A DNA stretch of 64,000 bases. Source: Atopobium sp. oral taxon 416 (GTDB lineage: Bacteria; Actinomycetota; Coriobacteriia; Coriobacteriales; Atopobiaceae). The stretch lies in contig NZ_CP072380.1 in NCBI RefSeq assembly GCF_018128285.1, forward strand, positions 2,418,001 through 2,482,000, written 5' to 3'. Numbering within the stretch: the stretch's first letter is position 1; every line of letters begins with the position of its first letter. The notes under the pieces are model-generated. The model made no database searches. It saw only the letters and a list, made by a program, of their open reading frames with translations, and was not told the origin of the DNA. Shown here piece by piece: positions 1 to 64,000 of this stretch. Position numbers and translations under genes: made by a program.

Positions 1-247
1 CCTCCGGACACCCCAGGGCCTGGCGCCCTTGTCCGGTGACACCCCAGCCCGCGCATTCGTCGGGCCGCAGCGTCTGAGCGGCATCATCCAGCACGTCGCG
101 CAGGCAGGCCACGGGGTCGCCCTCGTGGGAGCGCATATCACTGAACAGCAGGGGGCACACCGATCGCTCGATGGAGTCACACGAGACGGCCGCAACCTTG
201 ACCGAGGACACACCTATGTCGATTCCGAACGTGTACACGGCGTTCAC
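1..247 (-). CDS. 2-hydroxyacyl-CoA dehydratase activase-like protein, N-terminal part (cut by window edge)
   Basis: Reading leftward from a GTG directly after the stop of the neighbouring small gene, the frame gives an N-terminus containing GIDIGVSSVKVAAVSCD. The GxDxGS-xxxK signature is the phosphate-1 loop of the BadF/BadG/BcrA/HgdC actin-like ATPase family. Members use ATP hydrolysis to drive an electron from a 4Fe-4S cluster into 2-hydroxyacyl-CoA or benzoyl-CoA dehydratases. Only about 82 residues lie in the window, so the cluster-binding cysteines cannot be checked. The start abuts the upstream stop with no gap, which implies translational coupling. Family assignment is fairly firm; the exact substrate system is unknown. 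Confidence 0.6.
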   Translation of the reverse strand, partial: MNAVYTFGIDIGVSSVKVAAVSCDSIERSVCPLLFSDMRSHEGDPVACLRDVLDDAAQTLRPDECAGWGVTGQGRQALGCPE

Positions 248-502
248 CTACAGACCGCAGCCCGTGCAAGTCGGCTCGCTGCCCTCGGGCAGCACACCGC
301 CGTTTGCGCGGTACGCGTCGTATTCGGCCAGAAATGCATCTTTGTCGAGATGCTGCAGCTGCACGACGTCAGTGAACGTGACCAGCTCGGCGATGGGGTT
401 CTCTATCGAGAACGGAAATCCCTTGTCGGCAAGGAACTGCCCGAACATCGGATCTTCGATCACCACGTCGCGCATGCACTTGGTCATATCGATTTCAGCC
501 AT
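248..502 (-). CDS. Small DUF1858-like protein with C-terminal CxxC
   Basis: 84 residues starting MAEIDMTKCMRDVVIEDP and ending PTCTGCGL. The body (a short beta start, then helices around FGQFLADKGFPFSIENPIAEL and a final helix KDAFLAEYDAYR) resembles the DUF1858 / hybrid-cluster-associated redox fold. The terminal TCTGC could bind metal or form a redox disulfide. It sits immediately upstream of, and abutting, the activase gene, so it may belong to the same redox unit. A DtxR-like dyad lies just upstream of its start. Family assignment is by pattern only. Confidence 0.55.
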   Translation of the reverse strand: MAEIDMTKCMRDVVIEDPMFGQFLADKGFPFSIENPIAELVTFTDVVQLQHLDKDAFLAEYDAYRANGGVLPEGSEPTCTGCGL

Positions 503-539
503 GGTTGTCCTTTCGTTGCGCGCCTGGTCGGGCGCATTT

Positions 540-555
540 GTTAGCCTTAACTAAT
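540..555. promoter_or_regulatory. DtxR/IdeR-like dyad, possible iron-responsive operator
   Basis: GTTAG, six bases, CTAAT, inside a run that on the minus strand reads TTAGTTAAGGCTAACAAA. This resembles the DtxR/IdeR iron-box pattern (TTAGGTTAGGCTAACCTAA). It lies 38 bases upstream of the small CxxC gene. A close relative (GTTAG-N6-CTAAC) occurs upstream of the Crp gene at 9470. The rest of 503-730 shows no convincing gene. Binding is inferred from sequence only. Confidence 0.4.
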
Positions 556-730
556 TTGTTGGCACCATTGTCCGACAGCGAGGTGCGCTGTGCTGTTGCT
601 ACAGTCACACTTCGGGAGAATTTCCCAAGACGTTGCTCTCCCGTTGAAGTTGGGTCGCCGGGATGCAACGTCGGGGACGGCATAGGCGGCTTGATCCGGA
701 GAGCGCGAGCCACCACCTACATGCTGCGCC

Positions 731-1318
731 CTATCCCATCAACTCAGCCATCAGCACTCTCTGCACGCCCAGAAGCTCTGCATCTTCCTCCCCATGGGTG
801 GAAACAAGAAGCGTGCCCCATCGATGTAGCGCAGTATGAACTCGATCGTCGTGCGCCGTGTGGCGGTGTCCAGCCCGGTGAACGGCTCGTCCATCACCAC
901 CATCTTGCTGGGGAACGCCATCGCACGCACGAGCGACACACGCCGGCGCTGGCCACCGGAAAGCTGTATGACCGACTTGTCTAGGCAGCGTTCGGGCAGG
1001 ATCTCACTCAGCATGTCGCGCAGACGGCGACGACTGGCACGCCCGGGTATGACCAGTGCCAGGTTCTCCACCGGCGTGAGCACGTTGCAGAGACGGTCTT
1101 CCTGGAACACGACGGACACGTCCCCCCGCGACAAGCCCGCGAACACTGCCACCGTCGGCGCGCTCCAGCCCCAGCAGCACGCGCAACAGGGTGGTCTTGC
1201 CGGAGCCCAAAGGCCCCATGAGACAGTAGACGCGCCCCTTCTCGAATGTGAAGTTCACGTCGTGCAGAACGCGCTGTTGCCCGAATGATTTCTCGATATG
1301 GAGCAGCTCCACGCTCAT
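731..1318 (-). pseudogene. ABC transporter ATPase, NitT/TauT type, two frameshifts
   Basis: The first frame begins MSVELLHIEKSFGQQRVLHD and has Walker A GPLGSGKTT at about residue 36. It shifts near position 1140, where a run of six G occurs on the minus strand, into a frame with Q-loop FQEDRL, signature LSGGQRRR and Walker B VVMDEPFTGLD. A second shift near 800 restores the end, GTLLVSTHGEEDAELLG, which holds the H-loop, stopping at 731. Every ATPase motif is present once the shifts are undone. The start overlaps the permease stop as ATGA. Length (about 195 codons) is short for SsuB/TauB but complete in motifs. It would power the adjacent importer; the shifts are either decay or base-call error. 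Confidence 0.75.
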
Positions 1319-2585
1319 CGTGCGCCTCTCTCATCGTCCTCGACGCCTAAAAGCCCGCCGAGCGGACGGCCCGCCAGCTTCAGCAGATGCATGAACAGCT
1401 TCTCGAAAGCCTAGGGAAACGATGATTAATGCCCATGCCGGCTGTGAAAGGCCACGTGGCTGATCCTCTTTGGCACATTATTGGGAATTAATCATCGCTT
1501 CCCTAGCTCATGATCATGACGACCACGGTCCAGGCGAACAGGTCAGGCGTGTTCAGATACGTGCGCGCCTGCGCCATCTCCTTGCCGATGGACGGCTTCG
1601 GCGTAGCCAAGGCCTCAGCCATGATGCCGCTCTTCCAGCTCATGCCCAGCGCCAGCTTGCTGCTGCTGGATAAAAATGGCATGAGCGCTGGGCGGTACAC
1701 GTACAGAAACGTGCGCCACCGCGACAGTTTGTACACGCGCGCCATCTCCAGCATCTGCGGGTCCACGTTCTCAAGACCCGTGAGCATGTTCGTGTAGATG
1801 AGCGGCAATACGATCAGAAACGAGAGGTACACAGTCAGCGCCTGGTTACCCACCCAAATCAGCAGCATGATGATGCTGACCACGGGAATGGTGCGCAGAA
1901 GCGAGACGATCGGTTCCACGAGATCGTGCACGATGCGCACCCGGTACGCCACGAGCGAGAGCAGGATCCCCACGACAAATGACAGCAAAAATCCCGCCGC
2001 GATGCGCAGAAGCGACGCGCCGCACACCGCCCAGAAGTCGGGCTTCACTACCTGCTCGGCCAAAGCTTGCGCCACACGCACGGGTCCTGCCAATACCAGG
2101 CGGTTGCTCATGACCATGTCGAGCAGCTGCCATACCAGCACCCAAAACACGATGATGGCGCCCTTCTTCAGGAAGCGCCTCCTACCCGCGCATGCCTCGT
2201 TGACCGCGGCTGCCTTCTGCGCGCACCTCTCCTCGTCGAGGATGCGCTGCGCCTCCCGATCGTCCATGAGCCCCTGGGACCGGGCCACACGAGTAGCCTG
2301 GGAGCGCGGCACACCGAGCGACGTCAGCATCGCCAGAATCTTGTCGATGCCCACGCCGTTTCCGGTCGCCATCTTCATCATGGAGGCCATATACTCGTCG
2401 GCCAGACCGTCCTTGCGGATTATCTGCGCCATCATAGCGAGACGCTCCTCAGGTATCCCCGTCGCCTGTGAGATCTCGGACAGGGGCACGATCGGAGCGG
2501 TTCGATCCTGCGCACCGTTCACATCGGAGCAGCCCGACGCCGACCATACCTTGCCGAGCAGGCGTTTGATGCTACTTGAATCCAT
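1315..2585 (-). pseudogene. ABC transporter permease, NitT/TauT (SsuC-like), split by a MITE
   Basis: Residues 1-130 are soluble and unusual: helical, with two QATGIP/QATRVARSQG-like repeats. A membrane domain follows, with FWVLVWQLLDMVMS and the EAA-loop region ENVDPQMLEMARVYKLSRWRTFLYVYRPALMPF typical of SsuC/TauC permeases. The frame stops at 1503 inside the inverted repeat of a 96-bp element (1411-1506). Beyond it the coding resumes as AFEKLFMHLLKLAGRPLGG and ends at 1315, overlapping the ATPase start. The element thus removes the last about 30 residues. The 130-residue N-terminal extension is not usual for the family. Confidence 0.8.
1411..1506. mobile_element. 96-bp MITE with IS5-type terminal repeats
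   Basis: Left end CTAGGGAAACGATGATTAAT (1411-1430) is matched inverted at 1487-1506, ATTAATCATCGCTTCCCTAG. The same ends bound the IS5-family element at 41625-42974, so this is a short non-autonomous relative. CTAG at both edges fits the YTAR/CTAG target preference of the IS5 subgroup. It contains no reading frame and interrupts the permease gene. Confidence 0.85.
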
Positions 2586-3709
2586 CTACTGCTGCACCGC
2601 CGCTTGCGCCTGCTCTTTGCCGATCGCGTCATCGTCGATTGTGCCGGTGAACGGCAGATAGTAGAAGTCCTCGCCGGGGATGGCTCCGCCCACCAAATCA
2701 GGGTTGGCGGCATACAGCTCGTCGATGAACCCGGAAAGCGCAGCGCGCATCTCCGTGCCAGTCAGACACGTCAGGGCGATCTGCGGCATAGCGTCGGCCG
2801 CCACGCTGTTGTTCATAAACGTCCCCAGCTCTTCCTGCAGCGCGGCCGCCTTGTCCATGTTCTCGAGTGTCCATTCGACCGACATGCCTGACATCTGCAG
2901 GTACTCCACTACAGCCTGCTCGTGCTCCTCGAGAAAGGCCCGGTTCACGATCGTCGTCGTGGTGATGGCCTGGCTGCCGGTATCGGCGAACGCCTTGTTC
3001 CATTCGGCGGTGATGCTTACAGGCACGTACAGCGGCTCCACCATCAGCTTCGAAAGCGAGACGAACGGCTGCGGAAGAATAGCCACACAGTTTTCCTCCT
3101 GCTGCATGAGGTTCGGCACCTCAGACGGCGTCGCTTTAAACTCCAGCATGAAGCTGTCCTCCATCCCGGTCTTCTTCAGCAGTGCCTCGACAGTGTACTC
3201 GGGCGTACCGCCCTCGCCGTAGCCGTACACGCGGCGTCCGGCGAGATCGAAGAGACAGTGGTCATGACATACAGAACGCCGAGGTTGTTGACGCTGATCA
3301 CCTGGTAGCTGTTCTGCAGCTCCTTGTTGTTGTACAGGATCGGCCCGATGTTGCTCGGCAGGGTGGCGATGTCGAAGTCGCCCTGATTCAGCGACGCGGA
3401 CAGGCTGATGTAGTCCACTCCATCCACCGTGAACTCGAAGTTATTCTCGGTCTTGCCATTCTGAACAGCCAGCATGAATTGGGAAAGCCCCATGGAAGGC
3501 GGCCCCATAATCAGCCCGACGCGCACGTCGCACGGGTCGGCGCTACCCATGAGGTCGCGCTCCTCCGGCTGCGAGCTGAAGTCTGACGACTGCACCTGTA
3601 CGGTCGGTTCGCCCTGCATCGGCGAGTAGCCCGCCATCGTAAGCCCCACCGACATCACGGCCACGCCGCCGAGGGCAAGGAACGATCGCCTACTGAAAGA
3701 TCTACGCAT
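2586..3709 (-). pseudogene. ABC importer substrate-binding protein (NMT1-like), frameshifted
   Basis: Start chosen at 3709: MRRSFSRRSFLALGGVAVMSVGLTMAGY is a twin-arginine signal sequence. The mature part has the periplasmic-binding pattern of NitT/TauT proteins (VRVGLIMGPPSMGLSQFMLA; ASLNQGDFDIATLPSNIG). The frame breaks near 3240; shifting by one gives LAGRRVYGYGEGG and the remaining 214 residues to the stop at 2586. Its stop abuts the permease start (2585) and its start lies two bases after the surface-protein stop, so all are one transcription unit. The ligand is unknown; neighbouring NEAT-like proteins suggest a haem- or metal-related role, but this binding-protein class usually takes small anions, amines or thiamine precursors. 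Confidence 0.75.
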
Positions 3710-3710
3710 T

Positions 3711-6700
3711 CTAAGCCCCCCCCTCTTGCGGCGCTTGTACGCCACCAGGATGCCCGCCACCACGGCTGCCGCAACAAGCACAACCGGGATGGCGACCATC
3801 GGGTTGGCGCCGCCGTCACCGCCCTCGGTCGGAGAGCCCGCGACCTTGCTGTTGGGCGATGTGGAGAGAGCCAGAGCCGTCCTTTGCCGCGCCTATCTCA
3901 CCGTCCAGAGCGGCAAGCGCGTCAGCCGCTGCTTCGTCGGCAGCCTCTTCTCCGCCCGCAGCCGTGCCCTCAGAGCTCTGGCCTTTGATGAGGTTCTGGA
4001 CGGCCTGGGTCAGAACGCCGCCCGTCTGGGTGGGAGCACCGTTGAACACCACTTCGAAGGTGACGGTCCAGGTGCGGTTTGCCACTCCGCCGATGATGGT
4101 GCTGGCAAGCGAGCCCAGGGTGACGTTGGCCGTAGCCGTCTTCGCGATCGTGCTTGCATCGTTGAGGATACCCAGGTCGACCGTGATGCTCGTCAGTCCA
4201 CCCTCGTCGTCGTATGACGCGTCCACGATGTTCAGCCCAGAGAGACTTCACGTGCATGATGCGCGACTGGATGACGATGGGAACTACTACGTATGCGTGC
4301 CCATCAGGCTCGACGGTGAGCGTGGCGTTCTTCGACACCGACGTGCTCGGCGGGAAGGACGTATTCGTGAAGTGGGGTGAAAGCGGAAGGCCCGCTTCGC
4401 TCCTGTCGACCCAGATGTTGGCGGAAACCGTGTAGGTGCCGGCCGCGAGGTGACCGTCGACAGAGGAGATCTTGTCACCGATGTCGGAGCCGGACAGGCC
4501 CTCTCCGATACCACCGCTGAAACCGTTGCCGGCGTTGCCATTGGAGCCGCCGGCGTTCACGCCGTTGCCAGAGTTGTTGGTGCCGCCGTTGTCGGAGCTA
4601 CTGGAACCGCTGTTGTCACTGGTGCTATTGTTATCGGAGCCGTTGCCGTCCTGCACGAAGGCAGGAAGCTCGGTGCTGTCGGATTCCTTGGAAAGACTGT
4701 CATAGCCGACCGTGAGCACAAGCGCCGTGTCGCCGGTGGGTGCAAGCTCCTTGTCAAGCGGGACGGCGTACAGCACGCTGCCCTTGAAGGTGAACGTCGC
4801 CGTGCCGGCACTCTGCCCGGCGGGCAGCTCGGCCGACATCATATGGATGCGATCGGTGCGCTGGTTGTACGAACCGTTCCAGTCGCCACCGCCTGCGGTG
4901 GGGGCCACGTGCTCGGTGTGCACGTTGGCGAGCTGATCGCTCGCACCGAGGTCCTGCGTCGTGAAGATGGGGTTCTCGATGGGCAGCACGAGTGTCCGAG
5001 TCCCATCCGCCGCGACGATGAGCTTTGCGTTCATGCTGAGCGGCTTCGAGGGGATCTGCGCCGTCACCTTCGCGGGGTCGTTCTCGTCGATTGTGGGGCC
5101 GAAGGGGTTATCTGGGCTGTTCGCATAGACCGTGAGCCCCGGTACGAGCGGATTGAACTGGCCTGGCATAGCGAGGTTGGCCGTCACCGTGTACGTGCCC
5201 GGCTCGAGCTTCTTCGCCGTCTTGACCGTCAGCGTGCCACCCACGTAAGCGAATTGGTAGTTGTCGGCATTGCCGCTCCTAGGCGTGATCTCGTAGGTGC
5301 CTTCGTCGAAGGAGTCCGCGACAGAGGCGGTCGGTGCCTCGTAGCCGGCCGCGGTGCTCGCATCCTCACCATTGACGAACCCGTTCACATCCACGGCGAG
5401 CGCCGGGGTCTGGCCAACGGTGATCGTCCTGCTCTGATAGGAAGCGGTCAGTATCGCCTTGCCGATGCTCCAGGTCAGCACCACCGGGTCAGCGGTTCCA
5501 TCGGACCACACATAGCCTTCCTTCAGCATGGCGATCGTCGTGTAGGTGCCGGCGTTGGTCGCGCTGTTGGAGACGAGGTCGTAGCCCCCACCTTCGGCGA
5601 CGCCGATCTGCTCCATACCGTTGTAGACCAGTCCGGTCGCCGTCGTCGGCTTGCCGACCGGGGTCTCTGCCGGCTCCACCACCACGAGGTAGGCGACTTC
5701 GGAATTGTCGGTGAGTGGTTTTACCTCCATCGTGAGATTATCCAAGCCCGAAGCGCCTACAGCGGAGCGGTACATCAGAGTGACGAAGTTCGAAATCTGT
5801 ACGTCAGAATCGTTGAGTGAGACCTGAGCGTATCCATCGACGACATGAGCGCTAAGCCTTCTGACTGTTTGCACAGTGCCGCCATGCGTTCCGGTGACGG
5901 CATACACGGCCACGTCGTCGCTAGAAACGGGAAGCGACACGCCTAACGGATTCTTACCTGCCGTAAACGTATAATCGATACTTCCAAATCCACAGAGGGG
6001 AGCGCCGATTTTCCATCCATACGTTTGCCTGCCACCCACGATTGCCATGGCGAAGGCACCTTGCACATGAGACGACGCGAACGTGCCATCGCTCGATGCG
6101 GTTTCTGCGACTTTCTGTAGGAAGGCATCAGGAGCTTCCATCGAAAACACACCCTCAACATCGGGCATGAATGCATCCAGCAACTCCCCTCCAGAAACGC
6201 CCGGGTAGTCCCTGCTGAATATCTGTTCTTCGAACGATCCATCAGTGGAATACGTCATCGACGCGCCGGTGGGAGAATCCACGACCGTGCGCGTGTACAA
6301 ATAGGCAGAGGCGCCCTCATGGTTCCACGAAAACGAAATTCCCCAGGCTGATTGCGGAGAATGTGATGGCTCCAAAATCGAATGTTGGGCTAGCTGCGAT
6401 CAGCTCACCATTCGCAAGCTGATATACCGTCCAATCGTTGGCGGAAGCGGGAACCGTCACCGATGCCGAAGTTTTGTCGTCGAACTGGATGCTTTCTCCG
6501 TTGGCGACGAGATTGATTTTGTATTGGTCGAACGTTGGAGTCGAAGCATAGTGTTGTGCGAGACCGAAGACGGCGGCATCGTGATCGGCACCCGACTCGA
6601 CCTTTTCAACCTTTAGCTGTGCGTTTTGAAGCCGAGCGATGGTCGATGCTTCCTTATCGGCAGAAACCGTAACGCTGATACCAGTTGCAGCATCCGTGTA

Positions 6701-7804
6701 CGTTTTCTGAAAATCACCGCTGACCCGCTTTTTTACATTTGCCAGGTCGACGCTCAGGTCAAGCGACGTGATAGACGGAGAGTCGGCGTTGGGGAAGAAC
6801 GTTCCGAGGGTGATCGCGTACACTTTCCAGTTGGCGAACTGGTAGCTGCCCGTCCAGTTGTTCAGGTTTACGGTCACCTGCGAAATGCGGCTCGTGATGC
6901 CTGCCGAAGCGAGATCTTTGTTGTACTGCTCGTCGTCGGTTTTCGTCTCGATCGGCTGTGTGACAACGTTTTTAACGGTTACGCTGTCGCTGCTCTCAAC
7001 GTCTTGAACGGTAAAGACGGGGTTGGCTAGATCGACCGTAAGGGTGTGGGAGCCATCCGCCCCCAACACCAAGGTTGCGTTGTCAGTCACCGGCGCAGAC
7101 GGAATGCCCAGTTTTCCGCCGATTCCCTCGGGGTTGTAAGGGCTGGTTGTGTACCCAGGGAAACCGAGTGGGGTCAACATGGACACGTTCGCGGAGACGG
7201 TGTAGGTTCCCGCTTCCAACTCCGCGCTGCTCGCCGGAAGAGTGAAGGAGCTGTCCGATTGGGCTTCCGGCAGCATGAGCTTCTGTTCCCGCTGCTCGCT
7301 CACCAAGGACGATTCCGGGCTGAGCCCGGAATTTTTGGCTGTGTCCTGGGTTACAGAAGACCCCGATTTTTCACTGGATGCAGCCGCAGCTTCGGGTTGC
7401 ACAGCGGTGTTGGAATCCGTACCGTTGGGATTCGGCTCTGCGCTGTTGGCGCTATCGTTGCTACCGGTGGTCGCCAGCTCTGCCGCTTCCGCCGAAGCCT
7501 CTGCACCCGAGCTATTCGCAGGGGTATTGGCGGCAGCCTCGTCAGTGCTCTTCTCTTGCTGGTCGGAAAAGTTGGCAGCGTTTGAAGCGTTCGCCTGATC
7601 GACAGCCGCACCCGCGGTGGAATCCATCTGCTGAACCGCAGCGGGTTCGAGAAGACCGGTTGCACCGTTTTGGCTAGCGGCAAAAGCGGAGCTTGGCACC
7701 ATGGAGAACGCCAACACGCCGGAAAGCACAAAGCCCAGCACCTTCGAGCGCAAGGCCCTAAGACCCCCGTGAATCCTAGGCCATTCAATCGTATTTTTTC
7801 TCAT
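3711..7804 (-). pseudogene. Large NEAT-like/MBG-domain surface protein, broken by frameshifts
   Basis: Start MRKNTIEWPRIHGG at 7804 with signal peptide (LGFVLSGVLAFSMVPSSAFAA). Low-complexity Ser/Ala-rich linker to about residue 200, then repeats of one fold: (E)AGTYTVSANV, TDNATLVLGADGSHTL, F-x-V-x-D, WTGSY. That order matches NEAT haem-binding domains, as do a second copy near 5000 and a third near 4450. Between them is an MBG/YDG-type Ig-like domain (YDLVSNSATNAGTYT; ILTASYQSRTITVGQTPAL). Near 4600 is a Ser/Asn/Gly-rich spacer. The C-terminus is one membrane segment (VAIPVVLVAAAVVAGILVAY) plus KRRKRG. Frames shift near 6320, 4235 and 3860, and an 8-G run precedes the expected stop. The 7804-6317 part ends in a stop, so two genes is an alternative. 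NEAT assignment is by pattern. Confidence 0.65.
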
Positions 7805-7888
7805 CACTTCCCCTACTCGAAAGTTAAGATACACAGGTTGCCCACTCGCACCGAACAGGCCGTTCGACTTCCCTTGCAACAATTCGCT

Positions 7889-8517
7889 CTATTGAGCATT
7901 GGATAAATCGACCGCCAGATGCAGGTCCCACGCCTTGTCGCCCCTATATAGCGGGAATGTCGCATATTCCGCGCAGGTGCTGCAATCGGCCACCGAAGAG
8001 CCCCGGCGAAGTTCGTCACATCGAATGTAATTGAGGAAATCCTCGTACTATACGGAGTCGAGGAGAGCGGAAAGCTGGGCGCAGTCCAAGTCGTATCAGA
8101 CGTGGAAAGCACCAACACTGTTCCGTCCGTTGAAGAGGAAGCAATCGAACGCACGCCAAACGTGTTATTGACCACCGGCACCGTCAGGGTCTTCTTGCCG
8201 TCAGCGTCGACCACAAGCGTAGCGTTATCCGACACTGGTGATGTGAGTTTGTGAGTTGGGGGATTCCCGGAGTTTGTAACGTATGCGTTTTTACCAATTG
8301 GAGTATCTGCTGCCGCCACATACAAATTCGCCATGACCGTATAGGTGCCGGATGAAAAAGCTGCTGCAGCAAATGCCTCCTCAGGCCCGAAATCCAGCGC
8401 ATCATTCAGACCTGACGAACCCAGCCCTGTTGTCACCACCGCCGCAGTACCAACCGCCCCTGCAGCGACCTTCAGAAATTCGCGCCAGGGGACCGATATT
8501 GCCTTGGACTCGTTCAT
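7889..8517 (-). pseudogene. Secreted single NEAT-like domain protein, one frameshift
   Basis: Start at 8517 (MNESKAISVPWREFLKVAAG) is supported by GGAAAGGTG upstream; a Tat-less signal-like segment with VGTAAVVTTGLG follows. The body SSGTYTVMANLYVAAADTPIGKNAY, SPVSDNATLVVDADGKKTLTV repeats the NEAT-like pattern of the large neighbour. Near 7997, in a GGGG run, the frame shifts; the other frame continues SSVADCSTCAEYATFPLYRGDKAWDLHLAVDLSNAQ to a stop at 7889. No cell-wall or membrane anchor is seen, so the product would be secreted, like a haemophore. It is first in the minus-strand block. Confidence 0.6.
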
Positions 8518-8684
8518 GAGTTCACCTTTCCCGCTAAGCTCGCCTACAGACGTCCGAGCTTCCAATAGTTTTCCATAGCTAACTTTACGGAAACAGACAC
8601 CTAGAGTTGTTGCTGCGGCAGCGTATGAGAAAAATTTTCTACTTTTTCGGGATACGGCGGGTACGAAGAGGGCGACCGAAACGA

Positions 8685-9368
8685 CTAGTTTTCTAAGAAC
8701 GAGCGATCGACGATATTGATCGTTCCGCCATCGAGCGACACGATGCCCTCGTCCCGCAGCCGCCCGAGCTCGCGGGAAAGCGCACTACGGTCGGCACCCA
8801 GATAGCGCGCCAGCGACGTGCGGCTTTGCTCGGCCATGGTATCTTTGGGGAGCATGCCGCTCTCACGCTGAACCAAGTACAGCTTGATTCGATCACGCAA
8901 ACGCTTCTGCGAAAGCAGCTGCAGCTTGCGTACGAGCAGGGTATTCTTCCGCGCAAGCATACGTACATTGTTCGCCATGATCACACCCACGTAGGGTGTT
9001 TCGCGCATGACGCGCCCGGTCATCATGCGATTCATATCCAGCCACAGCACGCGCACGTCGGACGCGGCCTGGACCTGCACGATGCTCGGGTCTCCAGCGC
9101 ACGCCACAGCCTCAGCGAACATTCCACCCCGCCCCACCATGGTAATTGTAGACGCATTACCGTCATCATCGTAGAAATCGATGCGGACGTACCCGTCCAC
9201 CACGACGCCCATTGCCTCCGGACGCGATCCGAGACGCAGCAAAAGCTCCCCCTCGAGATAGCTCTTTTCACGAACCTTCAGCTTGACCAGGGTTTCCTCG
9301 TACAATTCGCGAGGAACGCCATCCAGCAATCCGCTAGATGCAAGAGATTGCGCTATTCTTTCGTCCAT
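8685..9368 (-). CDS. Crp/Fnr family transcription regulator
   Basis: 227 residues. Residues 1-120 form a cyclic-nucleotide-binding-like beta barrel (LLRLGSRPEAMGVVVDGYVRIDFYDDDGNASTI; GGMFAEAVACAG). Residues 120-150 are the dimer helix. The C-terminal winged helix has the recognition stretch SRTSLARYLGADRSALSRELGRLRDEGIV. No Fnr-type N-terminal cysteine cluster is visible, so oxygen sensing through an iron-sulfur cluster is unlikely; the effector is unknown. It is encoded just upstream of, and in the same direction as, the NEAT-like genes, making it a likely local regulator. The gene is intact, unlike those downstream. Confidence 0.85.
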   Translation of the reverse strand: MDERIAQSLASSGLLDGVPRELYEETLVKLKVREKSYLEGELLLRLGSRPEAMGVVVDGYVRIDFYDDDGNASTITMVGRGGMFAEAVACAGDPSIVQVQAASDVRVLWLDMNRMMTGRVMRETPYVGVIMANNVRMLARKNTLLVRKLQLLSQKRLRDRIKLYLVQRESGMLPKDTMAEQSRTSLARYLGADRSALSRELGRLRDEGIVSLDGGTINIVDRSFLEN

Positions 9369-9469
9369 TCTGTCCCACCTATCCTGTGTACCGCTAAACG
9401 GAAAGAAAAGCAGACTCGCGAGCGAGCTGTTGTTGCCGCAGTAACACGGTCACCGATAGCTTCATAATT

Positions 9470-9485
9470 GTTAGCTTATACTAAC
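9470..9485. promoter_or_regulatory. Perfect GTTAG-N6-CTAAC dyad upstream of the Crp-family gene
   Basis: GTTAGCTTATACTAAC has 5-bp perfect arms and matches the dyad at 540-555 at 12 of 16 positions (shared GTTAGC and CTAA). It lies about 100 bases upstream of the Crp-family start, a plausible operator position. Whether the Crp protein or a DtxR-type repressor binds it cannot be told. Confidence 0.4.
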
Positions 9486-9604
9486 ACTGTTTTCACAAAC
9501 GGCGGGTTGAGGGGTCGAATGATCCGGGTTGGGCGGTTCTATATCGCTGGTTTGGGAGTTTTGTAATTGCCCACGTGCTGCAGAATCTGCGAGGCTGCGG
9601 GCTT

Positions 9605-10093
9605 CTACATCCCCGGCTTGAGGGGCTTCCGCTTGCCGGTCATCTCAGTGACGTCGAGGCACCAGACGACGGTGCGTGGAATAGCCGCCGGGTTGTAGGG
9701 CGCGTCACCTTCGGGATGGTACTGAGCCATGATCGCGTCGAGCGCGCGGACCTTTTCTTTCTCGTCCTCGATCATGCGCACTGTGCCCTTGCCCATGACC
9801 GACTCATATGCGAACGTGCAGTATCCGCGCTCGCGGGAGTACTGCAGCTGATGCCCGCGGTCCATCTCGAACGCGGCCCGCGCATCGCGTGCGACCAGGT
9901 CAAGCTTGTGGCCCTCAAGCGCGCTGTGAAAATACAGCGTGACGTGGTCGCCGTCCACGCCGACCGCGAAGTTCACAGGCACAATGTACGGCGTGCCGTC
10001 CGTGTCGTTCAGCGCGACGCGGCACACGTCGCACCCCTTCAAGACCTGCACGATCTCGTTGAAGTCAGTAATCTCGCGGTTGCTCTTGCGCAT
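9605..10093 (-). CDS. Pyridoxamine 5'-phosphate oxidase-like flavin-binding protein (NimA-like)
   Basis: 162 residues. The sequence MRKSNREITDFNEIVQVLKGCDVCRVALND, followed by TPYIVPVNFAVG, LYFHSALEGHKLDLV and FEMDRG, is the split-barrel FMN-binding fold of the NimA/PPOX class. Typical members are small flavin reductases or nitroimidazole-resistance-like proteins in anaerobes. No partner gene is adjacent. The C-terminus (TVVWCLDVTEMTGKRKP) matches the family ending. The substrate is unknown. Confidence 0.85.
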   Translation of the reverse strand: MRKSNREITDFNEIVQVLKGCDVCRVALNDTDGTPYIVPVNFAVGVDGDHVTLYFHSALEGHKLDLVARDARAAFEMDRGHQLQYSRERGYCTFAYESVMGKGTVRMIEDEKEKVRALDAIMAQYHPEGDAPYNPAAIPRTVVWCLDVTEMTGKRKPLKPGM

Positions 10094-10419
10094 GCGTCCT
10101 CCTTAGGTGTTGTCGCGCACATTCTACGGCAACCCGTGCCACACCCGCCACGCACAAGGATAAATGCATGAAACCTGACAAATACCGGAGTGGGATCAGA
10201 CGACCATTGCGAATTTCCGTTCGCCTCAGAGAGCACCTCGGCGATGGCCTCTAAGCTGTAATCTTCTGGTAGACAACTGGACGCAAGTATCCTTTGCCCA
10301 GATGCCCACCCAACACCACCTGTAGATTTAAGCCATGAGATGTCAGTGAGTACAAGCAAGGCAGAAGAAGGCAAAGTCCAAGTCGAAGCTTCCCAGGCAG
10401 TATATAGATGAGTAGCACT
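10094..10419. other. Intergenic boundary, no gene seen
   Basis: This stretch separates the NEAT-like/ABC block from the first insertion-sequence cluster. A minus-strand reading frame here (VLTDISWLKSTGGVGW) faintly recalls an IS3 integrase core start, but nothing else supports it. Confidence 0.3.
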
Positions 10420-10594
10420 TAAAGGCTACCAGTGCTGCGGCAAAGCCAGGCAGGCAGACCTAAAGAAAAGCATCAGAGCGTGCGCCAAGAAGCTTGAGAT
10501 CAGCGATAAGACCTTAGATGAGTGGGCCGTCAAGTACGAAAAGATCAGGGAAGCTCACCTAAGCCAGGGCCGAAGAGCAAAAGAAGCCAGATAA
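10420..10594 (+). pseudogene. Helix-turn-helix fragment, possible transposase OrfA remnant
   Basis: The frame reads KKSIRACAKKLEISDKTLDEWAVKYEKI and ends at a TAA at 10592-10594. The pattern CAKKLEISDKTLDEW resembles the helix-turn-helix of IS3-type OrfA proteins. No start codon, terminal repeat or downstream OrfB is visible, and the following IS1595 end begins 14 bases later. Treated as a remnant. Confidence 0.3.
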
Positions 10595-10607
10595 GACGTT
10601 AAGACGC

Positions 10608-11743
10608 ATCTCGCTGTTAGACCAGGATTGACCTAAGAAGGGCCCAAAAGTGTCCGGGCCTTTGCCTACAATGCATGTCGTCAAACAAAGTCATCGAGGA
10701 TCAAAGGGCCCGGATGGATCCAATGATACTGCAGCAGATCGAAAAGATGGGGATCGCCGAGAAGCGCGAGCTCCTGGAGAGGCTGAAGGCACTCATAGCC
10801 AAGAAGATGGCAGGCTCTGCCCTTGCGGGAACACCCAAGAGGTGCCCGAGGTGCAAATCGCTCAGTTTCTATTGCAAGGGCCACGACGCGTGTGGCCTTA
10901 AGAGATGGAAGTGTTGCTCGTGAGGCAAGACCTTCTTTGTAAAGACAAGATCTGTCCTGGCTATGTCAAAGCTCACGGCCACCACATGGGCCGCATATGC
11001 AAAGGGCACGCTTGCAGGCATGACGCTTGAAGGAGCTTGCGAAGAGCTGCCATGTGAGCCTTAAGGACATTGTGGTTCCATGCGCATGAGGCTCTTCGAG
11101 CTGCTGCAGGCCGCTCTTGGCGCCTTCAGGTATGGACCCACCGTCTCCTGCCAGGCAGACGGCCTCTATCTCGACGAATCGCTTACAGGCAACAGGGCAA
11201 GGCCCAACATCCAGATGCTGAGAAAGGTGCACACGCACGGCCATGTTGTGCATTGCTGTGGCATATAGAACAAGAAGGTCTGCGTGGAGTGCTGCGCGAG
11301 TGACTTAAGCGACGAATATGCCATCCTTTGCGGTAGGGGCAGGCCCGAGGACGAAAAGCTCACAGATGCCCTTTCAGGTATCGTCGACAGCTTATGGGTC
11401 GCCACTGACGACCATGCAGGATATGCGCGCGTGGCTCTCCTCGCTTAGGGTCTTCAAGCACACGGCGAGCTCGGGCTCGTCAATGCGATGCAGCGAAGGC
11501 TGCGCGAGTTCCTGCTTTTTCCCATGGGGTCTTCTACGAAGTGGTTGGGGCACTTGTCTTGTCTGCTTTTTGTGGATAGAGCAGGTAAGGCATTCTGAGC
11601 GGGAGAAGAAGGATATACTCTCAGGCCAGCTTGCAGGAGGCAGGTATGTCCATACCAGGCGTGCGCTCATAGACATAGAGCAGCCCTTCTGGAGCTATTG
11701 GAAGGACAGGGGTGCCAGGTCAATCATGGTCTAACAGCGAGAT
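10608..11743 (+). mobile_element. IS1595-type element, copy A
   Basis: Bounded by inverted ends: left TCTCGCTGTTAGACCAGG plus ATTGACCT, right AGGTCAATCATGG plus TCTAACAGCGAGA. About 1.14 kb. A near-identical copy in opposite orientation lies at 33558-34692, and a solo end at 62872-62891. No clear target duplication is visible at the edges. Confidence 0.8.
10675..11597 (+). pseudogene. IS1595-type transposase, multiply interrupted
   Basis: The N-terminus MSSNKVIEDQRARMDPMIL leads to a zinc ribbon (RCPRCKS ... LKRWKCCS, then TGA where a Cys is expected, then GKTF). The frame shifts near 11055, regains MRMRLFELLQAA, has a candidate DDE residue in ADGLYLDESLTGN, is stopped by TAG at 11266 and again by TAG near 11446, and ends ...VNAMQRRLREFL and SSTKWLGHL, the usual IS1595 C-terminal pattern. 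The TGA, the shift and the first TAG are also present in copy B, so they predate the duplication. Not functional as written. Confidence 0.7.
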
Positions 11744-11788
11744 CGCAGAATACTTTGGCGGAACCGCTTAGACGAGGAGCGCTGCATA

Positions 11789-13096
11789 ATGCCGGACAGA
11801 AATCTCATCGAGATAGGCGTGACTGTTGCACAGATGGCAGTCGGCATGCATCTCTTCGCGAGCGGCGTTTTAAGGAGGGAGCATCTCCTTGTGAAGCCCC
11901 TTCTAGCCGGCATTGCCCTCCTTCTTCTCCTCATGGCAGCATTCCCGATCTCCAGCGCCAGCCCCAGACTTGTTCATCCATCAGGCTACGATGAGCTGGC
12001 AGAAGCCATCCTTATCGCTCTGTTCTAGTCTTTGGCGCTCCTTGCCTCTGCCCTCTTCATCCACTCCTTCCGGGATGCAGGGCTTTGGCCCACCATCTAC
12101 TGTGCTGTTGCCGGCTACATGCTCCAGAACCTCTCGAGCGGCCTGGCAGATGCCGTCGAGCTCGCACCTACCATCGCAATCGAAATTGCCCTCTGCGCCG
12201 CCGTCTATCTTGCAGCATGGCCGCTGCTTGTCCGTCCTGTCCGCAAGAGTGGCCTTGCCGCCTCGAGCGACCAGGACACCCTGGCCCTTCTCGCAATGAT
12301 CCTCTTTGCTGTCATCCTCTTCGATATGGTCAACAAGGAGCTGGCAACCCTTTCCGTGCCTCTTTCCCTCCTTCTTGCCCTGAAGCTCATCCATGCCATC
12401 GTCTGCGTCGCCCTTCTTGTCATGGGCTTCGACTTCCTCATAGCCAGACGCTCGAGAGAAGAGGCTACGCTCACCGAAAGCATGCTGGCGGCGGAGCGAC
12501 GCCAGTACCAGCTGTCGCGCGAGAACATCGATGCAATCAATGTGAAGTGCCACGACATCCGCCATCAGATCTGCCATCTCGCTGATGGCGGGAGCTCAGT
12601 CACAAGGCAGGCGCTCGACGAGCTCTCCCATGAGGTAGCGGTCTATGACACGCAGGTCAGGACCGGAAACGATGCGCTCGATACAATCCTTTCGGAGAAG
12701 GGGCTCATCTGCGAGAGGAAGCAGATCCCGTTCCGCTGCATCGCCGATGGCGACGCGCTTTCATTCATGCAGCCGGTGGATATCTATGCCCTCTTCGGAA
12801 ATGCCGTGGAAAACGCTATTGAGGCATCGGAAAGCCTTCCCCCGGATCAACGCGATATCTCGCTTGCCGTGCGAAGGACCGCTGGCATGGTATCGATCCA
12901 TATCGAGAACAGGTTTTCTGGCACGGTGAGCTTCGGAGCAGACGGGCTTCCCTCCACGACAAAGCAGGACAGACAGAACCACGGGTTCGGCACGCGAAGC
13001 ATCCTTCTCACGGCTGAGCGCTATGGCGGAACCGTTGCCATGAAGGGAGAGGAGGGCGTGTTCCACCTAAATGTCCTGATTCCGCAGCCAGAATAG
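11789..13096 (+). pseudogene. AgrC/GHKL-type sensor histidine kinase with one in-frame TAG
   Basis: Starts MPDRNLIEIGVTVAQMAVGMHLF; about six membrane segments to residue 220 (LLLLLMAAFPI; MILFAVILFDMV; HAIVCVALLVMGFDFL). The kinase core has H-box VKCHDIRHQICHL, N-box FGNAVENAIEASE and G-box NHGFGTRSILLTAERYGG of the GHKL/HATPase_c_5 class used in peptide quorum sensing. A TAG at 12026-12028 interrupts the second membrane region, with the same frame continuing intact for 354 residues. Just upstream (11744-11770) a short frame, EIAEYFGGTA then stop, may be the tail of a partner response regulator removed by the IS1595 insertion. The kinase is therefore an orphan and possibly inactive. Confidence 0.75.
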
Positions 13097-13154
13097 CTGA
13101 ATTCCTGGATGGTACGTTATCCAGATATCTGCATCATCGCTCTTCAGCATGGCA

Positions 13155-13189
13155 CAGCGCCGCATGCTTTGATGGGGGATGCGGCGCTG
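13155..13189. terminator. Strong hairpin between convergent genes
   Basis: AGCGCCGCAT pairs with ATGCGGCGCT around a 13-base loop, between the histidine-kinase stop and the convergent transporter stop. No long T run follows on either strand, so its efficiency is uncertain. Confidence 0.55.
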
Positions 13190-13223
13190 CAGGTGTTCCA
13201 GACAAGTGTCTGCAGGCTAGCAA

Positions 13224-14762
13224 TCAGGCAATCAGCGCAAGGCCATTCATTGCGGCAAGAGCCACGCCCACGGCAATCAGGATCAGCTTTCCGAGCGAAG
13301 CCTCATGGGCGCGTGCGGCCCAGCCCACAAGCGCGAGGATGGCTGCGCTCACGGCAAGCACAGCCGGCACGCCGAGAGAGAGCTGCTTTGCCGCTTCGAC
13401 ATTGAGCGAGACCATCATCACGGCAATCGTAAGCAAGATCCCTCCGATGACAGGACGGATATAGCGCCTGATGGCATCGAAAGCCGGAATCTTCTCGAGC
13501 CGGTCATAGGCATAGTAGGCAAAGAGGAAGGTGAGGCCGGAGATGCCGACACCGATGCCGAAGCCGGCGACTGCCGTGAGCAGCGCAGCGGCGCTCCCCC
13601 AGGTCTCGCCGACCAGATAGCCGACACCGACAAGGACCTTGCAGATGATGGATCCAGGCATGGCATTGGATACCGTCACGACCTGCCCATAGTAGGCAGC
13701 GTTCGAGACCATGCCGGAATCCACGAACATCCCCTGCCCAAATGCCAGGTAGGCATCGCCGCCTCCGAAAGACATGAGCACCGAGAGCGCCGAGCGCGCT
13801 GCGAACTCGAATGCCTGGGGGCAGACGATGAGCACTGGAATGATGCAGGCTGCGATAAAGGCAAGCCAGGCAAGCGCTTCATGGGGAAGCTTCTTGAGAG
13901 AGCCAGAATCTGATCTTTCAAGGGCACCCGATTCATGCGCGCTCGCAGCGAGTCCCCAGGCTGCAAGAGCGACCATGGCAGCCCGCAGCACATGGGAAGG
14001 CAGAGCTCCCAAGCTTGCGGAGAATGCACGGGAGGCCAGATATGCGCCAGCTACAGCGAGTGCCGCTGCCATGCGCAGATGACCTTTTCGGCCCTCGGCC
14101 TTTCCCCGCGTGAAGAGCACCGCAAAGAAGAAGGCACCTAGGACATCGAGCGTCGAGACCCGCGGAAGCGTGATGCTCCCCAAGCCAAGCTCGCCTGCAA
14201 TCTTTGCGATCTTTCCTCCGCAGGTCATAAGAAACGAGGTAGCAAGAAGTGCGGTCGAGACTGCACGGGAACGTGTGGCTGCCCGCCTTCCGCGGATCTC
14301 TCCCACTGCATAGGAGATAAGCACATAGGCGATGAGCATGCTCACACCTACCGATGCCATATGCATCTGATTGATTGCGGTGGCGGAAGCCGATGAGAAG
14401 AGCGAGATGAACACAAGTGCAAGGAGCGCTCCCGGAAGCCCCATGCCCACAGCTCCTACAATCATGCCGGGGATTCCGGCAACCTTGCGTCCTACGCCTG
14501 ATGCAACCTCGACCGGAAGGGCACCGCTCGTGATATTGGCGACAACGACCTCGCGGTCGAACTCTTCCTTCGTGATGAGGCCATCGCCTCTGACGACCTC
14601 ACGCTCAATGACAGGCACGAGCGCATTGCCCCCGCCAAAGCCGATGAGGCCTATCCTTGCCATAGACGCAAACAGCTTCCCGCACTTGGCAATACGGCCC
14701 GAGCGCGCACAGACCTCGCACGCTACTGTCGAGATGTCATATACGGTATCCACGCGCACCAC
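13224..14762 (-). CDS. chrA: Chromate transporter family (CHR) membrane protein, two-domain
   Basis: 512 residues with two homologous halves, as in long-chain CHR proteins. The first half carries the hallmark FGGGNALVPVIEREVV and the second FGGGDAYLAFGQGMFVDSGMV. About ten hydrophobic segments are visible. GTG start with GAGGAGC upstream. CHR proteins export chromate or related oxyanions; sulfate is the physiological analogue. The gene lies downstream of, and on the same strand as, the sulfate activation operon, with no dedicated sulfate importer gene in view, so a role in sulfate or sulfite flux is possible. The family call is firm; the substrate is inferred. Confidence 0.85.
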   Translation of the reverse strand: MVRVDTVYDISTVACEVCARSGRIAKCGKLFASMARIGLIGFGGGNALVPVIEREVVRGDGLITKEEFDREVVVANITSGALPVEVASGVGRKVAGIPGMIVGAVGMGLPGALLALVFISLFSSASATAINQMHMASVGVSMLIAYVLISYAVGEIRGRRAATRSRAVSTALLATSFLMTCGGKIAKIAGELGLGSITLPRVSTLDVLGAFFFAVLFTRGKAEGRKGHLRMAAALAVAGAYLASRAFSASLGALPSHVLRAAMVALAAWGLAASAHESGALERSDSGSLKKLPHEALAWLAFIAACIIPVLIVCPQAFEFAARSALSVLMSFGGGDAYLAFGQGMFVDSGMVSNAAYYGQVVTVSNAMPGSIICKVLVGVGYLVGETWGSAAALLTAVAGFGIGVGISGLTFLFAYYAYDRLEKIPAFDAIRRYIRPVIGGILLTIAVMMVSLNVEAAKQLSLGVPAVLAVSAAILALVGWAARAHEASLGKLILIAVGVALAAMNGLALIA

Positions 14763-14965
14763 GCTCCTCAGGTATCCAAAGCTGCAGCGTCCCGACTGCG
14801 CCCATCCCCTGCTTCAAGACTGCATGGCTGGTCTGGCGCTTTCTTTAAAGGTAATCGCGCCGGTAGGATTAAAGAAGGCACCGGATTCCCGACGCTAGCG
14901 TTCGTCCTGAGCGAACCTTGCAGGATTCAGTGGCAGTAAGCTCCTGGCATCTCTTGAGGAAGCTG

Positions 14966-15001
14966 CCAGGACCGCATGCCTTCATTGCATGCAGTCCTGG
15001 C
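14966..15001. terminator. Hairpin downstream of the sulfur operon
   Basis: CCAGGAC-GCATGC and its complement GCATGC-GTCCTGG form a long stem with one bulge on each side and a 7-base loop, about 80 bases past the PLP-enzyme stop. The 14763-15077 stretch contains no gene; this is its only clear feature. Confidence 0.5.
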
Positions 15002-15077
15002 CGTAGTGCATATTGAACTGCTCAAAGGCTTGGAATCATGCTGAGGCCTTCGGCAGCAACAGGGCAATGACGGAAGG

Positions 15078-16365
15078 CTACTCTTCAGACTCAGCAGGCA
15101 GTTTGCCCAGCGCCTGGTCGAAATCGGCAATGAGGTCCTCGCAGTCTTCGATGCCGACGCTGACGCATACCAGGTCGTCATACACCCCGGATGCAAGCTG
15201 GGCTGCCCTGTCAAGGTGCGCCGCATTCGTCGTTGCCGGATGGACGGCAAGGGTGCGCGCATCGCCGATGTTCGAGACAATCGATACGAGGTCAAGGCTG
15301 TCAAGCATGGCAAATGCCCGCTTCCTGCTTCCGAGCCTGAGCGTGAGGATGCCGCCATACCTGTCTTTGAACTGCCTTTTGGCAAGCTCATGGCCCCCAT
15401 GGGAAGAAAGGTCCGGATAGCGCACCTGGAGCTCCGGTACCTCGCCAGAGGATGCAAGCTCATCGAGATGGGCTGCGAGCCTAAGCGCATTGCTGCAGAT
15501 GCGGTCCATGCGCAGATCGAGCGTCTCGACACCTATCTGCATATAGAAGGCCGTCTGTGGCGCCATTGCAGCACCGAGCGCAGGGCTGACATCGCTTCTG
15601 AGGCTCGGGAGGATAGCGAGCTTGCCAAAGCGGCTGAACTTCGCCAGGGCAGGCTAGCGCTCGAAGTCCCAGGTGAAGCGCCCTGAGACCGTGAGCGTGC
15701 CTCCAATAGAGTCTGAGAAGCCATTGATGTATTTGCTCGTGGAATGCACGACGAGGTCGACACCAAGATCGATGGGCCTCACGAGGCACAGCGTCGCGAC
15801 CGTATTGTCGATGAGGAGGGACACGGCGTGCCCGTGTGCCACACGGGCGATTCCCTCGATATCCGCAACATCGAGACGCGGGTTTTCTATCGTCTCGACA
15901 TATGCCACCTTGGCGCGAGGAGCTGCCTCCTCGAGAGCGGCAGCGAAGTCGTCTGGAGCAGAGCTCTTCGCGAAGCGGACCTCGACGCCGAGGCGGCCAA
16001 GCACGAAGAGCAGTTCGACCGTGCCTCCATAGAGCGCAGACGCTGCCACGATCACATCTCCCGCCTGGACGAGGGTCATGAAGGCTGCCGTAAGCGCACC
16101 CATGCCCGAGGCATAGGCCACGGTCGCTGCTCCACCCTCGAGCTGGTTCACTGTACGCTCGAAGGCGGCAACGGTCGGATTGGCAACACGCGAATCCAGG
16201 CTTCCTGTTGGCAAAGATCTCAGCCTGCTCCTCTGCACTCGCAAACGAGAATGCGCTCACCTGCGCTATCTCAGGAAGCGTCGCCCTGCTTGCGTTGGGC
16301 GGTGCCCCTGCTGGATGCAGGATCCGCGTCGTGAGGCCCTGCTTTCTGGGCATTCCTCCGGTCAT
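15078..16365 (-). pseudogene. PLP-dependent Cys/Met metabolism enzyme (O-acetylhomoserine sulfhydrylase-like), frameshift plus TAG
   Basis: Start MTGGMPRKQGLTTRILHPAG overlaps the cysN stop (ATGA). The frame breaks near 16195; the next carries SRVANPTVAAFERTVNQLEGG, ASGMGALTAAFMTL, and the lysine region VVHSTSKYINGFSDSIGG of the family. A TAG at about 15654 follows SGRFTWDFER; the same frame resumes PALAKFSRFG and runs through MAPQTAFYMQIGVETLDLRM to the stop at 15078. This enzyme class adds sulfide to O-acetylhomoserine or O-acetylserine, the final step after sulfate reduction. All expected blocks are present apart from the two lesions. Gamma-lyase activity is an alternative. Confidence 0.75.
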
Positions 16366-18026
16366 AGCGAAGCGCCCAGATCGGCCGCGGCATCGGAAGC
16401 GCTCATGCGGCGCACATAATCCGCAATGGCGACAGGATCTGTTCCGACCTCCGCCTGCCATCCACGGAACACGAGGTTGTCCGAGCGCCTTGGCAGCGCA
16501 TCGTGCACTTCAGGCGCAAGCGCCAGAAGGACGGTCACGCCGGCACGGTTGAGATGTGCCACGACCTCTGCCGGATGAGATTCGGGGCCAGGCTGATAGA
16601 GATAGGCGTCCAACCCCTCGGCGACAAGGCGGTGCTCGATATCCTTCACCTGGTCGAGCGTGAAAGTGCCGCTCTCTGCATCAGCTGCTGCGCCAGATGC
16701 AAGCGGGAACTCGACGGTTATACCGGCATGGCCCTTGAGCACCATGCGGAGGTGGCTGTCTGCCGAAGATCCTTGCCCTGCATCCTGATCGTCGACACGC
16801 TCCACGACACCACAGGCGCTTGTCGCGTTCGTGATGCGGTCGATCAAGATCAGCTCGCCCATCGTGCGATGGCGCTTGAACTCGTCCACGACGATAGGCT
16901 CCGTGAAGGCGAGCTGCACGACCGCAATCTCGTTCTTCGAGAGCCTGTCAGCCTTCTTGCGCTCGCCGGTATTCACATCGATGGCATAGAGGATGCTCGT
17001 GAGGGCGCCGGGGATCTCCTTCGTACCAAGGAGCACATAGAAGTCGCGGCCCAAAGAGAGCGGCTTGTCATCCATCCACAGGACAGTCGCCAGCACGGAA
17101 GAGGCGACCTTGAGCCCTGCCCCGCGCTCCAGGACACAGCCGCGCGACACGTCGACCTCTCGATCGAGCTGGATCGTGGCTGGATCTCCGAAGCTGGCCT
17201 TTTCCGCAGGGCTGCCTGCCACCAGGATGCTCTTCACATGTGCATGCTCGCCGCTCGGCAGCACTGTCAGCTCGTCCCCGACAGAAACCTCGTCGGCCTC
17301 CACTTGGCCCTGGAAGCCACGGAACGTATGGTCAGGACGGCTCACGCGCTGCACCGGCAGATAGAAGCCCTCTCCGAGAGATCCGGTGTCTGCATCGACC
17401 GTCTCGAGATAGCCAAGGAGCGGCAGTCCCTCATACCAGGGCGTATTCTTGGAGCGTGTCGTGATATTGTCGCCTTCGGTGGCACTTACCGGAATGAGCG
17501 TGACATGCGCAAGCCCCAGCTCATGCGCAAGCTCATGCACTTCCTGCTCGATCTCGTGGAAGGTCTCCTCGGAGTAGCCGACAAGATCCATCTTGTTGAT
17601 CGCAAAGACGAAGCTGCGGATGCCGACGAGCGCGCAGATGCGGGCATGGCGGCGAGTCTGCGGAAGAAGCCCCTTCGAGGCGTCAACGAGGATGACGGCG
17701 AGGTCGGCGAAGCTTGCACCGACTGCCATGTTGCGCGTGTACTCCTCATGGCCCGGCGTATCGGCGACGATGAAGCTGCGGCGGTCGGTCGTGAAGTAGC
17801 GGTAGGCGACATCGATCGTGATGCCCTGCTCGCGCTCGGCAGAAAGGCCATCGAGCAGAAGCGAGTAGTCGATGGCACCGCCACGGCTTCCGACCTTGGA
17901 GTCGAGCTCCAGAGCGCGTGCCTGGTCGGCATAGATGAGCTTCGAATCGTACAGCAGATGCCCGATCAGCGTCGACTTTCCGTCATCGACCGAGCCGCAG
18001 GTGATGAACTTCAAAAGATCCCTCAT
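16362..18026 (-). CDS. cysN: Sulfate adenylyltransferase subunit 1 (GTPase)
   Basis: 554 residues. G1 GCVDDGKSTLIGHLLYD, G3 DTPGHEEY and G4 NKMDLVGY are those of the CysN elongation-factor-like GTPase, which couples GTP hydrolysis to APS formation by CysD. Beta-barrel domains follow to about 430. The last 110 residues (FTLDQVKDIEHRLVAEGLDAYLY) recall an APS kinase lacking its P-loop, but this is only an impression. ATG overlaps the cysD stop by one base, so the two are coupled. The downstream PLP gene overlaps its stop. Intact. Confidence 0.92.
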   Translation of the reverse strand: MRDLLKFITCGSVDDGKSTLIGHLLYDSKLIYADQARALELDSKVGSRGGAIDYSLLLDGLSAEREQGITIDVAYRYFTTDRRSFIVADTPGHEEYTRNMAVGASFADLAVILVDASKGLLPQTRRHARICALVGIRSFVFAINKMDLVGYSEETFHEIEQEVHELAHELGLAHVTLIPVSATEGDNITTRSKNTPWYEGLPLLGYLETVDADTGSLGEGFYLPVQRVSRPDHTFRGFQGQVEADEVSVGDELTVLPSGEHAHVKSILVAGSPAEKASFGDPATIQLDREVDVSRGCVLERGAGLKVASSVLATVLWMDDKPLSLGRDFYVLLGTKEIPGALTSILYAIDVNTGERKKADRLSKNEIAVVQLAFTEPIVVDEFKRHRTMGELILIDRITNATSACGVVERVDDQDAGQGSSADSHLRMVLKGHAGITVEFPLASGAAADAESGTFTLDQVKDIEHRLVAEGLDAYLYQPGPESHPAEVVAHLNRAGVTVLLALAPEVHDALPRRSDNLVFRGWQAEVGTDPVAIADYVRRMSASDAAADLGASL

Positions 18027-19021
18027 CAGAAATATCCCTCCAGCTTGCGACGTTCCATGCTTGCAGAGCCACCGTCCTTGTCGATGACACGGGTCGTGCG
18101 CTCGCTCTCCACGGCTGCGAGCGTCTCGTCGATGATCTCGTCGAGCGTCGATGCGGTGCTTTCCGTGGCGCCCGTGAGCGGATAGCAGCCGAGCGTGCGG
18201 AAGCGCACCGAACGTATCTCTGGCTTCTCGCCCGGCTTGAAGCGGAAGCGGTCGTCATCGACCATGATCAGCTGTCCGTCACGCTCCACGACCGGACGCT
18301 TGGCTGCAAAGTACAGCGGCACGATATCGATGTTCTCCTGGCGGATGTAGAGCCAGATATCCTTCTCGGTCCAGTTGGAGATCGGGAATACGCGGATCGA
18401 TTCGCCTTTGTTGATATGGGCGTTATAGAGCTTCCACATCTCAGGACGCTGGTTCTTGGGATCCCAGGCCTGCTGCGCATTGCGGAAGCTGAATATGCGC
18501 TCCTTGGCGCGCGACTTTTCCTCGTCGCGCCTGCCGCCGCCGAAGGCCGCTGTGAAGCCGCCTTCGCGCAGAGCCTGCCGCAGCGCCTGGGTCTTCATGA
18601 TGTCAGTGTAGGCGCTGCCGTTGTCGAAGGGGTTTATGCCCTGGGCGACACCTTCCTGGTTGATGTACTCGATGAGGTCCAGACCATAGCGGCGCATCAC
18701 GCGGTCGCGGAACTCGATCATCTCATGGAACTTCCAGGTGGTATTCACATGGAGGAAGGGGAAGGGCGGCTTCTCCGGATAGAACGCCTTGAGGGCCAGG
18801 TGCAGCATAACGCTCGAATCCTTGCCGATCGAATAGAGCATCACCGGCTTCTCGCACTGCGCTGCCACTTCGCGGATGATGTAGATGGCTTCCGCCTCGA
18901 GCGCATCCAGGTGGGGCGAGCGCTCGGCATCGGGCTTGCGAGCGATGTCCTTGTGGATGTTCTCCAGCTCCTCCTCGCGTGTCAGCGGACGCTCGTCGGC
19001 GCGTCTCTGCTCTTCTGTCAT
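18026..19021 (-). CDS. cysD: Sulfate adenylyltransferase subunit 2
   Basis: Start [17 protein letters not shown] at 19021, preceded by GAGAGGAAGG. It has the PP-loop motif [19 protein letters not shown], then [12 protein letters not shown] and [22 protein letters not shown], all CysD hallmarks. The C-terminus [10 protein letters not shown] is also typical. It transfers AMP from ATP to sulfate, giving APS. The product is slightly longer than usual because of a 30-residue charged N-terminal extension. Second-to-last of the intact genes in the apr-cys operon. Confidence 0.93.
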
Positions 19022-19136
19022 CGTGCCTTCCTCTCCTTGCACGTATCTCCTACGGCTTCATCGATATCCCGCAGGGTCTCCGTGCGCAATGCATAGTCAC
19101 CGATACATCTTGCTTGCGCCCCTGTCATGTGTCTGC

Positions 19137-19451
19137 TCAGTACGCGTTGGCCTGTCCTGAATCGACGTCTATCTCATCGATGCTGTCATCGAGATGCACA
19201 AAGCTCCAGCTGCTGTGCGTTCCCGAACGCTTCACATGAAGTGTTGTGCCTCTGCCTCCTGCGTCAGCTCCGAGAAAGTAGGCAATGGCTCCAGCAGGAC
19301 AGGCCTTGAGACAGGCCGTGCAGCCCCAGCAGTCGCGCGGTCTGCGCATCCATGCAGGTCCATCTTCATCGAGCTTGATGAGGTTGCCGGGGCAGACGCG
19401 GACGCAGGCGCCGCAGCCCACGCATGCTGCCTTATCGATCGAAATGCTCAA
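19137..19451 (-). CDS. aprB: APS reductase beta subunit, ferredoxin-like
   Basis: 104 residues from a TTG start that overlaps the aprA 3' end; GAGGCGAG lies upstream. Two 4Fe-4S motifs are seen: CVGCGACVRVCPGNL and CWGCTACLKACPAGA. This is the AprB two-cluster electron carrier that feeds the FAD of AprA. The C-terminal tail (LHVKRSGTHSSWSF) matches short AprB forms. Gene order aprA-aprB then cysD-cysN suggests the pair reduces APS made by CysDN. The TTG start is unusual but no better codon is available. Confidence 0.85.
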   Translation of the reverse strand: MSISIDKAACVGCGACVRVCPGNLIKLDEDGPAWMRRPRDCWGCTACLKACPAGAIAYFLGADAGGRGTTLHVKRSGTHSSWSFVHLDDSIDEIDVDSGQANAY

Positions 19452-21141
19452 GATGCTCGCCTCTTTTCACCAGCGGACGCGTGAAGGTCTCGATGTGCCC
19501 GTCTCTCATGCGCGAATTCACATAGCAGGCAAACGACTGGTCAGTTCCTGGATGGTCCGCATTCTCCGCGAATGCATGCCAGCGTGTCTCGCGGCGCGCA
19601 CCAAGATGTGCAATGAGGGCGCGGCAGACGACAAGTCGTTCGCGCAGCTCGTAGATGCGCAGAAGATCGTCCGTGTCCTTGGCGCCAAGGCCATCAACGA
19701 GCGGACCCAAGCTCTCCGTCTGACGCTTCGCCTGGGCAAGCCCGGCTTCGGTATAGCGATAGCCCGAGGAAATTCCTCCTGCATAGCGGTCCATCGCCGT
19801 CTGCATGGCCTCCGCGAGCTGGTCGGCATCGAAGAGAGCCGCCACCGCAGGATCTCCGCCTGCAAGATGGTATTCATAGCCGCAGACGATATGATCGGCC
19901 TGGGGCGACAGGACATCGTCTCCCGCCGGCTCTCTCTTGGTGGCATGCGCTTCGAGGTAGGCAAGGGCGCTCTCAGCTGCAATCTGGCCTTCGGCCAAGG
20001 CGCCGGTCACATATTTCTGTGGAGCGCCTCCGGCAACGTCGCCTGCCGCAAAGAGGCCTGGCAGCGTCGTTGCACGGCTCTCGTCGATCCAGTAGCCGCT
20101 TGCGGTGTGGCCGCCTACGACATAGGGCTCTGTTCCCTCGATCTCGACATCTACCTCGTCGGGACCGGCGCCTGCTTCCATCCAGCGCAGCGTCTGCGCG
20201 GGAGACATGTTGAGATAGGCATGATAGAGTTCGCGCTCGGCCTCTTTTCCGATGCCTTTCGTCCTGAGCACGCAGGGACCCCGGCCTTGAAGCGTCTCCT
20301 CGACGGTTCCCCAGACGCGCTCACTCGTGCGCAGCCCATATTTGTTCTCATAGACCTCGCCCAGAGCATTGACCTGCGGTGCATGGACGCCCTGCGCAAT
20401 CGTGCCCGTAGGTGCAATCGTATCTTTGCACCTCAGCGCAATGAAGCGCATCTCGAATGTCGTCATCTCGGCGCCTGCAGCAAGCCCCATTGCATAGCCG
20501 GCTCCGGTATCGAACGGGCAGTACCACATCTTGTGGCGGCTGAAGCCAGGATTGTTCGGACGGTAGAGGCCGGAAGCCCCGCCGGTCGACATGATGACGG
20601 CACGGGCATGGAGCTCATAGGCGACATCAGACGTGACCGAGAAGCCGACGGCATCTGCGACCTTCCCATCCTCTACGAGAAGGTCCGTCACATCGACGTG
20701 CTCGAGCACCCGCACATTGGGCTGGCGGCGCGCAGCACGGGCGAGCAGGGGCTTTATGTTCTCGCCATTGATCTTCACATTGCGTGTCCCGCGTTCTACA
20801 TAGCTGCCGTCAGGATTGCGCAGATATACGAGGCCTTCATCTTCAAGCGCATGGGCGCAGTCATTGAGCCGCTCGGACATCGAGATCAGGAGATCCCAGC
20901 GCGCAATGCCGCCCGCATCGTCCATTGCATAGTCGGCATAGAACTCAGGCGTACGGCCCTTCGTGATGTAGGCATTGATTGCATTGACGCCTGCTGCCAG
21001 GCATCCCGAGCGCTCGATGCCTGCCTTGTCCACGACGACGACATCCACCTCGGGATGGGCACCCAACGTGCGTGCAGCGAAACAGCCTGCCGTGCCACCA
21101 CCTATGACAAGGACGTCTGTATCGATTCTGACGCGCCGCAT
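19432..21141 (-). CDS. aprA: APS reductase alpha subunit, FAD flavoprotein
   Basis: Start taken at 21141 (MRRVRIDTDVLVIGGGTAG), preceded by AGGTGG. The Rossmann motif VIGGGTAGCFAA binds FAD; AGVNAINAYITKGRTPEFYADYAMDD, KINGENIKPLLARAAR, STGGASGLYRPNNPG and APQVNALGEVYENKYG follow the succinate dehydrogenase/fumarate reductase-fold AprA pattern. It reduces APS to sulfite and AMP. At about 569 residues it is shorter than classic dissimilatory AprA (about 620-660) and matches the compact form found in anaerobes that use AprBA for assimilation. First gene of the operon; divergent from the LysR regulator. Confidence 0.88.
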   Translation of the reverse strand: MRRVRIDTDVLVIGGGTAGCFAARTLGAHPEVDVVVVDKAGIERSGCLAAGVNAINAYITKGRTPEFYADYAMDDAGGIARWDLLISMSERLNDCAHALEDEGLVYLRNPDGSYVERGTRNVKINGENIKPLLARAARRQPNVRVLEHVDVTDLLVEDGKVADAVGFSVTSDVAYELHARAVIMSTGGASGLYRPNNPGFSRHKMWYCPFDTGAGYAMGLAAGAEMTTFEMRFIALRCKDTIAPTGTIAQGVHAPQVNALGEVYENKYGLRTSERVWGTVEETLQGRGPCVLRTKGIGKEAERELYHAYLNMSPAQTLRWMEAGAGPDEVDVEIEGTEPYVVGGHTASGYWIDESRATTLPGLFAAGDVAGGAPQKYVTGALAEGQIAAESALAYLEAHATKREPAGDDVLSPQADHIVCGYEYHLAGGDPAVAALFDADQLAEAMQTAMDRYAGGISSGYRYTEAGLAQAKRQTESLGPLVDGLGAKDTDDLLRIYELRERLVVCRALIAHLGARRETRWHAFAENADHPGTDQSFACYVNSRMRDGHIETFTRPLVKRGEHLEHFDR

Positions 21142-21409
21142 CCTGCCACCTCTCATCTGACCCGCGCGAGGGCGCAGGTAAATCTGCTTCGTTACAAGAC
21201 ATTAAAGGGATGTCGTTAGGGCATGTAAACAATCCGGCAGTGTCAAAGTTTCCAACAGTAGCGTTCGCTTTTACCTATATAGCTATTTTTCAGGCATTTC
21301 GCTGATCCATAGCGCTCTCTGTCCAGTGAGCGCCGCCAGCGACCACGTTGCAGAGAGGCGTCAAAACAATACGATGGAAACATATGAAAGCAGGCAAAGG
21401 AGGCCTCCA
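21142..21409. promoter_or_regulatory. Divergent control region between aprA and the LysR gene
   Basis: This 268-bp gap holds the promoters for both directions. TTGACA occurs on the minus strand near 21243 and an AT-rich dyad TATAGCTAT near 21280. A divergent LysR-target layout makes this the probable binding region; no exact operator can be assigned. Confidence 0.5.
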
Positions 21410-22363
21410 TTGCAGCTCCAGCAGCTCCGATATCTGATCACAACCGCGGAGTGCGGATCGGTACGCGCAGCGGCCCAGAAGCTCTATCTGTCGCAGTCGA
21501 GCCTCTCCGTTGCTATCCGCGATCTCGAACGCGAGCTGGGAATCACGATCTTCAAAAGGACAAGCCGCGGTGTCAGCCCCACCGATGAGGGGCTCGAAGC
21601 GATCAGCTACGCGCGCCAGATCGTGGACCAGGCAGACCTCATGCTGTCGCGCTTCGCCGAGAATGGCGAATCCGAAGTGCGCTTCGCAGTATCCTCACAA
21701 CACTACGAGGTCGTTGTCGAGGCCTTCGGCGACCTGCTCGATGCCCATGCCGAACGCGCCTGCCGCCTGACGCTGAGCGAGACGAGCACCATCCAGGTGA
21801 TCCGCGATGTCCATGACCACAGGAGCTCAGTAGGCGTCATCTACCTCAACGACTACAACAGGCATGTGGTCGGGCGTTCGATCGAATCGAATGGCCTCGA
21901 ATTCAGGCCGCTGTTCATCGCACGTCCGCATGTGTTCGTCCGTGCCGATAGCGAGCTGGCGAAGAAGGCAAGCATCAGGCCTGAGGAGCTATCTGCAATG
22001 ACGCGCTTCGCGCATCTGCAGGGCACTGAGGGCTCGGCCTACTTCGCAGAAGAGCCGCTGGCCGACCTCCCCTGCCACAGCCATGTCGCGCTCAGCGACA
22101 ACGGATCTCTGGCACGGCTGCTTTCCGAGCATGATGGATACAACATCGCGACAGGCATCTACCCATCTGACCGGGGCATCGTGCCGGTGCCGCTCGAGAC
22201 TGACGAGATCATGAAGGTCGGCTATCTCATCCGCCAGGACGCTGCGACAGATGCCCTCAGAGAGGAGTTCCTCGATCTCCTCTGCACCCACTGCGCTTCG
22301 CACGAACCTATGATCAAGCCCTGCGACGAGGTGCTCGAAAGGACCGGACGCCTTCAGGCCTGA
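21410..22363 (+). CDS. LysR family transcription regulator (CysB-like context)
   Basis: The start is set at the TTG at 21410 because AAAGGAGG sits six bases upstream and LQLQQLRYLITTAECGSVRAAA is the canonical LysR opening; upstream ATGs lack such a site. The N-terminal winged helix includes LYLSQSSLSVAIRDLERELG. The effector domain occupies residues 90-300. Divergent transcription from the apr-cys operon implies it controls sulfate assimilation, probably sensing an APS- or acetylserine-type signal as CysB/Cbl do; the ligand is inferred from context only. Intact. Confidence 0.85.
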   Translation: MQLQQLRYLITTAECGSVRAAAQKLYLSQSSLSVAIRDLERELGITIFKRTSRGVSPTDEGLEAISYARQIVDQADLMLSRFAENGESEVRFAVSSQHYEVVVEAFGDLLDAHAERACRLTLSETSTIQVIRDVHDHRSSVGVIYLNDYNRHVVGRSIESNGLEFRPLFIARPHVFVRADSELAKKASIRPEELSAMTRFAHLQGTEGSAYFAEEPLADLPCHSHVALSDNGSLARLLSEHDGYNIATGIYPSDRGIVPVPLETDEIMKVGYLIRQDAATDALREEFLDLLCTHCASHEPMIKPCDEVLERTGRLQA

Positions 22364-22502
22364 TATGCCATGCATCTGCCAATACCAGAGGCCTGATAGT
22401 ACGAGGCACATTGCAGAGAGCATGGCTGGACAGTCTATGAGGCGAGCGTCCGGCTGCAGGGATCTATGGCCTACTGGCGGAAAGTGGCTTCTCAAAATAT
22501 AT

Positions 22503-24092
22503 GGCTCAGTCCTAATTCCTGTGGGTACCCCCCATCATGCCGCAGCCCCGGAAGTCTTCGAGTAGCGCCTGCTGGCAATCGAATATCTTGAGGAAGAAGT
22601 ATTCGTCGTTAGGGTATCCCTAGCCTGCCCTCCTGAGCGTCTTGATCATGCAGTTGGTGACTTCGACCCTGCCACTGCTGATATGGTGGCGCGCATGCGC
22701 GATGATGCCGTCCATGTGGCTCTCCACGAGCCTGGCGAAGTGCCTGTCTTTCGTGCCACGGCACGTGTCCACGATCCTCTCCATCGCATCCGCATCGGTG
22801 CACGAATAGGCCTGCGCGAGCATCTCATCTACGATGTCGCAGGTAGCAAGCAGCTCGTTTTGGGATATGAGCTCCTCGTAGCACTTCCTGGCCCCTCCCT
22901 TCTGCAGGGCCTCCTGCTTGCCGAAGAGGGCGCTTCCCCTTAAGACCACCTTGCCGGCGCGTGCATCGCAATCCTTCCTCTTCCTGGTGTCCGCACAGGA
23001 CATGAGGATGTATGTGGAGCGCTTGAGGGCACGCGCCGCCTCGGCGTCGCCCTCCTCCCTTAAGCCTTGCCTGCTTATCCTTCCTGACCTTACAGATGAC
23101 CTTCTCGTTGAAGTTCTTCACGAGGTGGAAGCAGTCGTAGACGACATCCAGGCGCGGGTGCCTCTTAAGGAATGTCCACTCGAAGTCGGCGTTCATGTCG
23201 CAGGCGATTGTCTCCACATTGGACATCCACTCAGCGAGCACAAAGTCACAGAAATCGTATACGACCTGTCTCTTCTTGGAATGAGCGAGCCACAGGACAT
23301 GTCCTGTCTTAAGGTCTATGATCACGGTGGCATATCTGTGCCTGTTGTGCAGCTTGAACGTATCTGCGCCCAGATAGCGCGCCTGCCGCTTCGGCTTCCG
23401 GAGTCTGGTCTCGCCGTCCTCGCCCTCCTTCGTATAGAGCCCAGAGAGCCTCGCGCGCTCGATCTTTTTCACGACGTTTCTGTTGAGCCCTGTCATGAGG
23501 GACACTGCCTTGAGCGTCTGGCCCAGGGCAAGCAGGTCACACACGAAGGCAAGCAGCAACAGCGTGATGCGCTGGCCTGGGGCCCTGAAGGGGACGTCCT
23601 CGATGCAGGTGCTCCCGCACTCCCTGCATGCCCATCTTGGCCGGGACACCTCTATCTTCGCCCTTCCCATCCCCAGAGGAGGTGCCGAAGCGCAATGGGG
23701 GCCTTCCCATTTTTCTCTATTGCCCTTCCGCAGCAGGGGCAGCATGGTGCATCCGACACTGCCGGCCTGCCCGGGACCGTGAGGATCTGCACCGCCTTCC
23801 TGCATCTTTTGGTCGACGTGCCGAACTCCTCGGTGCACACGCCCTCTCTGGGCTTTCCCGTCTGCACGAAGCCATCCAGATGTGAGGGGATCTGGATGAA
23901 GCCGGGGGCGGCAATCTCGTCGGCATGGGAAATGGCGGGCAGCTGGGCTGCCGTGGACGCTATACTTGTCAGCGCGCTCCATCCTTGTTCGGGATCTTCT
24001 TGTTGTGATGCAAGATTCTAGAGGATGGCCGCTTTTCTGTCTCTTTGAGCATCAAGCCACGATCATTTGCCCACAGCTTTTAGGATTGAACC
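22503..24092 (-). mobile_element. ISL3-family element, copy A
   Basis: Ends: GGCTCAGTCCTAATTCCTGT at 22503 and, inverted at 24092, GGTTCAATCCTAAAAGCTGT, each followed by GGG. Element about 1.59 kb. A second, truncated copy begins at 55636 with GGTTCAATCCTAATTCCTGT. No 8-bp target duplication is apparent. Confidence 0.8.
22620..23982 (-). pseudogene. ISL3 transposase, frameshifted
   Basis: The middle frame has the helix-turn-helix LLAFVCDLLALGQTLKAVSLMTGLNRNVVKKI and the DDE blocks GADTFKLHNRHRYATVIIDL, IACDMNADFEWTFLKRHPRLDVVYDCFHLVKNFNEKV. An N-terminal zinc-finger part is in a different frame before about 23760, and the last 120 residues (ELISQNELLATCDIVDEML; ARHHISSGRVEVTNCMIKTLRR) in a third frame after about 23010. 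Three pieces make a full-length ISL3 protein. This copy retains the CAG (Gln) codon that is TAG in copy B. Confidence 0.75.
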
Positions 24093-24307
24093 GTTCTATA
24101 GTAGAGATAGAGTGCCGTTTCGCAGCTGGATACTTCAACGCTCAGTTGTATGGCATATTGGCCTTCAGCACGGACGATAAGGATGAAGCATCATTTCTAC
24201 ATGATTCAGGAAGAGTCTCTATCATTCTGCATTGCATCGGACTTGCATCGCTTCTCTTCGCGCTATCATCATCCCAATCCAGAATGTCCCAGCAGATTGG
24301 ATGCAGT

Positions 24308-25135
24308 ATGTGCGAGCTCTTTGCAATCAACTCGGGCAGGCCCGTCGCCGCCAATGCATATCTGAAAGAGTTTTTCGACCACAGCCATGACAACCCGCAT
24401 GGCTAGGGCTTGACACGGAGAGAGTGCGGCAACGATATCCATGATCCCGAGGCTGAAGTGAAGCTGTAGCGCGAGCCTGTTGCTGCCTATGAGTCGGCGC
24501 TCCTGCCGAAGCTCCTGGCTCGCCCTATCGAGGCCTGCCGTCTCGAAGCGCATATCCGCTTCTCCACAGGCGGAGAGCAGTGCGCCGAGAACTGCCATCC
24601 CTTCCGAGACTCAGACATATCGGGCCGCGAATGGACGCTCATCCACAATGGCATCCTCTTCAACGAAGAGCTCCCCGCCGGCTATGACCGCCGCGAGCAG
24701 GGCGAGACGGACAGCGAGCGCACGATGCTCTTTCTGCTTGACGTCCTCGACGAAGCAGCCTTGCGTGCGGGAGGCGCGCTCGATTTCGAGGGAACCTTCA
24801 ATGCCCTTGCAGGCGCTCTTTCGCAGATCCCCAACCTCAACCGCCTGAACCTCATCATGGATGACAGCTCCTATACTTACGTGCACACGAATACCTCCGA
24901 AGACACACTGCACTTCCGCCAGCTGGCAGATGACGCTATCGTCTTCTCGACCAAGCCTCTTAGAGGAGAAGCAGAGAAGGCGCTCTGGAAGCCCGTGCCG
25001 AGGAACCGCCTCATCGCCTACCACGATGGACATCTCGTTCGCACATCCGTGCCTCACGGCTATACCTTCTGCGAAGCCATCCTCGATCTGCGCAGGAAGT
25101 TCGGCGATGCGTGGCCTGAGGTGCTTGCGTCGTAG
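24308..25135 (+). pseudogene. Class II glutamine amidotransferase (YafJ-like), two in-frame TAG
   Basis: MCELFAINSGRP places the catalytic Cys at residue 2. The next block DHSHDNPHG is followed by TAG where the family has Trp (NPHGWG), and a second TAG falls before REPVAAYESALL. The same frame then runs unbroken with AHIRFSTGGEQCAENCHPF, HNGILFNE and ERTMLFLLDVL to 25135. Members of this family hydrolyse glutamine or related amides; YafJ/YerA types have unclear physiological substrates. 276 codons is a normal length. Both lesions are single-codon. Confidence 0.75.
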
Positions 25136-25149
25136 ATGCCGGGAAGTGC

Positions 25150-25661
25150 TCAATGCGTCGTGACGGCTACCATCTGGATGTCATTGCCAGCCTCATCTTT
25201 CCCTATGCTCTCCCCGTCCACGATGACCGTGTCCGCCCTGGACTCCGAGGGGAAGAAGAAGCCAGATCCGGAAGCCCATCGATGGTGATAGCATCAGCTG
25301 AATCAGGCTCGACCTCATCTGACGCAAGATGAATGACGCAGAAGTCATAGGCGACATCCTCTTCGCTCACCGGCAAAACAGATACGCTGCCGCTCAGCCT
25401 TGCTGCCACGCCTGAGACAACCTTGCTCGTGCCAGATATCGCAGGCACAAGGATAGCCGCAGCCAGAAGCAGCGTTCCCCATTTCCAGATGCTTCGCCAG
25501 GGCAGATCTTTCCGTCTCAGAACCGGCAGGAACAATCTCATCAGCGGGATAGCGATGATGAGGCCAATTCCCAGAAGCACGGCTGCTTCCAAGATCATGA
25601 AGCCGTTCGCTTCAAGGCATTCCTGGCTGGCAAGCTGCATGGCATGGGCGGAAAGCTGCAT
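25150..25661 (-). pseudogene. Small membrane protein of unknown function, one frameshift
   Basis: Start at 25661 (MQLSAHAMQLASQECLEANG) supported by GGAGG five bases upstream. Two hydrophobic segments: ILEAAVLLGIGLIIAIPLMRLFL and WGTLLLAAAILVPAISGT, then an extracellular-looking tail with AYDFCVIHLASDEVEPDSADAITIDGLPDL. Near 25262 a shift leads to GFFFPSESRADTVIVDGESI and a stop at 25150. Not recognised; the tail might be a sensor or immunity domain, without evidence. Confidence 0.5.
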
Positions 25662-26091
25662 GAAAACCTCCGCGTCGCGGCTGCCTGGATCCATCCGGGC
25701 ACAACGATACCAAGGTATCTGAAATGATTGTATGCGCGGATTTCGCAATTCATCGCCTTGCGGCAACAGGTCTGACAATTTCATTGCACTCCTGCGCCCC
25801 CCATCCAGCGCAAGCATGCTCTGACCTGAACCGTCTCTCTGCAGGAAGCTCGTCTGCATGGATAGGTGGCCATGCCCTCTGCAGTCCCTCATGCCACACG
25901 CTGAAATGGGCATCAGCGTTTCTGAAATAGATAAGTGGGTTGCCTATCATAAGGTCAGATGCACAGAGTAGCGATTCAGCTGAGGGCAGCAAGGCACCTC
26001 GATTCATCGGAAGAAGACATGAACTATCTGCATGGTGCAAGAGCGCATGCATCCCTAGGACTGCTTCAGCCAGAAGGCCGCAGGTGGAAAG
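25662..26091. other. 430-bp gap, no gene seen
   Basis: No supported coding frame, repeat or hairpin was found between the two small membrane genes. A shadow of the upstream frame extends to 25913 but lacks a start signal. Confidence 0.4.
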
Positions 26092-26501
26092 ATGGCACAG
26101 AAGACAGGAGCGTTCGATTCCCGAGATGTCCTATCCCTTATAGCCGCAATTCTCTCGGTCATTGTCTTCGCATGCTTCTGGCAGTTCAGGGGAGCCCATG
26201 CAAGCCTCCCCTACGCCCTCTATCAGTATATGGTCCGTCCCGTAGCGGCAATCTCCATTCCGTTCTTCATCTCAAGCCACTTCCGCATCATTAGGCTTCC
26301 CGGGAGGGTCCTGTTCATCCTGAAGGCAGTTTGCTGCGTGCTTGGCATCGCCTATATCCTCCTCGTAGCCATCCTGAAGCCGGCGGCGATACGCTTCTTG
26401 ACCTCATCATGGCAGCGTATGCCTACATTCCGATATATGTGCCCTATCTTGCAGCGGCTTCAAGCCTGATCCTGGGCGCAAGACAGATCATTCCCGATTA
26501 G
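26092..26501 (+). pseudogene. Small polytopic membrane protein, one frameshift
   Basis: MAQKTGAFDSRDVLSLIAAILSVIVFACFW begins at 26092 after GGTGGAAAG. Three to four membrane segments are seen (VLSLIAAILSVIVFACFW; VAAISIPFFISSHF; AVCCVLGIAYILLVAIL). Near 26393 the frame shifts; the other frame gives GDTLLDLIMAAYAYIPIYV and AAASSLILGARQIIPD to the stop at 26501, adding one more membrane segment. No family recognised. Confidence 0.5.
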
Positions 26502-26523
26502 GCATTGCAGATGCACAGAGCCA

Positions 26524-26940
26524 TTACGCAAGCCCAGCATCGGGTACGTCATCCTTGCCTGCTGCTGACCTGCCGATGCCTGTCAGCAACTCTGCGCATG
26601 CAGGGGAGGCACTAGGAACGCAGAGCACGACTGTCATTCCTCCGACGAAGCTGTGCATGAGCTCCAATGCCATAGAGCCGGATGAGAGGGACCGTGCCGT
26701 ATCGACGCCGTATGCCATGAGCACCAGAACCGGAGGCATGCCGGAGCCGTCCGCCAATATCAGAGAGATGAAAAGCGCCAGCTTCAGGACTTCAGCTGTC
26801 AACCATTTACGTCTGGATAGAGATCCATTCAGAGACAGCCGCCTATGCCGATTCCTGCAGCGACTTATCCAAGCGGTTAAAAGCCTGTTATCAGATTGAA
26901 GCCTCGCTTTAGATGTGCAATTTATGAAAGTAGCATGCAT
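26524..26940 (-). CDS. Possible small membrane protein
   Basis: A minus-strand frame with hydrophobic stretches VLKLALFISLILADGSGMPPVLVLMAYGV and LMHSFVGGMTVVLCV. The N-terminal 45 residues are basic and low in hydrophobicity, and no good ribosome site is seen, so the true start may lie at an internal codon. It is divergent from the TrpX-type operon. It may be a remnant rather than a gene. Confidence 0.3.
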   Translation of the reverse strand: MHATFINCTSKARLQSDNRLLTAWISRCRNRHRRLSLNGSLSRRKWLTAEVLKLALFISLILADGSGMPPVLVLMAYGVDTARSLSSGSMALELMHSFVGGMTVVLCVPSASPACAELLTGIGRSAAGKDDVPDAGLA

Positions 26941-27033
26941 TCAGTACTGTTTAGCGCTTTCAAGGCTGGCTGAACTCCCGAGGAGGGATGCATGCCCCAA
27001 GAAGAGCGCACCGACAATAAGGAGGCTGTCAGC

Positions 27034-28002
27034 ATGACCACTAACATCACGCGTCGCGATGCTCTCTCGCTGTTTGGAGGCGCTGCAGCTTTTGCAGCGC
27101 TGGGAGGACTCGCTGCATGCTCGGGCACGAGCGGCGAGAAGAAGTACAAGATCGGCGTCCTTCAGCTCACGGAACATGATGCACTCGATGCAGCGAACGC
27201 TGGCTTTGTCCAGGCTCTGGATGATTCAGGCATCTCCTACACGATCGATCAGCAGAATGCCCAGAACGACCAGTCGGCCTGCCAGACCATTGCACAGAAG
27301 CTCGTGAACGACGGCGATGACCTTATCCTCACAATCGCCACCCCTGCCGCCCAGGCTGTGGCAGGTGCCACGACCGAGATTCCCATCGTCGGCACGGCAA
27401 TCACCGACTTCGCCGCCTCCGGACTCGTCGCCTCAAATGACGCTCCTGGCGGCAATGTGACGGGCACTTCCGACCTCACGCCGGTAGCAGAGCAGTTCGA
27501 CCTTCTCATGCAGCTCCTTCCCAATGCCAAGACGGTCGGCGTACTCTACTGCACCGCCGAATCCAACTCCGACGTCCAGGTACAGATGGCAGAGGCGGCT
27601 GCGAAGAAGCGCAATCTCACTGTGACGCGCTACTCCGTATCGAACTCGAACGAGATACAGCAGGTCGTCGAATCCATGGTCGGCAAGGTCGATGCCTGCT
27701 ATGCACCGACCGACAACACCATCGCTGCCGGCATGGCAACGGTCTCCATGGTTGCAAACGAGAACAAGCTTCCCGTCATCTGTGGCGAGAAGGGCATGGT
27801 CGACAACGGCGGCCTCGCCACCTACGGCATCGACTACAACAAGCTCGGCTACAAGGCTGGCGAGATGGCCGTCAAGATCCTGAAGGGCGAGTCCAAACCG
27901 GCAGACATGCCTATCGAGACGCTCGACGCCAGCGAGTGCACCCTCACCACAAATGAGGAGACGGCAAAGGCAGTCGGCGTCGATCTCTCTGTTATCCAGT
28001 AA
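27034..28002 (+). CDS. trpX: TrpX-type ABC transporter substrate-binding lipoprotein
   Basis: Start at 27034 has AAGGAGG seven bases upstream. RRDALSLFGGAAAF and LGGLAACSG form a Tat-like lipoprotein signal with lipid Cys at residue 29. The mature protein has the ABC_sub_bind (PF04392) blocks KIGVLQLTEHDALDAANAGF, DLILTIATPAAQAV, VGVLYCTAESNSDVQ and GLATYGIDYNKLGYKAGEMA. Members are predicted importers of tryptophan, tyrosine or related aromatics. The permease and ATPase follow directly. No T-box or other leader was found upstream, so the ligand rests on family alone. Confidence 0.8.
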   Translation: MTTNITRRDALSLFGGAAAFAALGGLAACSGTSGEKKYKIGVLQLTEHDALDAANAGFVQALDDSGISYTIDQQNAQNDQSACQTIAQKLVNDGDDLILTIATPAAQAVAGATTEIPIVGTAITDFAASGLVASNDAPGGNVTGTSDLTPVAEQFDLLMQLLPNAKTVGVLYCTAESNSDVQVQMAEAAAKKRNLTVTRYSVSNSNEIQQVVESMVGKVDACYAPTDNTIAAGMATVSMVANENKLPVICGEKGMVDNGGLATYGIDYNKLGYKAGEMAVKILKGESKPADMPIETLDASECTLTTNEETAKAVGVDLSVIQ

Positions 28003-28109
28003 GGGATTGTGATTCGGGCACGGTAGGTATTGGCCTGCCCCATACATTCCCAATCGATTCGTACCCGGCGACCATTGCCAGGCACGCTTTTGGAAAAGGA
28101 GGAAACTCA

Positions 28110-29027
28110 ATGCTTCTAGCTCTATCCGGGGCCTTGTACCAGGGCATCCTCTGGGGCATCATGGTCCTGGGTGTCTTCATCACCTACAAGATGCTCGATA
28201 TCGCAGACCTGACCGTCGACGGCAGCTTTGCACTTGGCGGCTGCGTTGCCGCCACCGCATCCGTCACCTTGGGCCTCGATCCTCTTGTCGCTATCCTTCT
28301 GGGCACCCTTGCCGGCGTCATCGCAGGAGCTGTCACCGGCCTTCTGCACACGCTCTTCGATATTCCTGCCATCCTCGCGGGAATCCTTACGCAGATTGCC
28401 CTCTGGTCCATCAACCTGCGCATCATGGGCAAGTCCAATGTGCCGCTCCTGAATGTCGATACGGTCTTCACGCGTCTTTCCTCGCTTCTGGGCGTCTCCC
28501 AGAGCGTTGCTTTCTTCATTGTCGGCATCATTGTCGCCGTACTCTGCATCGTCCTTCTGTACTGGTTCTTCGGCACAGAAATCGGCTCGGCGCTGCGTGC
28601 AACCGGCCAGAACGAGCATATGTGCCGCGCCCTCGGAATCGATGTCCGTGTGACGAAGCTCATTGCCCTCATGATTTCGAACGGCCTTGTCGGCCTTTCC
28701 GGCGCTCTTGTCTGCCAGAGCCAGAAGTACGCTGATATCAATATGGGCACGGGCGCCATCGTTATCGGTCTTGCCGCCATCGTTATCGGCGAGGTCCTGG
28801 GACGCCTCACCCCGGGCAAGCTCCAGGCATTCGGCAGCCGCCTGACCTCTGCTGTCGTCGGCTCTGTCGTCTATTTCCTGATCCGTGCAATCGTCCTCCA
28901 GATGGGCATGGATGCGAACGATATGAAGCTCTTCTCTGCCATCATCGTCGCCCTTGCCCTTGTCATTCCTGTCATCCTGGAGCGCAGGCAGCAGCGCCTT
29001 GCCTACAAGAAGGGAGGCGAGCGCTGA
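28110..29027 (+). CDS. trpY: TrpY-type ABC transporter permease
   Basis: 305 residues, about nine membrane segments, starting MLLALSGALYQGILWGIMVLG with AAAAGGAGG upstream. It belongs to the branched-chain-permease-like class that works with ABC_sub_bind proteins (ITYKMLDIADLTVDGSFALGG near the N-terminus; GLVGLSGALVCQSQKYADINMGTG in the cytoplasmic loop). Its last codon overlaps the ATPase start (TGATG), indicating coupling. Intact. Confidence 0.82.
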   Translation: MLLALSGALYQGILWGIMVLGVFITYKMLDIADLTVDGSFALGGCVAATASVTLGLDPLVAILLGTLAGVIAGAVTGLLHTLFDIPAILAGILTQIALWSINLRIMGKSNVPLLNVDTVFTRLSSLLGVSQSVAFFIVGIIVAVLCIVLLYWFFGTEIGSALRATGQNEHMCRALGIDVRVTKLIALMISNGLVGLSGALVCQSQKYADINMGTGAIVIGLAAIVIGEVLGRLTPGKLQAFGSRLTSAVVGSVVYFLIRAIVLQMGMDANDMKLFSAIIVALALVIPVILERRQQRLAYKKGGER

Positions 29028-29821
29028 TGCTCAAGCTCACGAATGTCACGAAGACCTTCAACAAAGGCACGGTGAACGAGAAGCCGGCTCTGCGCGACGT
29101 GAACCTCGATCTTGCTGACGGCGACTTCGTCACCGTGATCGGCGGCAATGGCGCTGGCAAGTCGACGCTTCTGAATATCGTTGCAGGCGTCTTCCCGCCT
29201 GACGGAGGCACGATCGAGCTCGACGGCAAGGATGTCTCGCGCTTGCCCGAATACAAGCGCGCAGCAGATCTGGGACGTGTCTTCCAGAACCCCATGCGCG
29301 GCACGGCTGCCGATATGCAGATCGACGAGAACCTGGCTCTCGCAGCACGGCGCGGACAGCACCGCGGACTCGCCTGGGGCATCACGAAGGAAGAGCGTGA
29401 AAGCTATGTCGACCGCCTGAAGGAGCTCGACCTTGGCCTCGAGACGCGTCTGACCTCGAAGGTGGGACTGCTTTCTGGCGGCCAGCGCCAGGCGCTGACG
29501 CTTCTCATGGCAGTGCTCAAGAAGCCGAAACTTCTGCTTCTCGACGAGCATACGGCTGCCCTCGATCCCAAGACAGCTGCCAAGGTCGTCTCGCTCACCC
29601 AGAAGCTCGTCGACGAGAATGGGCTTACCACCCTCATGGTCACGCACAACATGCACGATGCCATCAGGCTTGGCAACAGGCTCATCATGATGCATGAAGG
29701 CCAGATCATCTACGACGTGCGTGGTGCGGAGAAGGCAAAGCTCGAGGTGGCAGACCTGCTGAAGAAGTTTGAGGAGGTCTCGGGCGGCGAGCTTGCAAAC
29801 GACCGCATGCTCCTCTCGTAG
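29027..29821 (+). CDS. trpZ: TrpZ-type ABC transporter ATPase
   Basis: 264 residues. Walker A GGNGAGKSTLLN, Q-loop VFQNPMRGT, signature LSGGQRQALTL, Walker B LLLLDEHTAALDP and H-loop VTHNMHD are all present. The Q-loop region and the DEHTAALDP wording are typical of the ATPase partnering ABC_sub_bind importers. Ends the operon; a rho-independent terminator follows within 30 bases. Confidence 0.87.
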   Translation: MLKLTNVTKTFNKGTVNEKPALRDVNLDLADGDFVTVIGGNGAGKSTLLNIVAGVFPPDGGTIELDGKDVSRLPEYKRAADLGRVFQNPMRGTAADMQIDENLALAARRGQHRGLAWGITKEERESYVDRLKELDLGLETRLTSKVGLLSGGQRQALTLLMAVLKKPKLLLLDEHTAALDPKTAAKVVSLTQKLVDENGLTTLMVTHNMHDAIRLGNRLIMMHEGQIIYDVRGAEKAKLEVADLLKKFEEVSGGELANDRMLLS

Positions 29822-29849
29822 AGGCATCTTCGCTTCCTGGAGCCATAAG

Positions 29850-29892
29850 GATCCCCTCTCGCATTCACTGAGTCGCGGGAGGGGATTTTTGA
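29850..29892 (+). terminator. Rho-independent terminator after the TrpXYZ-type operon
   Basis: ATCCCCTCTCGC pairs with GCGGGAGGGGAT around a short loop, followed by TTTTT on the plus strand. Confidence 0.85.
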
Positions 29893-29960
29893 TTGCTTGT
29901 CTTGAGACATCTCAGAGGCAGGAAGTCCAGGAGCGCAATGTTGTGCTGCAGCAGTGCCAG

Positions 29961-30944
29961 CTAGCTGTTCTGCCGCTGCGACTGCTCATGCTCTTCCTGT
30001 TTCGCCGATCTCCAGAGCTGATCGAGCTCTTCTGCAGAACACGCATCCAGGGGCTTGTCTGAAACCTTTGCCGCTCTCTCCATCGAAGCCCAGCGGCTGT
30101 GGAACTGTCGGTTCGCGAATGCCAGGGCAGCCTCTGCATCGATATGCTCCTTGCGTGCAACATTGACAAGAGAGAAGAGGACGTCGCCAACCTCTTCGAA
30201 GGCACACTCGGAGCCGGATGGCTCTGTCTTAAACTCCCCCACTTCCTCATGGGCCTTGTCCCAGACATCTGATGTGGTCTGCCAGTCGAAGCCGACCTTG
30301 GCAGTACGCTCCGAGATCTTCTGGACCTGCATGAGAGCGGGAAGCGAGATGGGCACAGAGTCCAGAAGTCCCGGCTCCTCGCCCGACTTCTTGCCTTTCG
30401 AGATACGCTCTTCGCGCTTCACCTGGTCCCAGATGTCTGGCACGTCTGCAACATCCGTTTGAGCCGGAACAGGTTTCTCCCCTTCTGGAGTGCCGAATAC
30501 ATGGGGATGGCGGCGAATCAGCTTGCAGTTGAGGTCCCGGCAGACGTCGCGGATATCGAAGGAGCCTTCGTCTGCCGCTATCTGTGCATGAAGCAGCACC
30601 TGCATGAGTACATCTCCGAGCTCCTCGCGCAGATTGGCATCATCTTGCTCATGAGTTGCGTCTACGGCTTCGTAGGCTTCCTCGATCATGTTCTTCGCTA
30701 TGCTCTCATGCGTCTGGGCCTTGTCCCAAGGGCACCCGTCAGGTTGCCTCAGGCGCCAGATGGTACGAACAAGCTCCTCGAACTCAGGCTGCGTTTCAGG
30801 CGAGCCTTCTCGTTCGTGGGTCAGTGCATCCACGCTGTTGCAGAGCACATCCAGCCTGTCCGCTTGATCGGTACGGATATCATTCGTTTCTTCGCAGGTG
30901 GCTCTGTGTCCAGCACCGGTGCTACCATTTCGATCTTTGCTCAT
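29961..30944 (-). CDS. mazG: MazG nucleoside triphosphate pyrophosphohydrolase
   Basis: Start at 30944 (MSKDRNGSTGAG) with AAAGGCGG upstream; about 60 residues of extension precede the first domain. First MazG domain: LRQPDGCPWDKAQTHESIAKNMIEEAYE and REELGDVLMQVLLHAQ. Second: VGFDWQTTSDVWDKAHEEVGEF and FEEVGDVLFSLVNVAR. The EExxE/ExxD metal-binding helices appear in both. The enzyme hydrolyses NTPs, including aberrant ones, to NMP and pyrophosphate. Convergent with the TrpX-type operon. Intact. Confidence 0.9.
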   Translation of the reverse strand: MSKDRNGSTGAGHRATCEETNDIRTDQADRLDVLCNSVDALTHEREGSPETQPEFEELVRTIWRLRQPDGCPWDKAQTHESIAKNMIEEAYEAVDATHEQDDANLREELGDVLMQVLLHAQIAADEGSFDIRDVCRDLNCKLIRRHPHVFGTPEGEKPVPAQTDVADVPDIWDQVKREERISKGKKSGEEPGLLDSVPISLPALMQVQKISERTAKVGFDWQTTSDVWDKAHEEVGEFKTEPSGSECAFEEVGDVLFSLVNVARKEHIDAEAALAFANRQFHSRWASMERAAKVSDKPLDACSAEELDQLWRSAKQEEHEQSQRQNS

Positions 30945-31145
30945 GAGTCCGCCTTTCTTCCCGCCTCTGTCGTCACCATACGTCGGCTCTGGTTCCTGTC
31001 TGCCTGCATCAGCCACGATATTGCATAGCTCAGAGAGATGGAGCCGTATCTGCATGTCTGATTCTGCGCATCGTTTGTGCAGATGAAATGCAGGCTAGCG
31101 TATGATGTTCAGATGCAATTTCGATACGCTCATAAGGCAGGACGT

Positions 31146-32168
31146 ATGGCAAACGATAATATCCGCATCTTCGACCTGCATTGCGATACGCTGGACAGTC
31201 TGTCCATGCACGGTATCAAGCCCTTCTCACAGCATCTTTCACCAGTCCAAGAAGGAGACGACCTGCTTCACAACGGCATGCAGCTCTCGCTCGAGCGCAT
31301 GTTCCAGGCTGGCAGCTGGTTCCAATGCTTTGCTGTCTGGGTGCCAGACGATCTCTCCCAGGCAGGGATGACGCTCCACGAGTTCTACGCCGAGGTCTCT
31401 GCATATTTCAGAAGCCAGCTCGAAGCGCATGCCGATAAAATCAGACAGATACGCGATGCCAGGAAGGTGGAAGATGCCTTTCCAGGAGGACGTGTTGCCG
31501 CGATGCTCACGGTCGAGAATGCCTCGCCGCTCGAAGACAGGCTTGCCGTCCTCGACGAGATGCATGCCGACGGCGTGAGGATGATTACGCTGACCTGGAA
31601 TGGCCAGAACTGCATAGGCTCTGGCAACCTCACAGCAGAAGGCCTCACGGGCTATGGCATCAAGGCGCTACACCGCATGGAAGAGTTCCATATCGTGGCC
31701 GACGTCTCGCATCTGAACGATGCCAGCTTCAAGGATGTGGTCGCACATGCCGCAAGGCCCTTCGTGGCATCCCATTCCAACAGCCGTGCCATCTGCGAAC
31801 ATCCCCACAACCTCACGGACTGGGAGTTCGAGGCCATCTGAGACCTTGGTGGCCTTGTCGGCATCAACTACTGCCGTTCTTTCATTGCGGACCGCTTCAA
31901 CGAGGGCAATGGTGCAGGCGATAGCCAGGCTGATGTCACATTCGACGAGCTGAGCTACCATATCGACCATTTCCTGGAGCTAGGCGGGGAACGCATCATC
32001 GCGCTTGGCAGCAATTTCGATGGATCGGCTACGCCGTCCTGGCTCTCGGGTGCCTCTGACATGCCCGCCTTCCGCACCATGGTGGCCAAGCGCTTCGGAG
32101 AAGACATCGCAGAGGGCATGTTCTTCCGCAACGCTGCCGATTTCTTCGCACGCAACGAGGAGAGCTAG
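31146..32168 (+). pseudogene. Membrane-dipeptidase family (M19) metallopeptidase with one in-frame TGA
   Basis: MANDNIRIFDLHCDTLDSL carries the HxD zinc motif; MLTVENASPLEDRL, TLTWNGQN, VADVSHLND and VASHSNSRAICEHPHNLTD follow the renal dipeptidase family. A TGA at 31839-31841 interrupts between FEAI and DLGGLVGINYC; the frame then continues to 32168 with HFLELGGERIIALGSNFDG, the conserved C-terminal block. Total about 340 codons, normal for M19. Dipeptide hydrolysis is the family role. Only one codon separates it from an intact gene. Confidence 0.8.
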
Positions 32169-32413
32169 CTCGAGCGGAGCAGCATGAACCGGCCTCATCC
32201 ACATCCATCTCTGCGCTTGCTTGCCAAGACGCCGCCGAGGAGCAGGCTGTCGATGCCCAAGCACGATGGAGCAGATACCTTTCACACGCAGGACAGGATG
32301 CCGTCGGGCGATATGCCATCAATGGAATGGATCTGCTCGACGCTTCGCGCCTACACTTATGCCAGTTGAGCGTATGGCACGCTCATTCATGCTGCTCGTC
32401 GAAAGGGGTTCTC

Positions 32414-32875
32414 ATGAAGATTGCAATGGCAAATGATCATGCAGGAACAGACCTCAAGAATCAGATCAAGAAGTGGCTCGAGTCCGAAGGACATGAGGTG
32501 GTGGATTTCGGTACCTATGACCATGAGTCATGCGACCTCTCCGACTTCGTCCTTCCTGCCGCGCTCAGCATCGCGAAGGGCGGATGCAACCGTGGCATCT
32601 TTGTCGACGGCGTCGGCTATGGATCTGCCATGATAGCGAACAAGGTACGTGGCATATTCGCCTGTGTCTGCCAGGATCCTGTCTGCGCCGAGCTGGCACG
32701 CCAGCACAACGATGCGAATGTTCTCTGCCTGGGCGGCAAGATCATCGGACCGGTGCTGGCAATGGCAATAGCGAAGACATGGATGGCAACTGAGCCGCTG
32801 ACTGCCGAGAAGTATGTCCGCAGGCGTAACAAGGTAGCCAAGATCGACGAGGACTATACCAAGCCTCTGGAATAG
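32414..32875 (+). CDS. RpiB/LacAB-family sugar-phosphate isomerase homologue lacking the catalytic Cys motif
   Basis: 153 residues from ATG at 32414 after AAAGGGG. MKIAMANDHAGTDLKNQIKKWL and DFGTYDHESCDLSDF are the phosphate-binding start of RpiB. Where RpiB has CGTGIGMSIAANKV, this protein has VDGVGYGSAMIANKVRG: Asp replaces the general-base Cys and the loop is altered. HNDANVLCLGGKIIG is conserved. It may act on another phosphorylated sugar, as divergent LacAB-like isomerases do, or be regulatory. Free-standing; intact. Confidence 0.75.
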   Translation: MKIAMANDHAGTDLKNQIKKWLESEGHEVVDFGTYDHESCDLSDFVLPAALSIAKGGCNRGIFVDGVGYGSAMIANKVRGIFACVCQDPVCAELARQHNDANVLCLGGKIIGPVLAMAIAKTWMATEPLTAEKYVRRRNKVAKIDEDYTKPLE

Positions 32876-32919
32876 CAGCTCTCCAGAAAGACGCTGATGT
32901 GAGAAAAGAAGCGGAGCTG

Positions 32920-33327
32920 ATGATGGAGAGCAGGAGCGCTTATGTGCCAGGCACGGCAGAATGCGCCTTCTTTAAAGGCCATGAAGAGGCTCTGCCTCTC
33001 TATGCAGCATTCATGCAGCAGACACAGGCAGCGCTTCCTGAGTTCGGCATCCGTGTCCAGAAGACCCAGATCACGCTCTGCAACCGGCATGTCTTCAGCT
33101 GCGTCTCGTTTCTCCGCGTTCGTCCAAAAGCGCTAATGCCCGCGTCATTCTTCACGCTGACATTCGGCCTCGAACATCCGCTCGAATCGGCGCGCATCGA
33201 TGCGAAAGTCGAAGCATATCGAAACAGATGGACCCACCATGTAGTTCTGAGCGATGCAGGACAGATCGACGAAGAGCTGCTTTCATGGCTGAGAGAGGCA
33301 TACGATTTCGCTCAGCAGAAGAGGTAG
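32920..33327 (+). CDS. DUF5655 domain protein
   Basis: Start set at 32920, where GCGGAG lies just upstream. The sequence FFKGHEEALPLYAAFMQQTQAALPEFGIRVQKTQITLCNRHVFSCVSFLRV and WTHHVVLSDAGQIDEELLSWLREAYDFA matches the DUF5655 pattern, a small domain of unknown role often found in nucleic-acid-associated or transport proteins. It lies 44 bases after the RpiB-like gene and may be co-transcribed. Intact, 135 residues. Confidence 0.65.
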   Translation: MMESRSAYVPGTAECAFFKGHEEALPLYAAFMQQTQAALPEFGIRVQKTQITLCNRHVFSCVSFLRVRPKALMPASFFTLTFGLEHPLESARIDAKVEAYRNRWTHHVVLSDAGQIDEELLSWLREAYDFAQQKR

Positions 33328-33446
33328 AGGCTGCATCTTGCTTCGCTCTTCCCAGTCCAGCAAGGAAATCTCGCAGTGTGTCAGTCACTATTCGTTCAAA
33401 GAGAGACAGCGGCCGCGAAGGCGCCGCCGTCTCCTGTGTTCCTGTG

Positions 33447-33557
33447 TTAATCGTCCATATCGAGCAGAACCTTGATGTTATGGTAGGACTTCACCGCTGC
33501 ATGCTCCATAGCGATCGTGAACTCATCGAGCGGGAACTTTGCGGTGACAATCTCACG
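33447..33557 (-). pseudogene. 3' fragment of a zinc-type alcohol/polyol dehydrogenase
   Basis: The frame EIVTAKFPLDEFTIAMEHAAVK followed by SYHNIKVLLDMDD is the C-terminal end of the medium-chain dehydrogenase family. It is cut at 33558 by the left end of IS1595 copy B. The 5' part is not found beyond the element (after 34692), so the rest was deleted or moved. Confidence 0.6.
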
Positions 33558-34692
33558 TCTCGCTGTTAGACCATAATTGACCTGACGCCCCTGTCCTTCC
33601 AATAGCTCCAGAAGGGCTGCTCTATGTCTATGAGCGCACGCCTGGTATGGAACATACCTGCCTCCTGCAAGCTTGCCTGAGAGTATATCCTTCTTCTCCC
33701 GCTCAGAATGCCTTACCTGCTCTATCCACAGAAAGCAGGCAAGACAAGTGCCCCAGCCACTTCGTAGAAGACCCCATGGAAGAAAAGCAGGAACTCGCAC
33801 AGCCTTCGCTGCATCGCATTGACGAGGCTAAGCTCGCCGTGTGCTTGAAGACCCCAAGCGAGGAGAGCCACACGCGCATATCCTGCATGGTCGTCGGTGG
33901 AGACCCATAAGCTGCCGACGATACCTGAAAGGGCATCTGTGAGCTTTTCGTCCTCGGGCCTGCCCCTACCGCAAAGGATGGCATATTCGTCGCTTAAGTC
34001 ACTCGCGCAGCACTCCACGCAGACCTTCTTGTTCTATATGCCACAGCAATGCACAACATGGCCGTGCGTGTGCACCTTTCTCAGCATCTGGATGTTGGGC
34101 CTTGCCCTGTTGCCTGTAAGCGACTCGCCGATGTAGATCCCGATCTTTTGGCAGGAGACGGTGGGTCCATACCTGAAGGCGCCAAGCGCTGCCTGCAGCA
34201 GCTCGAAGAGCCTCATGCGCATGGAACCACAATGTCCTTAAGGCTCACATGGCAGCTCTTCGCAAGCTCCTTCAAGCGTCATGCCTGCAAGCGTGCCCTT
34301 TGCATATGCGGCCCATGTGGTGGCCGTGAGCTTTGACATAGCCAGGACAGATCTTGTCTTTACAAAGAAGGTCTTGCCTCACGAGCAACACTTCCATCTC
34401 TTAAGGCCACACGCGTCGTGGCCCTTGCAATAGAAACTGAGCGATTTGCACCTCGGGCACCTCTTGGGTGTTCCCGCAAGGGCAGAGCCTGCCATCTTCT
34501 TGGCTATGAGCGCCTCCAGCCTCTCCAGGAGCTCGCGCTTCTCGGCGATCCCCATCTTTTCGATCTGCTGCAGTATCATTGGATCCATCCGGGCCCTTTG
34601 ATCCTCGATGTCTTTGTTTGACGATATGCATTGTAGGCAAAGGCCCGGACACTTTTGGGCCCTTCTTAGGTCAATTATGGTCTAACAGCGAG
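33558..34692 (-). mobile_element. IS1595-type element, copy B
   Basis: Ends TCTCGCTGTTAGACCATA at 33558 and, inverted, AATTATGGTCTAACAGCGAG at 34692. Nearly identical to copy A at 10608 but in the opposite orientation with different flanks, so it arrived by transposition rather than by duplication of a larger segment. Confidence 0.8.
33703..34588 (-). pseudogene. IS1595-type transposase, copy B, multiply interrupted
   Basis: The initiator ATG of copy A reads ATA here, so the first Met is MDPMILQQIEKMG. It shares the TGA at the zinc-ribbon Cys, the frame shift after TLEGACEELPC and the TAG after VVHCCGI with copy A. It differs by having Trp (TGG) where copy A has the later TAG, and IGIYIGESLTGN in place of ADGLYLDESLTGN, which would remove a candidate catalytic Asp. 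Not functional as written. Confidence 0.7.
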
Positions 34693-34778
34693 TTTCAAAA
34701 AGAAAGCAGGGCCAGAATGCGGAGAAGGCGCTGCAGCCTGAAGCTGCAGTGCCTTTAGTGAACAGGTATAGGAGACCC

Positions 34779-37283
34779 TTACTCGTTATCTCCACCAGTT
34801 GCCTTCGTAGCAGAAAGGGCAGCACCCGTGTCCTTTGCATCGTGCCACACCCAGTCCGTGAAGGCAGGGTGGTCGTAGCCCCTATCCACAGCGAACTGGA
34901 ATGCATCCTGACGGAATTTCTCCCATCTGCAGATCTGGTCTGCCCACTTCTCGGCATCCAGGATCCTCAGAGCATCTGCCGCAAGAGCCCAGCGGTCCAT
35001 GTGGTTCAAGCGGAGCATATCGTAGGGTGTCGTCGTGGAGCCGTACTCCTCATAGCCATGCACGTGGAAGTTGTCATGGTTCGGACGGTGCCAGATCAGG
35101 CGATGAATCGTGTCAGGATAGGCATGGAAGGCAAAGAGCACTGGACGGTCCGTCGTGAAGAGCTCTGCGAACTCGTCGTCGGAGAGTGCCTCGTCATTCT
35201 CCTGCGCGTTCTGGATCTTCAGAAGCTCGACGACGTTCACGACACGAACCTTCACGCCGAGCGCATCGAGAAGCTCGGTTGCCGCAAGTATCTCCTGCGT
35301 CGGCACATCACCGCAGCAACCGAGGACGATCTCAGGCTCGGTGCCCGGCTTGGCCGTGGATGCCCACTTCCACTCGGCAGCACCCTTCTTGAGCTCCTCG
35401 CGTGCATCTGCGAGCGAGAGCCACGTAGCCTCAGGCTGTTTGCCTGCGAAGATGCCATTGATGCAGTTCGTGGACTGGTAGCAGCGCTCTGCCACGGCGA
35501 GCAGCATGTTCGCATCTGCCGGATAGTAGATGTTCACCACATGGTCGTTGTTCCAGCACTTGTTGAGCAGCACATCCACGAAGCCCGGATCCTGGTGGGA
35601 GAAGCCATTGTGGTCCTGGCGCCAGACATGGCTCGAAAGCAGCATGTTGAGGCCGGAGATCGGCTTTCTCCATGGGATGTGGCGCACGGTTGCCTCGAGC
35701 CACTTGGCATGTTGGTTCACCATGGAGTCGACGATGTGCACGAAGGACTCGTAGGAAGACCAGAGGCCATGGCGCCCGGTCAGGAGGTAACCCTCGAGCA
35801 GGCCTTCGCACTGGTGCTCGGAGAGCTGCTCGATAACATTGCCGACAGGAGCGAGGTGCTCGTCGTTTGCCGGATCGTCGTTGAGGTCACCGTTGAACCA
35901 CTGCTTGTCCGTCACCTGGTAGCTCGGCTGCAGGCGGTTAGAAGCCGTCTCGTCCGGACCGAAGATACGGAAGCGATCACGGTTGTTATTGATAAGCTCG
36001 GCTGTGTACTCGCCCAGCACGTGGGTCGACTCGGTCGTGCCTGCACCATGGCCCTTCGTGTCCACGTCGAAGGCGTAGTCCTCTGCCTTCGGAAGGACAA
36101 GCGGCTTCCTGATGACGCCGCCATTGGCATTCGGGTTCGCGCCGATCCTGAGCTTGCCTTCTGGCATGAACTCCGTGACCTCGGAACGGATGGAACCTTC
36201 CGGCGTGAAGAGGCCAGAGGGCTCATATGATTCGAGCCAACCCCTGAGCACCTGGAAGTGTGCTTCGGTATCGCGGGCAGATGCCAGCGGCACCTGATGT
36301 GCACGCCAGGAACCCTCGATCTTCTTTCCGTCGATGGTCTTCGGGCATGTCCAGCCCTTCGGGGTACGGAAGATGATCATAGGATAGAACGGACGGGAGC
36401 TCTCGCCTGCAGCCGCACGTTCCTTGATGTCGCAGATCTCGTCGAAGACTGCCTCGAGCAGTGCTGCGAAGCGCCTGTGGATGGACTCGTGGTCCTCCTC
36501 GTCGAAGCCAGCAACGAAGCTGTACGGATGGTAGCCCATGCCGCGGAAGAACTCTTCGCGCTCACCGTCAGAGATGCGCGCCAGAATCGTCGGGTTCGCA
36601 ATCTTGTAGCCATTGAGGTGAAGGATCGGCAGGACGATGCCATCCGTCAGAGGATCCATGAACTTGTTCGTCTGCCAGCTCGTAGCGAGAGGACCGGTCT
36701 CGGCCTCGCCGTCACCCACGACTGCCACAGCGAGCATACTCGGGTTGTCGAGCACGGCACCATAGGCATGGGAGAGCACGTAGCCGAGCTCACCACCCTC
36801 ATGGAGGGAGCCCGGGGTCTCAGGAGCATAGTGCGAAGGGATGCCGCCAGGATAGGAGAACTGGCGGAAGAACTTCTGGAGTCCTGCCTCGTCGTCCGTG
36901 ATGTCCGGACGGATCTCGCGGTATGTACCATCGAGCAGGCTCTGCGAGGTGCCAGCCGGTCCGCCGTGGCCCGGGCCCATCAGGAAGAGCGTGTTCTGCT
37001 GGTGGTCATGGATGAGGCGATTCACATGGGCATAGAGGAAGTTCAGGCCCGGCGTCGTTCCCCAGTGGCCGACGAGACGGTGCTTCACATCCTCGCGTGT
37101 GAAACCGTCAGGACCATCCTCGTTCTTGAAGTCTGCCCTCATGAGCGGGTTGGAACGGAGATAGATCTGGCCGACGGACAGGTAGTTCGCGCAGCGCCAA
37201 TAGCGGTCGAGCCAGGTGACCTCCTCATCCGAAACGGCACGGTTGAGCTTCTTCCAGGGCGTACCCAAAACAGGCTGAGCCAT
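34779..37283 (-). CDS. xfp: Xylulose-5-phosphate/fructose-6-phosphate phosphoketolase
   Basis: 834 residues, usual for the family. The N-terminal signature [38 protein letters not shown] and thiamine-binding [14 protein letters not shown] are present, as are [17 protein letters not shown] and the C-terminal [13 protein letters not shown] and [15 protein letters not shown]. It cleaves xylulose-5-P (and F6P) with phosphate to acetyl-P and glyceraldehyde-3-P (or erythrose-4-P). A perfect dyad lies 45 bases upstream of its start and a LacI gene sits just beyond, so it is under sugar control. Intact. Confidence 0.95.
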
Positions 37284-37327
37284 TTGACACTCCTTCTCTC
37301 CCTTGTTTGCTTCTGAAATGCAATATA

Positions 37328-37349
37328 GGTGATAAAACGTTTTATCACC
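37328..37349. promoter_or_regulatory. Perfect 22-bp LacI-type operator of xfp
   Basis: GGTGATAAAA and TTTTATCACC flank a central CG. The dyad lies between the lacI-type gene stop and the xfp start, with AT-rich promoter-like sequence around it. The central CG inside an A/T-rich dyad is the hallmark of LacI-family operators. Confidence 0.85.
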
Positions 37350-37400
37350 ATATGAAAATATGATTTACCAAAAAATTTAGCTCAATCTAGCAGATGCCCC

Positions 37401-38411
37401 TCAGGGCACCCTGACCGAGTCCTTGTAGACGAGCTTCGGCACAAGAGGGCAGGCTTTCGGCTCGAGTGGAAGCGTCCCTCTGAGCCGCTCGATCATGAGA
37501 GAAAGGACAGCTTCGGAAAGCTCGTTCACGTTCTGCTCAATCGAGGTAAGTGCCGGCTCGAAGAGCACGCCTGCTGCCGAGTTGTCGTAGCTCACAATAG
37601 AGAGGTCTTCCGGCACATGGAGCCCCCGCTCAAGGAAGCGCTTCAGAAGCCCCAGCGCGATGTTGTCTGAGGTGGCGACGACCGCAGTCGCCCCTGTCGC
37701 AATCACGGCATCCCCCACATGGTAGGCGTCGGGGATGTAGTAGCGGCTCTGGAGCTCGAGCGCATGCTCAGGCACAACATCCATCTCGCGAAGTGCCTTC
37801 TCATAGCCCTGTACGCGCTTCCTGCCCGTGCCTTCCTGCAGGTTCGCGACGCAGCAGATGCGACGGTGCCCCTGCTCCAGGAGATGCCTTGTCGCGAGGT
37901 AGCCGCCAAGCACATTGTCGAAGCTCACGGAGTCGCCCTGAACGCCTTCGAGCACACGGTCGACCATCAGGAATGGGACAGGCAAAGACGAGAGCATCTC
38001 TGCGAGCGCAGGGTCGGGTGCCAGACCTCCTGCCGCAACGAGGAATATGCCGTCGACGCCACGGTTCACGAAGAGGCGCACGAGCTCTGCATCGTTTTCC
38101 GGCACATCGTCCGAGTTTGCGATCAGGAGGGCATATCCTGCCTTCCTGCAGCGCTGCTCGAGATGCTTCGCAAGCGAGCTGAAGAAGCGGCTCTCGATGT
38201 TGGGAATGATGAGGCCAAGGGTATCGGAGCGCTGGGAGACGAGGCTTCGTGCAATCTGGTTCGGCACATAGTGCTTCTGGCGTGCGCAGTCGAGGATGGC
38301 CTGGCGCTTTGCATCGGAGGCGCGCACATAGCGTCCATTGAGGACAAGCGAGACCGTAGAGGGCGAGACGCCCACCTCGCGTGCGATATCCTTGAGCGTC
38401 ACCTTGCCCAT
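37401..38411 (-). CDS. LacI family repressor, probable regulator of xfp
   Basis: Start at 38411 (MGKVTLKDIAREVGVSPSTVSLVLNG) with AAAGGGGAG upstream. Helix-turn-helix and hinge (KHYVPNQIARSLVSQRSDTLGLIIPNI) are intact; the periplasmic-binding-like effector domain (HLEQGHRRICCV-type block, VVATSDNIALGLL, DLSIVSYDNS) spans residues 60-335. It is adjacent to and transcribed toward xfp, with the perfect dyad between them. Effector is probably a sugar phosphate; not determinable. Intact. Confidence 0.88.
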   Translation of the reverse strand: MGKVTLKDIAREVGVSPSTVSLVLNGRYVRASDAKRQAILDCARQKHYVPNQIARSLVSQRSDTLGLIIPNIESRFFSSLAKHLEQRCRKAGYALLIANSDDVPENDAELVRLFVNRGVDGIFLVAAGGLAPDPALAEMLSSLPVPFLMVDRVLEGVQGDSVSFDNVLGGYLATRHLLEQGHRRICCVANLQEGTGRKRVQGYEKALREMDVVPEHALELQSRYYIPDAYHVGDAVIATGATAVVATSDNIALGLLKRFLERGLHVPEDLSIVSYDNSAAGVLFEPALTSIEQNVNELSEAVLSLMIERLRGTLPLEPKACPLVPKLVYKDSVRVP

Positions 38412-38506
38412 GCTCTCCCCTTTCATTCCTCATCCCGCTCTTTGTACCACAGACGTACCATGCAAACAGCAAGAATCGGTGCATCGCATCATTGGCGCTG
38501 AAGCAG

Positions 38507-38539
38507 GAAGGAGCTGCCTCTCAAGAGTGCAGCTCCTTC
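38507..38539. terminator. Perfect 11-bp-stem hairpin between glycosidase and lacI genes
   Basis: GAAGGAGCTGC and GCAGCTCCTTC flank an 11-base loop, just downstream of the minus-strand glycoside hydrolase stop. No T run follows on the minus strand, so termination strength is uncertain. Confidence 0.55.
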
Positions 38540-38567
38540 GCTGTAGATAATCTATGCTGCTGACAGC

Positions 38568-39851
38568 TTATGCCAGGTCAAGCACGAGCACAGCATCCTC
38601 GAACCAGGTTCCCTGGGCAAGAAGCGTCGTCCCCTTCTCCGCATCGAAGCGAGCTTCGAGCGGCACGATGGTGCGCTCAGCCAGATCGATCGCACGGGCA
38701 TGGGAGGAAGAGAAGTCTCCGGCAAGGCGGATGTCAGCGTTATAGGGCACATAGACCAGAAGCTTCGAGCCATCAGCTGTCTTCGAAGCGAAGACATCGT
38801 CTGCATGCGTTGCAAGCACCTCCTGTGCAGGCACAAGCTCGAAGAGATCGAGGCGCTCTGCCAGAGACTTGGCAAAGCCGAAGTCGCGTGCTCCCGGAAA
38901 GTGGAGGCCTACCTCATGCGGCAGCGCCTTGAGGAAGCCTTCGCCTTCGAAGAGGCCCGTGCCCTGTCCTGCACCCTGCCAGTTCCAGACGCCGTGTGCA
39001 CCATAGGTGATGCCTGCGGAGGCACCGCCCAGAAGCGAGAGCTAGAGCGCACGTCTGCAGTCTTCTTGGCGGAAGCGGCCATAGAGCATGTGCGAATAGC
39101 CCATCTGCTCGTAGCAAGGCTCGGAGTTGATGATCGGGCGCTTGTGAGGACGTGCTGCAAAGCTCCTAGCCAGCGTGTAGGCGCCAGCCTGTGCCGTGAT
39201 GTTGTGGCCCGACTGGTAGAGATAGATGTCGGCACGCTCTGCCAGACACTCAGGCAGCCCATCGTAGCGGCCCTTGATGTGGTAGCAGATGAGGGCGTCA
39301 GGTGCGTACTTCTTCACGCAGTCTGTCACGAGCATGTAGCGATCAGTCGGCTCCTCGTGGTCGAAGTCCGTATCTCCCGACACGATATAAATCGGATCGA
39401 ACTCATTGAACGAGGAGCAGATCTTGCGCACGACCGGATCCACAAGCTCATCGGAAATGATGTTCTGCGAGGCGATATTCGAGGCCCAGGTATTGGGGAC
39501 ATAGTTGCTCCACTGGGCAACGATGGCGGGCGTGAAGCCGCGCTTCACGGCCTCTGCAAGCTGCCACTTCGCATGCTCCCAGAACGCGGGCACTTCCTGC
39601 GTGAAGTCGAATGTCACGCCGTCATCAGCTGTTGCATACGGATAGCGCGGATTTGCGACACTGCAGCGGTCCCACTGGGGAAGCGCGTTGATCTGCAGCA
39701 CATTGAAGCCTTCAGCTGCACGCAGGTCGAGATACTCGATCCACTCGTCGTCCGTCGGGCTCGTGAATGCCGTCCAGATGGTATCTGCCAGCCAGAAGAA
39801 CGGCTTCCCGTCACGTACGAGATGCATGCCCTCGATCGATACCTTGCTCAT
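38568..39851 (-). pseudogene. DUF4038 (GH140-like) glycoside hydrolase, one in-frame TAG
   Basis: MSKVSIEGMHLVRDGKPFFWLADTIW is the DUF4038 opening; FNVLQINALPQWD, IVSGDTDFDHEEPTDRY, IINSEPCYEQMGYSH and ITYGAHGVWNWQGAG follow. A TAG at 39039-39041 replaces a residue usually Trp (RRALxLSLLGGASAG). The frame then runs to 38568 through the C-terminal putative collagen-binding-type domain (LLVYVPYNADIRLAG). GH140 members are endo-apiosidases; other DUF4038 proteins have different specificities. The start overlaps the next hydrolase's stop. No signal peptide, so cytoplasmic. Confidence 0.75.
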
Positions 39852-41543
39852 TGTGTCTGCTCCATCCTCTTCGAAAAGATGCTGTCAGCCCTGGTAAGGA
39901 CCAGCAGCCAGTCATCCATCGTCGGCTTGTCAGGCAGACGCATCCGTCCGCCCGACATCTGCCGTACTTCTTCTCCGCTATAGGTGCCCGTGGCCGGATC
40001 GAACCACCGGAGCACCCAGGATTCATCCTTCATACCATCAACTGCAAGAGGACGCCTCGTCGTCGCTGCATAGTATGCCACGACATGCGTGCCATCTGCG
40101 TTCTTTGCAGCCAGAGGGGTCTTCCTGCCGAGAAGCGCGCTGCCGCCTTGCCCATAAGGCTCGAGCGTCCACCATTCCTGCTCCTCAAAGAAGCAGCGCC
40201 TGATGCCCATCTGCTTGGCACCGGGGGAATCTATCGCTTCGGTCCAGGCAACGCCGTAGCGGTTGAAGATGGCTGCCATCATGCGGACAGAAGACGTCTT
40301 CTTGAGGTCTTCCTCTGACCAGATATTGTCCCAGATGCCCTGTGCACCATACGTATAGCCAGCATCGCCGAGCTGCATGGTCAGATAGGCCACACGGCGA
40401 AGCATCGTGGCATCGATCCTGCAAGGGCCATTCTCCTCGAGCAAAGAGCACTCTTCATAGAGCGCCTCTCCTTCGACAAACGGCTTGTCCGCGTGCTTGG
40501 CCAAATAGTCCCGGTAGTCGGACTCTGCTACGACGAAGTCTCCGTGCCCTGCCTGGTCGAGTGTGAAGCTGTACCAGTCCTTATCGTAGAAGCAATCAGA
40601 GAACGGACGCTCATTGGCAGAGTGCACGGTCACGGGATAATGGTAGATATCAAGCTCATGCACGGTCTTTGCCACCTCGCTTAAGGCAGAGGCAAGGAAG
40701 TCACAGCGGGAAGGATCGTAGGCTGAGGCTTCAACGGCAATTGTCCAGACAACAGGCAGCGTCCCGTAGCGGGCAAGCGTATTCTGCTCCGCCAAGGTCA
40801 TAGCAGCGCCGAACGCATCGCCTTCGCTCTCCATGCTGCTTCCCCAGGCAAAGCCGAGTGCATTCACAAGACCGAGGTCTGCGAGATAGTGCATGCGACG
40901 GTCGATCTCTTCTGCAAAGACAGCCGGGCTGGGGATGGGATGCTCTGCATCCGGCCTTGTCAGCCAGAAGCGGCTGTGCTCATGGAAATCGCTCCTGAGG
41001 TTCGTCTGATAGACCGTAAATCCCTGGGAAGCACGCTTATCTGCCATGCTCCTGAACTGACTCTCTATGCCAGGATGGTTCGAGCGCTCCCAGCTCTCCC
41101 CCCAGCGCAAACTCCCGATGCGTGTCGCCGAGCCAGAAGAACGGTGTCCCATCCGCATAGGCAAGGATGTTCCGGGCCAGCGGCTTGCCCTCATAGAGCT
41201 CTCCCATATGGGCGCAGCGCACAAAGCCATGCTGGTAGATAGGAAGGCTGCCAGCGTACGGCTTCGCCTCGATCGTGCCTGACTTCCCATCGAGCCCGCT
41301 CTCGCGAGGAGCAGAGAGCTTCCATGCCCACGTCCCTGCCTTCAGTATAGCAAAGCTCACGCCGTACCTGTTTCCGCCATCCCAGAAGGCTTCCCGTCTG
41401 ATATGCATACCATCAGGGCCTGCGAAGTCTGCTACGATGCAGCAGTCACGGACAGGATCGCAGAAGGCGTGCGCTGTCTCGAAGACAAGCACAGTCTCGC
41501 GCCAGGTCTCTGCCACATCGTATGGGGCTTCTTTCGCATGCAT
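39848..41543 (-). pseudogene. DUF5060/DUF4038 glycoside hydrolase, one frameshift
   Basis: Start MHAKEAPYDVAETWRETVLVFE near 41543. N-terminal DUF5060 beta-sandwich (DCCIVADFAGPDGMHIRREAFWDGGNRYGV), then the DUF4038 barrel opening TPFFWLGDTHREF. The frame shifts near 41080 and resumes RSMADKRASQGFTVYQTNLRSDFHE, with ASAYDPSRCDFLASAL, GDAGYTYGAQGIWDNIW and a C-terminal domain WVLRWFDPATGTYSGE. No signal peptide is seen, so substrate is probably imported oligosaccharide or glycoside. It overlaps the downstream hydrolase by four bases. Sugar specificity unknown. Confidence 0.72.
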
Positions 41544-41624
41544 ATCTTCGACATGCCTCCTTTCAAAAAACGGGCAGCCAGGCACATCTGCCTAGCCACC
41601 CATTCCGTTTTGAGATGACGATTC

Positions 41625-42974
41625 TAGGGAAACGATGATTAATGCCCCATAACGTGTTAGAGGGGACCGACCACACGACTTTTCGCAGCCGGAATGCGGG
41701 AAAGGCAGGGAAGGATGCTCATCCAGCACGTGCAGGAGCCGCTATCCTTACATCCGTCCTGCCCCATGCACCGCATTCGGCAGAGACTCCAAGACGGATC
41801 AAGCGACGCTGGGAGCCGGGAGGTGCAGCCTGCCGGCAAAAGATGCACATGGGTAAGGTTTGTACGGGCGAGGCAGACTCGAGCATACAGGAGTTCTTCT
41901 CTATCCCCTAGTAGCGCTTCCTTAAGGGGCCGAAGCGCCGCTTCACGATAAGGAAGGGATGCTCTACCTTTGAGCGAACGGAGGCCTTCCTGGACTCGAT
42001 GCCTTTCTCGGACAAGAGTGCACAGGCAAGGCCCTTTATGGTCGAAGGTTTCCTTGCGACACTCCAGCGCATCTGTGAGAGGTGTGGGTCTGCTGTGACC
42101 TTAAGGGCGCTTCGCTATACCTATATAGCCTAAAGTCTGCATAGCAGAACCTGTCATCTTCCCTTACGAGTACGTGTGCCTGGGATATGTCAGATACATT
42201 CGCGGCGGTCGTCTCCACGGCATGCACAAGGCCGCTACCGGCATCCACGCCGATATGCGCCTTGTATCCGAAATGCCAGTTCTTCCCTTTCTTGGACTGG
42301 TGCGCTTCGGGGTCGCGTGCGTGGTCCTTGTTCTTTGTGGAGCTCGGAGCCTCGATGAAGGTCGCATCCACAATGGAGCCACCCCGCATCATGATCCCTG
42401 CCTTTTCGAGTTCTGAATTCAGGTCGTGAAGTATAGCTTTACCGAGTCCCCGCCGCTCGAGGCTATGGCGGAATTTCGCAAGTGTCGTTGCATCTGGCAC
42501 CTGCGCCTGCATGAGGTCTACGTGCACAGAAGCGCTGCCAGGAGTGACAATCCAGGATAGCATCCTTAGGTTTCCTCGTCTTAAGAGAGCAAACATGACC
42601 TAAAGCAGGATACATCCTTATGCTTCGTCTTTGCAGTGCGCACATGCCTGCCACGCGCCTGAGAATGGTAGCTGGTATCTACCAGTGCAATCCAGCTATC
42701 CCACACAACGATCGCATCCATCCGCTCCAGGTGTGCCTCTTGCCTAGTCTTTCTCCTTAGATCTTAGGATTTAAGGTCTTAAAAGCTCATCTGGCTGCCC
42801 ATATCTTCCTTTTGGATATGCTGGAATGTGTGGATGTAGCTATACCATATCCAGAAGACAGATAGGCATCTATGTGGGTATGGGCACTGCGTGGTTCGAG
42901 ACATTTTGAGCCGACGGCATACAGCGTGTGGCCCCAGTGACCTCATCGAGGTGAATTAATCATCGTTTCCCTAG
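41625..42974 (-). mobile_element. IS5-family element
   Basis: Terminal repeats GGGAAACGATGATTAAT at both ends, flanked by CTAG (41625-41628 and 42971-42974), a 4-bp target duplication typical of the IS5 subgroup. The 96-bp MITE at 1411-1506 has the same ends. Its right edge supplies the stop codon of the adjoining PTS gene. Confidence 0.85.
41900..42740 (-). pseudogene. IS5-type transposase, decayed
   Basis: The best frame (42036-42596) includes VPDATTLAKFRHSLERRGLGKAIL, GGSIVDATFIEAPSSTKNK and KNWHFGYKAHIGVDAGSGLVHAVETT, the IS5 DDE1 hallmarks. C-terminal parts occur in another frame (ASVRSKVEHPFLIVKRRFG near 41960) and the N-terminus is disrupted upstream of 42600. Coordinates of the outer parts are approximate. 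Confidence 0.75.
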
Positions 42975-44419
42975 GCTGCTACCGGATAGCTCTTCTCGTG
43001 GTCGAGAGCCTCAAGTTCTTCCTTCGTGAAGCCGGTCATGTAGACGACCACTGCGGCAATGACGCAGGAGATTGCCATGCCGATGACGGCAAAGATCACG
43101 TTCTGCGTGCCGCCCTGCAGGTAATTGGTGATAACGAGGAAGTTGGAAGCACCGCCAGCCAGGTAATAGGTGACACCCGTGATTCCGGAGAACACAGCAC
43201 CGATTGCACCGCCGATGAACATGCCGAGCATGGTGCGGCGCCAGCGGAGAAGCACGCCGAAGAGCGTCGGCTCGGTCACGCCGCCAAGAAGTGCAGAGGC
43301 GATGTAACCACCGATCATGCCTTTCTCCTCCTTGTTGTGGATACGCAGGAAGGCACCGATAGCGCAGCCCCAGACAGCAGCCATAGCGCAGTTCGTGGAG
43401 ACGAAGACGAAGGGATCATAGCCCATAGCAATGATCTGGACCTGGGCAAGAAGGATGACAGGCATATGCATGCCGGCGATAACGAAGAGCTGCCAGAAAG
43501 CACCGAGGACAGCCATAACGATGAGGATGCCGATGCCGCCCACGTCAGCAAGACCGAAGAGCGCATTTGCAATGCCGGTACCGATAAGGTTGCCAATAGG
43601 TGCAAGAACGATGAGCTCGATAGGGATGGTAACGATCATCGTGAACCAAGGCACGAACATCGTGGAGAGCACATCAGGCACGTGCTTCTTCATCCACTTC
43701 TCGATCTGTGCCATGACAGGAATCGTCAGGATGATCGGAAGGACGGACTGAGCATAGTTGCCCGGGACAATCTGGAAGCCGTAGACGCTGATGGCCGTGC
43801 TGCCCGTAGCTGCGGCAATTACCGTCGGTGCAATCAGGACACCGCCGCAGAGCATGCCCAGGACCTCGGAAGCCTTGAGCTTCTTTGCAGCAGAATAGCC
43901 AAGATAGATAGGCATAAAGTAGAACGAGGCTTCATAGAGCGTCGTGTAGAGGAACGTGTAGGTCGGGTCATCCACCGAAAGGATGCCGAGCATCGTCGGG
44001 CCCAAGATTGCTGCAATCGTGCGGAAGAGGCCGCCGCCCATGAGAAGGGGAATCATCGGAACCATGGAGCCAGAGAGATAGTCGAGAATCTTATTGCCGA
44101 CGGCCTTCGGCGTGAGCTTCTCCTTCATGAGGTTCTCATCGAGGTTCTCATCGATGGCGCCTTCACCCTCAACACCCATCGCAAGCACCGCGTCATAGAC
44201 CTTCGGTACGCTCTGGCCGATGATGACCTGGAGCTGCTCGCCTGCCCAATTGATGTCAATGACGCCCATGATGGCCTTGATGGCATCTCCATCGACCTTC
44301 GATTTGTCCTTGAAGGTCAGGCGCAGCCTGGTCATGCAGTGCGTCGCGGACGCGATGTTCTCTGCACCTCCGACATTGGCGAGAACGCCCTCAGCAATCT
44401 TTTGGTTGTCGACTGCCAT
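42971..44419 (-). CDS. PTS transporter EIIBC, beta-glucoside/glucose superfamily
   Basis: 482 residues. EIIB: NIASATHCMTRLRLTFKDKS with phosphorylated Cys28 and VIIGQSVPKVYDAV. EIIC: about ten membrane segments from residue 105 (MVPMIPLLMGGGLF; LGGVTEPTLFGVLLRWRRT with the GxTEP substrate loop). No EIIA domain; the reading ends at a TAG formed by the CTAG edge of the IS5 element, so a longer original cannot be excluded. It imports and phosphorylates a sugar or glycoside. Upstream are repeated TTTAG half-sites like those beside the second LacI gene. Confidence 0.85.
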   Translation of the reverse strand: MAVDNQKIAEGVLANVGGAENIASATHCMTRLRLTFKDKSKVDGDAIKAIMGVIDINWAGEQLQVIIGQSVPKVYDAVLAMGVEGEGAIDENLDENLMKEKLTPKAVGNKILDYLSGSMVPMIPLLMGGGLFRTIAAILGPTMLGILSVDDPTYTFLYTTLYEASFYFMPIYLGYSAAKKLKASEVLGMLCGGVLIAPTVIAAATGSTAISVYGFQIVPGNYAQSVLPIILTIPVMAQIEKWMKKHVPDVLSTMFVPWFTMIVTIPIELIVLAPIGNLIGTGIANALFGLADVGGIGILIVMAVLGAFWQLFVIAGMHMPVILLAQVQIIAMGYDPFVFVSTNCAMAAVWGCAIGAFLRIHNKEEKGMIGGYIASALLGGVTEPTLFGVLLRWRRTMLGMFIGGAIGAVFSGITGVTYYLAGGASNFLVITNYLQGGTQNVIFAVIGMAISCVIAAVVVYMTGFTKEELEALDHEKSYPVAA

Positions 44420-44528
44420 TGAATCCCCCTTCTTGCCCCTCCGGCCCCAGGCCCCCTTGCCTGAGCATCCGGAATTGCTTGCTGACCTGAAGATTACAGA
44501 AGGAAGAACTCGCCTTGACCGTTCTATC

Positions 44529-44604
44529 GATTTAGTAGCATGTTTACGAGAATTTAGGAATATTTAGCACTCTTGGTTGACAAGATTCAATAGTTGTGAT
44601 TTAG
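44529..44604. promoter_or_regulatory. Cluster of TTTAG half-sites upstream of the PTS gene
   Basis: TTTAG occurs at about 44530, 44553, 44562 and 44599. The 44553-44568 part reads on the minus strand GCTAAATATTCCTAAAT, sharing GCTAAATATT with the dyad at 45672-45690. This suggests the same LacI-type regulator serves both promoters. Confidence 0.45.
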
Positions 44605-44615
44605 AAAGCACGCTC

Positions 44616-45656
44616 TCAGGCATCCTCATCCGGCTTCACGACAGAGGCACGCTGGACAATCTCCGGAAGGACCGAGATACGCACGACCTCGCCATCCGTC
44701 TCCCCTTTTACATGCTCGACGAGACGCCTCACGGCGATGGCACCCATATTCGTCTTGGGCACCGCCATGGTCGTGAGCGGAGGGTCGGCTATGGCGGCAG
44801 TCGAGACATCGTCGAAGCCGATGACAGAGATATCCTCGGGCACCCTGATGCCGTGGTCCTTGAGAGCGCGTATGCAGCTCATTGCGATGAGGTCGTTGTC
44901 GGCGAAGTAGGCAGTCGGCAGATACGGGTTTCCATCAAGGTAGCGGCTCATATCCTTGTAGGCGCTCTCCATCGTGGAGCCCACTTCCACGATTGTGTGG
45001 AGCGGGTCGATATCTGACGTATGGAAGTGACGCATGGCCTGGATATAGCCATCCCTGCGCTCGAGGAAGTTCCTGATCTCCGTATTGGAATGGAGATAGC
45101 CGATATCGGTGTGTCCCATGTTCCTGAGATAGCGCACGGCTGTCCAAGCGCCACGGGAGTTGTCGATCACGACCGAGTCGAGGTTCTTTGTCGGGAACCA
45201 GTTGTCCAGAAGGACGATAGGCACGCCCAGGTGCTCGAACTGCGTCACATCGGTCGCACGCATCTCGGTAGCCAGAAGCACGATGCCGGCACACTTGATG
45301 GAGCGCAGGCTGCTCAGCTGCTCTGCCTTGTTCTCCTGAGAATAGAAGTAGGAGACAGAAAGCCGGTGATAGCCAAGCTTGTAGGTCATGTCAGAGACGC
45401 CCTTGATGAGGCTCTCAAAGAAGGGAGTGTCTGCGACAACCCGTCCATGCTGCTTGTAGATGATAAGCAAGATCGTCGAGGTCTTCCGGGGCTGAGATGG
45501 TGCGTCGTATTCGAAGCCAAGCTCCTCTGCGACCTTGCGCACCCTGTCCCTTGTCTCGGCACCGACGCCCGGACGGTCCCGGAACACGAGAGAGACCGTC
45601 GCTGGAGAGACTCATGCTGCCTTTGCGACGTCGCGCGCCGTGACCTTGTCTGCCAT
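44616..45656 (-). pseudogene. LacI family repressor with TGA at codon 15
   Basis: MADKVTARDVAKAA, then TGA, then VSPATVSLVFRDRPGVGAETRDRVRKVA. The stop replaces the near-invariant Gly of the helix-turn-helix (AAGVSPATVS), equivalent to GGA to TGA. All downstream sequence is intact, through the hinge ELGFEYDAPSQPRKTSTILLII and the effector domain to 44616. The next in-frame Met starts after the recognition helix, so a restart product could not bind DNA normally. The gene lies between PTS and the divergent isomerase operon. If the stop is real, both are probably derepressed. Confidence 0.8.
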
Positions 45657-45671
45657 GCTCCCACGCCTAAC

Positions 45672-45687
45672 TATTTAGAGCTAAATA
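45672..45687. promoter_or_regulatory. Dyad operator between the LacI gene and the isomerase operon
   Basis: TATTTAG-AG-CTAAATA, arms perfectly complementary, followed by a further TTTAG. Its position in the divergent promoter region fits a LacI-family operator. Related sites precede the PTS gene. Confidence 0.6.
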
Positions 45688-45808
45688 TTTAGTAATATCC
45701 CCCACTCGTTAAGTGTAGCCGAGTTCATCCATATCCTCTATCTCAGGAAAGAAAGCTACCCTTCCAATCCGCCGAGCGGCAGATTCAGGGACAGAGGAGA
45801 GGAGCCTC

Positions 45809-47224
45809 ATGGACAGGATCGTTCTTGGCTATGCACCGACGCGCAGGAGCATCTTCAGCGCACCCGATGCAAGGAAGTACCGCAAGATCATCACAGAAAA
45901 GCTCGAAGAGCTCGACGTCGAGTTTGTCGATATCGACGATATCAACGAGGAAGGCCTGCTCTACGACGAGGACGACCGTCTCAGGGTCCTGAAGAAGTTC
46001 CAGGATGCAGGGGTCGACGGCCTGTTCCTTCCCCACTGCAACTTCGGCACGGAGTTCATCTGTGCCCGCCTTGCCAAGGACCTCGGCAAGCCCGTCCTTC
46101 TGTGGGGACCGCTCGATGAGCGCCCGGAGGCAAACGGCGTCCGTCTGCGCGATACGCAGTGCGGCCTCTTCGCAACAGGCAAGGTGCTTCGCCGCTTCGA
46201 GGTGCCATTCACGTACATGACGAACTGCAGGGTGGACGATCCTGTCTTCGAGCACGGACTCCGTGACTTCATTGCGGTCTGCAATGTCGTGAAGAAGTTC
46301 CACTCTGCCCGCATCCTTCAGATCGGACCCCGTCCCTACGAGTTCTATTCCACGATGTGCAACGAGGGCGAGCTCCTCGAGCGCTTTGGTGTCGAGTGCG
46401 TACCTGTGCCCCTGCCCGAGCTCACGCGCGGCGTGAAGGCAGCACTTGCTGAGGACAAGGGCAACGGCACCTCCGACGTCGAGAAGCAGCTTGACTGGAT
46501 CGATGAGCACTTCGAGAAGAACTGCACCGATGAGCAGGTACGTACGATTACCGCCATGGCCGTCACGATGCGCCGCATGCTCAAGAAGTATCACTGCACG
46601 GCCGGCTGCATCCAGTGCTGGAACGAGCTCCAGCATGAGCTCCACGTGATGCCCTGCGCTGCGAACTCGATTCTCAATGAGGAGGGCACGCCGATCACCT
46701 GCGAGACGGATGTCCATGGTGCCATCACGTCCCTCATGATCGAGGCAGCAGACATGGGCCGCAAGCGCTCGTTCTTTGCCGACTGGACGATCCGCCATCC
46801 GGACGACCCCAACGGCGAGCTCCTGCAGCACTGCGGACCCTGGCCCTGCTCTGTTGCCATGAAGAAGCCGACCATCACCACGCCGCTTGCCTTCGACCAC
46901 AATGGCACCCTTACCGCTGAGGCCAAGCATGGCGAGGTGACGCTTTGCCGCTTCGACGGCGACAACGGCAAGTATTCGCTCCTGCTCGGCACGGCAGAAG
47001 GCATCGATGGCCCGAAGGGCATGGGCACCTACCTCTGGGTCCGCGTCAAGAATATCAAGCGCCTCGAGGCAAAGATCGTGGAAGGGCCCTACATCCACCA
47101 CTGCACCGGCATCCACGACGATGTGGTGCCCGTGCTCTATGAGGCCTGCAAGTATCTGGGAATCCAGCCTGACCTTTACGATCCGATCGAAGAGGACGTC
47201 AAGGCCTATCTGAGGGGAGAGTAG
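45809..47224 (+). CDS. Sugar isomerase, L-fucose/L-arabinose isomerase superfamily
   Basis: 471 residues from ATG at 45809 with GAGAGGAG upstream. The N-terminal Rossmann-like part (GVDGLFLPHCNFGTEFICARLAKDL; KPVLLWGPLDERPE) and the C-terminal blocks (TAGCIQCWNELQHEL; CETDVHGAITSLMIEAADMG; CGPWPCSVA; YIHHCTGIHDDV) follow the fucose/arabinose isomerase-like family, whose Glu/Asp/His residues hold a divalent metal. It should convert an aldose to a ketose. Order isomerase-transketolase-kinase suggests a pentose such as apiose to apulose; this substrate is inference. First gene of an intact operon. Confidence 0.75.
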   Translation: MDRIVLGYAPTRRSIFSAPDARKYRKIITEKLEELDVEFVDIDDINEEGLLYDEDDRLRVLKKFQDAGVDGLFLPHCNFGTEFICARLAKDLGKPVLLWGPLDERPEANGVRLRDTQCGLFATGKVLRRFEVPFTYMTNCRVDDPVFEHGLRDFIAVCNVVKKFHSARILQIGPRPYEFYSTMCNEGELLERFGVECVPVPLPELTRGVKAALAEDKGNGTSDVEKQLDWIDEHFEKNCTDEQVRTITAMAVTMRRMLKKYHCTAGCIQCWNELQHELHVMPCAANSILNEEGTPITCETDVHGAITSLMIEAADMGRKRSFFADWTIRHPDDPNGELLQHCGPWPCSVAMKKPTITTPLAFDHNGTLTAEAKHGEVTLCRFDGDNGKYSLLLGTAEGIDGPKGMGTYLWVRVKNIKRLEAKIVEGPYIHHCTGIHDDVVPVLYEACKYLGIQPDLYDPIEEDVKAYLRGE

Positions 47225-47226
47225 CT

Positions 47227-48060
47227 GTGGAAATCGATAAGCTCGAGAGCCTGCGCTGGGACCTGCGCCAGGATTGTGTCGACATCATCATGGCAGGAGG
47301 CGGCGGACATATCGGAGGCGACATGTCCGTGATCGATGCCCTCATGGTCCTCTACGAGAACCATCTGAGGATCACACCCGAGACTGTAGACGACCCCAAC
47401 CGTGACCGCTTCGTCCTCTCCAAGGGACATGCTATGGAGGCCTACTACGCTGTCCTCTGCCACGAGGGCTTCCTCGACCTCGCCGATGTGAAGGCACGCT
47501 TCTCGAAGTTCGGAAGCCCCTACATCGGACACCCAAACAACAAGCTCAATGGCATCGAGATGAACTCCGGCTCCCTGGGCCATGGCCTGCCCGTCGCTGT
47601 GGGCATGGCGCTTGCAGCCAGGATGGACGGCCGCAAGTACCGCACCTATGTCTTCATGGGCGACGGCGAACTTGCAGAAGGCTCTGTCTGGGAAGGCGCC
47701 ATGTCGGGCGGCAACTTCGAGCTCGACAATCTCTGCGCCCTCGTGGACAGGAACCGTCTCCAGATCTCCGGCTCGACGGAAGATGTCATGAAGCAGGACT
47801 CCCAGGAAGAGCGCTGGGCAGCCTTCGGCTGGAATGTCCTCTCCATCCCCGGCAATGATATCCGCGCACTCGATGCAGCCTTCTCCCTCGCCGAGGAGAC
47901 GAAGGGCAAGCCCACGGTCATCATTGCCAACACGACGAAGGGCTTCGGCTCTCCTGTCATGGAGAACAAGGCATCCTGGCACCACCACCTGCCGAATGCA
48001 GAAGAGTATGCCCAGGTCAGCACAGATTTCGCAGTGCACAAGGGGGAGTGCCATGCCTAA
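47227..48060 (+). CDS. Transketolase-type enzyme, N-terminal (TPP-binding) subunit
   Basis: 277 residues from GTG at 47227, three bases after the isomerase stop. GGGGHIGGDMSVIDALMVLY, SKGHAMEAYYAVL, NSGSLGHGLPVAVGMALAAR and the TPP/Mg site GDGELAEGSVWEGAM ... NLCALVDRN are present. Split transketolases of this form act on central pentose phosphates or on special ketose phosphates such as apulose-4-phosphate. Overlaps the C-terminal subunit gene by eight bases, so they are coupled. Intact. Confidence 0.85.
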   Translation: MEIDKLESLRWDLRQDCVDIIMAGGGGHIGGDMSVIDALMVLYENHLRITPETVDDPNRDRFVLSKGHAMEAYYAVLCHEGFLDLADVKARFSKFGSPYIGHPNNKLNGIEMNSGSLGHGLPVAVGMALAARMDGRKYRTYVFMGDGELAEGSVWEGAMSGGNFELDNLCALVDRNRLQISGSTEDVMKQDSQEERWAAFGWNVLSIPGNDIRALDAAFSLAEETKGKPTVIIANTTKGFGSPVMENKASWHHHLPNAEEYAQVSTDFAVHKGECHA

Positions 48061-49000
48061 CAAGATCGCGAACAAGCAGGCCATCTGCGATGTGCTGATG
48101 GAGGCTGCGGCCACAGACAAGGACGTCTGCGTCCTCTGTTCCGACTCGAGGGGCTCTGCATCCCTTACGCCCTTCTTCGACAAGTTCCCTGGGCAGTCCA
48201 TCGAGGTCGGCATCGCCGAGCAGGATCTTGTCGGCATCGCTGCCGGCCTTGCCTCCTGCGGCAAGAAGCCGTTTGCTGCAAGCCCTGCAAGCTTCCTCAC
48301 GACCCGCTCCTATGAGCAGGCAAAGGTCGACTGCGCCTACTCCGACACGAACGTGAAGCTCATCGGCATCTCCGGCGGCATCTCCTACGGTGCGCTCGGC
48401 ATGTCCCACCACTCTGCACAGGATATTGCAGCCATGTCTGCCATCCCGAACATGCGCGTCTATCTCCCGAGCGACTGCTCCCAGACGGCCAAGCTCATCC
48501 GAGCGCTTCTCAATGACACGAAGCCTGCCTACGTGCGCGTTGGCAGGAACGCTGTCGAGGACATCTACACGGAAAACTTCTACCCCTTCGAGATGAACAA
48601 GGCAACCTGGCTGAAGACCGGCACCGATATCGCGATTGTCGCCACAGGCGAGCTCGTGCGCCCGGCACTCGATGCCGCAACACTGCTTGAGGCCAAGGAC
48701 ATCTCTGCCACCGTTCTTGATATGTACTGCGTAAAGCCGCTCGACGAAGAGGCCGTCGTAAAGGCTGCACAGAATGCCAAGGCAGTGCTTACCATCGAAG
48801 AGCACTCGCCGTATGGCGGACTTGGTGCCCGTGTTGCCCAGACGGTCGCCTCTTCCTGCCCCCGTCTTGTCGAGAACCTCTCGCTTCCTGATGCCCCGGT
48901 CGTCACCGGCACCTCTAAGGAGGTCTTCGGCTACTACGGCCTCGATGCAGAAGGCATCGCCTCCTCCGCTGAGAAGCTTCTCGGAAAGGCAGCCAAGTAG
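48053..49000 (+). CDS. Transketolase-type enzyme, C-terminal subunit
   Basis: Start at 48053 (MPNKIANKQAICDVLMEAA). The pyrimidine-binding domain has EVGIAEQDLVGIAAGLASCG with the cofactor-activating Glu, and GALGMSHHSAQDIAAMSAIP; the last domain has VLDMYCVKPLDEEAV and IEEHSPYGGLGARVA. It completes the enzyme with the preceding gene. About 315 residues, usual for split forms. Intact and followed directly by the kinase. Confidence 0.87.
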   Translation: MPNKIANKQAICDVLMEAAATDKDVCVLCSDSRGSASLTPFFDKFPGQSIEVGIAEQDLVGIAAGLASCGKKPFAASPASFLTTRSYEQAKVDCAYSDTNVKLIGISGGISYGALGMSHHSAQDIAAMSAIPNMRVYLPSDCSQTAKLIRALLNDTKPAYVRVGRNAVEDIYTENFYPFEMNKATWLKTGTDIAIVATGELVRPALDAATLLEAKDISATVLDMYCVKPLDEEAVVKAAQNAKAVLTIEEHSPYGGLGARVAQTVASSCPRLVENLSLPDAPVVTGTSKEVFGYYGLDAEGIASSAEKLLGKAAK

Positions 49001-49002
49001 CG

Positions 49003-50493
49003 ATGGGAAAGATCGCCCTCGCAATAGACCAGTCCACGCAGGGCACAAAGGCGCTCCTCTTCGAGGAGGATGGCTCCCTGCTGGCAAAGACCTCCCTGCC
49101 CCACACGCAGCATGTGAATGAGCAGGGCTGGGTCGAGCATGATGCTGAAGAGATCCTTGGAAACGTCTGCTGCTGCGTCGAAGCTCTGATGCGAAAGTCC
49201 GGTGCCCGTGCGGAAGATATCGCCGCCTTTGGCATCTCGAACCAGCGCGAGACCTGCCTTGCCTGGAACAGGACGACCGGCAAGCCTCTGGCCCATGCTA
49301 TCGTCTGGCAGTGTGGACGTGCTGCTGTGCTCTGCGACGAGCTCAAGGCAGCACATCCTGGCGCAGAGGGGCTCGTCCAGGAGCATTCTGGCCTGGCTCT
49401 TTCTCCCTACTTCTCTGCTACCAAGATGTCCTGGATGCTCAAGAACATTCCCGCAGTTCAAGAGGCTGCCCAGGCAGGCACGCTCTGCTTTGGCACGATC
49501 GACTCCTGGCTTGCCTTCAGCCTCTGCGAAGGCCATCCCTTCGTGACGGAGCCTTCGAATGCCTGCAGGACCCAGCTCCTGAACTTGAAGACTGCTGAGT
49601 GGGACGATGAGCTCCTTGAGCTCTTCGGCATCCCTCGCATGGCACTGCCAGAGGTCCTGCCGTCCGATGCCCTCTTCGGCATCTCTGACTTCAACGGAGC
49701 TCTTTCTACTCCTGTACCGCTCCATGCGATGCTTGGAGACTCCCAGGCTGCGCTTGCAGCGCAGGACTGCCTCAAGCCCGGACAGGCCAAGGCAACCTAC
49801 GGCACGGGCTCCTCTGTCATGCTCATGGCAGGAGATGCCCCGATCCGGAGCACGCATGGTCTCGTCTCGAGCATTGCCTGGAACCTCGAAGGCAAGCTCT
49901 CCTATGTGCTCGAGGGGAACCTCAACTACACGGGCGCTGTCATCACCTGGCTCAAGGACCGGGTACATCTGATCGAGAGCCCGAGCGAGCTCGAGAAGCT
50001 CATCTCGGAAGCCAACCCGAACGACAGGTGCTACTTTGTGCCTGCCTTCACGGGCCTCGGTGCCCCCTGGTGGGACAGCGCTGCCACAGGCATGCTCACA
50101 GGCGTCACGACGCTCACCGGCAGGGCAGAGATTGCAAAGGCCTGCGCCGAGTGCATCCCCTACCAGATTGCAGATGTGCTCGATGCGCTCTGCGCCGATA
50201 CCGGCCTTGCCTTGGAGACCTTGAGAGCTGACGGCGGCGTCACGAAGAATGCCTACCTTATGCAGTTCCAGGCAGATATGGCAGAGACATCAGTCGAGGT
50301 CTCGAAGCTTGCCGAGCTCTCTGCTGCAGGAGCCGCCTTTGCAGCAGGCAGAGGTGCCGGCCTCTGGACGACGAATGTCATACATGAGCACTATGGGCAT
50401 GAGACTTATGTACCCAAGATGGCAGAAGACATCCGCCAGAGCAAGCGCTCAGGCTGGCAGGCTGCCCTTCGGCAGGTTCGCTGCCACGACTGA
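49003..50493 (+). CDS. FGGY-family carbohydrate kinase
   Basis: 496 residues starting two bases after the transketolase stop. MGKIALAIDQSTQGTKALLFEEDGS is the phosphate-binding start; FGISNQRETCLAWNRTTGKPLAHAIVWQ resembles glycerol kinase; YGTGSSVMLMAGD and LRADGGVTKNAYLMQFQADM are the adenosine and FGGY signatures. It phosphorylates a ketose or polyol. In this operon the expected substrate is the ketose made by the isomerase, giving the phosphate that the transketolase splits. A plain glycerol kinase is the alternative, but gene context argues against it. Confidence 0.83.
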   Translation: MGKIALAIDQSTQGTKALLFEEDGSLLAKTSLPHTQHVNEQGWVEHDAEEILGNVCCCVEALMRKSGARAEDIAAFGISNQRETCLAWNRTTGKPLAHAIVWQCGRAAVLCDELKAAHPGAEGLVQEHSGLALSPYFSATKMSWMLKNIPAVQEAAQAGTLCFGTIDSWLAFSLCEGHPFVTEPSNACRTQLLNLKTAEWDDELLELFGIPRMALPEVLPSDALFGISDFNGALSTPVPLHAMLGDSQAALAAQDCLKPGQAKATYGTGSSVMLMAGDAPIRSTHGLVSSIAWNLEGKLSYVLEGNLNYTGAVITWLKDRVHLIESPSELEKLISEANPNDRCYFVPAFTGLGAPWWDSAATGMLTGVTTLTGRAEIAKACAECIPYQIADVLDALCADTGLALETLRADGGVTKNAYLMQFQADMAETSVEVSKLAELSAAGAAFAAGRGAGLWTTNVIHEHYGHETYVPKMAEDIRQSKRSGWQAALRQVRCHD

Positions 50494-50574
50494 GATAAGT
50501 GGGTAGAACAACCAACGGACAGACTTGGCAGGGCCAGCAGATGCTGGCCCTGCTGCACGAGAAAGGGGATATGC

Positions 50575-51894
50575 ATGGCTGGATACAAGACCTTCACTTC
50601 GGCCGCCGACATGGGGCCCTATGTCTCGAAGCTCATCCTCGAGCTCCCCGAGAAGGTGCGCACGGAATTCGTGAACACAAATGGCTTCAGCGTCTACGTA
50701 GAGCGCAAGGACGCAAAGACAGGCGAAGTCGTGCTTGCCAAGGAGCATCACACGGACAAACAGGCCTTCCCTTCGAAGGGCTATGTCCCGGTGCTTTCTG
50801 CCTACGCCTCCGACGGCGAAGGCAACCCTCAGGAGCAGGGCTCCTATATCGCGCTCGAGCTCCCCGAAGAGCGCCTCACGAAGAGGATCGACGGAGCGCT
50901 CACCCGTGGCTATATCCGCGCCATGAGCTTCCGCATCACGCAGACAAAGGCAATACCTTCTGAGGTGCCAGGCGAGGCTCCGCTTACGGGTATGGTGTTC
51001 GACGTCGACACGGGTGACGTCTGTCCCGACCTCGCAGACTGGGACCTTACCGGCTCTGGCATCTTCGATGATATCGATATGAACTATAGCTTCTTCATGC
51101 CCGACCTCGATGTCATCAATGCCGCACGCGCAGCGCATCCGTTCAATCCGCTGCCGCCGGTCACGTCCGTGCCACTCCTCGTCTGGCTCCACGGTGCAGG
51201 AGAGGGACAGGAGCCCTACCGTACCGTCATGGGCAACCGTGTGACGCTCCTCTCCTCCCCTGAGATTCAGGAGAAGCTCGGCGGCGCTGCCTATATCCTC
51301 GCACCTTCGAGCCCGACCTACTGGATGGACTCCGGCGCGGGCGAGATCGCAGACGACAACAAGTCCATCTACACGAAGGCACTGAAGACCTTGATCGACG
51401 AGTTCATAGGGGCGCATCCCGACATCGATAAGCGGCGCATCTATGTGGGCGGGCTCTCCAATGGTGGATTCATGACAATAAGGCTTGTGGCGGACTATCC
51501 AGGATTCTTTGCTGCAGGTGTGCCCGTCTGCGCGCCATGGGTCGCATCCCTTGCCACAGACGACGAGATGAAGGCCATAGCAAAGACCCCGCTCTGGTTC
51601 GTGCAGTCCGCCGACGACCCGATCGTAACGGCACAAGACCATGCCCTCGCAGACTACAAGAAGCTCAAGGAGTTCGGCGCCAAAGACGTGCATATCACCT
51701 GCTTCGACCACATCCAGGACGAGACGGGCCGCTACCGCGACAAGTATGGCCAGCCTCAGCGCTATATCGGCCATTTCGTCTGGATCCCTGTCTACCATGA
51801 TTCCGTAAAGACGGAACTCGATGGCACAAATGTACTTGTGGATGGCTGCCCCGTCACGCTCTGGCAGTGGGTCGGTCTCCATCATCTGGCATAA
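50575..51894 (+). CDS. Alpha/beta-hydrolase esterase, prolyl-oligopeptidase/PHB-depolymerase-like
   Basis: 439 residues, AAAGGGG upstream of ATG at 50575. Residues 1-150 form a beta-rich N-terminal domain; the hydrolase follows with oxyanion block VPLLVWLHGAGEGQEPY, nucleophile GGLSNGGFMTIRL, acid SADDPIVTA and His in HFVWIPVYHD. No signal peptide, so cytoplasmic. Such enzymes deacylate sugars or glycosides; in a glycoside-use operon it may remove acyl groups before hydrolysis. Last gene of the operon, intact. Confidence 0.75.
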   Translation: MAGYKTFTSAADMGPYVSKLILELPEKVRTEFVNTNGFSVYVERKDAKTGEVVLAKEHHTDKQAFPSKGYVPVLSAYASDGEGNPQEQGSYIALELPEERLTKRIDGALTRGYIRAMSFRITQTKAIPSEVPGEAPLTGMVFDVDTGDVCPDLADWDLTGSGIFDDIDMNYSFFMPDLDVINAARAAHPFNPLPPVTSVPLLVWLHGAGEGQEPYRTVMGNRVTLLSSPEIQEKLGGAAYILAPSSPTYWMDSGAGEIADDNKSIYTKALKTLIDEFIGAHPDIDKRRIYVGGLSNGGFMTIRLVADYPGFFAAGVPVCAPWVASLATDDEMKAIAKTPLWFVQSADDPIVTAQDHALADYKKLKEFGAKDVHITCFDHIQDETGRYRDKYGQPQRYIGHFVWIPVYHDSVKTELDGTNVLVDGCPVTLWQWVGLHHLA

Positions 51895-51979
51895 GCGTCA
51901 AGGAACACACAGGCCTTCAAAGCAAGCGTCCCTACTCTCATCGAGCCGAGGCGCTCTTCCTTGCCTCTGGGTGAGGAAG

Positions 51980-52229
51980 TCATTCCATGTGCTTGGGAGT
52001 TGTCTTCGCTTCGCGCTTCTGGCGGATGCGGTGGATCACCACATCGAGGAAGACGAGGAGAAGGACGAGAAGGACAATCAGCACTGCCCACTCTCGCAGC
52101 AGCGGTTGACAAGGCTTCCCTGCGCCTCCGCCTCCTCGGGGACATACTCTATCCTCTCACAGTGGACGAGGAGCCTGTGGTCGTTCACGCCGTACGGCGT
52201 GCAGGTGACGAGCGTCAGGAGGTGTGATG
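51980..52229 (-). pseudogene. Class C sortase, 3' remnant
   Basis: One frame gives LLTLVTCTPYGVNDHRLLVHCERIEYVPEEAE, the catalytic Cys block (TLVTCTPYG) and following Arg of class C sortases. A shift near 52085 leads to VLIVLLVLLLVFLDVVIHRIRQKREAK, the usual C-terminal membrane helix, ending at 51980. The 5' part is cut by the IS256 remnant at 52230. No pilin gene is nearby. Confidence 0.7.
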
Positions 52230-52896
52230 CCCTTCTAATTGTCAAGTCGTTTTGAGCATGCGACTCTGGGCAATGATGTCGTAGTACAGCTCGCGCGCTA
52301 TGTATCGCTTAACGCATCGTATCGCCTCGAGCTTGGAGTGCCCCTTAGACATCTTGCGGGCCACCTAAGCGCAAGTCCTGTCGTCCGTCCGCAGCCTTCC
52401 TACAGCGACGATGTGTATTGACACAGGTCAATAGACGTAGGGGTACCGGCCCGTGAGGGGCCAACGTCGCCACTCGTCGACGGCACCGAAGGTCTCACAG
52501 TTCAGCTTGGAGACGGTGGCGGGCGAGACGCTTAAGCCCCAAAGAATCTCTGAGACCTCCTGGATCCTCCTCACAGCGACGCCCGCCAGCTACATCTCCA
52601 TCATCGCCTCCTCGAGGAAGCTCTCCTGCCTGCGGTAGCGCTCGATCACCTTCGACGCGAAGGTCGCACCCCTAAAGCTTTGGGATGCTAAGCGTCACGT
52701 CCCCTAAGGTCGTGGTGAGGTTTTGTCTGTAGTGGCCAAAGCAGCAAGCCTGCCGCTCGTAGCGGCCTGCGTTGGTAATCTGGTTTGCCTGCGCATCCAA
52801 CAGGGCGTTCAGTGAGTCTTGTACGGTCTTTCTGACGAGCTCCCCGAGGTAGTCCTGAAGCTTCGGCTCGTCGAATGATACTATCTCGTGTGGCAT
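52230..52896 (-). mobile_element. IS256-family remnant with internal deletion
   Basis: The N-terminal frame MPHEIVSFDEPKLQDYLGELV ... NAGRYERQACCFGHYRQNLTTTLGDVTLSIPKL is typical IS256. Beyond 52680 other frames give FASKVIERYRRQESFLEEAMMEMYLAGV and EVSEILWGLSVSPATVSKLNC, then DEWRRWPLTGRYPYVY, after which the DDE core is absent and the C-terminal/terminal-repeat region follows. The element is decayed and internally deleted. Confidence 0.7.
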
Positions 52897-52958
52897 GGTT
52901 CCGCTTCCTTGTCTCGAGTGGTTTGCTTGGTCGTTTCCAATCGTAGCGAGACGGGGCC

Positions 52959-53147
52959 ATGCCTCTTTATGCGGCTATCCGGTTTTCAAAAGTGCGAAAG
53001 AAACTGTACGTCATCAGCATCTTCCTCATCGCCTTGCACCAGATAGCAATCCCTATGGCACTCTCACTTGCACTCTTTGCCGTCGTGGCCGTGCTTGCAG
53101 CAAAGCTCGTCTCCCGTCTCAAGGCCGAAGGAGCCGATCCGGAGTAG
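52959..53147 (+). CDS. Small membrane protein fragment
   Basis: 62 residues: KKLYVISIFLIALHQIAIPMALSLALFAVVAVLAAKLVSRLKAEGADPE, two close hydrophobic segments and a charged end. It begins at the IS256 edge, so the first 10 residues may be foreign and the gene truncated. Unrecognised. Confidence 0.35.
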   Translation: MPLYAAIRFSKVRKKLYVISIFLIALHQIAIPMALSLALFAVVAVLAAKLVSRLKAEGADPE

Positions 53148-53215
53148 GAGCAGCCCCCGCATTGTGGCGCTCACTGTCACTGTCCTCATCTTCGCCCTTA
53201 AAATCGTGAAGCCCA

Positions 53216-53491
53216 ATGCTCTATATCTACGCAAGCCTCGCTTTCGGTATCGTCCTTGCCCTTGGCGCCTGGTCCTATGCGGAGAAATCAAGAAGCGGCG
53301 CCCACAAAGGCACCTCTCCTCTCTTCAATGGCTTCTGTGCCATTGCCCGCTTGAGTGCTGCCTTCGTGCTTGTGGCACTCTATTTGACGTTCGTGGCCTA
53401 TACAACCTCCCTCGGATATCTGTTCCTCATCTGTGCAGTAGCAGCCTTCCTCGACTGGCACCATGAGGTAGTTGCAGCATCGAGCAGATAG
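53216..53491 (+). CDS. Small three-helix membrane protein
   Basis: 91 residues: MLYIYASLAFGIVLALGAWSYAEKS, then ARLSAAFVLVALYLTFVAYTTSLGYLFLICAVAAFLDW. Three membrane segments, no soluble domain. It follows the preceding small frame by 68 bases, and the two may have been one operon. No family recognised. Confidence 0.45.
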   Translation: MLYIYASLAFGIVLALGAWSYAEKSRSGAHKGTSPLFNGFCAIARLSAAFVLVALYLTFVAYTTSLGYLFLICAVAAFLDWHHEVVAASSR

Positions 53492-53558
53492 CGGAATATT
53501 CCTCGAGACAGTACAGCCTCAGAACTGTTTGGTCCTCATCAACAGTCATCGTTTTTAT

Positions 53559-53603
53559 AGAAGATATAGAAATTTTAGAAAATATAGGAAACGTAGAAAC
53601 TAT
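53559..53603. repeat. Array of five 9-bp repeats, downstream side of ATPase module
   Basis: On the plus strand, consecutive units AGAAGATAT, AGAAATTTT, AGAAAATAT, AGGAAACGT, AGAAACTAT, exactly nine bases apart. The minus strand reads NNTTTCTAN. A hairpin (ATCAGCC / GGCTGAT) sits right beside it at 53601-53619. The same array type occurs at 54970-55023. Confidence 0.75.
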
Positions 53604-53630
53604 CAGCCCAGCAGGCTGATGTGGAGATGA

Positions 53631-53663
53631 CAAAAATCCCTACGGACAGAGTATCCGGAGGGA
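53631..53663 (-). terminator. Terminator after the ATPase/small-ORF unit
   Basis: TCCCTACGGA pairs with TCCGGAGGGA (one mismatch), followed on the minus strand by TTTTTG. It overlaps the last codons of the small reading frame. Confidence 0.65.
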
Positions 53664-53810
53664 CTTTCCGTGCTTGTATAGAAAGACTTGTGGGAGTTGG
53701 TCGAGGAAGCTCTCGTTCGGTGTTACACCGAAGCCATGGGTGATGGTACGTAGATCGCCGGCGAATACAGCACAAACAGCCAGCCGCAAAGCAAACGCCT
53801 CAAGCTCCAC
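53640..53810 (-). CDS. Small protein downstream of the AAA+ ATPase
   Basis: A GTG at 53810 lies nine bases after GGAGGG that overlaps the ATPase stop, so translation would be coupled. The product (56 residues) contains AFALRLAVCAVFAGDLRTITHGFGVTPNESFLDQLPQ. The segment DLxxIxHxxGVTPNExFLxQ recurs in the frame at 55013-55208 on the other side of the ATPase. No known family. The pairing with the ATPase suggests a partner. Confidence 0.45.
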   Translation of the reverse strand: MELEAFALRLAVCAVFAGDLRTITHGFGVTPNESFLDQLPQVFLYKHGKSLRILCP

Positions 53811-53816
53811 CAGCAC

Positions 53817-54947
53817 CTACCCTCCATAGCGGGAAAGGATCTCATCCTTGTTCTCTATAAGATAGTCGCGCATGAAAGGAATAGAGAAGGCCACGTATCC
53901 AGGAGCTGTACGTTCAATTATCTGGCGATCGATCAGCATTCTGCGATAGGTATTCGCGTTCTGCGGTGGTATGCCCATCCTTTCCGCCACGGTCGAGGTT
54001 GCAGACGCTGCACTATCTTTCGTCATCGCAAACAGATACTCCATTGCTGGACGTGTCAGCCCCGCCAACGCAGTCCCCAGAACCGAAGACCCAAATTCAC
54101 GGAGTGCCTCTGCACAGCCGCGCTTCGCGTCATCCAGCATGATCAGATTTGAAGAGGAAACATGCCTTCGTCCAGCACGCCAGACATAATAGCCGACCAT
54201 CTGAATCAGATATGCATACCCGTGTGTCGTCTCCGCCGCATAGGACAGGGCATCATCGGCAATTCTCAGGCCCGATGCTTCAATGGTCTCCTTCATAGCG
54301 GCAGCAACCTCATCGACCGGAATGCTGCCGAGCTCCTCTGCTCTTGCACGGCGCAGAAATGTTATCCCCTCCCCGTTCAGCAGATTGAGAACACCAGTCG
54401 TAATGCCAGCAAAAAGCAGGGCAATGTTCTGCTGCTCCCTGATCATGTATTGAACATTCGTTGCCAGCACTGCCATGTCATCTGGAGATGCGTCCTGCAC
54501 TTCATCGATCGCAATGAGCAGGCCGGAACCCTTCTTTGTCAGGGCCCGTACCACGCTGGAAAAAGACTCCCGAAATCCAATTTCCGTCTGAGCATTCCCC
54601 AAGTGGGCTTCTGCAGAGATGAAGGGTACCGAAATCTTGATATCCAAAGACTTCAATCTTGCATTGGCTGCAAGCTGCTCTTGAATTGATTGGCAGAGAG
54701 CCTCTTTCCCGGAGACGTTAATGACGGTCCAGCCCCTATCGCTGGCAATGCCTCCGAGCTCCGTCAGAAGTACAGTCTTTCCGGAGCCGCGAGGTCCCGT
54801 AATGCGCAGCAGCCTGCCAGGTGCGCCAGGCCCTTCATCCATTCCATCAATGAAGTCATCGATGACCGAATCACGACCAATCAGCACAGGCGGCGTCATA
54901 CCCGCGGTTGGTTTGAATGGATTGACATAACGTGACTTGCCTGTCAT
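53817..54947 (-). CDS. AAA+ ATPase with C-terminal winged helix (Orc/Cdc6-like or MkeORC-type)
   Basis: Start at 54947 (MTGKSRYVNPFKPTAG) with AAGGAGG upstream. Walker A RITGPRGSGKTVLL (residues 47-60), Walker B GLLIAIDEVQDAS (about 145), sensor-like ALLFAGIT, then a lid helix and a winged helix (GLTRPAMEYLFAM ... STVAERMGIPPQNANTYRRMLIDRQIIERTAPGYVAFSIPFMRDYL). 376 residues. This architecture fits the archaeal-type AAA ATPases/MkeORC group, found on mobile and defence loci. It is bracketed by two arrays of 9-bp repeats, by hairpin terminators and by related small frames. DNA binding at the repeats is inference. Confidence 0.8.
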   Translation of the reverse strand: MTGKSRYVNPFKPTAGMTPPVLIGRDSVIDDFIDGMDEGPGAPGRLLRITGPRGSGKTVLLTELGGIASDRGWTVINVSGKEALCQSIQEQLAANARLKSLDIKISVPFISAEAHLGNAQTEIGFRESFSSVVRALTKKGSGLLIAIDEVQDASPDDMAVLATNVQYMIREQQNIALLFAGITTGVLNLLNGEGITFLRRARAEELGSIPVDEVAAAMKETIEASGLRIADDALSYAAETTHGYAYLIQMVGYYVWRAGRRHVSSSNLIMLDDAKRGCAEALREFGSSVLGTALAGLTRPAMEYLFAMTKDSAASATSTVAERMGIPPQNANTYRRMLIDRQIIERTAPGYVAFSIPFMRDYLIENKDEILSRYGG

Positions 54948-54969
54948 GAGGACCTCCTTCGTCATCTTT

Positions 54970-55023
54970 AGAAATTATAGTATCTATAGAAATTTCAGAA
55001 GATATAGAAAGCTTAGAAAGCAT
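54970..55023. repeat. Array of six 9-bp repeats upstream of the ATPase gene
   Basis: Plus-strand units AGAAATTAT, AGTATCTAT, AGAAATTTC, AGAAGATAT, AGAAAGCTT, AGAAAGCAT, exactly nine bases apart and ending about 20 bases from the ATPase start codon. On the minus strand this is a NNTTTCTAN series between the upstream terminator and the ribosome site, so it overlaps the promoter region. Same family as the array at 53559. Confidence 0.8.
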
Positions 55024-55208
55024 CGGGCCGGCCAGCTGCTGCAGCCATAACGAAAATCCCCTCAGGCAGTAAGCCCAGGGGAATTGTCTGTGCTTGTATG
55101 GGGAAGCCTTGGAAAGTCTGACTGAGAAAATCTTCGTTCGGCGTCACACCGAGGTCATGGGCAATGGCACACAGATCGTCGTCCGTGATCGTCTGGCGGA
55201 TATGGCCC
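55013..55208 (-). pseudogene. 3' fragment related to the small ATPase-linked protein
   Basis: The frame gives HIRQTITDDDLCAIAHDLGVTPNEDFLSQTFQGFPIQAQ, aligning with DLRTITHGFGVTPNESFLDQLPQVFLYK on the other side of the ATPase. No start or upstream part is recognisable; sequence before 55208 is unrelated. A minus-strand hairpin with a T run (55053-55083) overlaps its end. Probably the remains of a preceding copy of the same two-gene unit. Confidence 0.45.
55053..55083 (-). terminator. Terminator upstream of the ATPase repeat array
   Basis: TCCCCT and AGGGGA flank a 14-base loop, followed by TTTTC on the minus strand. It isolates the ATPase transcription unit from whatever lay upstream. Confidence 0.6.
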
Positions 55209-55635
55209 CATCAATATAAGGGACAGAGGGGTCCCAGATCTCTATGCGGCCTGCGTGGCCGCCATATCAGATGAAGGGGCCCTCTCGAAGTGCTCGAAGA
55301 GCTCCTGTATGGCCTTCTTGCAGACACGCACCTACCTATGGAGTCGTGCGGACAAATACGGTTGTAGTTACGACTCGATTGAGCCCGATGTCCCTTGTGC
55401 TTTGTGGTGGGATGCAAGCGCTTGTGGTGGTACCACTTGCCCTTGAGTGTTTTGAGAAGCGATTTTGCTTGCGCACTGTCGTGGAAGCTTCCGGTGTACC
55501 TTACAGGAGTGCCTCACGCCGTGCACGGCCGCCTGGGAGACAAGCTTAGATGCTTATGTATTGGCTGCCCTGTTCGCTGTGGGATATGACCCCACAGGCG
55601 ATATATCCCCACACACGCGAATAAGCCATCTTTTG
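55209..55635. other. 427-bp gap, no gene seen
   Basis: Between the small-protein fragment and the ISL3 copy B end no coding frame, repeat or hairpin could be supported. A minus-strand stretch RIEIWDPSVPYIDG near 55210 might be more of the same decayed gene. Confidence 0.35.
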
Positions 55636-56850
55636 GGTTCAATCCTAATTCCTGTGGGCAGATGATCGTGGCTTGATGCTCAAAGAGACAGAAAAGCGAC
55701 CATCCTCTAGAATCTTGCATCGCAACATGTAGACTCCGAAGAAGGATGGAGCGCGATGACAAGTGTAGCGTCCACGGCAGCCCAGCTGTCCGCCATTTCC
55801 CATACCGGAGAAGACTCTGTCTTCTTCTGGATCCCCTCCCATCTCGAGGGCTTCGTGCAGACGGGAGAGCCTAAGGAGAGCGTGCGCACCGAGGAGTTCG
55901 GCACGTCGACCAAAAGATGCGGCAGGCCGGCGCAGATCCTCACGGTTTCGGGCAGGCCGGCAGTGTCGGATGCACCTTCATGCCCCTGCTGCGGAAGGGC
56001 AATGGAGAAAAACGGGAAGGCCCCCATTGCGCTTCGGCACCTCCCCTGGGGATAGAGAGGGCGAGGATAGAGGTCTTGCGGCCAAGATGGGCATGCAGGC
56101 AATGCGGGAGCACCCTCACGGAAGAGGTGCCCTTCAGGGCTTCAGGCCAGCGCATCACGCTGTTGCTGCTCGCATTCGTGTGTGACCTGCTTGCCCTGGG
56201 TTAGACCCTTAAGGCAGTGTCCCTCATGACGGGTCTCCACAGGAATGTCGTGAAGGAGATCAACAGGGCGAGGCTCTCTGCGCTCTATACGGAGAAGGGC
56301 GAGGACGGCGAGACCAGACTCCGGAAGCCCAAGCGGCAGGCCCGCTATCTGGACGCAGATACGTTCAAGCTTTACGGCGGGCACAGATATGCCACCGTGA
56401 TCATCGACCTTAAGGACAGGGCATGCCCTGTGGCTTGTCCATTCCAAGAGGAGGCAGATCGTGCTTGATTTCTGCGACTTTGTGCTCGCTGAGTGGATGT
56501 CCCATGTGGAGGCCATAGCCTGCGACATGAACGCAGACTTCGAGTGCGCCTTTCTTAAGAGGTTTTCGCACCTGGACATCGTCTATGATCGCTTCCATAT
56601 CGTGAAGAACTTCAACGAGAAGGTCATCTGTAAGGTCAGGAAGGACGAGCAGGCAAGGCTTAAGGAGGAGGGCGACGCCGAGGCCACAAGGTCCCTCAAG
56701 CACTCCACATACATCCTTATGTCTTGTGCGAACACCAGGAAGAGGAAGGAGCGAGACGCACGCGCCGGCAAGGTGGTCTCCAGGGGCAGCGCCCTCCTCG
56801 GCAAGAAGGAGGTTGCGCAGAAGGGAGGGAACAGGAAGGTCAAGTCCGAA
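55636..56850 (+). mobile_element. ISL3-family element, copy B, truncated
   Basis: Begins GGTTCAATCCTAATTCCTGT, matching the copy A end at 24092. Sequence then parallels copy A up to about 56840, where it is cut inside the transposase and joined to an IS256 fragment. The right end is missing. Confidence 0.75.
55756..56850 (+). pseudogene. ISL3 transposase, copy B, decayed
   Basis: Pieces in several frames: MTSVASTAAQLSAISHTGEDS at the start; VSLMTGLHRNVVKEINRARLSALYTEKGEDGE and YLDADTFKLYGGHRYATVIIDL in the middle; LAEWMSHVEAIACDMNADFECAFLKRFSHLDIVYDRFHIVKNFNEKVICKV after 56461. A TAG at about 56203 (LLALG-stop-TLKAV) replaces the Gln of copy A. The C-terminus is lost at the junction near 56850. 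Confidence 0.7.
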
Positions 56851-57010
56851 TTCGTGTGTAAAATCGCTGCCGCGTTCCCTGCCTACGCCTTCGCCATGTG
56901 CGCGAGAAGTGAGCCTGGCAGCGCTGCCAGGCGGCGCTGGGGAGCACCTCCCTTACGGCCGCCACGAGCCCCTCGTTGGCGTCGGAGGTGACCATCCGTG
57001 AGCCCGAGAG
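56851..57010 (-). pseudogene. IS256-family transposase core fragment
   Basis: Minus-strand frame LSGSRMVTSDANEGLVAAVREVLPSAAWQRCQAHFSRNMAKA is the IS256 DDE-domain block (SDxxxGL ... WQRCxxHF). It is only about 50 residues long, joined to ISL3 on one side and an IS110 fragment on the other. This is the part missing from the IS256 remnant at 52230-52896. Confidence 0.65.
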
Positions 57011-57057
57011 GCAAATGGCGGAGGTGATCGTTCAATCGTAGGCAGTCGGAGGTTGCC

Positions 57058-57186
57058 ATGCAACAAGGACAGGTGGGAAGGGTCATCTACGTTGGCGTCG
57101 ACACCCACAGGGACGTGAACGTCGCCGTCGTCATCGACGCCGGCGGTGCAAAGGTCGCCCACGCCGCCTTTTCGACGAACAGGTAA
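57058..57186 (+). pseudogene. IS110-family transposase N-terminal fragment
   Basis: MQQGQVGRVIYVGVDTHRDVN and VAVVIDAGGAKVAHAAFSTNR: the DxHRD-type start of IS110 DEDD transposases, ending in TAA at 57184. Everything downstream of residue 42 is absent. Confidence 0.65.
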
Positions 57187-57189
57187 GGC

Positions 57190-57600
57190 TGCGCCTGTCG
57201 AGCGGCCAGTAGGTCTCGTCGACCCAGGTGCATCCGGACAGCATGGCTTCGTCCTGGCAGCCGGCAAGGACACAGGAGAGTTCGTCCAGTATAGAGAAGT
57301 AGCGGACGACCTGTGGTGGTCACGCGCACATGCCACCTCGTCCTCGCACCCGAGTGCCTTCGGGAGGAACATGGCCCACTCTAAGGTGGGCAGCCACCTT
57401 AAGTCGAAGACCGTGCCTCTGTCTGGCGTGAACGACCCCGCGCTTCTCCGGCCCCGCTATGCCTGCACCCCGTTGCGCTCATGTCTGTCGCACATGCACT
57501 GCGCACAGCCGCACCATGAGCAGGCCTTTGGCATCTATGAGGTAAAGAATTCGGCTTCACCGCCCTTGGCAGAGCCGACAGCCTCATGGCTGTCGTTGTA
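57190..57600 (-). pseudogene. Zinc-ribbon DDE transposase fragments (IS1595-like, different from copies A/B)
   Basis: Minus-strand pieces in shifting frames: KACSWCGCAQCMCDRHERNGVQA (zinc ribbon), FTPDRGTVFDLRWLPTLEWAMFL, and YFSILDELSCVLAGCQDEAMLSGCTWVDETYWPLDR with the WxDETY catalytic block. Heavily decayed; ends not defined. Confidence 0.5.
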
Positions 57601-57817
57601 TGTCATGTGGTGGCCCCCCATCGCCTTGGTAGATCGCACCGCTGGGGGACTACCACATCGTAAGGGCGCCGCGGAACGCCGGGAAGATCTTGCGGGCATT
57701 GTGCACCATCCACTATAGTCAAGCCTCGGGCCGTCCGCATACCTTCAGGCAGCCCAACTATGCAAAGTGGGCTTGGTGCAAATTAGTGATACGAGAGCAA
57801 TCCTCATTGGCCCTTCA

Positions 57818-59383
57818 TTAGAGGATATCAGTAACCCTAATAATACTGAAGATGATCATGACTAATGCCCCTGCAAGAACTATCAAAAGCGACTGTACAG
57901 GTAGCTGGTCATGTGTAAGATAAGCAGCCATGAATGGATATAGCCCCCTTCCAGGTAGAGTGATGAAAAAGTCGCGTACTGGAGAGAGATTCAGAGCGGT
58001 CCATACAACCGACGTTATCACCCCCGCAATGTCAGCTTTCTGGGTTAGCGATGCCATAGTTGAAGCAATCCCGCCCATAAACAGTACAGGTACAGCTCCA
58101 GAAAAAAGACTAACCATCATGTCTGTTGCAAGAAAAGGAGACCAGAAAGAGAATTGAATGAGCAGCGACAGAAGAGCCGCAACAAGAGGAATCATAAGGC
58201 GTCTTGTGCAGATTATTCGATAATGTGGCAAGCAGATTGTCAGTTCGTATGTACCAGTTGTTTCGTCATTAAGCAAACAACTACTCCAAAAAGGTGAGAA
58301 TAGTACCGGGGTAAGCGAATACATAGAGAAGCATGCAATCGCTGAAGGATCATCTGTGAAGAATAACAAGAGCATTGGCGCGAGCGAAAGAATAAAGGGC
58401 CAAGCTACCATACGGGCTCTTGTTGCTCTAAAACCAAGTAATTTTGATGGCAGTTCTCTCTCTGGCAGTGCGGTTGTCCGGTCTTGGAATAACAGCCGTT
58501 CGGCAGATTTAAGCCACTGTGCCCGCATGTAAACCGATAACGTTATCAGCATGGCAGCCGCAACAGTCAGTAGAAAGAATGGGTTCATTGCTGCTGCGCT
58601 ACGTACTGCCGCATCATGCTGTACATATAGATTCCAAAGAGTAGCGCTAATCTCTATAGGAGCAGTTTCTTCAGACAAAGGAGTTTCAAAGAAAATTAAT
58701 TCAAGAGATTCTCCTGTTACACTAAAAGTGCCGAGTACTTCAGGAGTTCGCATTCCACTACCAAGCAATCCCGAACTCCACATGAGTGACAAAGTCCATA
58801 GTAGGAGATAGACAGCTGTAGAAAATCCTTTTGACTTGGTCGTTGCTCCTAGCGCTATCCCTATCATGCAGGCTACTGATATTGTCGGCATATATACAAG
58901 CAGGAGAGAAGCTAAAAAATCAAGAAAACTGATTGTAGCTCCCAGATCTCCCAAGGAGACTTCGAGACTACAAAACGACAAAACCGCTGCAACAAAACCA
59001 CCGCAGAATAAGAAGAACAGCAGTGATAGTAGTTTTGGTAGAGTATACAAGCAGGCTGAGCATCCGGAAGTAATGACCATCTCCACTCGGTGATTTCTTA
59101 CATCAGACAACAACATATCCGCCGCCCACGTGCAGGCAAAGGGGGACACTACAGCTGCAGCAGTTTGGAGTGTTGCTCCCGCAGTACTCTTGAAATTCAT
59201 TAGCTGCATACTCTCTGGATAAACTACTGCACTAAGAGCACCCCCCACTACATAAGAGACAACAATAGAAGCAGCCAAAATAGCAACTCGCAAGGGTGAA
59301 CGCCAAAGCGGCATGAGACAGCATCGCAATGAAGTCGTCACAAGCTTCCGGGCAGAAGCATTGATTCGAGTGTGTGTATTCAT
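57818..59383 (-). CDS. ABC exporter permease, about 12 membrane segments
   Basis: 521 residues, MNTHTRINASARKLVTTSLRCCL start. Two six-helix halves, each with a long loop; segments include VAILAASIVVSYVVGGAL, LLSLLFFLFCGGFVAAVLSF, LLVYMPTISVACMIGIALG, MLITLSVYMRAQWL and LLIVLAGALVMIIFSII. Composition is more A/T-rich than neighbouring genes, suggesting transfer. It follows its ATPase by 15 bases. Such ABC2-type pairs export lipids, peptides or bacteriocins, or give self-immunity; no structural peptide gene is seen. Intact. Confidence 0.78.
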   Translation of the reverse strand: MNTHTRINASARKLVTTSLRCCLMPLWRSPLRVAILAASIVVSYVVGGALSAVVYPESMQLMNFKSTAGATLQTAAAVVSPFACTWAADMLLSDVRNHRVEMVITSGCSACLYTLPKLLSLLFFLFCGGFVAAVLSFCSLEVSLGDLGATISFLDFLASLLLVYMPTISVACMIGIALGATTKSKGFSTAVYLLLWTLSLMWSSGLLGSGMRTPEVLGTFSVTGESLELIFFETPLSEETAPIEISATLWNLYVQHDAAVRSAAAMNPFFLLTVAAAMLITLSVYMRAQWLKSAERLLFQDRTTALPERELPSKLLGFRATRARMVAWPFILSLAPMLLLFFTDDPSAIACFSMYSLTPVLFSPFWSSCLLNDETTGTYELTICLPHYRIICTRRLMIPLVAALLSLLIQFSFWSPFLATDMMVSLFSGAVPVLFMGGIASTMASLTQKADIAGVITSVVWTALNLSPVRDFFITLPGRGLYPFMAAYLTHDQLPVQSLLIVLAGALVMIIFSIIRVTDIL

Positions 59384-59398
59384 AAATTGCTCTCTCCG

Positions 59399-60286
59399 TT
59401 ATAGGGCGTCATTGACGTAACACTGTGTAGCTTGATAAACGTAAGCATCCTCAAGTGTGGGAGATACTGGAGCCTCCCCTTTGCCAATTGGATTGCCCGT
59501 AAAGCGCACCTTCGCCATGTCTTCGGAAAGATTTGAAACGGAGACTACCCGTCGAAGCTGTTTTAATCTCTCCAAGTCATTGCGAGAGATATCTATCTGC
59601 CAGACGTGTCCTCTTGCGCTTTCAGATACCTCATGCGGAGACCCCATATATTTAAGAGTTCCTCCAATGAGAATTGACATCTCAGAGCAACACAACTCAA
59701 CGTCCTGGGTAATGTGAGTCGAAATGATCACGACAGCATCCTGAGCAATACTCTCCAGCAGGAATCGTAGGCGAGTTCTCTCGACCGGATCGAGTCCTGC
59801 AGTCGGCTCGTCCAGGATCACGAGCGCAGGAGATCCAATGAGCGCAATTGCAATTCCAAGGCGTTGTTTCATACCTCCAGACAATGATTGTGAGGGGCAG
59901 CGCATGTCTTCTTTCGTAAATCCGACAATCGGGAGTAGTCGATCAACCTCCCTCTTTGTATTCGACATGCCCTTCATCGCCGCAAAATAGGACAGCTGTT
60001 CATGTATGCTCATTCCAGGATACAGGCCAAAACTCTGTGGAAGGTATCCGAGACTTTTGCGATATGTCCCCTTCTCCCTAAAAGCATCTACTCCGTCAAA
60101 TGTAATTGCCCCTTTACTCGGTGCGAGAATTGTCGCCACGAGGCGTAAAAGGGTTGTTTTCCCGGCACCATTCGAACCAAGCAGACCAAATATCCCGTTC
60201 CCCAAATTAAGATTGATACCGCGCAGTATGGCTCTTTCTCCGCGTCTGTATACTAGATCATGTACTTCAAGAGAGTGTTTAGACAT
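59399..60286 (-). CDS. ABC exporter ATPase
   Basis: Start taken at 60286 (MSKHSLEVHDLVYRRGERAI) with GGGGG upstream; an in-frame ATG at 60327 is possible. Walker A GLLGSNGAGKTTLL, Q-loop GYLPQSFGLYPGMS, signature LSGGMKQRLGIA, Walker B LVILDEPTAGLDP, H-loop ISTHITQD. The C-terminal 80 residues (GGTLKYMGSPHEVSE ... PTLEDAYVYQ) match the DrrA/CcmA-like exporter class. Forms a two-gene unit with the permease. A/T-rich like its partner. Intact. Confidence 0.85.
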   Translation of the reverse strand: MSKHSLEVHDLVYRRGERAILRGINLNLGNGIFGLLGSNGAGKTTLLRLVATILAPSKGAITFDGVDAFREKGTYRKSLGYLPQSFGLYPGMSIHEQLSYFAAMKGMSNTKREVDRLLPIVGFTKEDMRCPSQSLSGGMKQRLGIAIALIGSPALVILDEPTAGLDPVERTRLRFLLESIAQDAVVIISTHITQDVELCCSEMSILIGGTLKYMGSPHEVSESARGHVWQIDISRNDLERLKQLRRVVSVSNLSEDMAKVRFTGNPIGKGEAPVSPTLEDAYVYQATQCYVNDAL

Positions 60287-60479
60287 GTCAGCAAACCCCC
60301 GACGGAGTATCGTCTTTTTGCTTTGCATAATTTGTGTTCTCTTGCAGACGGTAGCATAAATCGATTGTATGCTCGAATAGCTTTTGGCGGAAAATGCATA
60401 ATGCCTTGTCACGCGCAGTCATTATTGTTCCATCATCATGACGTGGCTGCCGGTTTTGAGACACGGATTGTAAGAGTGG

Positions 60480-61640
60480 CAATGTCAAAGACGACAAGGA
60501 AGACCTACAGCCCGCAGTTCAAGATGAAGGTAGCGCTTGAGGTCGAAAAGGAGCAGGAGACGCTCTCCCCGGTAGCAGCGAAGCACGGCGAGAGTCCGTC
60601 GCTAGCGGCCAGCTGAAAAGACGAGCTGCTGGCGGGCTCCGACGACATATTCGGCAAGGCAAGAACGAAACGCGCAAGCAAGGAGCAGGCGAAGGTATGA
60701 CGATGCTCTCAAGACGATCAGGCAGCTTTAGCGTTAAGTGCGACTTCCTCTAGCGGGTTTGTGACGACAACGCATATAGCTCCAAGGCGTAAGGCAGCTG
60801 CAGGTAAGCTTTTGGGCATGAGCAGGGCCATAGCATAGCGCGACATCGCCAGAGGTCCCGCAGACGGGTCTATGGAGGATGGGCAGATCTGGTTGGGCGA
60901 GGACGAGAGGCTTTTTTGCACTGATCGATGCCATACACATCGACTGCCCCGCCTTTATGGGGCAAGGAAGATATAGAGGATGCTGCAAAAGCAAGGAGAG
61001 GCACATGCCACCCGCTACAGGGTGTCTTAAGGCTGATGGAGCTTGCAGGCATCCAGCCCATGCTGTACGCTGCCGTCTCCTCCGGTACCCTCCTGGGCAT
61101 CCAGAAGGTTCCTCTATCTCTTGAAGGGCAAGGTGTCCTGTTCCCCAACCAGGTGTGGTCCACCGACATCCACCTATGTCCAGATCGAAGGGAAGCACCT
61201 TGTATCTTAAGCTCGCTCATCGACTGGTTTAGCCGCTACATCGTCTGCTGGAAGGCTCTTTGACACCATGCAGAGCACAGGAGATCGCTACACGCGCCAA
61301 GCAGGCTTTCAGGGAGCATGGGGATACCCTTTACCATGAACTTCGAGCAGGGGAGCGTTCTTCGGCTCTAAGGAGTACGTCTTTCTGCTCGCATCCAAAG
61401 GGATATCCCAGAGCATGGACGAAAGGGTGAGATGGAAGGACAACGCTTTGATAGAGAGATAGTTTCAGACCCTCAAGAGCGAATGCCTAAAGGCAGACAA
61501 AATACAGCACGCCTGCCAGAGCTCAAGGACACCATCGCAAAGTTCGTTGAGTTCTACAACAGCAGGCGGATTCACCATACGCTTAGCTGCGACACGCCGG
61601 AAGAATGGTACATAAGCGGTATAGCCGAGGCTGAATAGGC
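60480..61640 (+). mobile_element. IS3-family (IS150-group) remnant
   Basis: OrfA starts MSKTTRKTYSPQFKMKVALEVEKEQETL at 60482 and is stopped by TGA after SPSLAAS where Trp is expected. OrfB is in pieces: MELAGIQPMLYAAVSSGTLLG, NQVWSTDI, LSSLIDWFSRYIVCWK, EFYNSRRIHHTLSCDTPEEWY, the last being the DDE(35)E end of IS3. Many indels; terminal repeats not defined. Confidence 0.7.
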
Positions 61641-61683
61641 CCACAGAGGTGGCACTGTAAAAGCCAGGGATTCGGAAGACAGA

Positions 61684-62772
61684 TTGTCAAGCTAAGTGCA
61701 ACATCTCCCTAAAGACCTCGTTGGCTGTCCTGTATTTCAGGACCTTCCTTGGCCTGTCACAGATCAGCTCCACCGCATGCTGCACCTCCTCGTCTGTGAC
61801 CTTTCCGAAGTCTGTGCCCTTAGGGGAAGAACTTTCGCAGGAGCCCGTTGGTGTTCTTAACTGTTAGCTTCTGCCAGGGATGGTGAGGGTCGCAGAAGTA
61901 GAACTGCACGCCTCCCAAGGCCTTTGTGAGCCCTGTATGTCCTGCGAACTGCTTGCCCCTATCCGGAAGTGAGCGTCTTAAGGGGACGTTCCTGCAAAAG
62001 CCCGAAGGCGGCCTTAGAGACGCTTCCGCTGTCGTGCTGGCTCTTTCCGCGGCAAGCAGCCTCACTGCCCTGTCGGCAAGCACGAGCAGACACACGGGTC
62101 CTGCTGCCACGAGCGTGTCGTCTACCCACTCTCCGAGGCAAGACCTCGCATCGGCCTCTTGGGCCTCTCCTTTACGCTGTGTAAGATCTCAATCTTGCCC
62201 CTGATCTTAGGCCTCTTGCTGCGGATTCTCTTCCCCTTCCTGCGCAGGTGGTGCCGCATCTTGCCTTGCGGGCCGGCTTCCGGCAGGTCGAGGGCGGCGG
62301 CTACGGACCTGCCGGTAAGAATAGTCGGCAGGCTCAACGGTGCACCTGCCGCCACCCTCGAGCCTGAGATATAGTCTATCTCCTCCAGGGACCAGTGTCT
62401 GTCCATGATGAGTAAGCGCACCTTCTGCGTAAGCGCAGGGTCTGAAAGCCGCCTTTTCGCCCTGCATCTCCTGTGGCGCTCATCCGCCCTCCTTTTGGGC
62501 AGCACATGCCCTAAAGCGCCCGTGCCGGCCGTTCCTCTTGAGCTTGTGGCAGACGCTGGAGCTGTCCCTGCCGATCTCTGCCGCGATATAGCCGATGGAG
62601 CTTCCCTTGTGCCATGCAGCTTGGCTATGCAGTCCCTCTCCTGAGGGCTTACGATGCTTGTAGTGGCACATTCCTTCCAGCTTTCGACGTTGACTTGGAT
62701 AACCAACATCGTAGCCTTCCGGAGTGTGCCACGCCTGCATGCAGCAGGTCATCCTGTTGCACTCAGAATGCT
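61684..62772 (-). mobile_element. IS30-family remnant
   Basis: Ends AAGCTAAGTGCAACAT (near 61689) and, inverted, CATTCTGAGTGCAACA (near 62770). On the minus strand are IS30 pieces: SIGYIAAEIGRDSSSVCHKLKRNG (helix-turn-helix), LSDPALTQKVRLLIMDRHWSLEEI, TPDRGKQFAGHTGLTKALGGVQFYFCDPHHPWQ and NTNGLLRKFFP (catalytic end). Frames change several times, so it is inactive. Confidence 0.7.
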
Positions 62773-62871
62773 AATCCGCCGAAGGAATAGAGCTTCTGTG
62801 TCTCACTACTTCAGCCAATTCACTTGTCGACATGCTGTGGCCCCTCTGGGACGAGTGGGAAGCAAGGACTT

Positions 62872-62891
62872 AGGTCAATCATGGTCTAACA
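62872..62891. repeat. Solo IS1595-type terminal repeat
   Basis: AGGTCAATCATGGTCTAACA is identical to the right end of copy A (11717-11736). No associated transposase or second end is seen, so this is a scar or a deletion junction. It marks the left edge of the A/T-rich XRE module. Confidence 0.75.
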
Positions 62892-62937
62892 TAGAGATTT
62901 GTTTTTGCTCCTGGTGTACAACATGCTGTGATTTTTG

Positions 62938-63138
62938 CTATTCATCCAAAAAGAAGATTTCATCTACATGGAGATTCAGCAATTTCGCAATTTTCATTGC
63001 AAGTTCAAGTGAGGGATTGTATTTGTCATTCTCGATGGCGATAATCGTCTGTCGGCTCACACCTAGCTCTTTTGCCATATCTTCCTGACGCAATCCTGCA
63101 TCTTTTCTTAACCGCTTTATTATGTTTCTCATAGGCAT
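62938..63138 (-). CDS. XRE (Cro/C1) family regulator, small
   Basis: 66 residues: MPMRNIIKRLRKDAGLRQEDMAKELGVSRQTIIAIENDKYNPSLELAMKIAKLLNLHVDEIFFLDE. It is a single helix-turn-helix domain, typical of small Gram-positive regulators (YgzD/immR-like). ATG overlaps the stop of the preceding membrane-protein gene (TAATG), so the two are coupled. A/T-rich relative to the window, closer to Firmicutes. Likely binds the paired dyads over the promoter. Confidence 0.9.
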   Translation of the reverse strand: MPMRNIIKRLRKDAGLRQEDMAKELGVSRQTIIAIENDKYNPSLELAMKIAKLLNLHVDEIFFLDE

Positions 63139-63467
63139 TACGCTTTCAAGAAAAGATAAACGCCGACAGACAGAATAACAACGATAATGACAATGACTGC
63201 GATGATCGCTTGTGCAAGTTTATTTGGCTCTTTATATTCTTCATCGCCGGCAATCATTTTTCGCCTCATCGCAAGTTGTGAGAACCCTTGGACACACATT
63301 GACAAACACAGAATTAAGCAGGGTAGTATTTCAAATTTTGCACCGTTTACAAGCGACTGATACATATTGAATAACGTCCATGTGCACAGGGCTATCAACG
63401 CGGCTTTATAACCCCGCTCTTCCGAGCGCAACTGAATATTTTTATCCATCTCGTCCATTTTTTTCAT
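63138..63467 (-). CDS. Four-helix membrane protein paired with the XRE regulator
   Basis: Start at 63467 (MKKMDEMDKNIQLRSEERGYKAAL) with AGGAG eight bases upstream. Segments: ALIALCTWTLFNMYQSLV, FEILPCLILCLSMCVQGFSQL and LAQAIIAVIVIIVVILSVGVYLFL; about 109 residues. Small membrane proteins of this kind (DUF6773-like) are often coupled to an XRE regulator in Firmicutes. Function unknown; the operon has its own promoter and two operators. Probably acquired. Confidence 0.75.
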   Translation of the reverse strand: MKKMDEMDKNIQLRSEERGYKAALIALCTWTLFNMYQSLVNGAKFEILPCLILCLSMCVQGFSQLAMRRKMIAGDEEYKEPNKLAQAIIAVIVIIVVILSVGVYLFLKA

Positions 63468-63503
63468 AGTTTTTCTCCTATTAAAGATGCGGAAGTAATC
63501 TTT

Positions 63504-63527
63504 TAATGTAAAGATCTCTTTACATTT
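63504..63527. promoter_or_regulatory. Operator 2 of the XRE module
   Basis: On the minus strand AAATGTAAAG, four bases, CTTTACATTA. It shares AAATGTnAAG-N4-CTTnACATT with operator 1 and lies at the expected transcription start. Confidence 0.7.
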
Positions 63528-63528
63528 C

Positions 63529-63558
63529 TTATTATCCTGCACCACCGGGAAATGTCAA
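63529..63558 (-). promoter_or_regulatory. Promoter of the XRE/membrane-protein pair
   Basis: On the minus strand TTGACA (63558-63553), 18 bases, TAATAA (63534-63529), a near-consensus sigma-70 promoter. Operators overlap the -35 hexamer and the start region. Confidence 0.75.
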
Positions 63559-63573
63559 GAGTCCTTAACATTT
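63550..63573. promoter_or_regulatory. Operator 1 of the XRE module
   Basis: On the minus strand AAATGTTAAG, four bases, CTTGACATTT, within a longer dyad (GGGAAATGT / ACATTTCCC). The -35 hexamer TTGACA is part of its right arm, so binding would block RNA polymerase. Confidence 0.75.
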
Positions 63574-63789
63574 CCCAAAACTATTTTCTACCGGTAGATT
63601 AAATTAAGCCTTTGTTGATTCCTGTGGTCAGAATCTAGGCGGCAGCGGAGGAGCGCTCTTCGCGGCGTTTCCTAGAGCCCGTTTCCTCCTGGTCTCGCCC
63701 TTCCTTGTCTCATCCTCCCTGTCCTCCCCGGCTGACCTGTATCATTTTTTCGGACAGTGCGGCTTGAGGAATTATGAGGCTCCTCTTAA

Positions 63790-64000
63790 CTGCAAGACAA
63801 GCCGACCGAAAGGACGACAGGTAACAAACAATCTTGCTACCAAATACAGCGATGAGTAGCGCCTGAAAACAGCTGAGTGTGCTATCTCCACCGGCAAGCC
63901 GATAGCCCACCTCGCCACCGAACTAGGGCTTAAATCCTAAAACACTAAAAGCCGCTGGGTAGAAGAGCACAGAGATAGGCTATCAGGTGCTTAAGCGCAG
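63790..64000 (+). pseudogene. Transposase helix-turn-helix remnant (IS3 OrfA-like)
   Basis: A broken frame reads RLKTAECAISTGKPIAHLATELGL, then after a stop SRWVEEHRE. The pattern matches the IS3 OrfA opening (AxxLGLNPKTLxxWV). Further sequence runs out of the window. 63574-63789 holds nothing recognisable. Confidence 0.4.

Follow-up and report, generated by a model that had tools for sequence, protein, structure and literature searches.

Why does a gene for an AAA ATPase lie between two arrays of 9-bp direct repeats, and do these repeats serve the ATPase itself? The question is raised by a locus in the window, by which we mean the whole 64,000-nucleotide stretch of DNA from Atopobium sp. oral taxon 416 that was analysed. 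The initial annotation had described six and five units of 9-bp period on either side of the gene, and both sets were confirmed, at 54966-55019 and 53555-53599. The arrays beside the ATPase are real and beyond chance.

The locus

Along the minus strand, a small-frame fragment is followed by a hairpin, six repeats, a Shine-Dalgarno sequence, the ATPase gene, a small frame, a second hairpin and five repeats, with the following features:

55103-55183: fragmentary upstream copy of the small frame (56% identity over 27 residues, E 0.005)
55051-55086, minus strand: terminator-like hairpin with a T run, 5' of the upstream array (fold of 55050-55100, z -3.00)
54966-55019, minus strand: upstream array of six contiguous 9-bp direct repeats (TTTCTANNN), candidate operator of the ATPase
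54953-54960, minus strand: Shine-Dalgarno-like GAAGGAGG, immediately 3' of the upstream array
53817-54947, minus strand: AAA ATPase gene, probable start ATG at 54947, 376 aa
53640-53816, minus strand: open small frame of 58 aa, 3' of the ATPase gene
53630-53667, minus strand: terminator-like hairpin with a T run (fold of 53625-53670, z -3.96)
53555-53599, minus strand: downstream array of five 9-bp repeats, unit as in the upstream array, inside the duplicated segment
54975-55181, minus strand: upstream one of the two duplicated copies, comprising small-frame fragment, hairpin and array; partner 53555-53760

Read on the coding (minus) strand, the upstream units are TTTCTAAGC TTTCTATAT CTTCTGAAA TTTCTATAG ATACTATAA TTTCTAAAG and the downstream units are TTTCTACGT TTCCTATAT TTTCTAAAA TTTCTATAT CTTCTATAA; the 9-bp period is exact in both arrays and the unit sequences are imperfect. 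Tandem Repeats Finder reported the downstream array only (53556-53603, score 47), and the upstream stretch, scored at 20 periods against 60 dinucleotide shuffles, gave its highest periodicity z, 6.8, at period 18. A TATAAT hexamer lies inside the upstream array, within 54974-54982. As RNA, this array folds no better than shuffled sequence (z 0.17), and a role as leader RNA structure was rejected on that ground. Hairpins with a T run do stand beside both arrays, as had been claimed, but neither was recovered as a terminator by a consensus terminator scan.

The two flanks of the ATPase gene are an old duplication, their DNA being 70% identical across some 206 bp, and the second array and the small frame are best read as products of this event. 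The earlier suggestion of a tandem unit that lost one ATPase is a fair reading of the duplication, although no remnant of an ATPase was found with the protein (one match in all in the window genome at E<=0.001); the family profile gave a second match in this genome, at a position that the search did not report. The two related small frames exist here, and their differences by codon position (6, 4 and 9) are only mildly coding-like, but they are no family trait: the small protein matched in none of 139 other family genomes at E<=0.01, which answers in the negative the proposal that the small ORF accompanies the ATPase homologues, and a regular expression for its motif, run over 118 loci, found it at the window locus only. 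The small protein was thus rejected as a partner of the ATPase, and the frame at 53640-53816 probably lies outside the system and is unconserved.

The ATPase protein

The ORF finder placed the start of the ATPase at 54965, giving a product of 382 aa (P0001) whose numbering we use here:

54774-54797, minus strand: Walker A, GPRGSGKT, residues 57-64 of P0001
54501-54521, minus strand: Walker B, LLIAIDE, residues 149-155 of P0001
53820-54056, minus strand: predicted C-terminal winged-helix domain, residues ~304-382 (Pfam matches under cut-off)
53931-53975, minus strand: predicted recognition helix, residues 331-345
53958-53963, minus strand: residues 335-336, which track the array sequence, inside the predicted recognition helix

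The protein matches AAA_16 (PF13191) with 47.6 bits, above the gathering cut-off of 32.6 (E 3.3e-12), and falls below the cut-off of the archaeal ATPase_2 model (PF01637; 25.5 against 33.2 bits). It had been called Orc/Cdc6-like, which holds only loosely: it scores far below the Orc1/Cdc6 model TIGR02928 (11 against 181.3 bits) and below the ORC-CDC6-like model (12.7 against 27 bits). Among 67 aligned homologues (of 81 listed sequences), G57, R59, G60, G62, K63 and T64 of Walker A and D154 of Walker B are invariant, and E155 is conserved in at least 90%; L017, which has an internal stop, and the short L061 were removed from the protein set. The C-terminus is a probable winged helix, as suggested by matches that are all under the Pfam cut-offs. 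The relative L034 matches MarR_2 at E 0.001 and HTH_24 at E 0.003, and the segment of the window ATPase itself matches RuvB_C at E 0.085 and HTH_24 at E 0.09. Against profiles of solved structures, the matches listed cover short stretches, belong mostly to P-loop ATPases and include the P-loops of DnaA and DnaX. The PHROGs match is phrog_6841 (E 1.5e-13), whose function is not assigned, and no plasmid Rep model was among the profile matches.

Upstream arrays across the family

Homologues were drawn from 26 of 60 relatives, from 87 of 140 family genomes and from a class profile search, in which 252 of 396 genomes matched at E<=0.001, weak tails included. The 118 tblastn loci gave 113 distinct upstream sequences (L014 has no upstream sequence; identical sequences were merged and near-identical ones kept), and the self-similarity of 240 nt was scored at periods 6 to 25 against 60 dinucleotide shuffles. 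An upstream array at z>=5 was found in 82 of 113 loci, 80 of them with a period of 9, 10, 18, 19 or 20 bp, whereas the four control stretches reached this level in 5 of 111 cases immediately past the gene, 2 of 109 farther along on that side, 1 of 113 at a greater distance upstream and 0 of 114 within the coding sequence. With the threshold lowered to z>=3.5, 99 of 113 upstream stretches qualified against 16, 16, 16 and 6 of the controls, and a first periodicity run had given 97 of 113 upstream stretches. Thus, the co-occurrence of arrays with ATPase homologues that the initial annotation proposed to look for was borne out. In the class, 26 of 30 loci were at z>=5; these loci overlap with the 118 above and are therefore counted separately. 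In a held-out set, with a threshold that about 1 in 20 shuffles passes and all 20 loci kept, arrays were present in 13 of 20 loci, namely in 10 of 11 from the window's order and in 3 of 9 from other parts of the phylum. Judged by sequence comparison, the upstream array is a hallmark of this ATPase family.

A separate array finder, applied to 204 stop-free proteins reduced to 149 members at 90% identity, placed 124 of the 149 above the 95% point of 80 shuffled controls; the other 25 were excluded from the covariation, leave-one-out, promoter and bracketing analyses. The finder, which permitted spacings of 8 to 11 only, gave 309 spacings of 10, 227 of 9, 14 of 8 and 2 of 11. Spacing is strictly 9 in the window clade, and in other members either strictly 10 or alternating between 9 and 10. 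The repetition of units is imperfect, with core positions fixed. Bracketing by arrays describes the window locus but not the family: when the own unit of each of the 124 loci was sought within the first 0.4-1.5 kb or more past the gene, it was found at one locus, that of the window itself. Some periodic stretch lies downstream of the gene in L017, L091, L108 and L125, and in the latter three its unit differs from that of the locus's own array (L017 was outside that scan).

Covariation of the unit with the recognition helix

The unit differs between members, being TTTCTA in the window clade and CTTATG, TTGCAAA, AGGCGAA, AGGAAA, GGTATAA, TGAAT or ACTTAGA in others. Orientation relative to the gene is fixed, with 71 locus pairs similar on the same strand and one pair (L019 and L217) flipped.

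We compared unit similarity with the similarity of each 9-residue protein segment after removal of overall similarity (124 members, 7626 pairs), bearing in mind that many units are A-rich, which inflates their similarity. Over all pairs, the best nine of 374 segments begin at residues 328-336, that is, at the predicted turn and recognition helix, and residue 336 ranks first of 369 single columns (r 0.26; sd over columns 0.05). Among pairs at 45-92% identity, column 336 leads the 354 columns (0.39; sd 0.08) and column 335 comes next (0.29). At matched identity (40-70%), pairs equal at residues 335-336 score 2.59 higher, a difference reached by none of 356 other adjacent pairs of residues (maximum 1.56), and with 62 disjoint pairs the permutation p for 335-336 is 0.0036, with 1 of 342 control segments equally high; control segments with too few pairs were dropped from both of these tests. 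Column 336 alone, in the disjoint pairs, is outside the 12 best of 337. The correspondence is visible in individual combinations of residues 335-336: DY goes with AGGAAA (10 of 10), RY with AGGCGAA or AGGCAAA (6 of 7) and TN with TGAAT (4 of 4), while SW goes mostly with GTATAA or GTGTAA and NY often with TTGCAAA. These two residues are not the sole determinant, because they vary in the window clade (QN, PN, AS, SS), yet all five of its members share TTTCTA.

The covariation was absent in pairs below 36% identity (rank 13, Mann-Whitney p 0.28), and below 38% the top segment is another than the recognition helix. Prediction of units in the held-out set gave a mean percentile of 0.72 from the helix and 0.81 from the rest of the protein, with percentiles of 0.9 or more in 6 of 13 and 8 of 13 cases, respectively; the expectation set beforehand, that the helix would do at least as well as the rest, failed (the helix of L262 is gapped). 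In leave-one-out prediction, 1 to 3 of 62 segments match or outdo the helix, the one at the loosest setting being the helix's own segment, and in divergent pairs the segments rivalling it lie around residues 103-121. Helix and rest of the protein scored 3.15 and 2.96 at an identity limit of 0.9, -1.58 and -1.38 at 0.5, -2.23 and -2.64 at 0.4, and -2.14 and -3.32 at 0.36. The recognition helix therefore probably reads the unit, and other parts of the protein matter as well or are co-inherited with it.

The target of the array

The exact unit pair TTTCTANNNTTTCTA occurs twice in the whole 3.0-Mb genome, once in each array; allowing one mismatch at most gives 12 matches, 5 of them at the locus, and 23 for the reversed control. 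In genome G077, the region 5' of the ATPase gene holds 3 of 3 exact unit pairs and 4 of the 5 pairs that have no more than one mismatch, and in G080, 3 of 5 exact pairs lie at its own locus and 2 of 5 elsewhere. No neighbouring gene is conserved across 118 loci (most with at least 1 kb of flank, and with crude ORFs); the largest cluster of neighbours, which we take to be transporters, covers 14 loci on mixed sides, matches of at least 90% identity being set aside. The array as a regulator of a neighbouring gene was rejected on this account. In two of four orthologue groups (g29 and g4), the array outlasts most of the intergenic region, as judged by eye, and in g4 this conservation extends through the leader to the start codon; members of a third group resemble one another over the entire region, and L142 differs from its orthologues by the gain or loss of a single 19-bp unit. 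Because the exact unit pairs are nearly confined to the locus in the three genomes tested, the neighbours are unconserved and the array outlasts the intergenic DNA, its target is likely the gene's own promoter. TATAAT-type hexamers occur at some tenfold higher density in the arrays (45 of 4523 positions) than far upstream (8 of 8197), a difference confounded by A/T content, and promoter matches are weak, with z>1.5 in 37 of 124 arrays.

Similar arrays were found in none of 35 within-genome pairs of paralogues and in 0.1% of 2009 between-genome pairs of like identity. An avoidance of equal arrays among paralogues is thus unsupported, because between-genome pairs are equally rarely similar.

Proposed explanation and alternatives

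The family-wide presence of the array, its period, its polarity, the near-confinement of exact unit pairs to the own locus in three genomes and the covariation with residues 335-336 are established by comparison between genomes. The explanation that we favour, and hold to be probable, is that the array is the operator of the adjacent ATPase, which would assemble head-to-tail on it and control its own promoter. An autoregulatory operator had been among the initial readings, and the comparison supports it as a family trait (arrays at 82 of 113 loci; unit tracking residues 335-336). The steps that we infer are binding, head-to-tail assembly and repression. Each protomer of the ATPase, composed of the AAA_16 P-loop domain and the C-terminal winged helix, would use its recognition helix to contact a single unit of 9 or 10 bp, and the protomers would align head-to-tail, about one helical turn apart. 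The assembly may then control the promoter in or beside the array, most likely by repression, and would probably be governed by nucleotide binding in the AAA domain. Different members would read different units, and therefore members in one cell need not cross-regulate.

A more far-reaching version, which we put forward tentatively and regard as possible rather than likely, is that the family consists of orthogonal, self-labelled DNA-binding ATPases, most with their own polar array and with helix residues setting the unit, in which the filament itself is the functional device. If this were true, the filament would serve as a mark of identity in incompatibility, immunity or segregation, and hundreds of natural protein-DNA recognition pairs would be readable from genomes. 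Most members display their likely target site beside the gene, which offers a rare large natural data set on a long-standing question, namely how a winged helix derives its DNA preference from the recognition helix, along with many candidate orthogonal regulator-operator pairs (124 arrays) and a way into a family that is often multi-copy and whose members on plasmids mostly bear the annotation 'ATP-binding protein'.

Among the alternatives, the array may be an iteron or origin-recognition site, of the kind found in iteron plasmids or at the origins of haloarchaeal Cdc6 proteins, where the ATPase would assemble to replicate or segregate DNA; it would thus act like an origin or centromere, and the chromosomal copies would then be integrated replicons or incompatibility determinants. 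The combination of AAA domain, winged helix and own array adjoining the gene would suit such a role, as would the profile matches to the P-loops of DnaA and DnaX, the homologues on 96 of 72,556 plasmid records (with ParA or ParB genes in 2 of 13 regions) and the dependence of each Haloarcula origin on its co-located cdc6 gene, as given in the available text of PMC3936714. We nevertheless consider this role unlikely, as one genome can carry several matches, replication or partition genes are not conserved beside them, no array reaches p<0.05 in 9 of the 13 plasmid homologues sampled, and the array lies directly 5' of the start codon, a position typical of an operator.

It also seems quite unlikely that the ATPase is a defence or abortive-infection effector, toxic or immune-active, that the array keeps low until infection releases it, with array diversity keeping paralogues independent. 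The genes are patchy and often multi-copy, plasmid copies lie beside annotated HipA, RES and AbiEii genes in 3 of 13 regions, and the window gene sits among what we take to be transposase remnants, but this neighbour evidence is anecdotal. Moreover, the PADLOC matches are weak (mad8, E 6.5e-5, over the P-loop at residues 49-109; Cas3b, E 0.071) and do not extend beyond the P-loop, and the Pfam search of the ATPase gave no effector domain besides the AAA domain and the winged helix.

Finally, slippage or an A/T-rich promoter microstructure without protein recognition, with the helix covariation due to shared ancestry, would fit the gain or loss of a whole 19-bp unit in L142, the many A-rich units and the fading of covariation at low identity, but is very improbable, given that the arrays outlast other intergenic DNA in 2 of 4 orthologue groups (by eye), that the periods are mostly 9-10 and multiples, that units repeat imperfectly around fixed core positions, and that 0 of 356 control segments of the same ancestry reach the helix.

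Comparison with known systems

According to the available text of PMC5859096, BldC of Streptomyces binds 9-bp direct repeats head-to-tail, with one protomer per repeat. BldC and other winged-helix proteins that form head-to-tail filaments, such as RdfS and Xis, place one winged-helix protomer on about one turn of DNA, and they share polar direct repeats and a variable number of units with the ATPase arrays, as far as the accessible parts of PMC5859096 and PMC11963761 describe them. The ATPase arrays likewise consist of polar direct repeats of about 9 bp, but they differ from BldC sites in being located at the own gene and in having a unit that changes with the member. In the portion of the BldC literature available, BldC is a 68-residue MerR-like protein with multiple targets, whereas the window ATPase is a 376-aa AAA protein with a predicted MarR-like winged helix. 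A stand-alone MerR-like winged helix was not found, the best match being MarR_2 (E 0.001, in a relative and under the cut-off).

The Orc1/Cdc6 proteins of haloarchaea consist of an AAA domain and a winged helix, and their origin recognition boxes are longer than the units of the ATPase arrays. Their genes have DNA repeats beside them, and each origin depends on the co-located gene, in the account given by the accessible text of PMC3936714; there, the boxes are described as inverted, whereas the ATPase arrays are direct repeats. Unlike these proteins, the window ATPase lies outside the family models TIGR02928 and ORC-CDC6-like. For an AAA protein whose own repeats adjoin its gene, haloarchaeal Cdc6 offers the best precedent. 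Researchers have also described archaeal Orc1-2 as a non-initiator AAA+ winged-helix transcription regulator (PMC9738581, available text); it is presented there as a global regulator of the DNA-damage response, whereas the exact unit pairs of the ATPase are confined or mostly confined to the own locus in three genomes.

The 'ATP-binding proteins' of AAA_16 type on plasmids, many of them actinobacterial, belong to the same family, with 23-42% identity to P0001 among the near-full-length matches listed; their records name no function, and 13 region gene tables show protein genes only, not arrays. No paper describing the arrays or the family was among the best open-access matches, as far as their available text extends, subscription papers and preprints being outside the scope of the search.

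Distribution

In a sample of the phylum, 29 of 396 genomes match at E<=1e-15, and 18 of the 29 are in the window's order. Gene copies are patchy and often multiple, with up to ten matches per genome, fragments included. The plasmid matches include Rhodococcus, Arthrobacter, Clavibacter and Sphingobium, and among phages 1 of 50,697 records matches, to which one pattern scan added 1 viral contig. Outside Coriobacteriia the arrays are often absent: they reach z>=5 in 1 of 14 plasmid or phage loci (a set that includes one Collinsella plasmid), p<0.05 with the array finder in 5 of 15 plasmid, phage or viral-contig loci (again including one Collinsella plasmid, and with start codons estimated for L175, L177, L178 and L249), and are present in 3 of 9 held-out loci. 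The clearest array of the plasmid and phage set is that of Citricoccus, in which GTTCACC, GTACACT, GTTCACA, GTACACA and GTACACC follow one another at spacings of 9, 10, 9 and 10.

Arrays and the proteins beside them

A clear array of GTWCAC units, whose spacing alternates between 9 and 10 bp, lies ahead of the ATPase homologue on a Citricoccus plasmid (L170). A RES-family gene adjoins this homologue, and a ParA gene follows about 2.7 kb further along. The homologues L019 and L217 have similar predicted recognition helices and arrays in flipped orientation, and they are the sole flipped pair, against 71 same-strand pairs. In divergent pairs, similarity in one part of the AAA domain, numbered here on the window's ATPase (P0001), also goes along with similarity of the arrays, and this part could serve as an oligomer contact:

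54603-54659, P0001 residues 103-121, variable stretch of the AAA domain

In the orthologue group L140-L150, the arrays are built of 19-bp double units. The array of L142 has exactly one unit more than the rest of the group, which is a sign that arrays lengthen and shorten by whole double units.

Genomic surroundings

In two close relatives (L034 and L035, 72% identity), the genes flanking the ATPase are presumably Sir2-like on one side and LysR-type on the other; in L034, the convergent, presumably LysR-type gene stops one base past the ATPase stop codon. In a motif regex scan of 118 loci, neither of these two showed a small frame like that in the window. The window's ATPase is flanked on either side by broken transposase-like frames, which we take to represent several IS kinds:

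52672-52896, minus strand, broken transposase-like frame
55756-56991, plus strand, broken transposase-like frame
61820-62709, minus strand, broken transposase-like frame

The ATPase locus seems to be set in a transposon graveyard.
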